55,709 nt of DNA from Thermoguttaceae bacterium (GTDB lineage: Bacteria; Planctomycetota; Planctomycetia; Pirellulales; Thermoguttaceae). This document shows, one piece after another, positions 1-55,709 of the stretch. The notes below the pieces were generated by a model, which worked only from the letters and a program-made list of their open reading frames with translations, had not been told where the DNA came from and searched no databases. The stretch spans positions 1 through 55,709 of the forward strand of contig JANXBW010000026.1 in NCBI GenBank assembly GCA_025060325.1, in the 5' to 3' direction. Position numbers and translations under genes: made by a program. Numbering within the stretch: the first letter of the stretch is position 1; the number at the start of each line of letters is the position of its first letter.

Positions 1-1
1 G

Positions 2-814
2 TGTACCTACCGACCGACCCAGGGGCTTGCCTGGGGGCCCCTTGTGCGGGAAGGAGTCGAGGCTGTTGGCCGAAAGCTTGCCAGGGAAGCAGCCAAGGAG
101 GGCGGGGAACTTGTCGCAAGAAGGGCAGGCCAGCTCGTCGCCCGGTACGGAGATGACGCTGCTCGGGCTATTCAGAAGGTTGGTCCCGACGCTATCCGAC
201 TGATCGAGGAAGCCGGCCCCCATGGTCAACAAGCAGTAAAGCTTCTCATGCGCTTCGGAGACAACGCTGTGTGGATTATCAAGCGTCCGCAGGCCATGGC
301 CATTTTCGTGAAATACGGTGACGATGTGGGCGAGGCGCTAGTCCGGCATGGGGAGATGGTTATCCCCCTTGTAGACGATTTGGGTCCCAAAGCGGCAAGA
401 GCCTTGGGAGGGCTGAACGGGCAGAATGCTCGCCGGTTGGTGATGCTTCATCGCTCGGGCGAGCTTACTCAAATGAACCGCTCGGAGGAGCTGATTGATG
501 TGATCATCAAATACGGCGACAAAGCCATGGACTTTATTTGGCGAAACAAAGGGGCACTGGCGGCGACGGCCGTTTTGGCGGCCTTCTTGGCCGATCCTGA
601 AGCATTTCTAAACGGGGCACGGGATTTGGCCGCGGTAGCCGCCGAAAACGTAGTCCGCCCTGTAGCGGAAATTCCCGCCCGCGCTGCCGACGGAATTGCC
701 ACTGGAACCAATTGGACACTGGTCATTCTCGGCATCGCGTGCCTCGTCGTGGCGGTGTGGTTCCTGCGTCGCTGGCTTGCTGTGCGAGCGCAGATCGCCA
801 GGAACTCTGCTTGA
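2..814 (+). CDS. Membrane-anchored alpha-helical repeat protein, 5' end outside window
   Basis: The frame is open to the left window edge; a GTG at 44 could start it, but no stop lies upstream, so the true start may be outside the window. The visible part (256 aa from the GTG) consists of degenerate repeats of about 20-30 residues built on the pattern YGDxxxxxI...GxxAxxLI...G (for example YGDDAARAIQKVGPDAIRLI, FGDNAVWII, YGDDVGEALVRHG, YGDKAMDFI). A hydrophobic helix near the C-terminus (LVILGIACLVVAVWFLRRW) followed by Arg suggests a single membrane anchor. I do not recognise a characterised family; similar helical repeat proteins occur in planctomycetes, so a scaffold or envelope role is only a guess. 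The decayed IS630 element starts 165 bp downstream. Confidence 0.75.
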   Translation, partial: CTYRPTQGLAWGPLVREGVEAVGRKLAREAAKEGGELVARRAGQLVARYGDDAARAIQKVGPDAIRLIEEAGPHGQQAVKLLMRFGDNAVWIIKRPQAMAIFVKYGDDVGEALVRHGEMVIPLVDDLGPKAARALGGLNGQNARRLVMLHRSGELTQMNRSEELIDVIIKYGDKAMDFIWRNKGALAATAVLAAFLADPEAFLNGARDLAAVAAENVVRPVAEIPARAADGIATGTNWTLVILGIACLVVAVWFLRRWLAVRAQIARNSA

Positions 815-978
815 AACACGGTAGCCCCCCTCGCTCGACGCCTGGGTAAGGCTAGGCCACCGCCCTCAAAATTTGCCCACGCCAAAGCGGCAAGTGTCCC
901 ATGGTGAAGGCACTAGCGAGAACGACCCACCACGGAGCATTGCCCCACTAAAGGAGGCACCTGCCGCAATCTTCTAAT

Positions 979-2415
979 TAGCTCCACAACAAAGTGTGGC
1001 GCCTGGCGGGTTGGTCGTAAGGCTTCTAAAACGACGCCGTCTACGGCGCAAAGTTTGACCGCCGAGGGAAACCTGCGCAATCACGAATTGAGACCTGATC
1101 CAAAGGACTGGCAGAACTCGCAGAGGCTCAGGTGTCTGGGTCAGGGAGTCCTTTAGCGCTTTTTTGGCGCTTAGGATACTCTTCGCCCGGAACTCGGGAA
1201 GTGGTGACCGCGAGTGAACTCCTTTTGCAGATGCGACGACAACTGCTTCATGGGGTTGGCCTCCGGCGAGTAAATCGGAAGGAAGTGCAGGCGGATCTGC
1301 TCGCCAAACCCAGCTAAGTAGGCCTCAACTGTCCGGCACTTGTGGAACCGGGCGTTTCGCAGAAGGTAGCGATTACTCGGCAAGGCCCCCAACCGCTGCC
1401 GCAGGCTCCCCGGGGTGGGGGATAAACCGCTGGGCATTCGTGTCGGGGGCACGCCATCTGAGCGCTCAGCTGGTGCTAACCCCCACGTGGGCCAGATAAG
1501 CCTCATTGGATTTAACGGGGGGTTGCCCTAGCATTGGTGCCTGGAGGACGTGGAGACGCTCGCGGTGTCAGGGAGGCCGTTTTTCCCCATCGCGCGAAGC
1601 GAGCAAAACAGAGGGGAAAAGGGTGCGTGGCTATTGTGTTCGGGTTTTCCTGACGCCGCGAAGCAAGGTAATCGGCGCCGGACCTCGGAGTCGACCCCGT
1701 CGGGTCTTCCGGCGCACGACCAGCGACGTCGCACTTTGTTTCCTGAACCGGGCTTGCCGCCGCCGGGTGCTGCCCCGGAGGCACTCAGTGGGTCCCAATT
1801 TTTCGACAGCCACGTAACTCGGCCTTCGTGGCGAAAAGCTGCCGTCTCATCGGACTTTGTCCTCAAAAACCGCGTTTGTTATCGGGAGGAAGCCGGGCGG
1901 AACGGCCGCGAAGGTGAGGCAACTTTTCCTCTTTGGTGGGGGCAGTTCGGGCCGGCACCCGGGGCGGCGGCATACAAGGATGGTTTAATCGACAGGCGCC
2001 ACATCCTCTCGGTCCTGAGCCCAAACCTTTTTTCCGTTCGCTGGATCACCGTTAGCAGCTTACGGATCTAGCTCCAACACCTCCAGGGCCGGTTGGCCGC
2101 AGCTTCTGCTCGATCACCCAGCCAGCCGAGCAGCTTAACACCGCAAGGAGAGGTGATCTCATTTCTTCACACGAGGCTCAGTATGTTTATTTCAAATCCT
2201 TCCCGGTAGTCATTCCACTGGCGACTACCTGTGTTGACGATCTTCCAAAGGATCGAGGGCCTATCGGGTCGCGAGCTGTTAGCGCTAGGGCGGGAACAGC
2301 ACGGGTCAGTACACGGCAAGCCGCTTCGATGCTGCAACGAAAGACTGCAGTAAGGCCAATGGGACCTGGCGGATATCGCATGAAAAGAAGAAAAATTATT
2401 TACGTCAACTGCCAC
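979..2415 (-). mobile_element. Decayed IS630-family insertion sequence, copy A
   Basis: On the minus strand this stretch carries scattered, frame-shifted pieces of an IS630-type transposase (see the pseudogene entry). Its transposase-3' end is marked by TAGCTCCACAAC at 979, the same terminus as in the element at 50271 and in the short element at 34156. IS630 elements target TA, and the terminus begins with TA. The 1845-2375 part is clearly similar at nucleotide level to 50690-51225. The other terminus was not found, so the right boundary is approximate. Confidence 0.65.
1171..2381 (-). pseudogene. IS630 transposase remnant, multiply frameshifted
   Basis: Reading on the minus strand, a FEDKV segment at 1867-1853 corresponds to the first DDE-region motif of IS630 transposases (LFEDE). 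Further on, RNARFHKCRTVEAYLAGF (from 1359) matches the second motif (normally DNARxHK), and LHFLPIYSPEANPMK (from 1287) matches the C-terminal YSPELNPIE motif. The second catalytic Asp is Arg and the third catalytic Glu is Lys. The pieces lie in different frames with several stops, so no functional protein can be made. The N-terminal part (about 2190-2381) aligns with the helix-turn-helix region of copy B. Confidence 0.65.
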
Positions 2416-3232
2416 GGAACTTGCGCTTCGACGATGCCGGCCGAGGATGCAAACACGCTTTGCGGTGTTCGAACGAAAGATGACTAATTGGTTTACCTAC
2501 GACAGCTTGGCTCCAGAGGCTTCGAGGTTTTCAGGGCGCTGCAAACGATTTCTTCCCCGACCTTAGACCCAAACCGTTTATTTGGGAAGGTCCTTTTGCG
2601 GTATGAGCGCTATGCTTCCCGTGTGAAGCTATTAAAACTGCTTTTCCCAAAGAGTGCTAAGCCACTTATTCGAGCCCAGCCGGCCACGGCAAGAAGGTCC
2701 GCGGATGTTGAGTCGCAATCTCCGCGACTTTTGAACCCATACCCGCAGGGGTAAGAAGGTCTGGCTCCCTGCAAAAGCGTTTTCGAAGGCGTTTCCACAA
2801 GGCCGGCCTCGCCACTAGAACTTCGTCTGATTTAAATGTCATGTGCCCACTTCCACTTGCGTGTCTTGAGTCCCAAAGGGGGCGTGATTCCATCCGAGCC
2901 CCTTCGCGTGGGTGAGCCCACTGGGCACCAGACAAGTTATAGCGACGAACCGTGCTGCGACTTTGCGAACACCCACGCCCCCCAAGACCGCGACGCGAGT
3001 GAGCAAACCACTGGTTGCTGGATGGCCGGCCACTGGCCGCTTCCTAAAATACTGGCAAACCTACGTGTGAGGCCCCGCCGAATGTCAGTCCCGCCAAAAT
3101 TGTGCAGGGGCCCGCTAACCGACTCCCCGTGTTGAAAAGCTCGCCGGTTCTAGAAGTCCTTGGACCTAAAAGGACTCGAAGATTTCGGGGCCCAACCCTC
3201 TCGAAAAGTTAGCCTCCATAAGGAGAGAACGA
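2416..3232. other. Non-coding stretch, nothing recognised
   Basis: Short open frames occur on both strands but none has a convincing ribosome binding site or recognisable motif. The last bases contain the AAGGAGAG ribosome binding site of the next gene (about 3219-3226). Confidence 0.5.
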
Positions 3233-5689
3233 ATGACTCGAATCCTTCTGTCTCGTGTTTCCGCCGCCTGGGCGACATTCCCGTTAATCATCGCATTTGT
3301 CAGCATCCCCAACCGTGCAAATCCCGCGGAACTTCCCCGGAGTCTCGAACTTCTTCGTCAAGCGAGGCAAGCATGGTTAGGCGGTCGGTTGGAGGAAGCG
3401 CGGCAGACTTTGATTCAAATTGCCGAAGATGCCGCCGTACCCGCCCATCACCGGGAAGAAGCTGGCCAACTGTTAGAACTTCTCGCGGCTCGAGGTCGCG
3501 ACGGAGCCTGGGAGTTCCCGGGGAGTGAGCGGATTGAGGTGCCGCCGATAAAGCCGGGGTTGCGGCTTTTCGTGGCCTCCGGCGGTCGTTTAGAGGCCGC
3601 TGGCACAGCCGAAGATCCCTTCCCAACGCTTGAGGCCGCCTTTCAAGCGGTTGCGAAATTGGTGGCAACCGGTTTGCCAAAGGGTGGCATTGAAATCGTC
3701 GTCCGAGGCGGCACATACCCGGTCCGGGCCCAGCTTCGGCTCGGGCCAGAACATTCCGGCACCGCAGAGTCGCCCGTGGTTGTCCGAGCGGCCGACGGTG
3801 AAGTCGCCATTTTTTCTGGTGGCTTAAGGTTGGTGAATTTTCAGAAGGTTACCGATCCCGGGGTGTTAGAGAGGCTTCCAGAGGAGGCTCGGCCCCATGT
3901 CGTCCAGGTTGATCTTGGCGCACTTGGCCTGAAGGACCTGCCCCCGTTGGTGCTTGGAGGCTTCGCCAGTGGCCGCGGATTCCGCACGATGCCCGTCAAC
4001 GAGCTTTTCTGGAACAAGCAGCCGTTGACCCTCGCCCGATGGCCTAACGAGGGGTTTGTCCGGATCGAAAAGGTTAGCTCAGAAAACCCGATCAACACGT
4101 GGGCCGGCCCTGGGTCGGCTTCCGGACCGATTTATTTTTCTAACGAAAGGCTCAAGCGGTGGGCTAAGGAGCCGGAAGTTCTTCTTTACGGGTACTGGTA
4201 CTGGGGTTGGGCCGATAGTTACGAACCTGTTGATCGGATTGACCCGGAGTCCGGCGCGATTTTTTTAAAACCGCCCCATCCACGTTATGGTTTTGGTGCC
4301 GGCCGACCATTTTTCGCTTTAAATCTGCTGTGTGAGCTTGATCGACCCGGCGAATATTACATCGACCGGAATAAGCGAATACTATACTTTTGGCCACCTG
4401 GTGATCCGCAAGCTGCGGCGGTTGAGCTTTCGGTATTTTCCCAGCCGTTTATGCTTCTTGAGCATGTCTCCCACGTACGCTTTGAAGGAATCACTTGGGA
4501 GCTTGGTGCGGGAGATGCCATACATGTTCGCGGGGGAGAGGGGTGTGTGTTCGCCGGGTGCACCGTGCGCTGCTTTGCTGGGGACGGTATCGTTTTCGCG
4601 CGCGGTAACTCTCAGCCGGGGGCGGGGGTTGCATCCCAGGCACTTTTCGACAACCCAGGTAGGTATTCAAGTCCCGGCCCAGTGGGATGCGGGGTGCTTT
4701 CCAGCGATATCCACACGATGGGACGCGGGGGCGTTGTCCTTGCAGGTGGAGATCGCCGTACCCTCACGCCAGCGGGCAATTTCGTGGAAAACTGCCACCT
4801 TTATGACCTCTCCCGGATCCATCACACGTACACGCCCGCGGTCCTTATTGATGGTGTGGGTCTGCGGGTCCGGCACAATCTTGTTCATGATATCGGCTCA
4901 AGTGCGTTCCGGGTCGGTGGCAACGAAAACATGATCGAGTTTAACGAGGTCTTTCGCGTTGTCTTAGAATCCGACGACCAGGGCGCCGTCGATATGCACG
5001 GCAATCCCACCTTCCGGGGCAATGTGTTCCGCTACAACTATTGGCATCATATTGGTGGGTGGGATGGCTCTGGGGGCGAGCACGTTCTTTACCGGGGTGG
5101 TATTCGCTTGGATGATGCCATCTGCGGCAACTTGATTTATGGCAACATCTTTTACCGGGCAAGTGCGGGGCGGCAAGGATTTGGTGGTGTTCAGATCCAC
5201 GGCGGGAAGGAGAATATCATCGACAACAATTTGTTTATCGACTGCAAGGCCGCCATTAGTTTTACTCCCTGGGGCGAAAACCGGTGGCGGGAATATATCC
5301 GCGGCTGGCTTGACCGGCCGGATATTGACCGTGAGGTTTTCTTCAAACGTTACCCGGAACTTGCCCGGCTAGAAGCAAATGCCGACGTCAACTGGGTCTA
5401 CCGCAATGTAGCTGCAAGCTGTGGGACGTTGTTCCTTCGGAATAGCCGGGCCAATCTCGCGGCTCACAATTGGACTGGCCCATCCGAGGCGGTCGTTGAG
5501 GCAACTGCGCCCGGCCACTTTCGTTTACGGCAAGAGGCCCCGATTTGGCGAGAAATCGGTTTTCGGCCGATTCCGATAACTGAAATCGGCCTTTATCGGG
5601 ACAGATTTCGGCAAAACCTGGCCGAGGAGATTCGCGATGCTGGTAGGGCGGGAAAGGACACGTCGATTAAACTTCTTGTCGACAAATAG
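3233..5689 (+). CDS. Secreted right-handed beta-helix protein
   Basis: 818 aa with a signal peptide (hydrophobic stretch about residues 11-27, AWATFPLIIAFVSI) and a short helical, TPR-like segment at about 35-95. From about residue 105 it has the layout of surface or secreted parallel beta-helix proteins: FVASGGRLEAAGTAEDPFPT followed by an EIVVRGGTYPV strand, a beta-rich insert to about 400, then many NxxxxN/GNxxxxN-type coils (for example NLIYGNIFYR, NIIDNNLFIDC) typical of pectate-lyase-like folds. Such proteins usually bind or cleave polysaccharide; no catalytic residues could be assigned. A strong AAGGAGAG ribosome binding site sits 7 bases before the ATG. The gene is convergent with the next one, with only 30 bp between the stops. 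Confidence 0.85.
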   Translation: MTRILLSRVSAAWATFPLIIAFVSIPNRANPAELPRSLELLRQARQAWLGGRLEEARQTLIQIAEDAAVPAHHREEAGQLLELLAARGRDGAWEFPGSERIEVPPIKPGLRLFVASGGRLEAAGTAEDPFPTLEAAFQAVAKLVATGLPKGGIEIVVRGGTYPVRAQLRLGPEHSGTAESPVVVRAADGEVAIFSGGLRLVNFQKVTDPGVLERLPEEARPHVVQVDLGALGLKDLPPLVLGGFASGRGFRTMPVNELFWNKQPLTLARWPNEGFVRIEKVSSENPINTWAGPGSASGPIYFSNERLKRWAKEPEVLLYGYWYWGWADSYEPVDRIDPESGAIFLKPPHPRYGFGAGRPFFALNLLCELDRPGEYYIDRNKRILYFWPPGDPQAAAVELSVFSQPFMLLEHVSHVRFEGITWELGAGDAIHVRGGEGCVFAGCTVRCFAGDGIVFARGNSQPGAGVASQALFDNPGRYSSPGPVGCGVLSSDIHTMGRGGVVLAGGDRRTLTPAGNFVENCHLYDLSRIHHTYTPAVLIDGVGLRVRHNLVHDIGSSAFRVGGNENMIEFNEVFRVVLESDDQGAVDMHGNPTFRGNVFRYNYWHHIGGWDGSGGEHVLYRGGIRLDDAICGNLIYGNIFYRASAGRQGFGGVQIHGGKENIIDNNLFIDCKAAISFTPWGENRWREYIRGWLDRPDIDREVFFKRYPELARLEANADVNWVYRNVAASCGTLFLRNSRANLAAHNWTGPSEAVVEATAPGHFRLRQEAPIWREIGFRPIPITEIGLYRDRFRQNLAEEIRDAGRAGKDTSIKLLVDK

Positions 5690-5719
5690 CCAATCCTGAG
5701 CCGACGATCGCCGGTTTAA

Positions 5720-6760
5720 TCAATCGGTAGGACCGGCCCCGGAGATCTTAGCTCCTGCCTCCAAGCGGGCTTGGGCAGCTGGGCAATCCGGAGACTCCGG
5801 GTATTTTCGCAGGAGCTCGCGGTAAAGCTCGCTTGCCTGATCAGTTCGGCCTAGCCGCTCGAGATTTCGGCCAGCGGCCAAAAGTCCCCGGGCTGCCAAG
5901 TCCCGATGGCCGGCGAAAAGAATGGGCAGGCGGAGCCACCACAAGGCGGCTTGTTCGTAGTCCTTGGCCGCTTCCCAACCCTGGGCAATAACGGCCGTGG
6001 GACCCGCCCGCCACTCCACTGGAAGTTTCTCCCAGACCTCTTCCCACCGGCGAAGTTCAGCTTCGTTTACAGTCATTATCCTCCGTCGACAACTCTGAAA
6101 CCAAGCTAGGGTGCGAACCGGCTCAGAAGCAGTAACAGCGAGGCGATCAAGTTGCACAAGGGCTTGGCTTTCCCGAGGGCCGGTAACGAGGTAACTTGCC
6201 GCTACTAGAGCTACAAGAGGCGAGGGACTAGCCAGTTGGCTTGCGCAGAGTGCCTCAAGGGCTGGTTCGACGGGCCCGGGCAACCAACTGACTGGGGCCG
6301 CACTGGCAAAAGCCGATGGGATATCGCCTGCCGCCACAGCAAAAAATTCCCGACAAGCTTCGAGGCGGCGACCTAGGTATCGTAAACACCAGACAATTTG
6401 AATCCTAATCTGAGCCGCGACAAACGGGCGGGACTCTTTGCTCTGGGCGGCTGTGTACGCCTTCAGTGCCCCGGCGAATTCTCCCTGGGCGAAAAGCCGA
6501 TTCCCCTCTTGGTGCTCCGGGAGAAGGCTCGTTTCCACCCGAAGGAGTCTTCTCCCTGCATATTCGCGAACCGTCCCATCATCTCCCCGAATGTAAACAC
6601 CTCGGTCAGAGACCGTCTCCAATTGCCCCCGGATGCGCACCCAGCCCTGCGGCGATCCGCTGGCAGACAAAATCACCGCATCCTGAGCAGCTGTTCTGAC
6701 GCTTAGTCCACATAAGAGTAATACGCTTGGAGTCACAAGACTACTTGCCCGCCAAACCAC
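5720..6760 (-). CDS. Secreted TPR-like protein of unknown function
   Basis: 346 aa, GTG start with AAGGA upstream. Residues 1-25 form a signal peptide ending near TAAQDA. Residues 30-75 look like a small beta domain (GWVRIRGQLETVSDRGVYIR, then DDGTVREY), reminiscent of SH3/LSm-type modules that precede TPRs in planctomycete secreted proteins. The rest is helical with TPR-like units: EGNRLFAQGEFAGALKAYTA near 85 and a final ASELYRELLRKYPESPDC near 315. It is therefore probably a periplasmic protein-interaction module. It lies 175 bp downstream of the VWA gene on the same strand and may be co-transcribed with it. No enzymatic motif is seen. Confidence 0.8.
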   Translation of the reverse strand: MVWRASSLVTPSVLLLCGLSVRTAAQDAVILSASGSPQGWVRIRGQLETVSDRGVYIRGDDGTVREYAGRRLLRVETSLLPEHQEGNRLFAQGEFAGALKAYTAAQSKESRPFVAAQIRIQIVWCLRYLGRRLEACREFFAVAAGDIPSAFASAAPVSWLPGPVEPALEALCASQLASPSPLVALVAASYLVTGPRESQALVQLDRLAVTASEPVRTLAWFQSCRRRIMTVNEAELRRWEEVWEKLPVEWRAGPTAVIAQGWEAAKDYEQAALWWLRLPILFAGHRDLAARGLLAAGRNLERLGRTDQASELYRELLRKYPESPDCPAAQARLEAGAKISGAGPTD

Positions 6761-6935
6761 TGGAGGTTTCCTTAAAGGGCCGAATTTTTCCTACGATGTT
6801 ACTGCCTCGGCAAGAAACTACCCAGAGCCAACTCCGCCAGGACCGAAGTTCAGCCACCAGAATTCACCTCCCCATGTAAACTATTTCGGAGTGCGGTGCA
6901 CGATGGGCCGGCCGCCGTCCGCTTTTTTCAACAGG

Positions 6936-7946
6936 TTATAGGCGGGAGATATCCACATATACATGTTGGCCCCCGGTCAATTTGGCTAGGCGCACCAGGA
7001 AATTGTTCGGACGCGCCGGGGGGCCGTAGCCAAACTCGATCGTGTGAATGGTCACTCCGCCTGCACGTCGCACAATCGCGGCTACCTGAGAGTCGGTTAG
7101 CTGAGGATCATCTGCGTCGGTTAGAAGAAAGATCACATCCGGCTGGAGGGAGAGTCCCAAGAGAACAGCCTCCATGTGGCGTGTGCCTCCCCCGGCCGTT
7201 ATCGACTCAATGAATCGCCTCGCCCGGGCTTTGTTCTCCTCCGTTCCGAAGGCAAGCCGGTGTGCTTGGCCGGAGGGATTAAAAACTAGTGGCTCGTGGT
7301 TATAAAAGATGATCTGAAATTGGTGTGTTTCCCCCAAGCCTTCCAGGCTGGCTAACAGCTCGGCTTTGGCGGCCCGCAGGGGGCGACGATTAAACCAGTT
7401 CATACTGTCGGAACGGTCGAAGACGTAGACGAACTTGTAGCCCTCCCCCGTGATGCCAAAAAGGCTTACGCGGGCTTTTCCTCCTACCTCGCCCCGGCCT
7501 TGTCTTCCCCCGCCAACCTGCCCGGGCTGAAACGCCCCGCGGCTTCCAAGAAGGTCCGGCGTAAGGCCAGATGAACTCTGCGGTAAAACCCTCGACAGTG
7601 CCAAAGCTTCACTTTGCGAGACGGCCGCCGTTACCTTCTCAGCCAGCGAGGCGAAGTCGGAAGTAGAGTCTTGCGGAGAAGACTCTTCCCCCGAATTGTT
7701 CTCCGACGCCAGGGCTCGTTGTTGGATCGGGGCCGGTCGTACCGCCAGGCCGACTTCGACCGCCCGCTCCGAAGTCGTCCCCCGGGGAGCAACCGGGGCG
7801 AAATGCCACGCTACAAAAAGCACAAGCCCCGTGTGCGCCACAAGCGACAAGGTCCACGCCGCCACTCGGGGCCGGCTTAACCGGTCCCAGGATGGCATCA
7901 AGGTCGGCACGGAAAGCCAATCATAGACAGCGGCTAAACGCGACAT
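6936..7946 (-). CDS. Membrane-anchored von Willebrand factor A domain protein
   Basis: 336 aa. A transmembrane helix at about residues 28-50 (VAAWTLSLVAHTGLVLFVAW) anchors a Ser/Gly/Gln-rich linker (50-155) and a C-terminal VWA domain. The metal-ion-dependent adhesion site motif DxSxS is intact (D177-R-S179-D-S181 in FDRSDSMNWF), with TAGGGTRH supplying the Thr region and FLLTDADDPQLTD the third loop. VWA domains of this planctomycete type are thought to mediate metal-dependent protein contacts at the membrane. The start ATG at 7946 has a GTGGGA-like ribosome binding site. The TPR-like gene follows on the same strand. Confidence 0.88.
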   Translation of the reverse strand: MSRLAAVYDWLSVPTLMPSWDRLSRPRVAAWTLSLVAHTGLVLFVAWHFAPVAPRGTTSERAVEVGLAVRPAPIQQRALASENNSGEESSPQDSTSDFASLAEKVTAAVSQSEALALSRVLPQSSSGLTPDLLGSRGAFQPGQVGGGRQGRGEVGGKARVSLFGITGEGYKFVYVFDRSDSMNWFNRRPLRAAKAELLASLEGLGETHQFQIIFYNHEPLVFNPSGQAHRLAFGTEENKARARRFIESITAGGGTRHMEAVLLGLSLQPDVIFLLTDADDPQLTDSQVAAIVRRAGGVTIHTIEFGYGPPARPNNFLVRLAKLTGGQHVYVDISRL

Positions 7947-8560
7947 CTATCCCACGCCAAAAGCCGAAGCAAATCTGAGCAGTTCGATCGATTTTGTTGA
8001 CTTATTCGCCCAGCTGTAGGGTAGTCGATAAACAACCGACTCGAGGGCGTCTGGGGCGGGAAGGCCTGAGCCCGGCAGCAGTTTCGCCCTCTCAACTATG
8101 CGTAATCCTAAAGGCATCCACGCCACAGACCCAAAAACTAATGTTGCCCACACACCTCCGGCTTGCAAAGAAAACCGGAACCGTTCGCTTGACGCCGAGG
8201 ACCCACTCCCCGAAGTCGGTTCTTGCCGGGGCCTTCCCAAATAACCCCTTGCCGCGCGGGATTTGTCCACCGGTTACACCCTCACCCGCTCTCGTCCGGG
8301 GCCAGGCACAAAACCCCAAGAACCTTTCCCGATTTGGGCAAGGAAGAAACTCCCGCGTTTTCTCAATTTTTGCTTGGCGAATTAACCTTATGCTTTTTTC
8401 TTCAGGTGCATGACTTTTGACAGAGCTAGCTTCGCATCGCAGGAATAGCTCCGCCGAATTGGGGGCTGTTCCGCCGGCCGACCCGCCTCGCCGGAAACAA
8501 CCAAGCCCAACCGCTGCTCAACCGCCCCCGGAACTTCGTGGAATTCCCGCAGAGAAACTC

Positions 8561-8590
8561 TTGCATGACGGTCAACTTACTGTGTAAAAT
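8561..8590 (+). promoter_or_regulatory. Candidate sigma-70 promoter of the Rrf2 gene
   Basis: TTGCAT (8561-8566), an 18-bp spacer and TAAAAT (8585-8590). It would give a leader of about 245 bases before the Rrf2 start. Judged by consensus match only. Confidence 0.4.
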
Positions 8591-8647
8591 GGGGCAAATA
8601 TCGGAAAGGAACTTAAGATACATTCGTTGGCCGGATGATCAGGCGGT

Positions 8648-8669
8648 AACTTGATAATCAATGATAGTT
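8648..8669. promoter_or_regulatory. Candidate operator palindrome upstream of the Rrf2 gene
   Basis: AACT at 8648 and AGTT at 8666 flank a perfect inner palindrome TTGATAATCAA (8651-8661). It lies between the candidate promoter and the Rrf2 start, where autoregulation by a dimeric winged-helix protein would be expected. Confidence 0.3.
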
Positions 8670-8844
8670 CAGTCGCTAAAATACCATTAGATCGTTGCCG
8701 CTTGCATTTTTGGGAGAAATGGAACCCACCGGTTCATCCGTATTAGACAGCGATTCCAAAAGCTAGCTGGGGCGGGTGCCTGTTTCGGGGGAGGTGGAGG
8801 TTTCAGAAAGCCATCAACAAACCGAGCTAACGAGGGCCACCAGC

Positions 8845-9282
8845 ATGTTGATGCGGATTTCCGCCAAGACTGAGTACGCTTGCATCGCTGTGCTCGAGTT
8901 GGCGGCACAGTATGGGACTGGTCAACCCGTCCGAATTCGCAAGATTGCTGATCGCCACGATGTGCCCCCACGGTTCTTGGTGCAAATCCTCCTTCAGTTA
9001 AAAGGCGCTGGACTCGTGGCGAGCACCCGCGGGGCTGCTGGCGGTTACCACCTGGCTCGGCCCCCGGAGCAGGTATCGCTTGGGGAGGTCATGGAAGTCA
9101 TTGAGGGAGGCGACGGAGAGGCTTGGAGACCGAACGCGTCGGCCGACTCGCCGGCCGTAAAGGTGCTCGTCGAGACCTGGGAGGAGATCCGCTCCAAAGA
9201 ACGTGAGTGGCTGCGACAGATCACCTTCGCGGACCTACTGGAACGAGCACGAAGCCAGGATCAGCAGATGTATTACATCTGA
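8845..9282 (+). CDS. Rrf2-family transcriptional regulator without Fe-S cysteines
   Basis: 145 aa from the ATG at 8845 (GAGG about 9 bases upstream; the ATG at 8851 is equally possible, since family members usually begin MRISAKTEYA). The frame is open further upstream, but those residues do not resemble the family. The winged helix covers residues 3-80, with IRKIADRHDVPPRFLVQILL as the HTH and GAAGGYHLARPP as the wing. The three cluster-binding cysteines of IscR/NsrR are absent; the only Cys is in the first helix (EYACIAV). That makes it resemble CymR-type Rrf2 proteins, which respond to cysteine metabolism. The next gene on the strand is sat, so control of sulfur assimilation is a reasonable inference, not shown by sequence alone. 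Confidence 0.9.
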   Translation: MLMRISAKTEYACIAVLELAAQYGTGQPVRIRKIADRHDVPPRFLVQILLQLKGAGLVASTRGAAGGYHLARPPEQVSLGEVMEVIEGGDGEAWRPNASADSPAVKVLVETWEEIRSKEREWLRQITFADLLERARSQDQQMYYI

Positions 9283-9285
9283 GCC

Positions 9286-9307
9286 AGGGGCGCTGCCCCT
9301 TAGCGCC
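9286..9307 (+). terminator. Possible terminator hairpin after the Rrf2 gene
   Basis: AGGGGC-GCT-GCCCCT (9286-9300) begins 3 bases after the stop codon. An overlapping alternative stem GGCGCT/AGCGCC (9289-9294 with 9302-9307) is mutually exclusive with it. There is no U-run, so intrinsic termination would be weak. Confidence 0.3.
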
Positions 9308-10230
9308 TTACCTCGGATGTGGGACTCCTCCCTTCCCCGATCGTCTTCATGTCGCTTTTCCTTGGACAAAACTTACCGGCAGAATCCCCCTGCATATACC
9401 GCACAGTTTACCCGGGCTGATTCCCGGCCCTATTTCCTATTCCCCCAGGGGGCAAGGCACCCCGCGATTTGGCAAGTGTTGCCGTCGTCCCCCGTGTTAG
9501 TCGATTGAATCCCGTTCTGCCGTCGCTCTCCCTGCCGCCGGCCCACACTAGGCCGCGCACCTTTTCCGCGCAATACACTTCTCCGTCTGGGGCCGAAGAC
9601 AGCAACCTGTTCAAGATTTGGTCCCCTACGATGCCGATCAACCGCTTTACGGTGGCGACCACCCCCTTGCGTCTGTAAACCGGTGTGCTTCTCAACACGG
9701 TTTGATTTAAACTCTCGTACAACGATCGCGGCAACATCAGCGGATGTGGGGAAAGTCTTTGGGATTTCCTGCCCGGCAAATCCAGGTCTGGGTCCTTTCG
9801 GCATATCCCCGGCTTGACCCCGGCAATTCCGCCCCTCTGCTCAGAGATGACCCCGGGAATTTGGGCCTTGTGAGCCAAGGGTCAAAATTCTCGCAAAATT
9901 CTCCAATTGGCAGGTTTCCGTCAATTCCGTAAGTTGAAAAGCCTTTTGCCGGGCCAGGTACTCTGGGCCAAAAGGCCAACTAGGGGCCTTTCAGAGCGCT
10001 CCGGAAACCTGGCCGAAAAAAAGCCCTACTGGAACTTGCTAAAGTAGATCGACTTTATGCGAGGGTCGGCATTCATACCTTCAGCGGGGCCGGAGGTAAA
10101 CTCACGCGAGGATCCCCGGCACGAAGTGAAAACCTTGGCCCCACCAGATGAGAGCAAGCTTCTTTGAAAGGATTTGGCCGCCTGGTGGGATAGGCCGTGT
10201 ATTCGGCGAGCCGAAAGGAGTGAAGCGCGT
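9308..10230. other. Intergenic region upstream of sat, nothing recognised
   Basis: About 920 bp without a supported gene. Open frames on the minus strand (about 9408-9878) have no start context or family motif. The sat ribosome binding site GAAAGGAG lies at 10213-10220. Confidence 0.45.
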
Positions 10231-11535
10231 ATGCAAGCAGAAAAAGTGGGGCAATTGACGCACCCCTCGGTTGGCCTTATTCCGCCCCATGGCGGATTGA
10301 CCGATCCGATCGACAGGATGGTTCCTTCGGAGGCTGTTTGCGACGTACTGGCAGAAGCTCGACAGCTTGTGCAGGTGCCAGTGTCCGATGCGGATTTGTC
10401 TACGGTCTATCGCCTTGGCGACGGGGTACTCAGCCCGTTGGAAGGACCGATGGATCAGGAAACTTACCTCCGGGTGCTTGAGGAGGGTGTCATCGAGCGG
10501 CAAGGAAGACTTTACGCTTGGACCATTCCGTTTGCTTTTCCTGTCACCGCCGAGCTTGCCCGGCAGCTTGCCCACGCCTCCCGCTGTGCCCTCGTTGACT
10601 CCCAGAATCAGGTGGTGGCCGTCTTAGAGATCCATGATGTTTTCCCGTGGGACAAAGAGCATTATTTGCGGAAGGTATACCAAACAGATCGATTCGATCA
10701 TCCCGGGGGAGACATGGTGCTGAAGGGGTATGCGGGGAAAGATTATCTCCTAGGCGGGCGGATCAGTGTCTTGCCTCGCCAAAAGCATCCTGAGTTCGGC
10801 AAATACATCCTTTCGCCGCGAGAGGTCCGCAAGCTGCTTGCGGAGAAAGGCTGGGAGCGGGTGGTGGCGTTTCAGACCCGGAACCCCCTTCATCGGGCGC
10901 ACGAGTACGCTCTTGTTTACGGTTTGGAGACCCTCTTGCGAGCCGGCTTTAATGCAGGGGCCTGCCTCAATCCGCTTGTCGGGGAGACGAAAGAAGACGA
11001 CGTGCCTGCGGCGGTCCGTATGCGGACTTACGAGGCCCTTCTAGCGGAGCGGGCCCTGGGGGATGGGGATGCCGACCCAGAGTTGTGGGCGCAATTGGGG
11101 CAAAGTCTTACCGATCGGGTGATTCTGGTAGGGCTAGACATTAAGATGTTTTACGCCGGGCCTAAGGAAGCGGTGATGCATGCCATCTATCGGCAAAACT
11201 TGGGGTTTACAGACATCATCATTGGCCGAAAACATGCCGATGCGCCATATCACGACGGTACACCGATCTGGGGGGACTTTGACGCTCAGGAAATTTTCAA
11301 AAACTTGCGAGGCGAGTTGTTGATTCGCCCACTTTGCGTGGGATATGCGGCTTATTATCCCTCTATCGGCCGCGTGGATTTAATGGAAAACCATCCGGGC
11401 GAGCAACCGCTTCAAATCTCCGGCAAAGAGATTCGCAAGGCGCTTTTGGAAGGTCGGCCTGTCGATCCGCGAATCATGCGCCCCAGCACAGCACGGATTT
11501 TGGCTGAGGCAATGCGAGGCCGGTCGGCCCAGTGA
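10231..11535 (+). CDS. sat: Sulfate adenylyltransferase (ATP sulfurylase)
   Basis: 434 aa. Catalyses ATP + sulfate to adenosine 5'-phosphosulfate + pyrophosphate in the cytoplasm, the first step of sulfate assimilation (or the reverse in dissimilation). The start ATG at 10231 is preceded by GAAAGGAG with 10 bases spacing; an in-frame upstream codon at 10174 is rejected because the extra residues are not conserved. The N-terminal PUA-like domain includes [18 protein letters not shown]. The catalytic domain has the signature [11 protein letters not shown] (Q215-E225, with H221 and H224 as the HxxH pair), then [19 protein letters not shown] and [14 protein letters not shown]. No APS kinase domain is fused. 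The Rrf2 gene upstream suggests sulfur-responsive control. No CysC/CysH/Apr genes lie nearby. Confidence 0.97.
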
Positions 11536-11644
11536 AAGTGCTTATCCGTTTCCCCGGCAGGAGGCGGGATTTGCACGGCCAGAATTCTGTCAATGGCTAG
11601 AAGTTTTGTGTACATGCGCAACCAGTAGACGAGGGGGTCCCACC

Positions 11645-12829
11645 ATGCTGGCCAGAGAACAGACCCTTGCCCGTCGCGATTTTCTCAGGGCCTCGGGAGC
11701 TTTGACGCTTGCCGTCCTCACCGGCCGCGCCGCTGCCTCCCTTCCTAGTCTGACAGCTATTGAATGGCCTTTTCATGGAGCCGTCCTTAACTATCGCCAT
11801 GGCCGACAGGTGGACGGAGGACTCGAAATCACCGTCAGTGGCATCGCGCCCGTGGAGTACCGTGTGACCGTCAACGGCCAAGAGGCGACCCGCGCAGGCC
11901 AGCGATTTTTCGCCCCAGTTGTGCTCCGGGAGCGGGTGACAGAAATTGTGGCCGTATCAGAAGGAATCACTGGTCGGCAAGAGCATCGCGTGCGGGTGGT
12001 GTGGGACCGGCATTCGTTTCCGCGCTATCGATTTGCCATTGATGACAATAGCTTCTTCCTTCGCGACATTGCCCAAAATGGGTATCGCTCACTCTTCGAC
12101 TGCTTTTACTTGGCGCGCCTTCGCGAGCTGCACCAGAAGTATGGCACCAAGTTTGTGCTCAATATTTATTACACCACCGGCGACGATTTTAACTTAAGCA
12201 AGTTCCCGGACCGATACCGCTCCGAATGGGCCGACAATGCCGAGTGGTTGCGGTTAGCGTTCCACGCTTACGCCGATGAACCTGCCAGGCCTTATCAAAA
12301 CGCCTCCCCGAACAAACTTGCTGCGGACTACGATCTAGTGGCCGAACAGGTGCTCCGGTTTGCTGGCGAGCAAACATGGACGCCAACTACCATCGTTCAC
12401 TGGGGGATGGTTTTGCCGGTGGCATTGCCCGTCCTTCGCCAACGCGGGGTGCGCGTATTGAGTGGCTACTTCCGGAAAATCGGTGGTCTTTGGGATGTCA
12501 ACTACAATTTGGATCCCATCCGATCGGAATATCTCTACCGGCACGATGCCCTGATGGATTTCGACGTGGACATCGTCTTTTCCAAGATCGACGTTGTCTG
12601 CAACACGATGACACCCGCGCAGGTGGTTCAGACGTTAGCGCCACTGGTGGAAGACGTCAACACTGCGGAAATCATGGATCTGATGACGCACGAGCAGTAC
12701 TTCTGGTCCTTTTATTCCAATTACTTGCCTGATCACTGGGAGCGTGTGGAGGCAGCGATCCGCTTTGTGAGCGAAAGAGGTTATAAGCCTGTCTTCCTGC
12801 ACGAGGGCTTCCTGGGAGCACCTGAATAG
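11645..12829 (+). CDS. Tat-exported polysaccharide-deacetylase-like protein
   Basis: 394 aa from the ATG at 11645, preceded by GAGGGGG (about 11630). The N-terminus carries a twin-arginine signal (ARRDFLRASGALTLAVLTG) of the 'RRDFL' type common in planctomycetes. A short beta domain follows (about 35-120). The C-terminal half resembles the NodB/polysaccharide deacetylase barrel: RYRFAIDDNSFFLRD supplies an Asp pair, YGTKFVLNIYYTTGDD a core strand, and WLRLAFHAYADEP a His as in metal-binding motif 2, with MTHEQYFWSFYSNY further on. The substrate is unknown; an exported carbohydrate-active or divergent hydrolase is likely. It follows sat by 109 bp on the same strand but has its own ribosome binding site. 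Confidence 0.75.
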   Translation: MLAREQTLARRDFLRASGALTLAVLTGRAAASLPSLTAIEWPFHGAVLNYRHGRQVDGGLEITVSGIAPVEYRVTVNGQEATRAGQRFFAPVVLRERVTEIVAVSEGITGRQEHRVRVVWDRHSFPRYRFAIDDNSFFLRDIAQNGYRSLFDCFYLARLRELHQKYGTKFVLNIYYTTGDDFNLSKFPDRYRSEWADNAEWLRLAFHAYADEPARPYQNASPNKLAADYDLVAEQVLRFAGEQTWTPTTIVHWGMVLPVALPVLRQRGVRVLSGYFRKIGGLWDVNYNLDPIRSEYLYRHDALMDFDVDIVFSKIDVVCNTMTPAQVVQTLAPLVEDVNTAEIMDLMTHEQYFWSFYSNYLPDHWERVEAAIRFVSERGYKPVFLHEGFLGAPE

Positions 12830-13458
12830 CGAATTTTCACAGTCTGTACCCCCTCCGTGAGAAGCCCACAGGCAACTCCGGGAAATATTTGTCAACACCG
12901 ACCGAAAATCAAGCTGCCCTTGCATCCGGCTAGGCTTAGCGGACATCTTTTTCCGGTGGATAACCTCTGGCTTGGGGGCCTTGTACTCGGACGGTAGAAG
13001 TCTGGGGCCAAGCTTCGTTTTCGTCATGGCAAGCATTGGTTTGGGAAACACCTGAGGCCCAATCCCTACCCGTTAGCCAAGCAGGTCTTCCAATGCTACC
13101 TTGGCCAGCAAATTGGTAAGCTTCGGACCGATCGTTTCGCCGAATGGGCTACCCTCAGTTTCCCCAACCTTGGGACATACATCCGCCACGAAAGGCCGCC
13201 CAGGAATGCCCCTGAACCCGGCTTGACCAGCGGTGGGACGATCCGGTAACTTCTTGCCGCCCAAAGCGCACGGAGGCTTGCCGCTCACGGAGGAGCCCTT
13301 CCTAGCGGCTAGGCATGGATGGCCTCTGGCCGCCTGCAGCTCAGTCTTGTTCGTGCGTTTGCCACCAGGACTGGGTTTCGTCAACTAGGGTGCCCCGGAC
13401 ACGGAGGTTCCGGGGCACTTGTCTTTGACAACATGGACCGGTGCTCGTTTGCTGGGTC
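12830..13458. other. Intergenic region between convergent genes
   Basis: No gene is supported. Its right end holds a strong hairpin (13390-13418) that probably ends transcription from both sides. Confidence 0.5.
13390..13418. terminator. Likely bidirectional terminator hairpin
   Basis: Perfect 9-bp stem GTGCCCCGG/CCGGGGCAC with an 11-base loop, followed on the plus strand by TTGTCTTT. It lies between the convergent genes ending at 12829 and 13459. Confidence 0.6.
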
Positions 13459-15318
13459 TTATTTCTGCCGCATAAGCTCCTCGATTGCCGCGGCCACCGA
13501 GGCTCGGCGAGCAAGGATTACTCGCGGATCCACCGTAAAAGCGGTCATACTACGAGTAATCTCCCCAGGCACTTCAAGCAGGCTTTCATAGTGCTTGGCC
13601 TTCTCCCCGGCCAACGTGGGCCGCGCTTGCTCCAAAAGCTCCCGCAGGAAAGCAAGCATCTCGTAGTCCTCCACACCCTCCCGAAGCATTTCCCAACGAA
13701 TGCTGGACACTGGGCCTTCAAGCACCGGTTGACCGCCGGCCTTACCGGGCACAGAAGCCGAAAGGGGCGGGTAAATGAACCGGCCATCCCCGTTGCCCCA
13801 GTGCCTTTTGACCCCGCGGGGGGTGGAATAACCACTCACATAACTCATCGGATCTTGATACGGGTCTTGGAAAGAATCGGGATAAGCGGCCGAGGAAGTC
13901 CAGTAATTGGTCTGCCAGACCAAAATCCCGGCAATCTTCCGCTGCCAGGTTTGCCACAGCCACACCCGAAGCTCGGTGCCCGGATGGTCGATGAAGAGGG
14001 TGCAATAGGGGGCTTTGGGACCGGTGCAAATATACCACCAGAACCGCTCCCCGCGTTTACGCCGTTCCTCCGCAATCTCGTGGTTATAATTTGGCGTAAT
14101 AGGGCACCAGATGTCTACAGGGGCTATTAACTTTTCATTAGGTTCCTCTGTCAACATCCGTTGTAAACCAGGTGCATACTTCTTGAGACGCTCCATCCCC
14201 TTGGTGACGAAGTCGTAATCTTTCGGTTCTGGCTCGTCAAACCAGTAGATGTAAGCCATCCGCAGCCAACCTTTTTGGCGAAGGAAGCTTTCAAGCTGCT
14301 GAACATAACTCGCGAACATCGCCTGGTATTGGGGTGTGGACTCACCGAAGCCCAAGATTTCTGGTTCGTAACGCTCATGGAAGCTTCCGCCACCCATGCC
14401 GTGGACCGTCAACATAAAGTTAGTGAACCGGAAGCGTTGGAGCACCCGGCTCATCTCCCGCTCCCAATCACTAAAATCGATCTCAGCCCGCGGGGGATTG
14501 GCGTCCGGCAAAAATTTCACGCGGATCGGGTCAAGCGGCGCCGGGTTGTAGGGGCTTATGCGATGCTCGGCAAACGATTGCAAGTAGAGGTCGAGAAGTT
14601 GTCGGCGATCCGAATCGTTACGCGCATTGTGATACTGAAAAGCAAGCCAGGGGTCAAAGCCGAAGGCGGTTTCCAAGCGATTTTTCTCCGGCAGGGAAAA
14701 GCCCCACACTTCAAGCTCGATAGGGATTTCGATCGTCCCCTTTTCAAATTTCAAAGCGACGCTTCCGCGGTAGCGACCCGCCGGAGTCCCCGCCGGAACA
14801 TAAACAAGAACCCACAGCGGCGAATTGACGCCCGCCGGAAGGGTCAGCGGCTCTTTAAGCGGTGGCAGGGCATCGGGCCACCAATCTTTCTTGCCAGTTT
14901 TGTCCGTCGGGTTTTCAACCCAGTGGTAGTACACCCATAGGACACGGACATTATCCGATGAGATAGTTGCCCCATCCGGGCTACGAAAAGCCGTCGGTCT
15001 TGCCTCAAGCAGCTTGACCTCCCTACGAGGAACAAGCACCACCTGGACGGCCTCCCAGTCGTTGCCCGCGGCTAAAAGGCGCACCACTTGGCCGGTCTGG
15101 GTGGGTAAAGGGCGATGCCGGCCGATCTTCCAGCCAGCTTCGCACCACCACAACGCAACCTCCTCTGTTGACAGATCCGGCAGCAAATACCCATAGGCCG
15201 TCCAATCAATGGCCGGTCCTGTAAACTGGTCTTCGCTCTGCCCAAAGCTGGTTGTCCAAATGACCCCTACGCCGAGAAAACCCATCATCCACGTGGCGAC
15301 AATGCCCATTCTCCGCAT
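13459..15318 (-). CDS. Secreted GH123/DUF4091-like glycoside hydrolase
   Basis: 619 aa from the ATG at 15318, chosen because ACGGAGG ends 9 bases before it; ATG at 15327 abuts that site and the frame extends further upstream. A signal peptide (MGIVATWMMGFLGVGVIW) leads to an N-terminal beta-sandwich (about 35-210, including VLVYVPAGTPAGRYRGSVAL, typical of these enzymes) and a TIM-barrel domain. The Asp-Glu pair characteristic of GH123 beta-N-acetylgalactosaminidases is present in IYWFDEPEPKDYDF (D361, E362). Later signatures include AGILVWQTNYW and SIRWEMLREGVEDYEMLAFL, the latter typical of DUF4091 C-termini. Likely role: degradation of an external or cell-surface amino-sugar glycan. The exact substrate cannot be read from sequence. 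Confidence 0.88.
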   Translation of the reverse strand: MRRMGIVATWMMGFLGVGVIWTTSFGQSEDQFTGPAIDWTAYGYLLPDLSTEEVALWWCEAGWKIGRHRPLPTQTGQVVRLLAAGNDWEAVQVVLVPRREVKLLEARPTAFRSPDGATISSDNVRVLWVYYHWVENPTDKTGKKDWWPDALPPLKEPLTLPAGVNSPLWVLVYVPAGTPAGRYRGSVALKFEKGTIEIPIELEVWGFSLPEKNRLETAFGFDPWLAFQYHNARNDSDRRQLLDLYLQSFAEHRISPYNPAPLDPIRVKFLPDANPPRAEIDFSDWEREMSRVLQRFRFTNFMLTVHGMGGGSFHERYEPEILGFGESTPQYQAMFASYVQQLESFLRQKGWLRMAYIYWFDEPEPKDYDFVTKGMERLKKYAPGLQRMLTEEPNEKLIAPVDIWCPITPNYNHEIAEERRKRGERFWWYICTGPKAPYCTLFIDHPGTELRVWLWQTWQRKIAGILVWQTNYWTSSAAYPDSFQDPYQDPMSYVSGYSTPRGVKRHWGNGDGRFIYPPLSASVPGKAGGQPVLEGPVSSIRWEMLREGVEDYEMLAFLRELLEQARPTLAGEKAKHYESLLEVPGEITRSMTAFTVDPRVILARRASVAAAIEELMRQK

Positions 15319-15917
15319 GGGTTGCATCCTCCGTCGCAAGCACGTTGACATCTGGCCGATCAACCATCCCGAGGCCGTTTTTCGGGGGCAATTCCCGCAC
15401 GCCATAGTCGGCAAAGGGCGATTCTAAACTCCTCCACCTGATCCGTAGCTTCCTGAAAGTCCTTACCCGGACTTGTGCCTAACGTAGTTCCTGGTCATAA
15501 GCCCCTCAAGCTGAAACTTTAAACCCCGCCCAAGGAAACCGTAGCCCTGCCACCTAACCAAAGGGCGACGAAGAAGCCGTAACACTTAGTTCTCCATGGG
15601 TGCGCTTCCCGAGACACTGGGGTTAAGTCCTCCAAAGCTTTAGCCCACTAGAAAAACCTAGCCATCTTGCTGCCAGAAGTGCTACAGACCCTCCGCCGGC
15701 AACGCGCCGATCATCCAGAGGCAAATTGTCGACACAGAGGGTGCTTATTGGCGTGGCGATTTCGCCATTCCTTTGGCTTACGGAGAAGCTCGACATTCGT
15801 TTGGGCGGATCAATCCGGGCAGCCCCGGCCGACTACCATCCCTTTGGCCTTCCCCGTAAAAGTGTTAGAATGCCTTCCAGATGCGGACTACGCTTCTGTG
15901 CAAGGGAGGACAGACGC
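15319..15917. other. Divergent intergenic region
   Basis: Separates the divergent glycosidase and glgC genes and must hold both promoters; only the glgC candidate is visible (15844-15871). The glgC reading frame stays open back to 15726, but a better start is at 15918. Confidence 0.5.
15844..15871 (+). promoter_or_regulatory. Candidate sigma-70 promoter of glgC
   Basis: TTGGCC (15844-15849), a 16-bp spacer and TAGAAT (15866-15871). Transcription would begin about 40 bases before the glgC start. Consensus match only. Confidence 0.4.
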
Positions 15918-17186
15918 ATGCGACTTAAGGACGAGGTGGTGACAGTAGTGCTTGCCGGGGGCAAAGGCTCGCGGCTTGAACCGCTGACCCGGGACCGAGC
16001 TAAGCCCGCTGTACCGTTTGGTGGAGCCTATCGAATTATCGACTTCACTTTGTCCAACTGCCTCAATAGCGGACTGAAAAAGATCTTAGTACTCACTCAG
16101 CATAAGGCCCTCAGCCTTGACCGACACATCAACATGGGCTGGAGCCGGTATTTTTGCCGGGAACTTGGCGAATTTATCGACATCGTCCCGCCGCAACAGC
16201 GCATTGATGATAGTTGGTACCAGGGAACAGCCGACGCCGTCTATCAGAACATTTATACGATCGAGAAAGAGCACCCCCGCTATGTGCTCATTTTGGCCGG
16301 CGATCATATTTACAAAATGAACTACATGAAGATGATCGAGTACCACATCGGCCAGCAGGCCGACGCCACTATTGGGGTGCTCCGCGTTCGGAGGGAGGAG
16401 GCCCGACGGCGGTTTGGCGTCCTAGAGGTGGATCGCAACAATCGGGTGATCGGCTTCCAGGAAAAACCGGACGAGCCGGTGCCTCTCCCCGGCAATCCAG
16501 AGATGTGTTTGGCCTCGATGGGCATTTATGTCTTCAATGCCCGCTTCTTATTCGAGGAACTTTGCCGGGACGCCACGCGGCGGACGAGCCGACATGATTT
16601 CGGCGGGGATGTTATCCCTTCCATCATCTCTCGGAGCCGCGTGTACGCCTACCCATTCGTCGAGGAGGCCGACGAAAACCGGAAGAAGGATGCTTACTGG
16701 CGGGACGTGGGGACGGTTGATGCCTACTATGAGGCGAACATGGACCTGGTGTCGGTCGATCCGCAACTTGATTTATATGACGAGCTATGGCCCATCCGAA
16801 CTTACCACCCCAATTATCCGCCTCCGAAGTTCGTTTTTGCCGATCCGGACCGTTGTGGCCGGGCACTCGATAGCATCGTCTGCTTGGGTTGCATCATTTC
16901 CGGCGGACTAGTCCAGCGGTCCATCCTAGGGCCAAAAACCCGGATCAACAGCTATGCGGAGGTGACCGAGTCGATTCTCTTGGGGGAGGTAAACGTCGGC
17001 CGGTACGCCCGGATCCGCCGAGCCATTATCGATAAAGGGGTATCGATCCCACCGGGAATGGAGATCGGGTTTGATCCTGAACTTGATGCCCGCCGTGGCT
17101 TCTTTGTCAGCCCGGAAGGGATTACGGTGATTACGCCAGCCGACAGCCTCGAACTAGTGGAGCAGCTTGCGCACCGGCCATCGTAG
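15918..17186 (+). CDS. glgC: Glucose-1-phosphate adenylyltransferase (ADP-glucose pyrophosphorylase)
   Basis: 422 aa. Makes ADP-glucose from ATP and glucose 1-phosphate, the committed step of bacterial glycogen synthesis. The start ATG at 15918 follows AGGGAGGA by 7 bases. The nucleotidyltransferase domain begins VLAGGKGSRLEPLTRDRAKP, with PFGGAYRIIDFTLSNCLNSG next, the active-site region ILAGDHIYKMNY and the GFQEKPDEP glucose-1-phosphate region. The C-terminal left-handed beta-helix contains ISGGLVQRSILGPKTRINSY and RRAIIDKGVSIPPG. Full length for the family (about 420-430 aa). No other glycogen gene is adjacent. Confidence 0.96.
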   Translation: MRLKDEVVTVVLAGGKGSRLEPLTRDRAKPAVPFGGAYRIIDFTLSNCLNSGLKKILVLTQHKALSLDRHINMGWSRYFCRELGEFIDIVPPQQRIDDSWYQGTADAVYQNIYTIEKEHPRYVLILAGDHIYKMNYMKMIEYHIGQQADATIGVLRVRREEARRRFGVLEVDRNNRVIGFQEKPDEPVPLPGNPEMCLASMGIYVFNARFLFEELCRDATRRTSRHDFGGDVIPSIISRSRVYAYPFVEEADENRKKDAYWRDVGTVDAYYEANMDLVSVDPQLDLYDELWPIRTYHPNYPPPKFVFADPDRCGRALDSIVCLGCIISGGLVQRSILGPKTRINSYAEVTESILLGEVNVGRYARIRRAIIDKGVSIPPGMEIGFDPELDARRGFFVSPEGITVITPADSLELVEQLAHRPS

Positions 17187-17270
17187 GCCGGACGATGGCT
17201 GGGTAGAGGGATACGCTGCCTAAGTAGTGACTGGTCTGAAACCTAAGGGTTCTTCTAGGGGATAGCCTGC

Positions 17271-17567
17271 TTATCCTCCGGGTTTTCTCATCGTCAGACT
17301 TTGTAGGAAAAGCACTGCCCCCACGGAAAGAAAGGCATAGCCGATCCACTCCGGTGGGCGAACTGTCTTCGGAGGGGTGGTATTCGCTGGGCTGCCAGCG
17401 AGTGTCTCGGCGGTAGCCTCGGCAAGTGCCATCGGATGATTAAACATCTCCATGACAAGCCGGGTAAATTGGGGAGTTAAGACAAATTCTTCCACCATCC
17501 GGAATTGGAGTCCCAAGAGGAGGAAGAAGATCCCCGCGGCGAAGATCTGATTCCGGTTGAATTCCAT
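17271..17567 (-). CDS. Small two-helix membrane protein
   Basis: 98 aa from the ATG at 17567, which has GGGGAG 8 bases upstream; the frame is open to 17750 but the extra residues lack a start signal. Two hydrophobic segments are seen: IFAAGIFFLLLGLQF near residue 10 and WIGYAFLSVGAVLFLQSL near 75, joined by a loop rich in Ala/Thr/Pro. I do not recognise a family. It is convergent with glgC, with 84 bp between stops. Confidence 0.65.
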   Translation of the reverse strand: MEFNRNQIFAAGIFFLLLGLQFRMVEEFVLTPQFTRLVMEMFNHPMALAEATAETLAGSPANTTPPKTVRPPEWIGYAFLSVGAVLFLQSLTMRKPGG

Positions 17568-18285
17568 CGCCACTTCTCCCCGGCTAAGCACGGTGAGGCA
17601 ATACTCCGGCGGTTCCGGGATTTCCCCGAAAGGGATCGTCCGCTCGCCTTCCAATCTTGAGCAGCTCGAAATGCTAGACGCAATAAGCAGATCTTGCCGG
17701 AAATGCAGGTGGTGGCCAGGAAAACCGGTAGGCTTCGGCCATCTTGCCACAGCCTGAACACCATGTTCTTGTAAGCCCGCGGGACCTGATCCCTCGAAAA
17801 TGAGTCACATACCCCGATCGCGGCTTACCCACGGCCCAGCTCCACGCCCAGGCCTCGTGGCGGACGAAAGCTGATTTCATCGGTAAAAAGTGGCTTAATC
17901 GGTAGATTTTCAAAGCGGCAGTGCGTCAGATGTTCGAGTAAAGGCCGGGACCTTCGCAGAATCCTTAAACACCACTCGCGGCGAGCCTCGCGTGCCTTGG
18001 AAGTTGGAAGAGGGTCAGTGTGTCACCGGTAGTTCCGAAGGAAAACTCTTAACTGTCAAATGCTGAAGGAAAAGCTTTATGCCGGTGTTAGATTCCGAGG
18101 GGGCTGAAGGCTGAAAGACCTGAGGAGGCTTTCTGCCCGTAATAAGCCAGCTCTCAGGCAACCTTCAATACTGACCACCGCTGCCTGGCCCCGGGCGGAA
18201 GGGAACCTCTTTCGTCCGGAGGCTTCGAAGCTTTCAAACCAGCCGGCTCAACCGCAATATACACACTCTCTCCCGCGAGCGGCGG
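17568..18285. other. Intergenic region, nothing recognised
   Basis: About 720 bp between two minus-strand genes. No RNA gene, terminator with a U-run or convincing small gene was found. Confidence 0.45.
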
Positions 18286-19359
18286 CTAGGCTGAGCCTTC
18301 TTCCGTGACGCGACTGGCGGTTTCTTCGTGACAAGTTTCCCTACCTTGTCCGGCAAAACCGAGTTTCTTCTTTCCCCGAGCAATCCGGAGGCGGACACCC
18401 TTATCGGTCCAGATTCCCGCCGGGTCTTCAGCTTCTTTATTGGCCGGGGGAAATCGGGGCTGCCGCAGGTAAGTGTATGCCTCGCTTCGCAGATGCGAAA
18501 GCATGTCGTGCCCGAAGCGGCGGGTTCTCTCAGCTCGAAGAGTTTCTAGCGCGATCGGCCCAACAACCACCTTTTCGCCTGGCCCCGGCTCGGCCTGAGC
18601 CAGGATCCGCCCATCGTAATCGACGAGCATACTCCCGCCCGGCCAGCTAAATGGTGGGTAATCCTGCCGATTGGCCCCTTGATTGACCGCGACAACAAAC
18701 ACCATGTTCTCAAGCGCTCGGACCCTATTTACCAACGTCCACCATTCAAGCGGAGAGCATGTTCCCCACGGGTCCATGTACGCGGAAATCCGAATGATGA
18801 CCTCTGCGCCGGCAAGAGCAATTTCGCGAATAGCCTCCGGAAAAAGCCAATCGTAGCAGATGGCCACTCCAAGCTTGCCCAGTTCGGTCTCTACCACTGG
18901 AAAAAGAGGCTCTTTGTATTCCGGCAGGTCATGCGGGCTGGCCAAAAGCTCCCATGGGATCCACGGGTTGACCTTTCGGTATTTGCTCAGAACCCCCGTG
19001 GGACCAATCAGGCACGTGGTGTTGAAAAGGACCTCCGGGTAGGCAGGGTCCCACTCGATGAACGTGCCGGTCTGGATGTAACACCCTAACTTCTTGGCCA
19101 CTCGCTCGTAGGCGTCGGTGTGCTCGTTGGGCACCGGGAGGGCAAGGCGCGCTCGGAGAACCGCCGGATCCGGGTAAACCGGGGCGGCATGGGCAAACTC
19201 CGGGAAAGCAAGTAGTCGGACGTCGAAGAACGGCTCATACCCCGCCACTACTTCCTCAATCATCCTGCACATTCGAGCCGTGCGATCGGCAATCTCCTCC
19301 CGATCGCGGGGACAAGCAAAAGCCGTTTGACAGCAGGCAGCGTAGTATAGGCCGCTCAT
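18286..19359 (-). CDS. Carbon-nitrogen hydrolase (nitrilase superfamily amidase)
   Basis: 357 aa with the intact nitrilase-superfamily catalytic triad: E54 (LLAFPEFAH), K129 (SKYRKVNPW) and C168 (VAICYDWLFPE). Such enzymes hydrolyse amides, carbamoyl compounds or nitriles through a Cys-thioester. The NRVRALENMVFVVAVNQGAN region and the GGSMLVDYDGRILA strand are typical of aliphatic-amidase-like branches; the substrate cannot be decided. The C-terminal 45 residues are basic and low in complexity. A strong ribosome binding site (GGAGGAAGGGAG) lies just upstream of the ATG. It stands alone, 266 bp from the next gene. Confidence 0.92.
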   Translation of the reverse strand: MSGLYYAACCQTAFACPRDREEIADRTARMCRMIEEVVAGYEPFFDVRLLAFPEFAHAAPVYPDPAVLRARLALPVPNEHTDAYERVAKKLGCYIQTGTFIEWDPAYPEVLFNTTCLIGPTGVLSKYRKVNPWIPWELLASPHDLPEYKEPLFPVVETELGKLGVAICYDWLFPEAIREIALAGAEVIIRISAYMDPWGTCSPLEWWTLVNRVRALENMVFVVAVNQGANRQDYPPFSWPGGSMLVDYDGRILAQAEPGPGEKVVVGPIALETLRAERTRRFGHDMLSHLRSEAYTYLRQPRFPPANKEAEDPAGIWTDKGVRLRIARGKKKLGFAGQGRETCHEETASRVTEEGSA

Positions 19360-19626
19360 TCGAGCTCCCTTCCTCCTTCCCGACTAGGCAGATGGCGCCC
19401 CAAAAAATGAAGCCCTAAGCTCGGGCTCCGGTCTCTTCCGGCAAGCCGCCTCCCTCAAGCGGTAGCTGTTTCTAAAGTCCCCCTTGGATAACGATGAGAA
19501 TTTGGACAAAAGCAGCCGACAATTACCCCCCGGAGCTTACCCGGCCTCGTTGACCCAGGAACCGCCAACTTAACTCGTAAACGGGCTTTGCTCCATGGCC
19601 CGAACGCAACCGTTAAAGCGGTGCCT

Positions 19627-20346
19627 TTAAAGGACCCATTTTAGAAGCACAAACCCTGCAATCAGCAGGCCAAGGAGGATCCACATCGCTACATCGAAAT
19701 ACCGCTCCAAAAGATCGCGAACTGCCGGCCCAAAGAAGTAAATGCAAGTGGCTACACTCATGAATCGGCCAAAACGGCCGAGAATCGACGCAACCAGTAG
19801 CACCTGGAGCGACACGTATTCATGGAAGACCCCCGCAGCGATCGTAAACACCTTATAGGGGATGGGGCTAAAGGCTGCTCCTAAGATCGCCACGAAGGCG
19901 TTGTCCCGATAAAGCTCGCCCACCTTCGCGATATTCTCAGGGGTGCAGCCCGGGACGTAACGGTAGAAAATGTCCGCCAGTAACCACCACAAGGCAAACC
20001 CAATAAACCACCCCAAGAAAGCACCTAACACCGAGCCAACTCCGCTAACAGCCGCGTAAAAAAAAGACCGACGCGGCTTGGAAACCGAAAGGGCAATCTG
20101 CAGCACGTCTGGGGGGATAGGAAAGAAAGCACTCTCGGCGAAAGCTATTCCGAAAAGGGCAGGTGTACCGTAGGGGGTGTCGGCCCAGCTTAACACCCAG
20201 TCATATAAACGACGAATGAGACCCCGGCGAGGCGGACTTGTCCCTGTGTCCGGGGGTATACTCCCCGGCGAGGCTTCCGGGCCGGTTGTTGGCTCATGCG
20301 TCTCTTGATGGCGAAGTGCTGGCAATCCCATCATCGCACTGTTCAC
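19627..20346 (-). CDS. VTT/DedA-family (YqaA-like) membrane protein
   Basis: 239 aa. A polar, Pro/Thr-rich N-terminus (about 1-45) precedes a VTT (SNARE-associated/DedA) domain with 4-5 membrane helices. Signature parts: FGIAFAESAFFPIPPDVLQI (acidic residue and PxPPD motif), VGSVLGAFLGWFIG, and GAAFSPIPYKVFTIAAG (the re-entrant second half with conserved Pro-Tyr-Lys). DedA/VTT proteins are linked to lipid scrambling and transport of undecaprenyl-phosphate-type lipids; the role here is inferred from family only. The start is GTG at 20346, or ATG at 20334; neither has a clear ribosome binding site. Confidence 0.87.
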   Translation of the reverse strand: MNSAMMGLPALRHQETHEPTTGPEASPGSIPPDTGTSPPRRGLIRRLYDWVLSWADTPYGTPALFGIAFAESAFFPIPPDVLQIALSVSKPRRSFFYAAVSGVGSVLGAFLGWFIGFALWWLLADIFYRYVPGCTPENIAKVGELYRDNAFVAILGAAFSPIPYKVFTIAAGVFHEYVSLQVLLVASILGRFGRFMSVATCIYFFGPAVRDLLERYFDVAMWILLGLLIAGFVLLKWVL

Positions 20347-20704
20347 GAAGTGTGGAAATCAATCGCATGAAACCTGGAAAGCCAGGCGGGGTCAATGACG
20401 AAGAAAAATCCGGAAAGGCCAGCTGCGTTTGTGTGCAGCTCTTGCCAGCCCACCAATCCGGGTTAAGCCGGCTCCCATTGCCTGGCGCTTGCAGCTGCGC
20501 AACTATAGCTTGCCTGCCCGATAGCGTCTAGCTCGTGGAGAAATCGAGGTTTTCTGAAAAGGTTGACACGCGGAAAGAAATCGGGTACATTCCTTTTTTG
20601 CCGCTTTGTTAAAGGCGGCTTTGATCGGTGGTTCTTCCGCGCCCCCCAAATCGCGGAAGAGTAGGTGCGTGACCGGTGAAACCAACGAGGCGAACGCTGA
20701 TCCA
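20347..20704. other. Divergent intergenic region with ispE promoter
   Basis: Separates the VTT gene (minus) from ispE (plus). It holds a good candidate promoter at 20563-20591. The ispE frame is open back to 20606. Confidence 0.5.
20563..20591 (+). promoter_or_regulatory. Sigma-70 type promoter of the ispE-spoVG unit
   Basis: Perfect TTGACA (20563-20568), a 17-bp spacer and TACATT (20586-20591). It predicts a leader of about 105 bases before the ispE ATG. The best promoter match seen in the window. Confidence 0.65.
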
Positions 20705-21670
20705 ATGGACTCACGCCGGTCAGCCCTGTGGTTTGCCGCCTTAGCCCCGGCTAAGCTGAACCTGTTTTTTGAAATCCGGTCTCGCCGGGAAGACGGATAC
20801 CACGAAATCGAAACGTGCGTCTGTCCGATCCGGTGGTACGATCGAATTTGGTTCCGGCCGGTGGCAGATGGGGAATTGCGTTTTTCTTGTCGCTGGGTCT
20901 CAAGTTTCCCGCCAGATTTTCCTCCCGGAGACCTCCCAGACGGTGCAAGTAACCTGGCTTACCGCGCGCTTGAGCTTTTGCGAAATCGAACCTTTTTCGA
21001 TCGGGGTGCAGAGGTCGTACTGATCAAAAGTATCCCTAGCGGCTCAGGCCTCGGTGGCGCAAGTAGTGATGCCGCTGCTGTGCTCGCCTTGGCTAACCGT
21101 GGCTGGCGACTCCATTTGTCGCAGAGGCAACTCATTGAGCTTGCTGCGGAATTGGGAAGCGATGTCCCGCTCTTTTTAGTTGACGGTTTTTCCCTTTGTC
21201 GTGGGCGTGGTGAGCAGGTTCGTCCGATAGGTTGTTATCCCCTAAATTTCGTAGTCGTGCGCCCTCCCGCTGTATTATCCACAAGGGAGATGTACCAACG
21301 CGTGGTGCCGCCTGGGGCACCACAAAGTGCGGACTTGTTGATGGCAGCTTTGCAAACAGGGAATGCTTACAAAGTCGGCCAACATCTTTTCAACCGATTC
21401 CAAGAATACGCTGCCGAGATCTGCCCATGGGTTGACCTCATCCGGCGGGAATTCGCCAAGGTGGGCGTCTTGGGGCATGCTCTGACCGGAAGCGGCACGG
21501 CGTACTTCGGCTTGTGCCGTTCGCAAGCCCATGCAGCATGGGCAGCCGGTGTCTTGCGGCAGCGAAAGTTGGGCCTGGTCTGGGCGGGGCAAAGTTGTCG
21601 GGGGATTGCGTGCTGGGTGGAGGAGAGCAGCCATGGAAATCACCGAGGTCCGTATCAAGCTTGTCGATGA
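20705..21670 (+). CDS. ispE: 4-diphosphocytidyl-2-C-methyl-D-erythritol kinase
   Basis: 321 aa from the ATG at 20705 (an upstream GTG at 20669 is possible). GHMP-family kinase that phosphorylates CDP-methylerythritol in the MEP pathway to isoprenoids. Motif 1 is [11 protein letters not shown] with the catalytic Lys, motif 2 is [15 protein letters not shown] (ATP loop with catalytic Asp) and motif 3 is [24 protein letters not shown] is also conserved. The C-terminal 20 residues are not family-like. The 3' end overlaps the start of spoVG by 38 bp, indicating translational coupling. ispD of the same pathway is about 12 kb away in this window. Confidence 0.93.
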
Positions 21671-22220
21671 ACCAGGGGAGCGTCTGAAAGCCTTCTGTTC
21701 CATCACCCTGGACGATTGCTTCGTCGTCCGAGACCTAAAAATCATCGAAGGGAGCCAGGGCCTTTTCGTCGCTATGCCTAGTCGGCGGCTGACCGCCCAC
21801 TGCCCCTATTGCCGCACGAAGAATCACCTCCGGGCCTGTTTTTGCAACCAGTGTGGGGCGCGTTTACGCGAACCTCCCATCCCCCGCGACAGCCAGGGGC
21901 GGGAACGACTTTATGCCGACATCGCTCACCCGATAAATTCCGCCTGTCGGGAAATGATTCAGAGAAAAGTCATCGAGGCTTTTCGCCAGGAGCTTATCCG
22001 CGCTCAACAGCCCGGATATGTGTCCCGCTACGAGGACTACGAGGAAGGAGACTTTCAAGCGGACAGTCCGCCTGCTTCCCAACGCGAAGGGGCCGCACCC
22101 CCTCCCCCCCGAGGCAAACACCCAGCACCGCCTCAAGGACCGCATGCCAAACCGCCCGGCGGTTCCGGGGTGCAAGGAGTAGCTTCACCCCAGCGCCCGG
22201 CGCACAATTCTGGGACTTAG
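21633..22220 (+). CDS. spoVG: SpoVG-family protein with inserted zinc ribbon
   Basis: 195 aa from the ATG at 21633. SpoVG proteins are small nucleic-acid-binding regulators. The first half ([40 protein letters not shown]) and the helix [20 protein letters not shown] are typical. Between them, where most SpoVGs have a short loop, lies a zinc ribbon: C57-P-Y-C60, then C71-N-Q-C74 (CxxC-x10-CxxC). After about residue 125 there is a long Pro/Gly/Gln-rich tail with acidic patches, also absent from the roughly 95-aa Firmicute proteins. It overlaps ispE, echoing the ispE-purR-yabJ-spoVG neighbourhood known in Bacillus. It probably binds RNA or DNA. Confidence 0.9.
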
Positions 22221-22491
22221 AACGCGCTCGGGTTTTTAAGGGATTTTAACAGTTGGTCGAGGAGAACGACGGGCTCGGAAACAATAGTTCGCCCTGCTGC
22301 CCCCTTTATGGATCAACTCTTGCTCTGCGGCCGCTAGCTTGTTCCTCCGGCGCAAAGGCTTACCCCCTCCGCTCCCGGAAGCATCCAATCCGGTTGGGGC
22401 GGCCAGCAACGCAACTCAACGCCCCCAGCGGCAGCACCTGCGCCCTCCCAACCCCGCTGGACGAAACCTTCTTGATGTGCCCACCCGGCCG

Positions 22492-24096
22492 CTAGTGTGT
22501 GACCGCGTAAACGAGGATGTTTGTTCCAAGTTTTAGTGCATCCTCATCTTGGAGGCCGTAGCTATACGGATGCGGGAATTGCTCCCAGCCATTACCAAGG
22601 TCAAACCGGCTGTACACGACAGCAAGCCGGCCATCGATGCTGATACCTTCGAGCTCCGGCGTATCCATCGGCCCAAAGTCCTCGCGGACCCGTGGCGTGT
22701 ACGACACGCGATCAACGTCAAAGTGCATGTGATAAATCGGGTGGTCAGGCGGGATCCGCTCTAGCTTCGCGCCGGGCAGAACTTGCTCCATTTCGCGACG
22801 AAAAGCAGCGTCGAAGGCCAGCCGGCCGCAACATGCATCCGCCAGCAGCATTCCACCGGCCTGGAGGTAACGCCGCAGGAGAGTCCGCTCTTGATCGTCG
22901 AGCACAAATTCGTAGTGCCCCGTCATGTAAAGCAATGGGTAAGTTGCCACCTGCGGATCTTTGAGCGTCGCGTTGACACGCTTAAACTTTACATTCAGCG
23001 TGGAGTTGTCCCGCGCGAATTTAAGCAGATTGTGTACAGCCGAGGGATCCGGATCCCAATCGCCCAAATGAACGATCTGGGCGAAAACGAAATCATCGCG
23101 ACTAGGCACATCCGCCTCGAAGTAAACTTTTGTGGTACTCAGGAATCGCCCCAGTTGGAAGCTTCCGAGCACGTAAGTGATCAAGTTGGCCCCAATTTGT
23201 CGAGCCTGATCGATAACTACGCGCAGGCCCCGCGGATGTTCGTGCCCGTCCCATCCACAAGTGAGGTCCGCCGGAGAGAAGATTACCCCAAGGCGGCAGC
23301 CGAAAGCGATTCCTTCGATCACCGGGTCCCCCGTGTACGTCGAGCCATCAGCACGTTTGTACTCAATAAGCCCCAACTTGTAATAAGTGGAATAGATGGG
23401 CTCTTCCGGGCTTAGCCGGCGCAATAACCGTCCGGGGAACATTAGCTCCATCTCGCGACGGAAGCTATCGGCAAAGTCCTTCCATCCACAGCAAGCATCA
23501 CCGATGATCGTCCCACCGTCCATTACATACCGCGCAAGCTGTTCACGAACTTGAGGATTAAGCTCAAACTTGTTGTGACCGGCAAAGAGAAGCGCCGGCA
23601 GCTCCCGCGGGTCATAGGAAAAGTGGGCAAAATCGCTGTCAACAGCCCGATAATGGATGCCCAGCTTTTCGTTTGTCCACGCAAGAAGAGTGGCGACATC
23701 GGCCGGATCGGTCATCCAGTCCCGATACATCGTCCGCACGCCCTCCCGGGTAATCCAGCGGACTGGGCCCAAAGCCATTTTGCCGATAAGCGCAGGCGGG
23801 CTCGGTGGTCGTTTCCGCTCCGATCGCCGCAGTGGTGTCACAGGTAGCGGCAGTGGCGGAAAGGCCTCCCCACCTGTGCGATGGTGTTTCTCCGCTTGCG
23901 GCGGGGGACCACAATCAATTGGGCCCGATGCCTCCTCCTGGCCGAAGGCTAATCCCGGGAGTGCAACCCCGCTAGTACCGATAGCGTAGGTCAAGCCCAG
24001 CTTTTCGATAAACCGTCGGCGGGAAAGGATGCCTTGGCGATACTCCGCATCCCTATGCCCCGAACCGTGATCGCAGTGGCGCTTCGCATCGTACAT
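22492..24096 (-). CDS. Tat-exported protein with two tandem DUF4159 domains
   Basis: 534 aa. A twin-arginine signal (SRRRFIEKLGLTYAIG, from about residue 25) is followed by a Pro-rich linker (60-100). Two homologous halves follow, each built as 'pALLFAGHNKFELNPQVREQL' / 'PLLYMTGHYEFVLDDQERTL' leading to a glycine-rich strand and a DACCG motif (GGTIIGDACCGWKDF; GGMLLADACCGRLAF), then SFRREMELMFPG / AFRREMEQVLPG and a YSRFDL-like strand. The fold resembles class I glutamine-amidotransferase-like domains, but no function is established. The start ATG at 24096 has GGGAGC upstream. Probably periplasmic. Confidence 0.88.
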   Translation of the reverse strand: MYDAKRHCDHGSGHRDAEYRQGILSRRRFIEKLGLTYAIGTSGVALPGLAFGQEEASGPIDCGPPPQAEKHHRTGGEAFPPLPLPVTPLRRSERKRPPSPPALIGKMALGPVRWITREGVRTMYRDWMTDPADVATLLAWTNEKLGIHYRAVDSDFAHFSYDPRELPALLFAGHNKFELNPQVREQLARYVMDGGTIIGDACCGWKDFADSFRREMELMFPGRLLRRLSPEEPIYSTYYKLGLIEYKRADGSTYTGDPVIEGIAFGCRLGVIFSPADLTCGWDGHEHPRGLRVVIDQARQIGANLITYVLGSFQLGRFLSTTKVYFEADVPSRDDFVFAQIVHLGDWDPDPSAVHNLLKFARDNSTLNVKFKRVNATLKDPQVATYPLLYMTGHYEFVLDDQERTLLRRYLQAGGMLLADACCGRLAFDAAFRREMEQVLPGAKLERIPPDHPIYHMHFDVDRVSYTPRVREDFGPMDTPELEGISIDGRLAVVYSRFDLGNGWEQFPHPYSYGLQDEDALKLGTNILVYAVTH

Positions 24097-24317
24097 GGCA
24101 AAAGCTCCCGTAAACGAAAGATCAGCCTTTGTCTACTCTCATTCTAATCACCGACTCACTTCTTATTCAGCCACGGGCAAACTTTCGGCGAATGCCTCCT
24201 CGAACTTTCGCGGCCACCGAAAACCCTACGAGCGCGGGTCAACGACTGCGCATACCGCAGGGGGCACCTGACATCTTAAAAAACGGACGATGCCTTCGGC
24301 GGCCCACGACTCGGCCG

Positions 24318-26024
24318 CTACGGCCCCGCCACTTGCCCGACAAGGGCCGAGAAGTGCCGAGCTATTTCCGCCTCCGAAAGTGCCTGATGAAAGATCGCAA
24401 TCTCATCCATGGCGCCCGCCCACGGGTAAGCATGAGCGCCGTTTTTTTCGAACCCTTTGCCGACTCCTAAATGCCCGGCCGGGATCCATCCAGGCGTCCA
24501 CGCCGACTTAACGATCGACGTTAAACCGGAGGAAACATCCCCCAGGGAGGCACAGTAGGCATCCACCCTGGTCCCCGCTTGGCCGTTACGAACCTCCAGC
24601 CGGTACACTACCGCGAGAAAGTACCACTGACCGGAAATCATCCGCAGAGGCAGCTCAAGCCAAGGCAAATCTGCGTCGAAAGTGACCCCTAACTGGCCGA
24701 ACCCATCGGCCAGCAAAAGGAATCCGCACCGCCTAGCATCCTGGCGCGTGCCAATGAGAACACACAGATCCTCCAAGCTGGGGGAAGATGGCCGGTCAAA
24801 CCGCACGATTGCCTCCAGCGTAAGAGCCTCCCCGGGTGAAAAAACCTCCCCCGTCTGAAAAGCCACACCGCGGCTATTACCGAACTCATTGCCCCGAGAG
24901 ACCATCACAGCCCGTGATGAGGGGTCGGCGCCCTGAAGGAAGTAATCGGGACCAGACTCACCGCCCCCACCGAACATGACAACTTCGCTAAGGTGAAGTG
25001 GTCCCCGAGCATCGCGTAGCTTCACCCGCCGATCCCAGCCTTCAAAGCTCCAAAGGTGGGCAAGGCTTGGCTCTGGAAGGATCGCCTGACGCCACCGCGC
25101 CACACCGGCGGCACCACCATTCGGGTGGAGAAACCGGCCGGGTTGAGCCTTCCCTCCCTCAAGCGAAACTTTAGCGCCCAGCTTGACAAGTCGTAGCGCC
25201 TCCCCCGCCGCAATCCGCCTTTCACGGGGAAAGATGTCATGCCCCCCGCCCAAGTGCAGACCCTCCCGCGGGCGGAATCGTACTAACCCGTCGAAGACGT
25301 GTACCTCGAGAGCGGACCCCTCCGTCCAAACTCCAAACCTTGTGCCGAGATCCGCCACCTCGCCCAGAGGGGTACCGATCCTAATCCCCGCGACTTTGTC
25401 CTCCCCGACCGCGACAGTCAAAACGCCCCGGTCAAGCCGCAAATGATCGGCCCCCTCCAAAGCAAGGACCGCCGGTCCTTCTAAAACTCCCGTCACAGCC
25501 GACCCCAAAGAAAATCGAACTACTTCCTCGGAAAGCCGCAGCACGCTCCCGGGCCGAAGATCAACCGGCAGCTCCACTGTACGCTGGGAGCCGGCAAGGG
25601 AGTCCGCCTGAGCGCTCAATTGCCACCGATCGAGGACCCTAGCGATGACGGCCGGTCCGCCGTCCTCGCTTTTCCGCCAAGGAAAGAGATTTGTGGCCCA
25701 GCCCCCGAGCCCAATTAGGATAAGCCCCACCGTGACAACCCCGGCCACGAGGGGCAGCCGGGAGCGGAACTTATGGGGGATCGGCGCAACGCTTTCCTTC
25801 GTGGGACGTGGAGAGGCATCGCGCGTCAGCCCCGCTTTACTCGGAACACCTCCAAGCTGCCAATAAAGTTCACCGTGAAGATGAAGGTAATGCAGGAACG
25901 TCCGGCGGGCTTCGGGGCAGGATGCGAGCAAGCCCTCCAGTACCGAGCGCTCATCAGCCGTCAAAGACCCTTCGCAGGCCCGTTCCGCAAGTTCCCAGAT
26001 TCTTTCCTGATCCACATTCGCCAT
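24318..26024 (-). CDS. FecR-like/LamG membrane protein, likely partner of the ECF sigma factor
   Basis: 568 aa. The N-terminal 85 residues (WELAERACEGSLTADERSVL, then EARRTFLHYLHLHGELYWQL) match the cytosolic anti-sigma-like segment of planctomycete FecR proteins. A transmembrane helix lies at about 88-112 (LPLVAGVVTVGLILIGLGGW). A FecR domain covers about 130-280 (GVLEGPAVLALEGADHLRLD, LGEVADLGTRFGVW). A LamG/concanavalin-like domain covers about 320-560 (FSPGEALTLEAIVRFDRP ... DEIAIFHQALSEAEIARHF). It lies 85 bp downstream of the sigma gene on the same strand, so it probably anchors and controls that sigma factor in response to an outside ligand; inferred from family architecture. Confidence 0.88.
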   Translation of the reverse strand: MANVDQERIWELAERACEGSLTADERSVLEGLLASCPEARRTFLHYLHLHGELYWQLGGVPSKAGLTRDASPRPTKESVAPIPHKFRSRLPLVAGVVTVGLILIGLGGWATNLFPWRKSEDGGPAVIARVLDRWQLSAQADSLAGSQRTVELPVDLRPGSVLRLSEEVVRFSLGSAVTGVLEGPAVLALEGADHLRLDRGVLTVAVGEDKVAGIRIGTPLGEVADLGTRFGVWTEGSALEVHVFDGLVRFRPREGLHLGGGHDIFPRERRIAAGEALRLVKLGAKVSLEGGKAQPGRFLHPNGGAAGVARWRQAILPEPSLAHLWSFEGWDRRVKLRDARGPLHLSEVVMFGGGGESGPDYFLQGADPSSRAVMVSRGNEFGNSRGVAFQTGEVFSPGEALTLEAIVRFDRPSSPSLEDLCVLIGTRQDARRCGFLLLADGFGQLGVTFDADLPWLELPLRMISGQWYFLAVVYRLEVRNGQAGTRVDAYCASLGDVSSGLTSIVKSAWTPGWIPAGHLGVGKGFEKNGAHAYPWAGAMDEIAIFHQALSEAEIARHFSALVGQVAGP

Positions 26025-26109
26025 GGGCTTGCTGAGAGCTGCAAACCGTCACCTTCCGAAGGGGCAATCCATCCGCTATGTACCTTCGGACGACTCAACG
26101 GAGCGACTA

Positions 26110-26679
26110 TCAGGAGGTTCTTCCCAATTCCCTTTCAATGCATCGCAGCAGGGCGACCCTTGCCCGATGAAGCGCCCGCCGGACCGCCTCGACCGATTTG
26201 CCCACGATTTCCGCCACCTGCCGAACGTCCACCTGGAGCTGGTATCGCAGCTGGACCATCCGCCGGATTGGCTCCCGCAACTGCCCCAAACATTTGGCCA
26301 AAGCCTCGCGTCGGAGGTCGGCCTCCTGAACCACCTGCCGAGCCTCCTCGGCCAAAAGGTCTAAGGTCGACTCGCTTAATCCCGTCTGAAGCTTGCCGGG
26401 CCGGGCCCGATGCTTGAGGACTTCGTAGTAAGCGATTTTGCACGCCCAACTAAGGAAATCCGAACCAGGCCGAAACTCTTCAAACTTTCTCCACAAGATC
26501 AAGTTGGTTTCCTGCAGGATGTCCTCAGCATCTGCCGGATTGGCAACCAAAGATAGGATGTAAAGGAACAATTTCCGCTGGCTGCCCCCCACTAAGGTGG
26601 CGAATAGTTCGGCCCGGGCGGAAATGTCTAAATCGCGACCCCCGGCCGAGTCGGCACTTCTTAGTGATTCCTCAGTCAT
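26110..26679 (-). CDS. ECF RNA polymerase sigma factor (planctomycete type)
   Basis: 189 aa. Region 2 is visible as LFLYILSLVANPADAEDILQ, WRKFEEFRPGSDFLSWACKI and AYYEVLKHR. Region 4 is LREPIRRMVQLRYQLQVDVRQ leading into an HTH (QVAEIVGKSVEAVRRALHRA). The FecR/LamG gene follows on the same strand and is the likely anti-sigma or signal-sensing partner. No other regulator is nearby, and the target promoters are unknown. Confidence 0.93.
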   Translation of the reverse strand: MTEESLRSADSAGGRDLDISARAELFATLVGGSQRKLFLYILSLVANPADAEDILQETNLILWRKFEEFRPGSDFLSWACKIAYYEVLKHRARPGKLQTGLSESTLDLLAEEARQVVQEADLRREALAKCLGQLREPIRRMVQLRYQLQVDVRQVAEIVGKSVEAVRRALHRARVALLRCIERELGRTS

Positions 26680-27241
26680 TCACCCTCTTCACCCCTCGAG
26701 GTGCTTCAGTCCCAAAAGGCCCCCCCAACCCTATTAGTCCCAGCCCCACCCATAAGAAATACCCAACGCAGCGGCTAAAATCGGACAAATAATCTCGGAA
26801 AGCGATCAGAATGTTTGAGCGCTACTTTTGGAACTACCGCCGCCCATAGTGGGGCCCCACACCACACGGAAGTGCGGTTCGTGTTTCCCTCTGCCAATCT
26901 CCGGCCGGACAAACCGGTCCAAGTCCACGGAAAGCTCGCGATCCTTGAATTAGTTGAGGCTTGGCCAGGAGCACTTCCCGCCACGCTTCAGTTGCACCGC
27001 CCAACCTTGGCGAGAAAGAGACCCACCCGCACGATTCCGGTGCGCTATCCACCACGAACGGATTCATCCCTCCGGCAACTGCGTTTACCGAGGGGATTCC
27101 GACAAGAAAAATAGGCGTCAGGGACTGGTCCTGACCTTCTGGGGGGTGGCCAACGAGGGCAGGAGTTCCGACAGGTGCAGGAGGAATCGGAACGGACGTG
27201 GGCTTAGTTCTCGCTACGAAGCACGACCAACGGAAGGATAA
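26680..27241. other. Intergenic region, nothing recognised
   Basis: About 560 bp between xseB and the sigma factor gene, both on the minus strand. Overlapping short frames on both strands have no motif support. Confidence 0.45.
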
Positions 27242-27574
27242 CTATCGCCTTGGATCTTTCGGGAGGGTGTTGCTAGGCGATTGCTCTGAAGGGGGCGGAG
27301 AGTCGGCTAAAGGCTCGCTGCTTTTCAGAGGGAATGGCGTTGTTATTGGCTGCCCCTGTTCGTCGACCCCAATTAGCATTTCCACCCGGGTTTCGGCCTG
27401 CCGTAATAACTCGTAACACCGCCGCAGAAGCCCGACGCCCCGCTCGTAGATCCGCAGGCTTTCTTCAAGGCCCAAATTGCCCGATTCGAGGGCCTGGGTG
27501 ATTGCCTCGATTTCCTGAAGCGCTTGCTCAAAGCTCAGATCGCCAGATTCTGCTGGTTGTTTGCCTTGGCCCAT
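27242..27574 (-). CDS. xseB: Exodeoxyribonuclease VII small subunit
   Basis: 110 aa from the ATG at 27574 (a GAGGA lies 9 bases upstream; ATG at 27583 abuts it). Characteristic XseB helices: LSFEQALQEIEAITQALESG, then LGLEESLRIYERGVGLLRRC, with conserved Glu/Leu spacing. The C-terminal 35 residues are Pro/Ser-rich and not conserved. ExoVII degrades single-stranded DNA in both directions with XseA. The usual xseA partner is not adjacent; the 437 bp upstream hold no gene, so xseA must be elsewhere. Confidence 0.92.
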   Translation of the reverse strand: MGQGKQPAESGDLSFEQALQEIEAITQALESGNLGLEESLRIYERGVGLLRRCYELLRQAETRVEMLIGVDEQGQPITTPFPLKSSEPLADSPPPSEQSPSNTLPKDPRR

Positions 27575-28011
27575 CGCGGGCATTCCTCACCGGTGTGCCG
27601 TTTTAAGTTTTTTCTCCCGCCACTTGAGGACCCGGGAAAGCTTAAACCCGAATGCCCTCCGAGAGCATTATCGCAGTAGGAAGCTGCCCAGGAGAAGGTG
27701 AGATTTCGTAATCGAACTTATCGTTTCCGGTGGTGACGAGCTTCCGGTCAGGCCAGTAAGCCGCAGATCTGGCCCCCTGGGCACGGGGACTTTCCGGACA
27801 AAGGCTCCTTTCGACCCAAACGGATAACCACGGACCTATCGCGGTTGGTCCGTTGACGAAAGCTCACATGCGGTCTTGAATTAAGACTCCGTATATCTGC
27901 CGGGCAAATCTTCTGGTATTATCCTCATCAGGCGAGTCTTCCCCTCGCAATAACAGACCAAAAACCGCAAGTTTCGCCCAGGTTTAGCTTTTGCTTTGAG
28001 GGAGTCGAAAA
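27575..28011. other. Divergent intergenic region
   Basis: Lies between xseB (minus) and the dehydrogenase-like gene (plus). Only an extended -10 candidate for the latter is visible. Confidence 0.45.
27914..27922 (+). promoter_or_regulatory. Candidate extended -10 promoter
   Basis: TGGTATTAT at 27914-27922 (TGn followed by TATTAT), with no good -35. It would give a leader of about 80 bases before the gene at 28012. Confidence 0.35.
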
Positions 28012-28926
28012 ATGCCGGCTGAGGGCCCAAGGGAACTAGGCTTCATAGGCATCGGCCAAATGGGCCGGGCAATGGTCGAGAATTGGCTTGCTGACGGGTT
28101 TCGGGTCCGCGTGTTTAACCGGACGCGCGACAAAATTTTGCCGCTTTTGGAAAAAGGTGCGATCGAGGCCCGCTCGCCCGCCGAGGCCGCTATTCCCGGT
28201 GGAATCCTCATGAGCTGCGTGGCCGACGACGCCGCTTTGCTTTCTGTGTTCGAGGACGACGAGGTCTTTCGTCAACTTGGTCCCACCGGGATTCACGTGT
28301 CAATGAGCACCATTTTGCCCCAGACTGCCCGGCTTCTTGCCGAAAGGCATGCGCAGCAAGGTGGCATTTATGTCGCCGCCCCGGTGATGGGACGGCCCGA
28401 CGCAGTGGCCGCCCGCCGTCAAACCTATTACCTTTCTGGTCCGCCAGAAGCTAGGCAACGGGTCAAGCCGGTGCTTTCTCCCATTTGTCGACAAGTGCTT
28501 GAACTAGGAGATGATCCCGGAGCTGCCCACGTGGCCAAACTTGCTTCCAATTTCCTCATTGCCACGGTGGTCGAGTCACTCGGAGAGGCGTTTGCCCTAG
28601 TCGAGAAAAGCGGTCTGCCGAGCAGAGCTTTCTTCGAAACGATCACCGAATTTCTCTTCAACTGCTACGTGTACAAGCGCTATGGTGAGCATTTATTAAG
28701 CGGGCGATTCTCCGAGCCACTGTTTCGCCTACAACTTGGATTTAAAGATATGCAACTTTTGGCCCAAATGGCCGCTTCCAGCCACACACCTATGCCTTTC
28801 CTCAGCACACTTCGTGACCGATATTTAAGCGCCCTGGCCCAGGGAAAGGGCGAGTGGGACTGGACAGCGATCGTACTTGAGATTCGTCGCCAGGCCGGCT
28901 TAGCTGACAACACCCTTAGCGGCTGA
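28012..28926 (+). CDS. NAD(P)-dependent beta-hydroxyacid-dehydrogenase-like protein
   Basis: 304 aa, ATG preceded by GAGGGAG. The N-terminal Rossmann motif is LGFIGIGQMGRAMVENWL (GxGxxG), and VFNRTRDK follows, the Arg suggesting NADP preference. The substrate region is APVMGRPDAVAARR. The family catalytic Lys lies in HVAKLASNFLI (KxxxN). This matches the 3-hydroxyisobutyrate / glyoxylate-succinic-semialdehyde reductase group. It has HVSMSTILPQTA where many members have DxSTxxP, and the C-terminal FKDMQLLAQMA segment is conserved. The true substrate is undecided. It stands alone, 82 bp before the next gene. Confidence 0.9.
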   Translation: MPAEGPRELGFIGIGQMGRAMVENWLADGFRVRVFNRTRDKILPLLEKGAIEARSPAEAAIPGGILMSCVADDAALLSVFEDDEVFRQLGPTGIHVSMSTILPQTARLLAERHAQQGGIYVAAPVMGRPDAVAARRQTYYLSGPPEARQRVKPVLSPICRQVLELGDDPGAAHVAKLASNFLIATVVESLGEAFALVEKSGLPSRAFFETITEFLFNCYVYKRYGEHLLSGRFSEPLFRLQLGFKDMQLLAQMAASSHTPMPFLSTLRDRYLSALAQGKGEWDWTAIVLEIRRQAGLADNTLSG

Positions 28927-29008
28927 GCCTACGCGGACAAGCACTGGGAGGAAGAACCAACCATATTGGGGAACTTTTGGATAAGTTTACAAGCCACGGG
29001 GAAAAACA

Positions 29009-30037
29009 ATGTTAAAAAGTCGCCATCCCCTTGTTGTCGTCGCCTGGTTGTTGACGGTTTGGTGTTGGTTATCCGAGGCTGCCATGCCCGGTGGAGAAAG
29101 CCCCCCGCGAACCACTCTCTCCGATCCCACCATGCGGTATGTTGTCGCGCCTAAACCTTACGCCGTATTAGCAAGGGGCGACGTTGAGCTTGTCGTTGTG
29201 GACAATAGTGCGGTAGAGGATGCTACCTTACCTGGCCACCGGTCAGGCTATAGTGGCGTAGCTTCTCTAAAGCATAAACGGCGACCGGAAAACTGCTTTG
29301 TTCCGGCCTATGCCGGGCTTAATTTCGAGCATATCCACGACGGCACGACCCAGGAACGACGCGTTTTATTCGAACCACGTAACGCCCCAATGGAACTAAG
29401 ACTGGTTGACCCTTACACTGTGGAACTCTATCAACCCCCGACCCCTACCTGGAAGCTCGAGAGTGCTTTGCGATACGAGCTTCTTGAAGACGGTGCCATC
29501 CAGATGACTGTGGAGTGTATCCCGCGGGAGAGAGTTTTCCGCAACGGATATATCGGTCTTTTCTGGGCAAGCTACATCCATAAACCGGAGTCGACAGAGA
29601 TTTATTTTCGCGGCTATGACGAGATGACTCCCGCAGAGGTGCGGTGGATTCGGGCGCTATCTCCTCAACATGGCGTAGCCGCCACTCACCTTGCCGCGGA
29701 TGACAACCGCGAGTTCGCTCACGACAAGGATTTTCCACTTTCCCTTGTGTTTAACCGATCGCAGTATCGCTATGTCGAGCCATGGTACTACGGTGTAACG
29801 CACGGAATGGCTTTGGTGTTCATCTTCCGCCCCAAAGATCGCGTCCGCTTTGCCCAGTCGCCTTCCGGCGGAGGTCAGGGCAATCCGGCATGGGATTTTC
29901 AGTACTTTATCGAGCCGTATGAGGTGGGCCACCGTTACCAGATGGTCATGCGGCTTGTTTATGTACCTTTCCAGTCGCCGGAGCAAATAGCGGATATTGC
30001 CCGAAAGCACCTAGCTGCTTTGGCAGCAATGGACTAA
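29009..30037 (+). CDS. Secreted beta-rich protein of unknown function
   Basis: 342 aa. The N-terminal signal peptide (PLVVVAWLLTVWCWLSEAA) ends around residue 25. The remainder is beta-rich with aromatic-rich strands (FVPAYAGLNFEHIHDG, NGYIGLFWASYIHKPES, YVEPWYYGVTHGMALVFIF). The pattern recalls the beta-sandwich of proteins with galactose-mutarotase-like or sugar-binding folds, but I do not recognise a named family. The start has only a weak GGGGAA ribosome binding site. A helix near the C-terminus (SPEQIADIARKHLAAL) ends the protein. Probably periplasmic and lineage-conserved. Confidence 0.75.
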   Translation: MLKSRHPLVVVAWLLTVWCWLSEAAMPGGESPPRTTLSDPTMRYVVAPKPYAVLARGDVELVVVDNSAVEDATLPGHRSGYSGVASLKHKRRPENCFVPAYAGLNFEHIHDGTTQERRVLFEPRNAPMELRLVDPYTVELYQPPTPTWKLESALRYELLEDGAIQMTVECIPRERVFRNGYIGLFWASYIHKPESTEIYFRGYDEMTPAEVRWIRALSPQHGVAATHLAADDNREFAHDKDFPLSLVFNRSQYRYVEPWYYGVTHGMALVFIFRPKDRVRFAQSPSGGGQGNPAWDFQYFIEPYEVGHRYQMVMRLVYVPFQSPEQIADIARKHLAALAAMD

Positions 30038-30778
30038 CCACAATGGCGGGGGGAAGTAATCCTTAAGTTTGAGAACCGTTTATCGGAGGCTTTGAAGGGC
30101 TTCCGTCCGATTTCCGCCCGGCTAGGTTGCTCGGGAGTAGTGCATCGGGTTCCAGCCCAGCAATTGGCCCCTATCCGTGTTCGGCTTAAGCGAAGCCGAA
30201 TCTTTCTCGATTAACTTTAGCCCAAATGAGCTTACCGGGGGTTTGCCAACGAGCGCCACCGGGGCTAAGGGGGCCCCGGGAGGCAGTTGGGCAAAACCTT
30301 TCCCGCAACTGCAAAGGCCCGAAGCCAACTTTGCTGGGCAGACTTTATAACCCTCCCGGATAGGCACAGGATTTTGGCTCGCGGAAGCCCGAGCGAAGCC
30401 CATGAGTGACGCTGGGGTCCAATCCGCCCCCGAGAGATCGGTGAGACTTGTGGCTTGCGCTCTCCCGCGGCCTCGGACTTTGACCGGTTGGGTTTTTTCG
30501 GGGAAAATTAGGGCAAAAATCCGCTGGGTTGAGGCGAAGTCGTGCCTTGCTATGGCGAAGTCGAAGCTCGTTTTTCGCAATAGCGGCTCGGCGGGTTCCC
30601 TGTGATTGTCGCAAGGCAGCCGGCCTGAGGCTTTGTTTTGAGTATCCCAGGAAAACCTCCCGGCCCGCGGTTTACAAATTGAGAGCCGGGGCTAGTTAAT
30701 AACTTACGATCCCCAAGGCCAGGCTCCTTAGCCAGCAAACCTCTCGGGAAAGCACTGTGCGCCTAACGGAGAGCAATC
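30038..30778. other. Intergenic region, nothing recognised
   Basis: About 740 bp with no supported gene or strong hairpin. Minus-strand frames around 30122-30614 have no motif or start context. GGAGAG for the next gene lies just before 30779. Confidence 0.45.
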
Positions 30779-31792
30779 ATGACGACAGGCCAAAGCAATC
30801 GATTCTCGCGTCGCACCTTTCACAGTGGCGCCGGCAAAACGTTTTTTGCGCTGGCCGCGCCGGCGGTGACTGCCGGCTTGTGGGCACGAAACCGGGCATT
30901 GGCCGCCGTGGACGAACCCTTGCCCCGGCGGGTTCTGGGCCGTACCGGCATTGAGCTAACAACCATGACCTTGGGTACCGCACCCTGTGGGCTGTCTCCC
31001 CAGATCCCCGTTGACGAAATTGGTCGGATTGTCCTCCGGGCTATCGAGCTGGGGATTAACTCGGTGGACACAGCGCCGGCATACGTGAAGTCGGAAGAGG
31101 CCATCGGAAAGGTGCTCGGGCCCCACCGAAAGGATGTCTTTCTAGCCACGAAAGTCTTTGCCAAAACGGTCGAGGAGGCGGAGAAAACGTTGACACGATC
31201 CTTCCGGCTCCTTCGTACTGATTACCTCGATCTTGTTTACTACCACAGCGTGGGCGATTATGAGCCGGAAGCAGCTTTGGCAGAAAACGGCGTTTTCCCC
31301 TGGCTGGTAAAGCAAAAACAGGCCGGCAAATTCCGCTTTCTAGGTATTTCTGGTCACCACCGGCCCGGCCGATTCATCCCCTATTTGGAAACCGGGGAGG
31401 TGGATGTTTTGCTCACCGTCGTCAACTTTGTTGACCGGCATACGTACAACTTCGAGGAGAAAGTGTTGCCGCTGGCTCGCAAACAAAATGTTGGCATCGT
31501 CGCCATGAAGGTCTTCGGTGGGGCAAGGCGGAGCGCTGGTTCCTACCAAAATCCCAAGTGTCCGCCCGAATTGGATACGCAATACCTGGAGAGTGCCATT
31601 CGGTACGCGTTGGGGATCCCGGGAGTAGCGACGCTTAATCTTGGGGCCCACAACAGTCAGCAGGTTGAAGAAAACGTCCGAATGGTAAAGAGCTATCGGC
31701 CACTTTCGCCCGAGGAGGAAAAAGAACTTTTAGCGCTGGGAAAAAAGCTGGCCGAATCTTGGGGCGAGCACTTCGGCCCCGTGACAAGCTAG
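30779..31792 (+). CDS. Tat-signal aldo/keto reductase
   Basis: 337 aa, ATG preceded by GGAGAG. A Tat signal (RFSRRTFHSGAGKTFFALAA) suggests export in folded form. The aldo/keto reductase barrel starts at about residue 48 (RRVLGRTGIELTTMTLGT). The catalytic tetrad is intact: D97 and Y102 (SVDTAPAY), K125 (LATKVF) and H156 (LVYYHSV). IVAMKVFGGARR and the C-terminal LSPEEEKELLAL are typical. The family reduces aldehydes and ketones with NADPH; how an exported enzyme would get cofactor is open, so some of these proteins may act on other substrates or carry cofactor bound. Confidence 0.92.
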   Translation: MTTGQSNRFSRRTFHSGAGKTFFALAAPAVTAGLWARNRALAAVDEPLPRRVLGRTGIELTTMTLGTAPCGLSPQIPVDEIGRIVLRAIELGINSVDTAPAYVKSEEAIGKVLGPHRKDVFLATKVFAKTVEEAEKTLTRSFRLLRTDYLDLVYYHSVGDYEPEAALAENGVFPWLVKQKQAGKFRFLGISGHHRPGRFIPYLETGEVDVLLTVVNFVDRHTYNFEEKVLPLARKQNVGIVAMKVFGGARRSAGSYQNPKCPPELDTQYLESAIRYALGIPGVATLNLGAHNSQQVEENVRMVKSYRPLSPEEEKELLALGKKLAESWGEHFGPVTS

Positions 31793-31949
31793 CTTATCGC
31801 GGCTTTGGCAGAGGGGCTGTCCTGCCGAGTTCAGGACGGATCCCCGTTGACGGGCGAAAAAGGCCGAGATCATATTTTCCTTTCGGGAGGGATATTCCAG
31901 TCTTGAGATTTTTTGGCAGAGGCGGTCGACCAAGCTGGAGTCCTGCTTC

Positions 31950-32207
31950 ATGCTAACACCACGCGAGGTGCTGGACCAGGCGTTTCTGGATGTTCGCTCG
32001 ATGCTCCTGGAAATCGCCGCAACGCTTGACCGCTACGACGACGCCAAAGGTCGGCTAGTTGGGGGGGAAAGATACCAAGCCGGCGAAGACAAGCGGTTGC
32101 AGACGATCTACCAAGCCCTACAGATCTTGGGCCAGCGGCAGCCGGGACGGTACCGCACGGAGCTTATCCTCGAACTGTTTTCCTCAACCGAGGAGGAGAA
32201 AGCATAG
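31950..32207 (+). CDS. Small conserved-looking protein of unknown function
   Basis: 85 aa, entirely helical in pattern (TPREVLDQAFLDVRSMLLEI, RLQTIYQALQIL, YRTELILELFSS), acidic C-terminus. GGAG lies about 11 bases before the ATG. No motif is recognised. It ends 36 bp before the TatD-like gene on the same strand, and the pair is likely co-transcribed. The spacing and uniform helical pattern support a real gene. Confidence 0.65.
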   Translation: MLTPREVLDQAFLDVRSMLLEIAATLDRYDDAKGRLVGGERYQAGEDKRLQTIYQALQILGQRQPGRYRTELILELFSSTEEEKA

Positions 32208-32243
32208 GGAAACAACCGCGGTATTGGGAGTCAAAGCAGAGCC

Positions 32244-33095
32244 ATGCAAATCATTCAACCACATTTTCACGGCATTGCCCGGACCACGCAGGATTATCAG
32301 CGGATGGCCATGTCTGGCGTGGTAGCCGTGGCTGAGCCGGCTTTTTGGGCAGGATTCGACCGACTGTACCCGGAGACTTTCATCGACTACTTCCGCCAAA
32401 TTACGGAGTTTGAGCCCATCCGGGCAAGCTGGTTTGGGATCAAGCACTATGCTTGGGTGGCGGTCAATCCGAAAGAGGCGGAAAACCTCAAGCTGGCCCG
32501 GGAAGTGATCAGCCAGCTCCCGGAGTTCTTTCGGCGACCGACTGTTATTGGCGTGGGGGAAACCGGCCTTCATAAGTCCACGCCGAATGAGTGCACCATT
32601 TTCGAAGAGCAGGTGGAATTGGCTATTCAGCACGACCAGCTTTTGCTCGTCCACACCCCCCACCTGGAAGACAAACTGCGGGGGACAAAGCGTATCCTTG
32701 AGATTTTGCGGGGATTACCGGTCAATCCCGATCGGGTGTGGATTGACCATGTGGAAGAACACACGATCCGCATGGTCAAGGACGCAGGTTACTGGGTAGG
32801 CTTTACGCTGTATCCGGTCACCAAATGCTCTCCCCGGCGAGCCGTAGACATGGTGGAACGGTATGGATGGGAGCGGACGTTGATAAATTCCTCGGCCGAC
32901 TGGGGGCCAAGCGATCCGTTTACCCTCCATGAATGCATTCTCGAATTCCGCCGCCGTGGGCACAGCTTGCAAGAGGCAATCGAGCTATTCCACAACAACC
33001 CGGCTAGATTCTTGGGACAGAACCCCAAGTTCGAAATTCGGCCTATTTCCGTGCAGGTTCACTCTGTTGAGCCTGCCGTTGCTTGGACTGGCTAA
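32244..33095 (+). CDS. TatD-like metal-dependent hydrolase (EboB-like)
   Basis: 283 aa. An amidohydrolase-fold protein related to TatD: N-terminal metal motif HFHG (in IIQPHFHGIA), Glu in VIGVGETGLHKSTP, His in LLVHTPHLEDK, DHVEEH (about residue 170), and Asp in NSSADWGPSDPF. These cover the expected metal ligands. It differs from housekeeping TatD in its N-terminal region and resembles the TatD-like protein of ebo clusters, which act in export or processing of prenylated metabolites; that assignment is tentative because no UbiA-like or other ebo gene lies nearby. The start has a poor ribosome binding site, consistent with coupling to the 85-aa gene upstream. Confidence 0.83.
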   Translation: MQIIQPHFHGIARTTQDYQRMAMSGVVAVAEPAFWAGFDRLYPETFIDYFRQITEFEPIRASWFGIKHYAWVAVNPKEAENLKLAREVISQLPEFFRRPTVIGVGETGLHKSTPNECTIFEEQVELAIQHDQLLLVHTPHLEDKLRGTKRILEILRGLPVNPDRVWIDHVEEHTIRMVKDAGYWVGFTLYPVTKCSPRRAVDMVERYGWERTLINSSADWGPSDPFTLHECILEFRRRGHSLQEAIELFHNNPARFLGQNPKFEIRPISVQVHSVEPAVAWTG

Positions 33096-33397
33096 TCCCC
33101 GGGCCAAGCGGGAAGAAAGCCAATCATGTACGAACCTGGTATCGCCTAGGCGACTGGCTCCAGAGAGGCTGATAGCATTTTTTAGGGAAACCCGTCCACG
33201 CACGGTGGGGCTTTTTCTCAGAGCGATTTGGTTAGCCTCGGATTGTTGACTCTGATTTAGCGAGTTCCTTAGTAACCCTCGCGCGCGATTGAGATCGCCA
33301 GCCGAACTCTCCAGTTTGTGGCCCTGGTCTATCGCCTCGGTAGGCTGGCTGGTGCTCGGACTGGGCGAATGTTCAATCGGTTTTCCAGGACGAGTGC
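33096..33397. other. Intergenic region, nothing recognised
   Basis: About 300 bp before ispD. TTGACT at 33246 has no matching -10. GGACGAG precedes the ispD start. Confidence 0.45.
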
Positions 33398-34135
33398 ATG
33401 AAGACTTTAGCTGTGATCTTACCGGCCGCCGGGAAAAGTACCCGGTTTGGCGACCGGTCCGTTAAAAAACAGTTTGCTCTCCTTGACGGTCGGCCAGTTT
33501 GGGTCCACTCGGCCGAGCGCTTTGTCGGCCGGGAAGATGTGCGCCAGATCGTCTTGGTCGTTGCGCCGGAAGACGAGGAGTACTTTCGAGAAAAATTCGG
33601 AAGCACTGCGGCGCTGCTTGGTGTGGAAGTTGTCGTGGGTGGCGCGGAGCGATGCCACTCCGTGGAACAAGCGCTAAAGAAGATCCGCCGCGATGTCGAC
33701 CTCGTTTGCATTCATGACGCAGCGCGGCCCTGTCTTGCATCCACATGGATTGACAAAGTTATCGAGGTCGCCGGCGAAAAAGGCGCGGCTATTCTAGCTG
33801 TACCGGTGACGCAAACTATTAAACGCGTGTCGAGCGATGGGAAGATTGAGACCACAGTACCGCGAACTGGACTTTGGGAGGCACAAACGCCCCAGGTTTT
33901 TCGCCTCGACTGGATCCTCGACGCTTATGCCAGGCGGGGTAACTTCATTCCGACGGATGACGCCCAAGTCCTCGAGCAAGCTGGCTATCCCGTTTACGTA
34001 GTGCCCGGCTCGCCGCTTAATATCAAAATCGCCACCAGAGATGACCTGCGGCTAGCTGAGCAAATCTTGCCCCTCCTTCGTCGCCCGGTAACAGGCCCAG
34101 GGCATCCTTTCGCCGAAGACCAGTTTTGGCGCTAG
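33398..34135 (+). CDS. ispD: 2-C-methyl-D-erythritol 4-phosphate cytidylyltransferase
   Basis: 245 aa. Transfers CMP from CTP to methylerythritol 4-phosphate, the third step of the MEP pathway. The signature nucleotide loop is ILPAAGKSTRFG with KKQF; VCIHDAARPC carries the metal/CTP Asp, then VTQTIKRV, EAQTPQVFRLD, and the C-terminal PTDDAQVLEQAG and PLNIKIATRDDL. Full length for the family. ispE, two steps later counting from MEP, is in the same window but separately transcribed. A MITE-like element begins 21 bp after the stop. Confidence 0.95.
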   Translation: MKTLAVILPAAGKSTRFGDRSVKKQFALLDGRPVWVHSAERFVGREDVRQIVLVVAPEDEEYFREKFGSTAALLGVEVVVGGAERCHSVEQALKKIRRDVDLVCIHDAARPCLASTWIDKVIEVAGEKGAAILAVPVTQTIKRVSSDGKIETTVPRTGLWEAQTPQVFRLDWILDAYARRGNFIPTDDAQVLEQAGYPVYVVPGSPLNIKIATRDDLRLAEQILPLLRRPVTGPGHPFAEDQFWR

Positions 34136-34155
34136 TGGCCAACCGGATCGCTAAA

Positions 34156-34277
34156 TAGCTCCACAACGAAAGTGTAGCGCTAGGCAGCTTGCTGGTGCAA
34201 ATCAGACAGAAGGGAGAGGCTTCTTATTTGGCAACATCAAGTTGAGGTGCTTGCGCTATCCCTGGCGTGTGGAGCTA
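34156..34277. mobile_element. 122-bp MITE-like element of the IS630 family
   Basis: Terminal inverted repeats TAGCTCCACA (34156-34165) and TGTGGAGCTA (34268-34277), with further imperfect pairing inward (AGTGTAGCGC on the left against GCGCTATCCC on the right). Both ends start with TA, the IS630 target. The left end is the same as at 979 and 50271 over about 30-40 bases (TAGCTCCACAAC then AAAGTGTrGCGC). It has no coding capacity, so it would need a transposase in trans. Confidence 0.7.
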
Positions 34278-34977
34278 CTTAGGTGGCCGAAGCTACTCGG
34301 GGGTTGGCCTACGCCAAGCCTCGGCTCCTTTAGCAACACCGAGCCAAAACGTGGGCAAGAGGACCGTAAACCGGCTCGTGAATCGACTAACCCATTTTGA
34401 TCCACAGGCCAAGACGGCCCGCGGGCAGTTTTACCATCGCCTCCTGGATTCTGCCCGGGTAGACTCGTTAGGCACGTAAATTCAATGGCAGCCCTTTTCC
34501 GGTCGAGGGTAAGCGGCTTAACGTAAATGCTTCGGAAGCGCGACTGCCAACCCCCGACCATATGCCGAAAACAGTGCTTTCGCTTCGCGGATTAGCTGCC
34601 AGCTGCTTGCCCTAAGGGAGGAGCCACCCGGCAGGCTTTTCTAATAGGGAGGAACCTTCCAAGATGCGAAAGAACTAATTCCTCCATACGCGAAAGGCAT
34701 TCTTTGGCCGGGGCGCGTTCACCCTGCATGCGTAGGTACTTGCTCCATACGCGCAGGGTATTCTTAAGCTACGGGAGGGCCGGTTAGAATTCTAGGTTAC
34801 CTGGTCGACGGCTTAGGAAGCGCACGCTATCCGGATCAGCCACCGGCAAAGTTGGGGGGACCAGTCTGCTAGCTTCCGCCCAGGCATTCATTGGGGCTGA
34901 GTTTTGGTCAGTCATTTAAGGGTTAATGACGAGCAGGTTGGACAGAGTCAAATAGCTGCTTTGTAAACATAAAACCG
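34278..34977. other. Intergenic region upstream of tyrS
   Basis: About 700 bp with no gene. It contains a repeat/hairpin cluster at 34682-34765 (annotated separately). No T-box or other known leader was recognised. Confidence 0.5.
34682..34765. repeat. Direct repeat pair with an inverted arm between
   Basis: A 23-base unit beginning CTCCATACGCG and ending ATTCTT occurs at 34682-34704 and 34743-34765 (20 of 23 identical). Between them ACCCTGCATGCGTA (34721-34734) can pair with TACGCGCAGGGT (34748-34759), giving a hairpin with a 13-base loop. It lies about 210 bp before tyrS. Confidence 0.6.
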
Positions 34978-36279
34978 ATGACGATAAACCAACCGGTCAA
35001 AGACATTATTGCCGATCTTCGTTTCCGCGGACTAATTTATCAAACCACCGACGACGAGCGGATCGGACCGTGGCTATGCGAGCAGCCACGAACCCTTTAC
35101 GCCGGCTTTGATCCCACCGCGGACAGCCTCCACGTAGGCCACCTTCTGGGCATCATTATGCTGCGGCGATTCCAAAAGGCTGGCCATCGCCCCATTGCCT
35201 TAGTTGGCGGGGCCACCGGCATGGTGGGCGACCCAAGCGGCAAGACGCAGGAGCGGCCCCTGCTGCCTGAGGAAACCCTTCGGGCAAATGTGGGCGCAAT
35301 CCAGCGGCAGCTAGAACGTTTCCTCGACTTTTCCCCCGGCACCGCATCGGCGATATTAGTCAACAATTATGAGTGGATGAGTCGGTTTGGCTACCTGCAG
35401 TTTCTCCGAGAAGTCGGCAAGCACTTTCCTGTTAATGTGATGCTGTCCAAGGACTGCGTCCGGAGTCGGCTGGAGCGTTCCGATGCCGGACTTAGCTACA
35501 CCGAATTTAGCTACATGCTGCTGCAGGCGTACGACTTCGTCTATCTTTATCAACATTATGGTTGCCAGCTGCAAATTGGGGGGAGCGACCAATGGGGAAA
35601 CATCACCGCCGGGATTGATCTGGGGCGCCGCATGATCGGCGTTGAACTGTGGGGCCTCACTTGGCCCCTTTTGACCACAAGTGAAGGAAGCAAAATGGGC
35701 AAGACCGAAGCGGGGACCATTTGGCTTGCTCCGGATAAGACCTCGCCTTATCAGTTCTATCAATATTGGATCAACACCGCCGATGCTGATGTGATGCGGT
35801 TTGTGCTTTTCTTTACCGAGGTGACACCCCATGAATACCAGGAGCTTTATCGCGAGTTTGAGCGGGACCCCTCGGAGCGGACAGCCCAGCGCTACCTTGC
35901 TAGGGAGCTAACGCGCTTGGTCCATGGGCCGGAAGGCTTGGCAACGGCAGAAAGGGCCACGCGATTTTTCTTTGGTGAGGAAATCGAAAGCGGGAGCGAT
36001 GACGAACTTGAGTCCATTTTCGGCGATGTGCCAAGCGGGGAACTGCCCCGCAATGTTCTGGATGAGCCAGGCCTTCCGCTTGTTGACGCGCTGGTGGCTT
36101 GTGGATTGGCGAAGACAAAAAGCGAAGCCCGCCGGTTGATCAACCAGGGCGGTGCTTATGTCAACAATCGCCGAGTGGCGGACATCGAAAAACGTCTTAC
36201 GGCCGGAGACTTGGCCAGCCCCTCGATTATTATCCTGCGGACTGGTCGGAAAAATTACGCACTGCTTCGCTTTCGCTAG
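34978..36279 (+). CDS. tyrS: Tyrosyl-tRNA synthetase
   Basis: 433 aa. Class I synthetase that charges tRNA-Tyr. HIGH motif is HVGH (52-55), tyrosine site DPTADSLHVGH and GGATGMVGDPSGK; LQIGGSDQWGNITAGIDLGRR is fully conserved, and the KMSKS loop appears as KMGKT (239-243). The C-terminal S4 domain has ALVACGLAKTKSEARRLINQ and GGAYVNNRR. No Shine-Dalgarno sequence precedes the ATG (AAACATAAAACCG just upstream), and a -35/-10-like pair lies immediately before it, so the message may be leaderless. Confidence 0.97.
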   Translation: MTINQPVKDIIADLRFRGLIYQTTDDERIGPWLCEQPRTLYAGFDPTADSLHVGHLLGIIMLRRFQKAGHRPIALVGGATGMVGDPSGKTQERPLLPEETLRANVGAIQRQLERFLDFSPGTASAILVNNYEWMSRFGYLQFLREVGKHFPVNVMLSKDCVRSRLERSDAGLSYTEFSYMLLQAYDFVYLYQHYGCQLQIGGSDQWGNITAGIDLGRRMIGVELWGLTWPLLTTSEGSKMGKTEAGTIWLAPDKTSPYQFYQYWINTADADVMRFVLFFTEVTPHEYQELYREFERDPSERTAQRYLARELTRLVHGPEGLATAERATRFFFGEEIESGSDDELESIFGDVPSGELPRNVLDEPGLPLVDALVACGLAKTKSEARRLINQGGAYVNNRRVADIEKRLTAGDLASPSIIILRTGRKNYALLRFR

Positions 36280-36565
36280 TAAACTTTCGGCCTTCAGCTC
36301 TCACACCGCCAAGCAATGCGTGCCGAGGGGTCTCCGGTTTGTGCGGTAAACCGCTTCCGCTCGGTAAGCTGGGTGATCGTTTACGATTTCATTTCGCAAA
36401 AAACACAAAATCGCGGCGGCCAAAGGAGTGGAGAACCCTTCCACTCAGTTTCGGAACTAACTTAGCAACCCTGGGCAGGATCCACTCCGGTTTAAAAAGT
36501 TCCAATGCAGCAAGAGGACTTGGTTGCCTCCGGTGCCCGAATGCCACTGAGATCGCAGGCCTTTC

Positions 36566-39409
36566 TTATCTCATCCGGCGTGAACCACCACAGACCGGGC
36601 AACTGACATTTCCGCGCGCCCCGCAATCTAGACACGGAACGGTCGTCGGTTCCCGGACGATGATAGGCCTACCAGTCATCGGATCGTGACCGAGCACTCG
36701 TTCTCGAGTTGTGCTGATCGAGCCATTGCCGCAGCGTTCGTTCGGACAATCCACCCAGCCCTCCCCATTGCAGCGCAGGCACCACGTATCGAGCCAGCCG
36801 AGGCCGCTCCGTTGACCACCCGTGCCGAATGAGACCGGCTTGGCTAGGCACTGAATCAACACCACCGACTTCTCAGCATCTTTGACGATCTCCGGAAGCT
36901 CGCGGGATATTTCCAGACCACGGCGGAGGGTAACATCAGGCAGGGCTTGCTCAAGCAAGTCCACCAGTTTGTCGGCCGGTTCAGCAACTGCAAAGTTCAT
37001 GCCAAGAAAACCAAAGCGGTCGACGGGGACGGCCACCACAGTCCCCGAGGTGTCGACAAAAGGCCCGCCGCTATTGCCCGGGTTGGAACGGAGGGCGATG
37101 AGATATTGGTGCGAAAGCTTTCCGTCGCCCGGCTCGGGGGGCGCACTAATTATCCCTCGTGTCACCTTGATCTCGGCTCCCAATAGTTCCGGAACGGGAA
37201 AACCAAGTAAGGCTACCTCTGAACCGGCCGGTAAGTAATTTTCCTCCGTTCGGATGGGCATTGGCTGGCCGGACCAATTCTCGCAGTAAAGCAATGCCAG
37301 ATCCACGTTAGGATCATCAGGGAGAAAGGCCACTTCGGCGTAGGCCACGGGCTTTCTATCCTTGTGGGGAATAATCCCAAACAGCGTCCCCTTTTCGACG
37401 ACACGCCGGTTGGTGACAATATAGTTTGGCGCCACCACAAATCCGCTTCCGAACCCGACCACGCGTAGCTCTTCTTTACGAGCAACTGCCGGACGTGGCC
37501 CCCGAACTGGCAGTGCTGGCTCAAACAGGCCATCAGCAATCAGCAAATCCCAAGACAGGGGCAGAAAAATAAAGCCCCGGGGAGTCCCTCCACCTCCACC
37601 GCCCGCTTCCGGAGCAAGTTCGCAAGCCCGCGTGTACAACTCGGCAAATGATCGGGAAGTGGCGGGCGAAAGCGGCAGAACTTTGCTATTATCTGCAAGG
37701 AGAACCACCTTAATGTTGTGGGTCACTTCGGGGCTGCCACCAAGTTCCAATGCCTTTCGGAAAGCTGAAAGGGCCGACGCCGGCGCCCGATTTCGCAGTT
37801 CCGTAAGCGCAAGGTTATTCCATGCCCCTAAATGATCCGGCTTTCGCTGCACACACCGCCTGAAGCACTGCCGGGCATCGTGGAATTTGGGACCAGCAAC
37901 GGCATAGAGCAGTCCGAGCAAGAAATCCGCCGAGACAAACTCCGGATCCAGCCGACTTGCTTTTTCAAACTCGTTGATGGCGGCCTGATCACTGCGGCCA
38001 ACAAGCAGCAATCCCTTTTTAAAGGCGGCCCGGGCATCTTTCTTCCGCGCCTTCCAGTCCTCGGGTACAACCCACTGCTCCCCTAACCGGACCATCTTAT
38101 TAGCCGCCCGCTTCTCCCAAACGGGTAGGTGATCGCGTGCTTTTTCTTTTTCAGCCTCCGTGACTCCCTCCCACTCGAGGAAGACCTTGTAAAGGAGGAG
38201 CATTTCCAGGGCAAACCGCACATCATTGCCCAAGGCGTCCAATCGGGTCTTCGTAGACGCCCCGTTGGCCCGGAGGAACACCTCCGCAGTTTTCCGGTCC
38301 GTGATCAGTGGTTCCGGCAGCTCAATGCTCCGGTCTTGGATGAGCTCCTCCACTGCAGGGGGCTCTGCAGGCTGGACGGCCGGCTGAGGCAGGGGGGATA
38401 CCGGCTCGGGTTGCTCCCGTTGACTTGTGTCGCCGGCAGCTGGGCCAGGCTTTTCCGGCGCCGCGCGAGCCGGTTGTGGAATTCCGCCCACACCACCCCC
38501 TCCGGCCGCCGGTACCGGGCCGCCTAAGAAAACCGCGGGCGGAGGTTGATCACCCGATCTCTTCGAAGGCACCGCCTTGGCTTCAGGCTCAACCTCCCGC
38601 AGCTGAGAACCTGGCACAGGGTCCGACCCACCGCGCGACGGTCCCGCACTGAGGCGCTCGGCAGCGGGGATGAGGGCGGAGTCGCCACCAGCCTGAGCTG
38701 GAGCGGGAGGACCTGGCTTCCTTGCCACCGCCTTGTCCAAACTGAGACGGTGGATCAGAAGCCCGATAAGCGCAATTCCCCCGACAGCCACCGCCGCGAC
38801 AACCCCCAGTTTGATGTAGTCTTCCCATTTTTCGGCAATTGTCGGGAACAAGCGGTGACGGCCTCCGTCGGCATCCCGCTTCTCCTCTTCCCTTTGCTTT
38901 TTGAGGTGATCACTAGCAGGTTGAGAGGCCGAGCGAAATTCTCGGCCTGGTTCAGCGGCCGGATAGTCCTTCAGGGCGTACTCCTCTTCGGAGGCCGCCG
39001 ACTCCGCGGCACTAGCGGCACCAGTTGACTGCGGACTAAGTGAGCTCGCCGCGACCTGAGAGCCTGGAGCAGTAGCCGCCGGGCCACCAGCGCCCTGGGA
39101 ATCGGGGACTCCCTCCTTAGTAGGTCCCCCTGCCATCCTTTGCCGAAGTTGCTCGTCGTAAGCAGCCTTCCGTTTGGGGTCAAGAAGGCAGCTCTGCGCT
39201 TGAGCAAGAATAGCGAGAATCTCCTCGGCCTCTTTGGCATGGGGACCGCGTAAATGAGGTTGAATAGCCAGCTGCCGAACTTGTACCGCCTGAAGGATAA
39301 GGAGCTTGTCGTCTTCGAATCGCCGCAATCCAAGCAGGCTGTAATAGTCCACAGGTCTGCGATCAGGCGGGATACCAAGCCAGTTCAGTAGAGGATCGAA
39401 TTCCGGCAT
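36566..39409 (-). CDS. DnaJ-like / TPR / HtrA-like protein with zinc finger, catalytic His replaced
   Basis: 947 aa in order: a DnaJ-like N-terminal domain of planctomycete type (about 18-92: DYYSLLGLRRFEDD, ILAQAQSCLLDPKRKAAYDE); a low-complexity linker; one transmembrane helix (about 197-217, GVVAAVAVGGIALIGLLIHR); a Pro/Glu-rich stretch; TPR units (about 455-560, HLGAWNNLALTELRNRAP); a trypsin-like HtrA-type domain (about 620-850); and a C-terminal DnaJ-type zinc finger (CLRCNGEGWVDCPNERC ... CLDCGARGNVSCPVCGG). In the protease domain the Asp (D703, NVDLALL) and Ser (S780, GNSGGPF) are present with normal spacing, but the His position of TNxHVV is Arg (TNRRVV, R669). It may therefore be inactive, acting as a binding or chaperone-like membrane protein. 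Confidence 0.9.
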   Translation of the reverse strand: MPEFDPLLNWLGIPPDRRPVDYYSLLGLRRFEDDKLLILQAVQVRQLAIQPHLRGPHAKEAEEILAILAQAQSCLLDPKRKAAYDEQLRQRMAGGPTKEGVPDSQGAGGPAATAPGSQVAASSLSPQSTGAASAAESAASEEEYALKDYPAAEPGREFRSASQPASDHLKKQREEEKRDADGGRHRLFPTIAEKWEDYIKLGVVAAVAVGGIALIGLLIHRLSLDKAVARKPGPPAPAQAGGDSALIPAAERLSAGPSRGGSDPVPGSQLREVEPEAKAVPSKRSGDQPPPAVFLGGPVPAAGGGGVGGIPQPARAAPEKPGPAAGDTSQREQPEPVSPLPQPAVQPAEPPAVEELIQDRSIELPEPLITDRKTAEVFLRANGASTKTRLDALGNDVRFALEMLLLYKVFLEWEGVTEAEKEKARDHLPVWEKRAANKMVRLGEQWVVPEDWKARKKDARAAFKKGLLLVGRSDQAAINEFEKASRLDPEFVSADFLLGLLYAVAGPKFHDARQCFRRCVQRKPDHLGAWNNLALTELRNRAPASALSAFRKALELGGSPEVTHNIKVVLLADNSKVLPLSPATSRSFAELYTRACELAPEAGGGGGGTPRGFIFLPLSWDLLIADGLFEPALPVRGPRPAVARKEELRVVGFGSGFVVAPNYIVTNRRVVEKGTLFGIIPHKDRKPVAYAEVAFLPDDPNVDLALLYCENWSGQPMPIRTEENYLPAGSEVALLGFPVPELLGAEIKVTRGIISAPPEPGDGKLSHQYLIALRSNPGNSGGPFVDTSGTVVAVPVDRFGFLGMNFAVAEPADKLVDLLEQALPDVTLRRGLEISRELPEIVKDAEKSVVLIQCLAKPVSFGTGGQRSGLGWLDTWCLRCNGEGWVDCPNERCGNGSISTTRERVLGHDPMTGRPIIVREPTTVPCLDCGARGNVSCPVCGGSRRMR

Positions 39410-40566
39410 GGCTGTGCCCCTCTTCGGTTACCTCGCGAGATCGGTCAAAACCGGAAACCCAGCCCAATAGACAGTGCCGAATTACGTCAACGCCGGGGAC
39501 TTAACCGCAAGCTCGGATGATCAGGTATGTCGCATCGCATCCGGCCATTCCGCGACACCATCCCGCCAACTCGGCAAATACGGTCTCCGCACCAAAACCA
39601 GCCACGTGTAAACTTTGCCGGTGGTATCTCCAGTATGAACCTTGCTCTCAATGAGCTTGCCCTCCTGATAGATAGGCTCACTCTTCCCTGCGAAATCTTC
39701 ACGAGCTCGGGCCGGATCCATCGGCTCTTGCCCTATCCGGATTATAACCACACGCCAAGAGGCCTAAACAACCAGATTGGTCAACTTGTGTCCAACCTGA
39801 CCAAAAATTTTCTCTGTCCCCGGAGCCCACTTTCCCACCCTCGCGAGGCAGGAGTTTTTCTGTGCGTTGCCAGCGGTAATATGAGTCCTCGATAAGTCGG
39901 CTAGTGAGAGCTCCGGGATTGCCTTTGGTTTTGGCCCATTTTTTAGTTCACTTCATAGGCGCGATGCCTGCGGTGAGATTTGCGCGTCACGGAACCGGTG
40001 GTACCTTTTTAAGAAGCCGCGTGTACGGGAAAAAAGTGGCCCGGATTGTCCTGGGTCAAACCCCCAAAAGCCCCAACTTGCCGCGGGATCAAGCTCAGGA
40101 ACCGCCCATGCCATAGCGAAAAGCTGGAGGGCGTGTTCTTGTCCGAGAACTTTCCTCTCCCCCGCGCGTACATGAATGAAGGACCGTCGGGCAGATCAAT
40201 TAAGGGGTAGAAGGGCAAACAAAGCAGGTAATAACGTGTGGCCGGCTAGCTTGGCTCGCTCCGGCAAGCCGGAGTGGATCGTGAGCATCTCCGTAAAAAA
40301 TAGGCGAAGACTCGGCCGCGATGGTTGCTTTCAAAGATGGGCCACAATCCAACCGAGCTCCGCGCTCTTGCCGCCCGGCTAAGTTGCTCGTCCACGCCTT
40401 CCTCAGACCTGGCAACCACCGGCTCTGCACTGGGTGGCGTGCACAGGATAAGCTCGGCAGCTAGCCCTATCTCTCCCGTAAACACCTTCGCTGAGTAAGC
40501 TGGGTAAGTCGACAAGAATTATGAGGAACTAACCGACAAAAGGGCTGGATGGTCACTGCCTGCCCC
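39410..40566. other. Long intergenic region
   Basis: About 1150 bp without a convincing gene. A 76-codon minus-strand frame at 39521-39751 (GTG start, no ribosome binding site) looks moderately protein-like but matches no family I know. A short stem CTCCGG-CAAG-CCGGAG lies at 40259-40274 with no U-run. Confidence 0.45.
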
Positions 40567-41832
40567 CTACCTATCCCCCTGCGTGGCAAGCTGACTTCGG
40601 GCAAAATCGATCGCTTCCTCTTTTGTCGTCAACTGTCCGTCCAATTGACGTCGACGAATCTCGGACAAGATTCTCCGATAAATAGGCCCCGGCGGAATCC
40701 CTAGCGTCTGAAGGTCAATCCCCGAAACAAGCGGGGCAGGATCCCAAAGTTCCCGCGGCTGAGCCAATTTCTCCCGCCACCATCGCATAATCTCAGGATC
40801 CATACGCCCTGCCGCCACTAGCGCTTCCCCCCAAGCCAAAAGCTCGCGGATGTACGGCGAAGATGCAATAGGGTGAACTTCTGACCACAAGCGCTGAGGT
40901 GCTTCCGTCAACATGTAACGCCAATGAAGGAGCCACGCGGTTGTCAACCGCACCTGGTTGGAAAATCTAAGCCGCCGGGCGACCTGCTCCGAGTCTTCGG
41001 GCTTGATTAACCTCCAATAAAGCACCGCCAAAGCTAAAGCAAAAGTCGGTTGCTCCAGTTTCTCTGCCACGCTGAGATTTTCCGCCCATGCTACCGGATT
41101 GTGGACAATCGCGGAGGCTAACTCCGGGAGAATCACCTCAAGCAACCCGGAAGCCAGGAGCAATTCGGCCGCCTGACGCCGTCCCGGCTCAACTAAACAC
41201 CTCTCCAGTTCTGCCGCGATTCGCTCGGGGCTTACCTGCACAATTTGGGGGGCCATCTCCTTAATGGCGGCAAAGGTCTCCGAATCGATGGAAAACCCGA
41301 AGCTCGCGGCAAAACGCACCGCCCGAAGCATCCGCAATTTATCTTCGGCAAATCGTTCCCGAGGATTCCCAATAGCCCGTATGATCCCCTGCCGTAGATC
41401 CTCCTGGCCTCCCACGTAATCAATGACCCGATTCTCCAGTGGGTCTAGGAAAAGACCATTGATGGTAAAATCGCGGCGTTTAGCATCTTCTTCGGCTGTG
41501 GAAAAGTGCACGCGGTCAGGATGCCGGCCATCGGAGTAAGTGTCGTCGCGGCGAAAGGTCGCCACCTCGATTTGGCCCTCTCCCGCCCGGCCGACTATGG
41601 TGATAACGCCGAAAGCTGCCCCAACCGCCAAGGTCTTCCGATGACGAAACACCCGGCGGATCTCGTCCGGAAGAGCATTGGTAGCCACATCGTAGTCCTT
41701 CGGCGTTCGCCCCAAAAGTTCGTCACGCACACAGCCGCCGGCCCAGTAGGCCTCGTAGCCGGCTCGGCGCAGCGTGGCTACCACCTCAAGGGCAAAGCGG
41801 CGCTGTTTTTCCGGCTGAACCGTCGCGGGCAC
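40567..41832 (-). CDS. cca: CCA-adding/poly(A) polymerase family tRNA nucleotidyltransferase
   Basis: 421 aa from GTG at 41832, where GGAGG has a 6-base spacing; GTG at 41838 abuts that site. The head nucleotidyltransferase domain shows GGCVRDELLGRTPKDYDVAT with the two catalytic Asp residues of the DYD motif. Then RRDFTINGLFLDP and RAIGNPRERFAEDKLRMLRA follow, and the neck helices AVRFAASFGFSIDSETFAAI. It adds or repairs the 3' CCA of tRNAs; the poly(A) polymerase activity of close paralogues cannot be excluded from sequence. It stands 420 bp downstream of addA on the same strand and is probably transcribed alone. Confidence 0.93.
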   Translation of the reverse strand: MPATVQPEKQRRFALEVVATLRRAGYEAYWAGGCVRDELLGRTPKDYDVATNALPDEIRRVFRHRKTLAVGAAFGVITIVGRAGEGQIEVATFRRDDTYSDGRHPDRVHFSTAEEDAKRRDFTINGLFLDPLENRVIDYVGGQEDLRQGIIRAIGNPRERFAEDKLRMLRAVRFAASFGFSIDSETFAAIKEMAPQIVQVSPERIAAELERCLVEPGRRQAAELLLASGLLEVILPELASAIVHNPVAWAENLSVAEKLEQPTFALALAVLYWRLIKPEDSEQVARRLRFSNQVRLTTAWLLHWRYMLTEAPQRLWSEVHPIASSPYIRELLAWGEALVAAGRMDPEIMRWWREKLAQPRELWDPAPLVSGIDLQTLGIPPGPIYRRILSEIRRRQLDGQLTTKEEAIDFARSQLATQGDR

Positions 41833-41838
41833 CCCCAC

Positions 41839-42251
41839 CCTCCGGCCAAAAACCTAGTTTAATAGTTTGCTATCGGAGGCTGCTAAGTCTTAGTCCCCCC
41901 GGCTTCCCGGCGCTGACAAATCGTCCACTGGAACTTTAGCAATATATTCCGAGTTAACTCGCCCGGCCATCCAGGGCTTTTTCTTGCTCTTTGGACTGCT
42001 TTTTCTGCAAGGTTGCTTTAACCCCCAGGGCGAGGCTTAACTCACGAATTTCCTCATCATTCTAACGGGCTCTTGCCCGTCCGAAAACCGGGATGAGGAT
42101 ACTTGCGGGGAATCGATCGTAAATGCGTGGACTTAATAAGCTTGGGGTTAACCCGTGGAAATGACCGAGTGAGACAACCGCTGGGCAACTAACCGGAAAA
42201 GTAGCCGCGCTTGACGTGCAAGGCGACGGGTGCCTGCGGGCTCCAGGGAGA
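41839..42251. other. Intergenic region, nothing recognised
   Basis: About 410 bp between addA and cca. No gene or clear terminator was found. Confidence 0.45.
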
Positions 42252-45200
42252 TCACTGGCCAGTGAGATATCCGCTTAGGAGCGCGTCGATTTTCTGGACC
42301 GCTTGTTTACGAACTTCATCGCTCCAGGCCAGCCGAAAATCGCGACCTGGACGGAGAAAGTAAAGAATCACCGCAGCCGGTGGGGTGCCAAGCGCATATT
42401 CGGCGGCCACGCCGTAGATTTCCAGCTGAAGCTGATACCATCCGGCCGCTATCTCCACTCCTTCCGCCTGAATACGATTAGTCTTATAGTCAACAAGAAT
42501 CCATCCGCCTGATGGCTCCTGGTAAAGGCAGTCAAAGAATCCACGAATATAGGGACGCTTCTCGATCGCGCCTTGAGCCAGGGGTGGCCAGGGAAGGAGA
42601 AACTCCACCTCTCGCAGGAGGCTTTTGGCCCGAGCAATCTCTTGACCAAGGGGCGAAGCCACGAAGCGATGAATGATCTCCTCCAAATCTTCCACCGCCT
42701 CAGGCAGCGGTTCATATCGGGGCAAAACCGCCCGAACGCACCGCGGCACACTCGTCGGATCAGCAAAATTCACCAAGCTTAAAACCTCGTGCACAAATGA
42801 ACCAACAAGAGCGCCTGGGCCAGCCTCATCACTTGCCAGTTCAACCAGGACTGGATCCTTCGTTTCCTCATCGCCACCTTCGTCGGCTGTTGATAAAAGG
42901 GGAAGCTCCCGCGCGAATCCTGAGGGTCCATCTTTCCTTTGACCTGCCCCCACCAAGGAAAGTCCTGTATGGCGAAGGAGAGTAAATGAGAACTCTCGTC
43001 GTGCCCTTAAGTCCACATTAACGGGCTTTAGGTACTTGAGACTAACACCGTCGGTGGGAGTTTCGTGTCGCCGGGACTGGATTCTGTCTAAGATTTCCCC
43101 GGCTGACAATGTCCGGCCCCCCCGCGACGGCGGTTTAAGTGTTTCAGGTTCTGTGACCACCTTTACTTTCGGTATTTCCCCCGGGTACGAGGCATGATGG
43201 AGGAACTCGCCGGAGGTCAAGCAGAATCGCTGGGCAAGAAGCTCGATCCACGGCCCTTTTGCCTCGTTTGAATCCGTCAGTCCCGCGGAAAGGATGAGGT
43301 AGTCGGCTGCCCGTGTACACGCTACGTAAAAAACCCGCATTAATTCCCGCAGATTTTCCTCTTCCTCCGTTTTCGATAGGAGTTCGCCCAGTGGCGAATC
43401 TATGGATGGGCACCGCACGTAAGGCCCAAGTTCGTCGGAAAAATAGACTACATCTCGCGGGCCACGAGCCGAGCGCGCCACATCGGCCACGATGACTACA
43501 GGAAACTCCAAACCTTTCGCCTGGTGCACGGTCATAAGACGGACGACATCCGCTGTTTCCCAGAAAAGCGGTGCGAGGGGTTCCACTGGTTGCCGAGCCA
43601 CGTAATCCGAAAGCCGGGCGATGAATGCATCAAGGCCCAGGAAATTAGGCCGATCAAATTGACGAGCAAGCTCGATGAGCTTGTGCAAATTCGCTAGCTT
43701 TCGCTCGCCTAAGAATTCCGTCAACACAAGGGCATCATAGCCGGTTAGCTCCAACGCCTGTTGGATTAGCTCAGCAACAGGCAAACTATCCTTCCGTTCT
43801 CGTAAAGCCCCCAGGGTTTGCCGGGCGCGAGTTAGTGCCTGCTCTTGCCAACGGGACAAGCCTTCCGGAAGCTTTCCGCCGTAAAAAGCATTAACAAAGC
43901 CTTCTGGCGCATGCCCCAACCGCCACAGGACCTCGTCATCGCAGCAGAAAAACGGACTCCGCAACACACCGGCCAGACTAAAAGCATCGCTCGGATCCGA
44001 GATTGCCCGCAGCAAGTGAAGGAGGTCATAGACCTCTTGCTGAGCATAAAAAGCCTGTCCACCAACCACGTAGTAATCGATGCCCCACTTTCGCAAAGCA
44101 CGTTCGTAAAGATCGATGTTGGAAAGCGTCCGGAATAGAATCACCACATCCCCTGGTCGTACCGGCCGAAGGTGCCCGGCGGTATCGCCTTGTCCCTCTT
44201 CGACCACCAGTCTCTCCTGGGTGTCGAACATACGCCGCAGCCGCTGAGCCAGCCTCTCCGCCTCCGCCCGACGTAGCTCCTCCACGGAAACCTTTGGCTT
44301 CCGGCCGCTCTCCCCGCCATTTTCGGGCTTCACGATTGCCCAAAGAAACTCCACAATTGGCTCAACATTTACCTGCGGACGGTGAGCAACCAGGGGTTCA
44401 TAATCGGGCCCAAGGGCCTGACAAAACAAAGCGTTGACGAAGGAAAGAATTCCCGGCTGGCTTCGGAAATTGCGTGTTAACGCCACCCGGCCATGCGCTG
44501 GTATCGTTTCCCACAGCCTACGGAAAACTTCCGGATCAGCACGGCGGAAGCGATATATCGACTGTTTATAATCCCCGACAAAAAAGAGCTTTCCCGTACG
44601 TAATGCATCGCCACACAAAGATCGGATCAACGCTTCCTGATCGCGATCTGTGTCCTGAAATTCGTCTACAAGAAGGAGCTTGATTGCAAGGGACTGAGCA
44701 CCCAAGTCCCCGGATCTTGCCAGCTGTTCTACAACCTTCCGCGCCTCCCTAATCAGGTCCGAATAATCAAGACATGCTTCCTGCCTTTTTAGCCCTTCAT
44801 AACCCTCGATTACTTCCCGAGCCAAAAATAGGACTTGCTCAATTAGATCCGCGGCATTTTGCAGTGTAGCAAAGCTTACCCCAAAAAGGGTCACCAGCTT
44901 CTTGCATTCCTCCCGAACATGTTGCGCGTTTGCGCTAAAAAGTTCATAAACATCCTGGGGCAAGCCATGCTTTCTGGCAACTCCCTGAACGGTAGCCTCG
45001 CTTTGAAGCCTCTCAAGCAGCGCGGCCGCAGCCAATGGATTACCCCCTGACGCGGTGCTCCATTCTTCCAAGCGATTGACGATCTGGCAGACGTTTGCCA
45101 CGCGCTCCTGAATCACTGGAGAGGCCGATGGGTATTTCGCTGCAATGTCCCGTAGCGTCTGAAGGGCCCCCGAGCCGAGCAGTTGACGAAGTCCCTCCCG

Positions 45201-45860
45201 CCGCTTTCGCTCAAGATAGCCGGTCCACCGGTCGACAAGAACAGAGCCCTCTTTAAACGAACATTGGCCGTCAAACCATCGCGATCGCTCAATCACAAGC
45301 TCCGACAGAATCTGCGCAAGCCGTTCCAGCCCAAACTGTGTGGCAAGGCGAATCGTAGCCCCGTCAAGAGTGCTTAGCTTTTGCCTAAGTACATCGTCCA
45401 CGACCTGGGCAGTCAGGACGTTGGCCACACCTTCGTCAATAATTTCAAATTCCGGATCAACCTGGGCTAGGGCGGCATGGTGGCGAAGGAGCTGGCCACA
45501 GAAGGAATGAATCGTCCCGATCCTGGCAAAGTCGATCGTGCGCCAAAGATGAATCCAAGCTCTTCCTTTTTCTCCTAACCGCCGGACTTCTTCTTCGCAC
45601 AGCTTTCGTACCCGCTGGGATAGTTCACGCGCTGCTCGCTGGGTAAAAGTGATCGCGACAAGTTGACGAAGGATACTCCCGACATCCTCAGCTCCTACCG
45701 ACTCGCCCCTCCCTTGGGCAGTCTCCATCAACTCCTTGACCTCTGCCAAGAATCGCTCCGTAAGAACGCGGGTCTTGCCCGAACCCGCCCCCGCTGACAC
45801 TCCTACCGACACACCCCGAAGCGAAACCGCCCGTTCTTGTTGGTCCGTTAATCCTGCCAT
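42252..45860 (-). CDS. addA: UvrD-type helicase-nuclease, AddA-like subunit
   Basis: 1202 aa. Walker A is intact (SAGAGSGKT, residues 22-30), followed by TFTQRAARELSQRVRK (motif Ia), DEFQDTD (D399, motif II), FVGDYKQSIYRFRRADP (motif III), LTRNFRSQPGIL (motif IV), and LMTVHQAKGLEFPVVIVAD (motif V). The C-terminal RecB-type nuclease has RGFFDCLYQ and VDYKTNR (D1124, K1126), with FVHEVL before them. With AddB it would resect and unwind double-strand ends for RecA-dependent repair. The ATG at 45860 has a weak GGGA site. It is downstream of addB on the same strand, with a 363-bp gap, the same order as in Bacillus. Confidence 0.95.
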   Translation of the reverse strand: MAGLTDQQERAVSLRGVSVGVSAGAGSGKTRVLTERFLAEVKELMETAQGRGESVGAEDVGSILRQLVAITFTQRAARELSQRVRKLCEEEVRRLGEKGRAWIHLWRTIDFARIGTIHSFCGQLLRHHAALAQVDPEFEIIDEGVANVLTAQVVDDVLRQKLSTLDGATIRLATQFGLERLAQILSELVIERSRWFDGQCSFKEGSVLVDRWTGYLERKRREGLRQLLGSGALQTLRDIAAKYPSASPVIQERVANVCQIVNRLEEWSTASGGNPLAAAALLERLQSEATVQGVARKHGLPQDVYELFSANAQHVREECKKLVTLFGVSFATLQNAADLIEQVLFLAREVIEGYEGLKRQEACLDYSDLIREARKVVEQLARSGDLGAQSLAIKLLLVDEFQDTDRDQEALIRSLCGDALRTGKLFFVGDYKQSIYRFRRADPEVFRRLWETIPAHGRVALTRNFRSQPGILSFVNALFCQALGPDYEPLVAHRPQVNVEPIVEFLWAIVKPENGGESGRKPKVSVEELRRAEAERLAQRLRRMFDTQERLVVEEGQGDTAGHLRPVRPGDVVILFRTLSNIDLYERALRKWGIDYYVVGGQAFYAQQEVYDLLHLLRAISDPSDAFSLAGVLRSPFFCCDDEVLWRLGHAPEGFVNAFYGGKLPEGLSRWQEQALTRARQTLGALRERKDSLPVAELIQQALELTGYDALVLTEFLGERKLANLHKLIELARQFDRPNFLGLDAFIARLSDYVARQPVEPLAPLFWETADVVRLMTVHQAKGLEFPVVIVADVARSARGPRDVVYFSDELGPYVRCPSIDSPLGELLSKTEEEENLRELMRVFYVACTRAADYLILSAGLTDSNEAKGPWIELLAQRFCLTSGEFLHHASYPGEIPKVKVVTEPETLKPPSRGGRTLSAGEILDRIQSRRHETPTDGVSLKYLKPVNVDLRARREFSFTLLRHTGLSLVGAGQRKDGPSGFARELPLLSTADEGGDEETKDPVLVELASDEAGPGALVGSFVHEVLSLVNFADPTSVPRCVRAVLPRYEPLPEAVEDLEEIIHRFVASPLGQEIARAKSLLREVEFLLPWPPLAQGAIEKRPYIRGFFDCLYQEPSGGWILVDYKTNRIQAEGVEIAAGWYQLQLEIYGVAAEYALGTPPAAVILYFLRPGRDFRLAWSDEVRKQAVQKIDALLSGYLTGQ

Positions 45861-46223
45861 GAAAACAAGTCCCTGTCGAACAACGGCTCCCTTTGAAATT
45901 AGTTGACAATCCGCTATCGCACAAAGATGGGCCTTAGCTCCTGTCGAAACGAAGCCCGAGGCTTCTATTCGCGTAAAACGCCACCCGAAAATCCCGGGCC
46001 AGATTTCTTGCCAGAGTCAACTACCTTAGTCGGAAGTCACCTTCCGACAAGGTTTGTTTCCGACCTCGCCCAACAAATGCCCGGCCCTCCATCTTCCACA
46101 AGCAGTCAGCCGCAACCTACCGCTCTGCTTCCGCCGAAGCACGCACGTGCCTTCGCGGCTACAGTAGACGATACGAAGCGAACTTGGAGCTTCAACTCGT
46201 GTGGTCCACAACTCCGTTTTTGT
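45861..46223. other. Gap between addB and addA
   Basis: About 360 bp. Unusually long for this gene pair, which overlaps or nearly does in many bacteria. No gene or strong hairpin is seen. Confidence 0.45.
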
Positions 46224-49200
46224 TCACCTCTCCTCCGCGTCTTCGTCCTCCCGTTGCCAGGTCCAGTTCTTTTCGTAAGCGCGGCATTCAGAGACCCGGC
46301 AAATCGTTCTTATCGAGCAATAATCACACTCCTCCGGCGAGCTTGGCGCCGGTGGAAAAGCCCCGCGGCGCATTGCGCGGATAATCGCTCGGCACGTGCG
46401 GGGTAAAATGCTGCCAATAATCTCCTGCCAATCCTCAGTCATTGACACCGAGGCGACTGCCTTTCTCGGACCGTCGACCTTGGTCTCCCCTGCTCGGAGG
46501 ACATACCTGTGCGCAAGTCCCTCGCCGTCAAGAAGCCAGTAGCCTGCCAGAAGCGGCGCGTAACCCCCAGAAAGTACTCTGAGTCGGCCGGCGGCATAAA
46601 GGTAAACAGCAAGTTGGAGGCCAATCCCCTGTCGAATATTCTCTTTCCAGTCCGCCTCGGTCACTGGTGACCGCCGGCTTAGTTTATAGTCCACAACGGC
46701 AAAGACTTTCTGGTCACCGATCTGGCCGATATCGATGCGGTCAATTCGCCCGACGAGGCGGACCGATTGCCTCGCCCGGATGGGAAATTCAACAACATCC
46801 TGAGGTTTGCCCCCCTGGGCGGACTGGCCCCCACCACCGGAGATCCACACCTCAAAATGGGTGGGCATGAGGACTGTGCCAAACTGCTTTTGGCAAAACT
46901 TTTCGTACGCTCCCCATTGGTCCAGATACCTTTCCCGCAGCTGTCCCCACAACGACTTGTCAAGCTGGTAAGCTGCTTGCTCAAGCGGCGGCGCTTCAGG
47001 CGGTGGGGCTGGATCGAAGCTTTCCTCCCAGAGCTGCGTCAACTCATCGGCCGGCAAGTTGGCCAGCGGGACGCAGGATAGGTTGCTCCCGAGCCGTTCC
47101 TGTAAACGCGCGTGGAATTGGCAAAGCGCCTTGTGGAAACGCTGCCCGCGGCGGAGAAAGTCCGTCTCTACTTGGATGTCCCTGATCGGTTCGATTTTGA
47201 ATCGATCGCGCACCATGTAGCGGAAGGGACAAGCCACATAACTTTCTAGTTCAGTAGGCGAATAAGCCCGATCCCAGGCGAAGGCACGCCGCAGTTCCTC
47301 GCCCAGGCTACCTCCGCCGATCATGCCCTCAAATTCCGAAAATACTCCGAATGAGTCGCGCTTGCTGCGCAGAAAAAGCCCTTGAACGATGTTGTCCACA
47401 GCGGGCTGGTTCTCCACAGTCTGGCAAAAGCTTTCCAGGAAGGACATGTCCCCCCGCTGCGCGCGATGAATGGCCAACACCCGCCACTGAGCCTGGGTCA
47501 TCGGTTGGCACACCTTGGGAATGGGTGACAGATCCGTCGGGTGCCGCCGGGGAACGATGCCGGGGCCACCAAAGGCCAACTCCACTTCGTGAACAAACGG
47601 ACTGGGAAGGATTGGTTCGCCTTTGTGGTCGGCCGCTGGGTAACAAAGCACCAGCCGCCGAGAAGCCCGGGTGACCAGCTGATAGAAAAGGAGCATTTCA
47701 TCTTCCAATCGGCTGACCACTGGCGCGATTTCTATCCCCGCTTTGCCCAATTGCTCAAGTTCGCCCTCGTCCCATCCGGCGGTATCGCCCACTGCGGCTG
47801 GGAAAGTCCCTTGGACAAGCCCCAAAATAAAAACATACGGTGCTTTAACGGCCCGACCCGAGCTAGCCGAGAGCACCCGGACGCGGCCTATTTCGTCTAC
47901 AATCGGCGGTATCTTCCAACCCTCGGTGAGCCGCCGCAATGTCTCCGCTGCCTCCGGAAGGCTCAACAGTCGCTCCTCCTGGCCAAGTCGTCGATAAAAG
48001 TGAGCAAGCTCCTCACAGGCCGACCAAAGCGTTGTCCAGGCACGCTGCTCAATTAGGCTTCCCGGACCCTGCGATGTGCCTCCCAGCGCAAACTGCCCCG
48101 GCAGCTCAAGGGACTGACTACCTTCCCCTCCCAAATCTTCCTGGCCGTTCCCCGCCGAAGCGGGTGGGTTTGCTAAACCACACAAGTCAACAGCCTTTTG
48201 CCAGCGGTTAATCCACTCTTTCCAAGGAGCAGGCGTTGACCATTGCTGCGTCAGATTGGCCAATCCGCCGAGAATTTCGCTTGCTTTGGCAAAGGCCTCT
48301 TGAGGTAGGGACGAAACTTCCGACAGTGCATTTTCTGCCAAGGATTTAAGCCGGGCCGTTAGCAGCTCTCTGCCCCCTGCCACCCCGCAGGACCGGAGGG
48401 CTTGCTCGACCGCCGGAAGCCACGTCATCTTATTTGTTGATGCCCACCCCGGCCGAAAGTAACTATGCCGAAGCACGGCAAGCAATTGGCGAAGTGGCCA
48501 GTCCCGCCGCTCAAGATCAACAAGGCCCAGGAGTCCACGAATGGCCCCAATCCGCCTCAGCGGGATGCCCGATTCGAGGTAAATCGGAATCCCAAACTGG
48601 CCGAAAACCTCCCACAGCCGGTCAGCATATTCCCCGAAAGACCGCACCACGACCAGGACATCGCCTGGCCGAACACGCTCCCCAGGCCACCGCGGGTCGC
48701 CGTCAACAAGTAGCTTCTTGATCTCGCAAGCGACGAGCTCGACTTCCTGCTGCACACTGGCGCCCACAAGAATCTCCACCCCCTCCGGACTTGCCGACGC
48801 CGGAGGCTCGCCAGGCAAAGTGAAAAGATATCGTTCTAAGTGCTTAAGGCCGGGGGCCTCGAAAAATGGTTCTGTGGATAAACGGATCTCCCGTACCCTC
48901 GGCAGTCCTGTGGGCTCGTTGTCAAATAGGGCACTGAGCATCCGCAGAGTCCGGCGCGGTTTGGCGAAAAGATCCTCCCGACCTTGTCCACATGGCAAGC
49001 CCACGAGGAGCCTTTCCGCCCGGCCGGCAAGCTGACCAATAAGTGCTAACTGAGCAGCGGCGAAATCGGCAAAGCCATCAACCACTACCATTTTGAAAGC
49101 GGGGAAAACCCCCGGCGGCTGGCGTTGTAAGATTGCAACCGCCCTCCATAGCCGCTGCTCCGCGTCGTACCATCTCAGCTCCGCGGCCGTCTTCAGATAA

Positions 49201-49721
49201 CGATCCAAGACCCCCACGAAATCCGCAAGCTGGGGGGTTAACCGGCCGTCGTTGACTTGTCGGAGGACATCCGGCGTAACATTGGCCCGCTCACAGCGGC
49301 TTACCCAGTGATACAGCCTGTCAACAAGGCCCCGGGTGTGAGCAATTGGGCCTAGATGGACCAACTGACCCGCACCGGCCAGTTCCTGCAGGACATTTCG
49401 CAAAAGCTCCCACTGCAACGCCCGGGAAAGGGGGAGAAAGGGTTCGCCTCCGCTAGCCAGAATCCGACAAGCCAGCTGGTCGAAAGTGGCAATCCAAAAA
49501 GCTAGCGTCGCCCCCAAACCGCTGTCAACAAGTTGCTCCCGAAGTGCCTGCGCCGCCCGGTAGCTCGGCACAAGCCACAGAATACTGGCGGGCGGCAGGT
49601 GCGGCAATAAGGACCTTATCTCCTCAATAAGCCGCGTTGTGACTCCGGAACGAGCAGGCCCGACAAAAACTTGGCAGGTGCACGCATTCGTCAACGGTTC
49701 AGGCACAGCCATTTGCCCCAT
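46224..49721 (-). CDS. addB: Helicase-nuclease subunit, AddB-like, with Fe-S cysteines and degenerate Walker A
   Basis: 1165 aa from the ATG at 49721, with AAGGAG upstream (the frame is open to 49862). The N-terminal helicase-like domain carries VGPARSGVTTRL where a Walker A (GxxxxGKT) is expected: Lys is Val27. C-terminal nuclease: RIDRIDIGQIGDQ and VVDYKLSRR (D1011, K1013). The four cysteines that bind the 4Fe-4S cluster in AddB are present as C831 (ACPFRYMV) and C1132/C1135/C1141 (CDYCSIRTIC, CxxCx5C). Together with AddA it forms a RecBCD-like end-processing complex. The nuclease and cluster look intact; loss of ATP binding here would leave AddA as the only motor. Confidence 0.93.
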   Translation of the reverse strand: MGQMAVPEPLTNACTCQVFVGPARSGVTTRLIEEIRSLLPHLPPASILWLVPSYRAAQALREQLVDSGLGATLAFWIATFDQLACRILASGGEPFLPLSRALQWELLRNVLQELAGAGQLVHLGPIAHTRGLVDRLYHWVSRCERANVTPDVLRQVNDGRLTPQLADFVGVLDRYLKTAAELRWYDAEQRLWRAVAILQRQPPGVFPAFKMVVVDGFADFAAAQLALIGQLAGRAERLLVGLPCGQGREDLFAKPRRTLRMLSALFDNEPTGLPRVREIRLSTEPFFEAPGLKHLERYLFTLPGEPPASASPEGVEILVGASVQQEVELVACEIKKLLVDGDPRWPGERVRPGDVLVVVRSFGEYADRLWEVFGQFGIPIYLESGIPLRRIGAIRGLLGLVDLERRDWPLRQLLAVLRHSYFRPGWASTNKMTWLPAVEQALRSCGVAGGRELLTARLKSLAENALSEVSSLPQEAFAKASEILGGLANLTQQWSTPAPWKEWINRWQKAVDLCGLANPPASAGNGQEDLGGEGSQSLELPGQFALGGTSQGPGSLIEQRAWTTLWSACEELAHFYRRLGQEERLLSLPEAAETLRRLTEGWKIPPIVDEIGRVRVLSASSGRAVKAPYVFILGLVQGTFPAAVGDTAGWDEGELEQLGKAGIEIAPVVSRLEDEMLLFYQLVTRASRRLVLCYPAADHKGEPILPSPFVHEVELAFGGPGIVPRRHPTDLSPIPKVCQPMTQAQWRVLAIHRAQRGDMSFLESFCQTVENQPAVDNIVQGLFLRSKRDSFGVFSEFEGMIGGGSLGEELRRAFAWDRAYSPTELESYVACPFRYMVRDRFKIEPIRDIQVETDFLRRGQRFHKALCQFHARLQERLGSNLSCVPLANLPADELTQLWEESFDPAPPPEAPPLEQAAYQLDKSLWGQLRERYLDQWGAYEKFCQKQFGTVLMPTHFEVWISGGGGQSAQGGKPQDVVEFPIRARQSVRLVGRIDRIDIGQIGDQKVFAVVDYKLSRRSPVTEADWKENIRQGIGLQLAVYLYAAGRLRVLSGGYAPLLAGYWLLDGEGLAHRYVLRAGETKVDGPRKAVASVSMTEDWQEIIGSILPRTCRAIIRAMRRGAFPPAPSSPEECDYCSIRTICRVSECRAYEKNWTWQREDEDAEER

Positions 49722-50270
49722 TGATGATTCTCCTTCCGGTGGTTCTTCGCAGTAAAATAGCGGGGCAATTTCCGCCGCATGCCCGTACCCCCAATCTACC
49801 TGAAAAGCCCGCCGACGGAAAATATCCCAGCCTTTTGGACCTGTTTGACCTCGTTTCTCCAAAAGCCCAGGTCATAAGACGCACGACTGGGAAGCTCTGT
49901 CCGGTGCGAACTGGCAAGTGGCCAGAAGCGGGTGAATCAATACCCGTAACTTTCGGCCACCAGCACGCACCTATTGACGAACTAAGGAGACTTACCCACG
50001 AGCAGGCCCTCACCGAAAAGAGCCGCATTCCAGCTGAGCCCTCGGGTTGAAATGCGCGCCGACTCTCCGCCCCAAAACGAGCCGCCCGTGGTGATTCTCC
50101 CTTGGCTGCGCCTTTGCGTAGTCCCCCAGGCCAAGCCGGAAGGCGAGATCCCTACCACTCTGCGAACCAATCGATGCGGTCTCCCTCCACGGATGGGGAC
50201 CAGCCTCCCCGGCACGGAGCAGGACAGTCCGACCGTCAGGTTCTTCCTCAGGGAGTCCTTCGCCGCTCAA
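49722..50270. other. Intergenic region upstream of addB
   Basis: About 550 bp, presumably containing the addB promoter. No gene or RNA is recognised. Confidence 0.45.
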
Positions 50271-51260
50271 TAGCTCCACAACGGAAGGTAGCCGGCTTGC
50301 TTATAAAACGCGTGAAAGGCTTCCGTGTGCGGGGGAAGTCACGCTGGCGGCGGAACCCTGGGAAAATGTTAATAAACACATGCGTAAACGATTGGCGACA
50401 GTCCTAGAGGTTTAGGCGCGTTGATCAGGTGGTTTGTTGGCCGCTTTGGCGGCGAGGGGACTAGTGGCTCAAACTCCGGGAGGGGTCAATGCGGACGACC
50501 TCCTCAAGCAGATGCCGTCACACCCGCTCCTCGGGGTTAGTCTCCCGGGAATACAGGGAACATCGCGAAGCTAGGTCTATGCCCCCACCCGGGCCAGGTA
50601 CGCAACGCCTTGCCCGCCTTTCCCACTGGCGCTACCCCCGGCCCGGGAGATGCCGGGAGAGCTCCGTCCTGAATACAGATTCTTATCGGAGTTCGTCCTC
50701 AAATAGCACGATCTCATCGGAGGAAGGTAAGGCCAAAAGGCCACGAGGCGGGACCTCCTTCTCCTCTCTGGCTGGATTACTTAAGGCCAACATCGGTCCG
50801 GACCGAGGCCGCACAAACCCGGCTCGGCGGGGATGGCGCCACATCGTCTCCGCCCTGGCCACAAGACCTTTTCCCCCCTGCACCGTCCCGGTGCGAAACC
50901 GGCAGATCTAGCCCTAATACTTCGCGGGCCGGACAGTCACGGTGCCTGCTCCGGTACCAAGCCAGCCGACGGCCCCAATCCCGCAAGGGGAGCCTGTTTA
51001 CTTGGCCTCAGTGAGATTATGCTGGGTACCTGTATTTCGAGTGGTTGCCGAAAGTCAGTTTACTTGGGAAGTATTTGTGTTGATGATCTTGCAGATGATC
51101 CCGGGCCTGTCGGATCGCAAGCTGGTAAGGCCAGGGCGGGAAGAGTATCGACGAGTAGCCCGGAAGCCGGCGGTCAAATCGGTGCTCCTGCCGAAGCAAC
51201 CTGCGCGGCCGACCATAACGGCGGCACCAAATCGGAGAGAAGTCTCCGACTTCCGAAACC
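50271..51260 (-). mobile_element. Decayed, internally deleted IS630-family element, copy B
   Basis: Starts (transposase 3' side) with TAGCTCCACAAC at 50271, as at 979 and 34156. The 50690-51225 part is similar to 1845-2375 of copy A, for instance around 51078 (TGTTGATGATCTTGCAGATG) against 2230. Roughly 470 bp of the transposase C-terminal half present in copy A is missing. The other end runs into the 3' end of the DUF2203 gene and cannot be placed exactly. Confidence 0.6.
50683..51140 (-). pseudogene. IS630 transposase N-terminal remnant
   Basis: On the minus strand, SDRPGIICKIINTNTSQV (from about 51118) matches the helix-turn-helix of IS630 transposases. PPRGLLALPSSDEIVLFEDE (ending near 50692) matches the strand before and including the first catalytic Asp. 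Stops and frameshifts separate the parts, and the motifs with the second and third catalytic residues are absent. Confidence 0.55.
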
Positions 51261-51707
51261 GCCGCTTATATGATGCCAATACAGGATAGTCGGTTCGTCA
51301 ATTTGCCAACACAGGAAGATAAGCTGTCCATCAAGATAAGCCGGGAAATCCACAATTCCGTCCATAATGCTCCGGACCAAAATTCCGCTTTCCCGGAGGC
51401 ACCTAATTTCCCGTAGAAGTGCCTGCGACTGATACTCCATGTGTTTCATCGAAGCAACTAGCTCCTCCTTGTATGCCTTTAGGCCGCAGTCGCACTCCGA
51501 ACAGCTTCCGTTGCACAACACAAGCTGCATTTCCCGCTTACGTTCCCACAACGCCTGGGCAGCCTCCTGCAACCGGCGCAACCGCTTTCGCAAATCCGAC
51601 AGAAGCGAATGAGCCTCTTCCACCGTAAATGTTCGGACGACTAAGCCCGCCCTTGCATGGTGCGAGGCGTGGCCCGAATCATCGCCGTTATTTTTCTCGT
51701 GCCTCAC
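51174..51707 (-). CDS. DUF2203 family protein, 3' end altered near IS remnant
   Basis: 177 aa. DUF2203 features: FTVEEAHSLLSDLRKRLRRL, then the helix EYQSQALLREIRCL, GIVDFPAYLDGQLIFLCWQ and EPTILYWHHISGGFGSRR near the expected C-terminus (about residue 155). The last 15-20 residues (VPPLWSAAQVASAGAPI) are not family-like and fall in the IS630 remnant, so the original stop was probably lost. A Cys-rich insert (CNGSCSECDCG) lies at about 66-76. Function unknown. The start overlaps the nuoI stop (ATGA), so the two are translationally coupled. Confidence 0.82.
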   Translation of the reverse strand: MRHEKNNGDDSGHASHHARAGLVVRTFTVEEAHSLLSDLRKRLRRLQEAAQALWERKREMQLVLCNGSCSECDCGLKAYKEELVASMKHMEYQSQALLREIRCLRESGILVRSIMDGIVDFPAYLDGQLIFLCWQIDEPTILYWHHISGGFGSRRLLSDLVPPLWSAAQVASAGAPI

Positions 51708-52231
51708 TGCTGAGGTCCTTCATCAACAGGCTGGAGGACGAACTTGGAAAGGACCACGGCTGTGGGGGTCAACCGGCCGTATCCCCAAGCAATTTCCGTG
51801 GGAAGCTTGGCGAAATCCACAATGCAGCCGTCACGGCTATACGCACTTAAATCGTACGTCTGCCCCATAAAAATACAGTCAACCGGACAGTTTTCCGTGC
51901 AAAATCCGCAGAACATACATTTCGAATAGTCGATCACAAAGCTCTTAACCCGGAAGCCCTTCCGCCCCGGTACCCGCTCCCGATCGATGTAAATGCAACT
52001 GACCGGACAATCCCGGGCACAGCGGCCGCAGGCAATACAACTAGTCAAGTCGTAACGGTGGAATCCGCGGAACCGAGGCCGAAGGATCGCCGGTTTTTCC
52101 GGAAACTCATAAACCTCGGTAAAGGTCCGCCGCCGGGGCTGATACGTTGAAAGCCACCGCCGGAGCGTCACCCAAAGGGCTTCTGCCACCGTGATCACCG
52201 CAATCCAAAGATTCCGCAGCCAATCCAGCAT
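51704..52231 (-). CDS. nuoI: NADH-quinone oxidoreductase subunit I
   Basis: 175 aa with two 4Fe-4S ferredoxin motifs: CIACGRCARDCPVSC and CMFCGFCTENCPVDC, both with the CxxCxxCxxxCP pattern. The N-terminal helix AVITVAEALWVTLRRWL and the PAILRPRFRGFHRY segment are typical of complex I subunit I (cluster N6a/N6b carrier in the peripheral arm). A ribosome binding site-like AAGGTAAGTGG lies upstream. No other nuo gene is in the window, so either complex I genes are scattered or this copy is separate. It is followed by DUF2203 with a 4-bp overlap. Confidence 0.93.
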   Translation of the reverse strand: MLDWLRNLWIAVITVAEALWVTLRRWLSTYQPRRRTFTEVYEFPEKPAILRPRFRGFHRYDLTSCIACGRCARDCPVSCIYIDRERVPGRKGFRVKSFVIDYSKCMFCGFCTENCPVDCIFMGQTYDLSAYSRDGCIVDFAKLPTEIAWGYGRLTPTAVVLSKFVLQPVDEGPQQ

Positions 52232-52736
52232 CGCGATCCACTTACCTTTTGACCCCGGCGGAATTGCTTCAGGTCAACCCACTTTTAGGCGACCAAATAT
52301 CGCCCCCGGAGGCCAGCCCCCCAGAAAGTGGGCCGGTAGTCCCGCACGAAATGGAAACCGAGTACCCAGTCCTCCCCGCAAGCTGCCGCCTGGGACCGGA
52401 CTAGGCTTTGCCCAAAAAGACCCTGATTAAGATCTCGCGCCGACCCCGGAGTCGGACACCGGAATTTTTCGGCCCTCGGAAATGCCGGGGAAGACGTTCG
52501 CGCAAAAAACTCCCCGAGTTGGGCCGCTTACCCAGGGAATTTCGATATCCTTCAATCATCAGTTGACAACTGATAATTAGACCGGGCGTTCAGCGAAGCT
52601 GGCCAGCTTTTGAAATCAAAGAACAAAATCAAACCGGGTAAGGTGAGCCGACACTTCTCGGATGGCTAACCTCGGGCCGCCGGTAGCTCGTTGCCGGTAG
52701 CTGCTCGCCCCCGCTCCGCGCGCGAGAAAAGCCTCG
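52232..52736. other. Intergenic region upstream of nuoI
   Basis: About 500 bp, between the RACo-like gene and nuoI (both minus). It contains the palindrome at 52558-52574 and otherwise nothing recognised. Confidence 0.5.
52558..52574. promoter_or_regulatory. Perfect 17-bp palindrome, candidate operator
   Basis: ATCAGTTGACAACTGAT (8-bp arms around one base). It lies 327 bp upstream of nuoI and 163 bp past the end of the RACo-like gene. It could be a binding site for a dimeric regulator; no protein can be assigned. Confidence 0.35.
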
Positions 52737-54737
52737 TTAAAGCGCCGGGGATGGCCGGGGATCCGGAAAGATCATGCCCTCGGCAAAGGCGCGGCGGAAT
52801 TCCGGCAGCAGGGCAAGTTCCACATGGCGGACTGAGTCGGCTAGCCACCGGGCTAAGGCGCGGGCCTCAAGGCTCACTGCGGCTAAGGTTGCCCCTGCCA
52901 AGGAGGTGTTGCCGGCAAAGCGGATTCGCTGCGTGGGAATAGCTTGGGGCAAAAGTCCGATGGCCTGGGCGCTTTCTGGCCGAAGGTAATTGCCGAAGGC
53001 GCCCGCCACCCAAACTTCTTGAAGCTCACCAGGATCCACTCCCACCAGTTGACAAAGAACAGTGACACCCGCCCGGATCGCCCCGGCGGCCAACTGCAGC
53101 TGCCGAACATCCTGTTGCGTAAAAACAATCGATTGCCCCGAAGCGGAAGCCGTCCCCGGCACAACCTCAAAAGCCGGCCGGCCGTCCACACGCAGGAGCC
53201 TCTTGGACAGCTTGTCCGGCAATTGCTCGGCCGCTTCCTCCGGACTGAGCATTCGGCCACTTGTGGTCACGATCCCACTTTGAAGGAGAAGCGCTACTAA
53301 ATCGACAAGGCCCGACCCACACAGTCCTGCCGGTTGCGCCGGCCCGATAACCTCCCAGCTCAATTCACCGTCTGCTAGCCTCAGTCGTTCAATAGCCCCG
53401 GCCACTGCCCGCATGCCGCAGCGGATCCGCACACCCTCGAAAGCCGGCCCAGCGGCGGTGGCTGTCGCCACAAGCTTCCCCGGGTGGCTCAGCACGATCT
53501 CCCCATTGGTGCCGATGTCAACAAGGAGGGCAGGGCTTGGCCGCTCCCAAAGCCTAACCGCTAGCATCCCCGCGATCGTATCGCCTCCCACGAATGGGCC
53601 GATGACGGGGAAAATGTAAACTTGGGCCAGCGGGTGGATAGGCAGGCCCAGATCCTCTGCGCGACAGATAAGTTCCCGCTTGAAAACAGGTCGAAAAGGG
53701 GCTTCTCCCAAACTCGCCGGGTTAATACCCGCGACGAGATGGAGCATGGTCGTATTGCCCGCAAAGGTAGCGACGAAAATATCCCGTCGGCTGATGCCCG
53801 CATCCGTACAGAGGTTTTCCAGTAGTCCACGACATGCTTCATGCACAGCCTGGTAAAGGAGGCTTGTGCCATCAGAGTGTCGACGACAGAGCTCGATCCG
53901 CGAAATGACATCTTCACCAAAGCGAATCTGGGGGTTTACCGCACTTGCCACGGCCAAGACCCGGCCAGTGGATAAGTCCACAAGATTAGCGACGATAGTT
54001 GTCGTACCGATGTCGAAAGCTACCGCGCACAGCCGGTCCGCCTCTCCGCCGGCCCGAAGGTCAAGCAACGTGGGGAGCCCCGCACCAGTCGGAGCACCCC
54101 TTCCCTGACTACTGACGGCGATCTCTGGGGCGACTTGCTCTGGCTTTTCTTCGTGCTTTTCGGTGGCTTTTGCCGGCTCAAGAGAAAGGGCGACCGGCTC
54201 GGGCATCTCCACAACAGCCGTCCAACACGCCTTCTGATGCGGATTAAGTTCGGCTACCTTGCGAGCAACGGCAAGCGGAACGAATACCGGTCCTAGCTTC
54301 TTTTCCACATGGGCTAGCAATGCCGTTTCCGTCGCCAGTTCGTTTGGCGAGAAATTGAATGAGGTTTTCCGCACCGGCGGGTGGGCTGGCTTCCATTCGA
54401 GGGGGTGATGCTCGGCCAAAATCTGGGCACACCCTACGGCCAAACTCCGCACCGGAATCTCGACCACCATGTCGCAGTGGACTGCGATCTGGCAGGCAAG
54501 TCGCCAGCCCTCTTCCAACTCCTCAACCACGAAGAACTTTCGCTCCACAGGAGAGGGCTCCACCTGCGGATGGCGAATAACAATACGACAGCGTCCGCAT
54601 TGTCCCCGCCCACCGCAGGCTTGCTCCAAAGCCAAACCCGCCATGGCTGCCGCTTCGGCAAGCAACGTGCCATCGGGCACGAGCACTCGCTTGCCATGCG
54701 GTTCGAAGCGAACACTCCAAGGACCACTGCCGGACAT
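52737..54737 (-). CDS. RACo-like ASKHA protein with 2Fe-2S ferredoxin (DUF4445)
   Basis: 666 aa. An N-terminal plant-type 2Fe-2S ferredoxin has C41, C47, C50 (ACGGRGQCGRC) and C82 (WRLACQIAV), i.e. Cx5Cx2Cx31C. A linker/middle domain (about 95-235) is followed by a C-terminal ASKHA ATPase domain: AVAFDIGTTTIVANLVDLST, then VGGDTIAGMLA, ALLVDIGTNGEIVLS and GLCGSGLVDLVALLL. Proteins of this build (RACo, RamA) reductively reactivate corrinoid cofactors of methyltransferases at the expense of ATP. No corrinoid protein is in the window, so the partner is elsewhere. It lies 61 bp downstream of the LysR gene on the same strand. Confidence 0.93.
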   Translation of the reverse strand: MSGSGPWSVRFEPHGKRVLVPDGTLLAEAAAMAGLALEQACGGRGQCGRCRIVIRHPQVEPSPVERKFFVVEELEEGWRLACQIAVHCDMVVEIPVRSLAVGCAQILAEHHPLEWKPAHPPVRKTSFNFSPNELATETALLAHVEKKLGPVFVPLAVARKVAELNPHQKACWTAVVEMPEPVALSLEPAKATEKHEEKPEQVAPEIAVSSQGRGAPTGAGLPTLLDLRAGGEADRLCAVAFDIGTTTIVANLVDLSTGRVLAVASAVNPQIRFGEDVISRIELCRRHSDGTSLLYQAVHEACRGLLENLCTDAGISRRDIFVATFAGNTTMLHLVAGINPASLGEAPFRPVFKRELICRAEDLGLPIHPLAQVYIFPVIGPFVGGDTIAGMLAVRLWERPSPALLVDIGTNGEIVLSHPGKLVATATAAGPAFEGVRIRCGMRAVAGAIERLRLADGELSWEVIGPAQPAGLCGSGLVDLVALLLQSGIVTTSGRMLSPEEAAEQLPDKLSKRLLRVDGRPAFEVVPGTASASGQSIVFTQQDVRQLQLAAGAIRAGVTVLCQLVGVDPGELQEVWVAGAFGNYLRPESAQAIGLLPQAIPTQRIRFAGNTSLAGATLAAVSLEARALARWLADSVRHVELALLPEFRRAFAEGMIFPDPRPSPAL

Positions 54738-54798
54738 CGGGATAGGGCGTCCGTGTCTATTGTTCTACGATTGCCGATGTTGTCAAAACCAAATGAGT

Positions 54799-55695
54799 CT
54801 ATGCCATGGGCGGAGCACTCAATTCCTTGAGAAGCTCGATAAACTTTGCCATGGCGGGCGTAAACACTTTGCGGTGATGATGAATAATCCCCACCGGCCG
54901 ATATAATTCGTCCGGTTTGAGGGTGATCACCTTCAGCGAACCCGTTGCCGCCTCGCGGCGCACTGTTGGCTCTGGCAGAATACTAATCCCAACGCCAACC
55001 TCTACTGCTTGCTTGATAGTCTCGATGTTGTCGAAAGCCATCACAATTTGGACGTTGACATTTCGCTCGCGGAGGTAACGGTCCACGTGGCGGCGAATGG
55101 CCAATGCCCGGTCGAAAGCTACAAAAGCCTCGCCGGCCAGCTCTTTCACTTCTACCTCTTCACGATCGGCGAAGCGATGCTCCGGCGAACAAACAAGCAC
55201 CATGCGCTCTTCGCGGAGAGGAATGACGTCGATTTCCGGCGAACTTTGGGGGTAGGAGATCACCCCCATATCCAGCTCGCCAGCCAGCACCGCCTCGTAA
55301 ATGCGGGAAGGATGGAGAAACTCTAGCCGAACCTGCGCTTGCGGGTATCGCCGCAGAAATTGCCGCATGCACTCGCTCATGTCGTGGAGCCCGACGGAAT
55401 AGATCGCCCCCACGCGGACTGTGCCGGCCACCTCGGCCCGCATCGATTGGAGCCGAGCCGTCACACTGTCGTAGATTTCCAGAAGCTCGCGAAAAGCCTC
55501 ATAGCACATCTCGCCCGCTGGGGTTAAAAGGAAGGGCCGACGAGTCCGGTCGATTAGTTCCACGCCTAACTCCCGCTCCAGCCGCCGAACCGCCTGAGTT
55601 GCCGCGGACTGGCTAATCTTATTGGCGGCGGCACCTCGGGAAAAACTCTTTTGGGTTACCACCGAACAAAAGATGCGAAGAGTGTCAAGATTCAT
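54799..55695 (-). CDS. LysR-family transcriptional regulator
   Basis: 298 aa, ATG preceded by GGGGAAG near the window's right edge. The N-terminal HTH is LRIFCSVVTQKSFSRGAAAN with QSAATQAVRRLERELGVELI, then the substrate-binding domain: VRVGAIYSVGLHDMSECMRQ, AGELDMGVISYP, MVLVCSPEHRF, and AVEVGVGISILPEPTVRREA. The CysB/CbL-like sulfur regulators share this layout, but the effector cannot be read. Because the RACo-like gene follows on the same strand after 61 bp, control of that gene or a shared message is plausible. Confidence 0.93.
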   Translation of the reverse strand: MNLDTLRIFCSVVTQKSFSRGAAANKISQSAATQAVRRLERELGVELIDRTRRPFLLTPAGEMCYEAFRELLEIYDSVTARLQSMRAEVAGTVRVGAIYSVGLHDMSECMRQFLRRYPQAQVRLEFLHPSRIYEAVLAGELDMGVISYPQSSPEIDVIPLREERMVLVCSPEHRFADREEVEVKELAGEAFVAFDRALAIRRHVDRYLRERNVNVQIVMAFDNIETIKQAVEVGVGISILPEPTVRREAATGSLKVITLKPDELYRPVGIIHHHRKVFTPAMAKFIELLKELSAPPMA

Positions 55696-55709
55696 GCTCG
55701 ACTTCCCCA

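Follow-up and report, generated by a model that had tools for sequence, protein, structure and literature searches.

Within the 55,709-nucleotide stretch of Thermoguttaceae DNA analyzed here (the window), one gene encodes a multidomain protein whose HtrA-like domain carries an arginine in place of the catalytic histidine, and which belongs to a planctomycete family that appears to have lost its protease triad on about ten occasions. We hold with moderate confidence that the window protein is best read as an exported, membrane-anchored, non-catalytic scaffold for the binding of client proteins. The repeated loss of the triad in this family, with the zinc-binding and repeat domains kept, suggests such a role at the level of sequence.

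The reading frame of the window gene is open and begins with ATG, and its product combines a J-like domain, a membrane helix, a linker, TPRs, an HtrA-like domain, and a zinc finger (Table 1). Most of the architecture given in the original prediction was borne out, as TPR_16 scored above its Pfam cut-off, only one stretch of the protein exceeded the hydropathy threshold, and all eight cysteines of the C-terminal finger lie where they had first been read. The DnaJ-like N-terminus stood as a J-like domain and fell as a true DnaJ domain, with a match to PF00226 of 17.9 bits that is below the cut-off of 27.8 and with no HPD motif between helices II and III. No title found in literature searches described this architecture, as judged by the titles, and a scan of the genome contigs with the whole window protein found no relative.

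Table 1. Features of the window gene and its product (positions in the window).
Feature	Positions	Strand	Basis
Whole ORF, 947 aa: J-like domain, membrane helix, linker, TPR, HtrA-like domain, zinc finger	36566..39409	-	
J-like N-terminal domain, residues about 1-91, without HPD	39137..39409	-	Pfam, motif reading
Single predicted membrane helix, residues 201-219	38753..38809	-	hydropathy scan
Helical TPR region, residues about 390-600	37610..38242	-	Pfam and model
HtrA-like (chymotrypsin-fold) domain, residues about 649-826	36932..37465	-	Pfam, model and structural match
Arg669 codon CGT, at the catalytic His position	37403..37405	-	sequence
Asp703 codon, triad Asp kept	37301..37303	-	sequence
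Ser780 codon, in NPGNSGGP, triad Ser kept	37070..37072	-	sequence
Eight-Cys zinc finger, Cys877 to Cys940, BSD2/DnaJ type	36590..36781	-	sequence, model, profile and fold search

The protease fold is no chance match, as Trypsin_2 (PF13365) aligned to residues 654-794 with a score of 60.7 bits versus a cut-off of 27.6 (E 3.4e-16). Residues 366-947, modelled with 59 family rows, gave a mean pLDDT of 89.7, and the protease part of the model superposed on DegS with a Z of 20.4 and an rmsd of 2.2 Å over 166 residues; DegS, DegP, HtrA1, and Rv3671c all fall within Z 18-20. The predicted model thus has the HtrA-type chymotrypsin fold of the HtrA (S1C) proteases without their His-Asp-Ser triad, and no PDZ domain was present among Pfam matches up to E 10. 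A C-terminal PDZ domain is usual, though not universal, in this group. The window protein differs from HtrA, DegS, and MarP in the missing histidine and in having no PDZ domain in Pfam, while a membrane anchor is presumably something that it shares with DegS and MarP. A further structural relative, at Z 18.2, is the HtrA-like fold of the S1C-NTF2 ectodomain of RsgI9 from Clostridium thermocellum (PDB 7sjy), which we take to be a one-pass membrane protein and which, unlike the window protein, is an anti-sigma factor with an NTF2 domain.

The triad of the window protein reads R-D-S (Arg669, Asp703, and Ser780). Translation confirmed that Asp703 and Ser780, the latter in NPGNSGGP, occupy the places first assigned to them and that TNRRVV (T666-N667-R668-R669-V670-V671) stands in place of TNxHVV. 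The CGT codon of Arg669 is one transition away from the His codon CAT. Whether this arginine is conserved was answered in the negative by alignment, with phenylalanine at the site in the orthologue from genome G001 and, across 59 aligned rows, arginine in only 3, histidine in 37, and other residues elsewhere; the idea of a conserved arginine was rejected and, because it is not conserved, Arg669 has no evident function of its own. Orthologues with His, which would have counted against the original prediction, were represented only by non-syntenic homologues, namely the G002 copy and a copy on contig C45 of the window genome (G000). From the sequence of the site we infer that catalysis is gone in the window protein.

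The window gene is convergent to the gene for tyrosyl-tRNA synthetase (TyrRS). Among the best 80 of 243 TyrRS matches, the nearest named relative is from an uncultured Thermogutta (73%) and all titles are planctomycete (Planctomycetota, Pirellulales, Thermoguttaceae, and planctomycete genera) except two, Holophagaceae and Candidatus Eisenbacteria. A conserved location of the family beside TyrRS was considered and rejected, as no member appeared at E 1e-5 in any of these best 80 named TyrRS loci, a good number of which were short; the arrangement is shared by the window and G001, the only other genome seen with this locus. Between the two, identity is 70-88% for five neighbouring genes and 47% for the window protein; a sixth neighbouring gene, truncated where the fetched sequence ends, matched at 34% over 297 residues and is possibly not orthologous. 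The syntenic orthologue in G001 has the triad F-D-R, in which Phe replaces the His and Arg replaces the Ser, so loss of the triad is not specific to the window genome. The two proteins are sisters on the family tree (support 100/94), so their ancestor had probably already lost the histidine, in a single event, before the serine was lost in G001. As Ser780, Asp703, and the NPGNSGGP loop are intact, the loss in the window protein may be recent.

A family member is present in 3/3 genomes of the window genus examined. Intact-triad copies occur in G002 (L033 6396-9426; G002:C186), with an in-frame stop and a frameshift, and on contig C45 of the window genome (L031 1158-4446; G000:C45), with one frameshift. 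Both intact-triad copies of the genus are thus disrupted in frame and both broken-triad copies are open. The disrupted frames may reflect pseudogenes or assembly errors, and because of them the genus offers no clean active comparator. The C45 copy (L031 2230-4446) has, before its TPRs, two repeats that we take to resemble secretin/STN-type domains, and no J-like domain was seen by eye in the upstream stretch read. Near the G002 copy lie genes that, in our reading, resemble the protein-arginine kinase quality-control pair McsA and McsB (L033 11111-12914; G002:C186).

The wider family was defined as TPRs plus an HtrA-like domain, with or without the finger, and was collected with a profile built from seven members. 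This profile was searched against overlapping genome samples at four taxonomic levels. The order sample (396 genomes) gave 89 with E up to 1e-20, many of which were protease-only, and the phylum sample (392 genomes) gave 19, with all matches below 1e-60 within the class of the window. At 1e-40 there were 4 in the sample of the taxonomic family (119 genomes) and 31 in that of the class (397 genomes). We kept 68 rows that cover the TPRs and protease domain, admitting L103 and L108 despite poor TPR coverage. Rows were dropped from the tree when the triad region was missing (L112, L114, L119, L128, and the first C45 piece), when they were partial (L107, L138, L145), or when they were protease-only (L110, L113, L116, L118, L120-L124, and the second ORF of L158); every one of these rows with a readable triad was HDS. 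Among the 68 rows, 45 have H-D-S and 23 are broken, two of the latter (L105 and L106) being identical across the kept columns. The triad columns, with the three residues flanking them on each side, were removed before the trees were built. A quick search with 68 rows gave 10 state changes, and a careful search with 59 rows, from which nine near-duplicates (eight intact and one broken) were left out, again gave 10. This corresponds to about ten independent losses of the triad, a count that may be off by a few because L095, L117, L109, and L115 form long branches. With these losses and a syntenic orthologue that has neither His nor Ser, the pseudo-protease assignment of the original prediction is well supported.

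Other HtrA-type genes in the genomes sampled seldom lose the triad singly, and the studied family often does. This follows from 88 other Trypsin_2 domains of nine genomes, six of them covered completely except for one 27-residue match and three covered in part. At first 84/88 passed reading, and the remaining four were three HDS and the unreadable L231. The final tally was 73 H-D-S, 12 in one conserved cluster, one Q-D-S (L247), and two unreadable (L230 and L231), so that outside the cluster 73/76 were intact and one was broken, as read with a profile built on the studied family. In the cluster, seen in 6/6 genomes examined (L206 at G000:C55:157250-161800, L211, L218, L225, L238, and L245), three HtrA-type genes are adjacent, the first with an intact triad and the next two with broken ones. 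The second gene has Ser replaced by Ala (PGAAGG and variants) and an ambiguous His call, and the third has Ser replaced by Tyr (NYGGP or NYGGA). The NYGG type was broken in 12/12 loci read, drawn from a phylum sample with matches in 33/199 genomes, one of these loci being the gene of G000 itself. This three-gene cluster may deserve separate study.

The finger of the window protein has cysteines at 877, 880, 888, 893, 926, 929, 937, and 940, and with these it shows the four Cys-pair motifs and eight cysteines of the DnaJ/BSD2 type, with a hairpin between as in the BSD2/DnaJ cysteine-rich domain. It differs from that domain in its second motif (CxxxxC), in having no true J domain alongside, and in its weak scores. 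The window finger had no match at E 0.1 to the Pfam DnaJ or BSD2 models; among 38 family fingers, which had been picked for eight cysteines, 19 matched BSD2_CRD and 16 matched DnaJ_CXXCXGXG at E 0.1 or better. Modelled separately, the finger had a pLDDT of 94.4, and its top structural match was BSD2 (Z 4.8, rmsd 3.9 Å over 55), followed here by E. coli DnaJ (Z 3.5, rmsd 6.2 Å over 61), both at low Z. A profile search with the finger placed Embryo defective 2737 first, with BSD2 and DnaJ among the top matches, and a Foldseek search with just the finger found nothing at E 0.001. A finger is present in 15/23 broken-triad rows, and all 15 keep eight cysteines; 23/24 intact-triad rows with a finger do so as well, the exception, L157, being cut short. 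Plastid chaperones with BSD2-like and other DnaJ-type fingers and no J domain have been reported (PMC5818400, PMC7865324). By resemblance to these, the window finger may be put to chaperone use.

True J-domain function of the N-terminal domain was judged unlikely, as HPD is missing. The letters HPD occur in 2/29 J-like rows, which represent one G002 gene counted twice, and there lie outside the usual place. On the basis of DnaJ biochemistry, a J-like domain without HPD would not be expected to stimulate DnaK. All 60 related genomes searched (60/60) match the window protein and most of the matches listed cover only its first 90-150 residues, so the J-like domain is common there. A hydrophobic stretch precedes the TPR and protease module in 53/68 family rows, in a scan of stop-to-stop frames in which some stretches may precede the true start, and further hydrophobic stretches, mostly weaker, lie within the module in some rows. 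To the eye, many family members begin with what looks like a signal peptide or a lipoprotein signal, and in many exported members (N-termini of L034, L035, and L149) the signal peptide is followed by a domain that we take to resemble SHD1. The module of the family probably sits outside the cytoplasm, and for the window protein we infer that the J-like domain lies inside and the TPR, protease, and finger module outside.

After loss of the triad, the protease domain usually changes faster than the TPRs, and the finger holds. Identity in the TPR, protease, and finger regions was 59/43/64% between the window protein and G001, and in the other broken pairs it was 72/60/57 (L034-L148), 45/26/36 (L034-L035), 56/46/51 (L129-L130), 57/46/52 (L130-L131), 57/44/43 (L129-L131), 38/25/33 (L125-L126), and 46/47/57 (L125-L127). 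The protease domain was 10-19 identity points below the TPRs in 7/8 of these pairs, which are not mutually independent; the exception, L125-L127, had no deficit with TPRs compared over only 69 columns. Intact pairs gave 51/50/51 (L153-L154), 43/46/34 (L152-L153), 45/44/33 (L161-L162), 34/43/41 (L167-L155), and 41/40/38 (C45-G002, with 49 TPR columns), a protease deficit of at most 1 point in 5/5 intact pairs with TPR data. Mixed pairs ranged from no deficit in L161-L165 (54/54) to 20 points in L159-L160 (48/28). This pattern fits a relaxed constraint on the cleft of a module that is still used, and it also fits partial decay.

Under the scaffold reading, the single membrane helix would join a presumably cytoplasmic J-like domain to a module outside the cytoplasm, made up of TPRs, a catalytically inactive HtrA fold, and a zinc finger of the BSD2/DnaJ type. 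Client proteins, whether unfolded or specific, may be bound by the TPRs and the cleft of the HtrA fold and left uncut, the finger may help to hold or fold them, and the whole protein would serve in the cell envelope as a holdase or an adaptor scaffold. The faster evolution of the protease domain after loss counts against this reading, as plain decay fits too. Of the membrane-bound pseudo-protease platform originally proposed, the pseudo-protease, anchor, and finger stand, and the platform role is an interpretation that fits the evidence.

A dead copy might instead bind an active paralogue in a mixed complex and activate or restrain it, as MamO does in promoting MamE-dependent proteolysis (PMC4794232), an explanation that we consider rather unlikely. 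The window genome does contain the triad-intact C45 copy and 13 Trypsin_2 matches in all, and G000, G064, and G858 each have an intact and a broken family member. However, of the 23 genomes with a broken member, these three were the only ones to show an intact member as well among the rows kept, and the intact copy of G000 is disrupted in frame and on a different contig. Duplication with loss happened three times in the MamE family (PMC4794232), and MamO and degenerate MamE copies resemble the window family in having an HtrA-type domain that lost its triad or activity several independent times; the dead copies there are paired with an active copy, whereas such pairing is not general here, and MamO has a TauE transporter domain and metal-binding di-His where the window protein has TPRs and a zinc finger. 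Losses number about ten in the window family alone, versus several in the magnetotactic MamE copies. MamO is, by analogy, a precedent for a non-catalytic HtrA-type domain.

That the protease part is an unused and drifting relic, with the TPRs and finger alone carrying function, is unlikely in our view. The deficit in most broken pairs and the divergence of the window protein from G001 relative to its five neighbours would be expected of a relic; however, the fold is confidently modelled, the glycine after the Ser position is kept in 23/23 broken rows, and the protease domain is present in 23/23 broken rows, which were chosen by its coverage such that deleted forms would be missed. It is improbable that the protein is still a protease in which Ser780 and Asp703 act with a base supplied by the substrate or by another residue. 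NPGNSGGP and the aspartate are intact and two other broken rows keep the serine (EES and SDS), but G001 has no serine at the site, and arginine is a poor general base. Takeover of the role by another histidine was rejected on the alignment, in which no other is conserved near the site (His682 in 1/59 and His767 in 2/59 rows). A sequencing or assembly error in the His codon, conceivable since the change is a single transition (CGT for CAT) and the assembly is a draft in 89 contigs, is very unlikely, as different changes removed both His and Ser from the sister orthologue and a loss in the window lineage is thus expected from the tree.

Returning to the scaffold reading, we extend it, with low confidence, to the family as a whole. 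Proteolysis may be optional in this planctomycete family, with the HtrA fold, TPRs, and finger forming an envelope client receptor that passes clients to the finger, and with the cutting site shed repeatedly because it is dispensable to the module. Fusion of this module through the membrane to a J-like domain in the window genus could make a transmembrane reporter of the folding state of the envelope. The best-studied bacterial HtrA-type pseudo-proteases that we found in the literature are the magnetosome ones. About ten independent losses, together with intact relatives and a constant finger, amount to a natural experiment that asks what the HtrA fold does without cutting and whether a chaperone-like role alone maintains selection on it.
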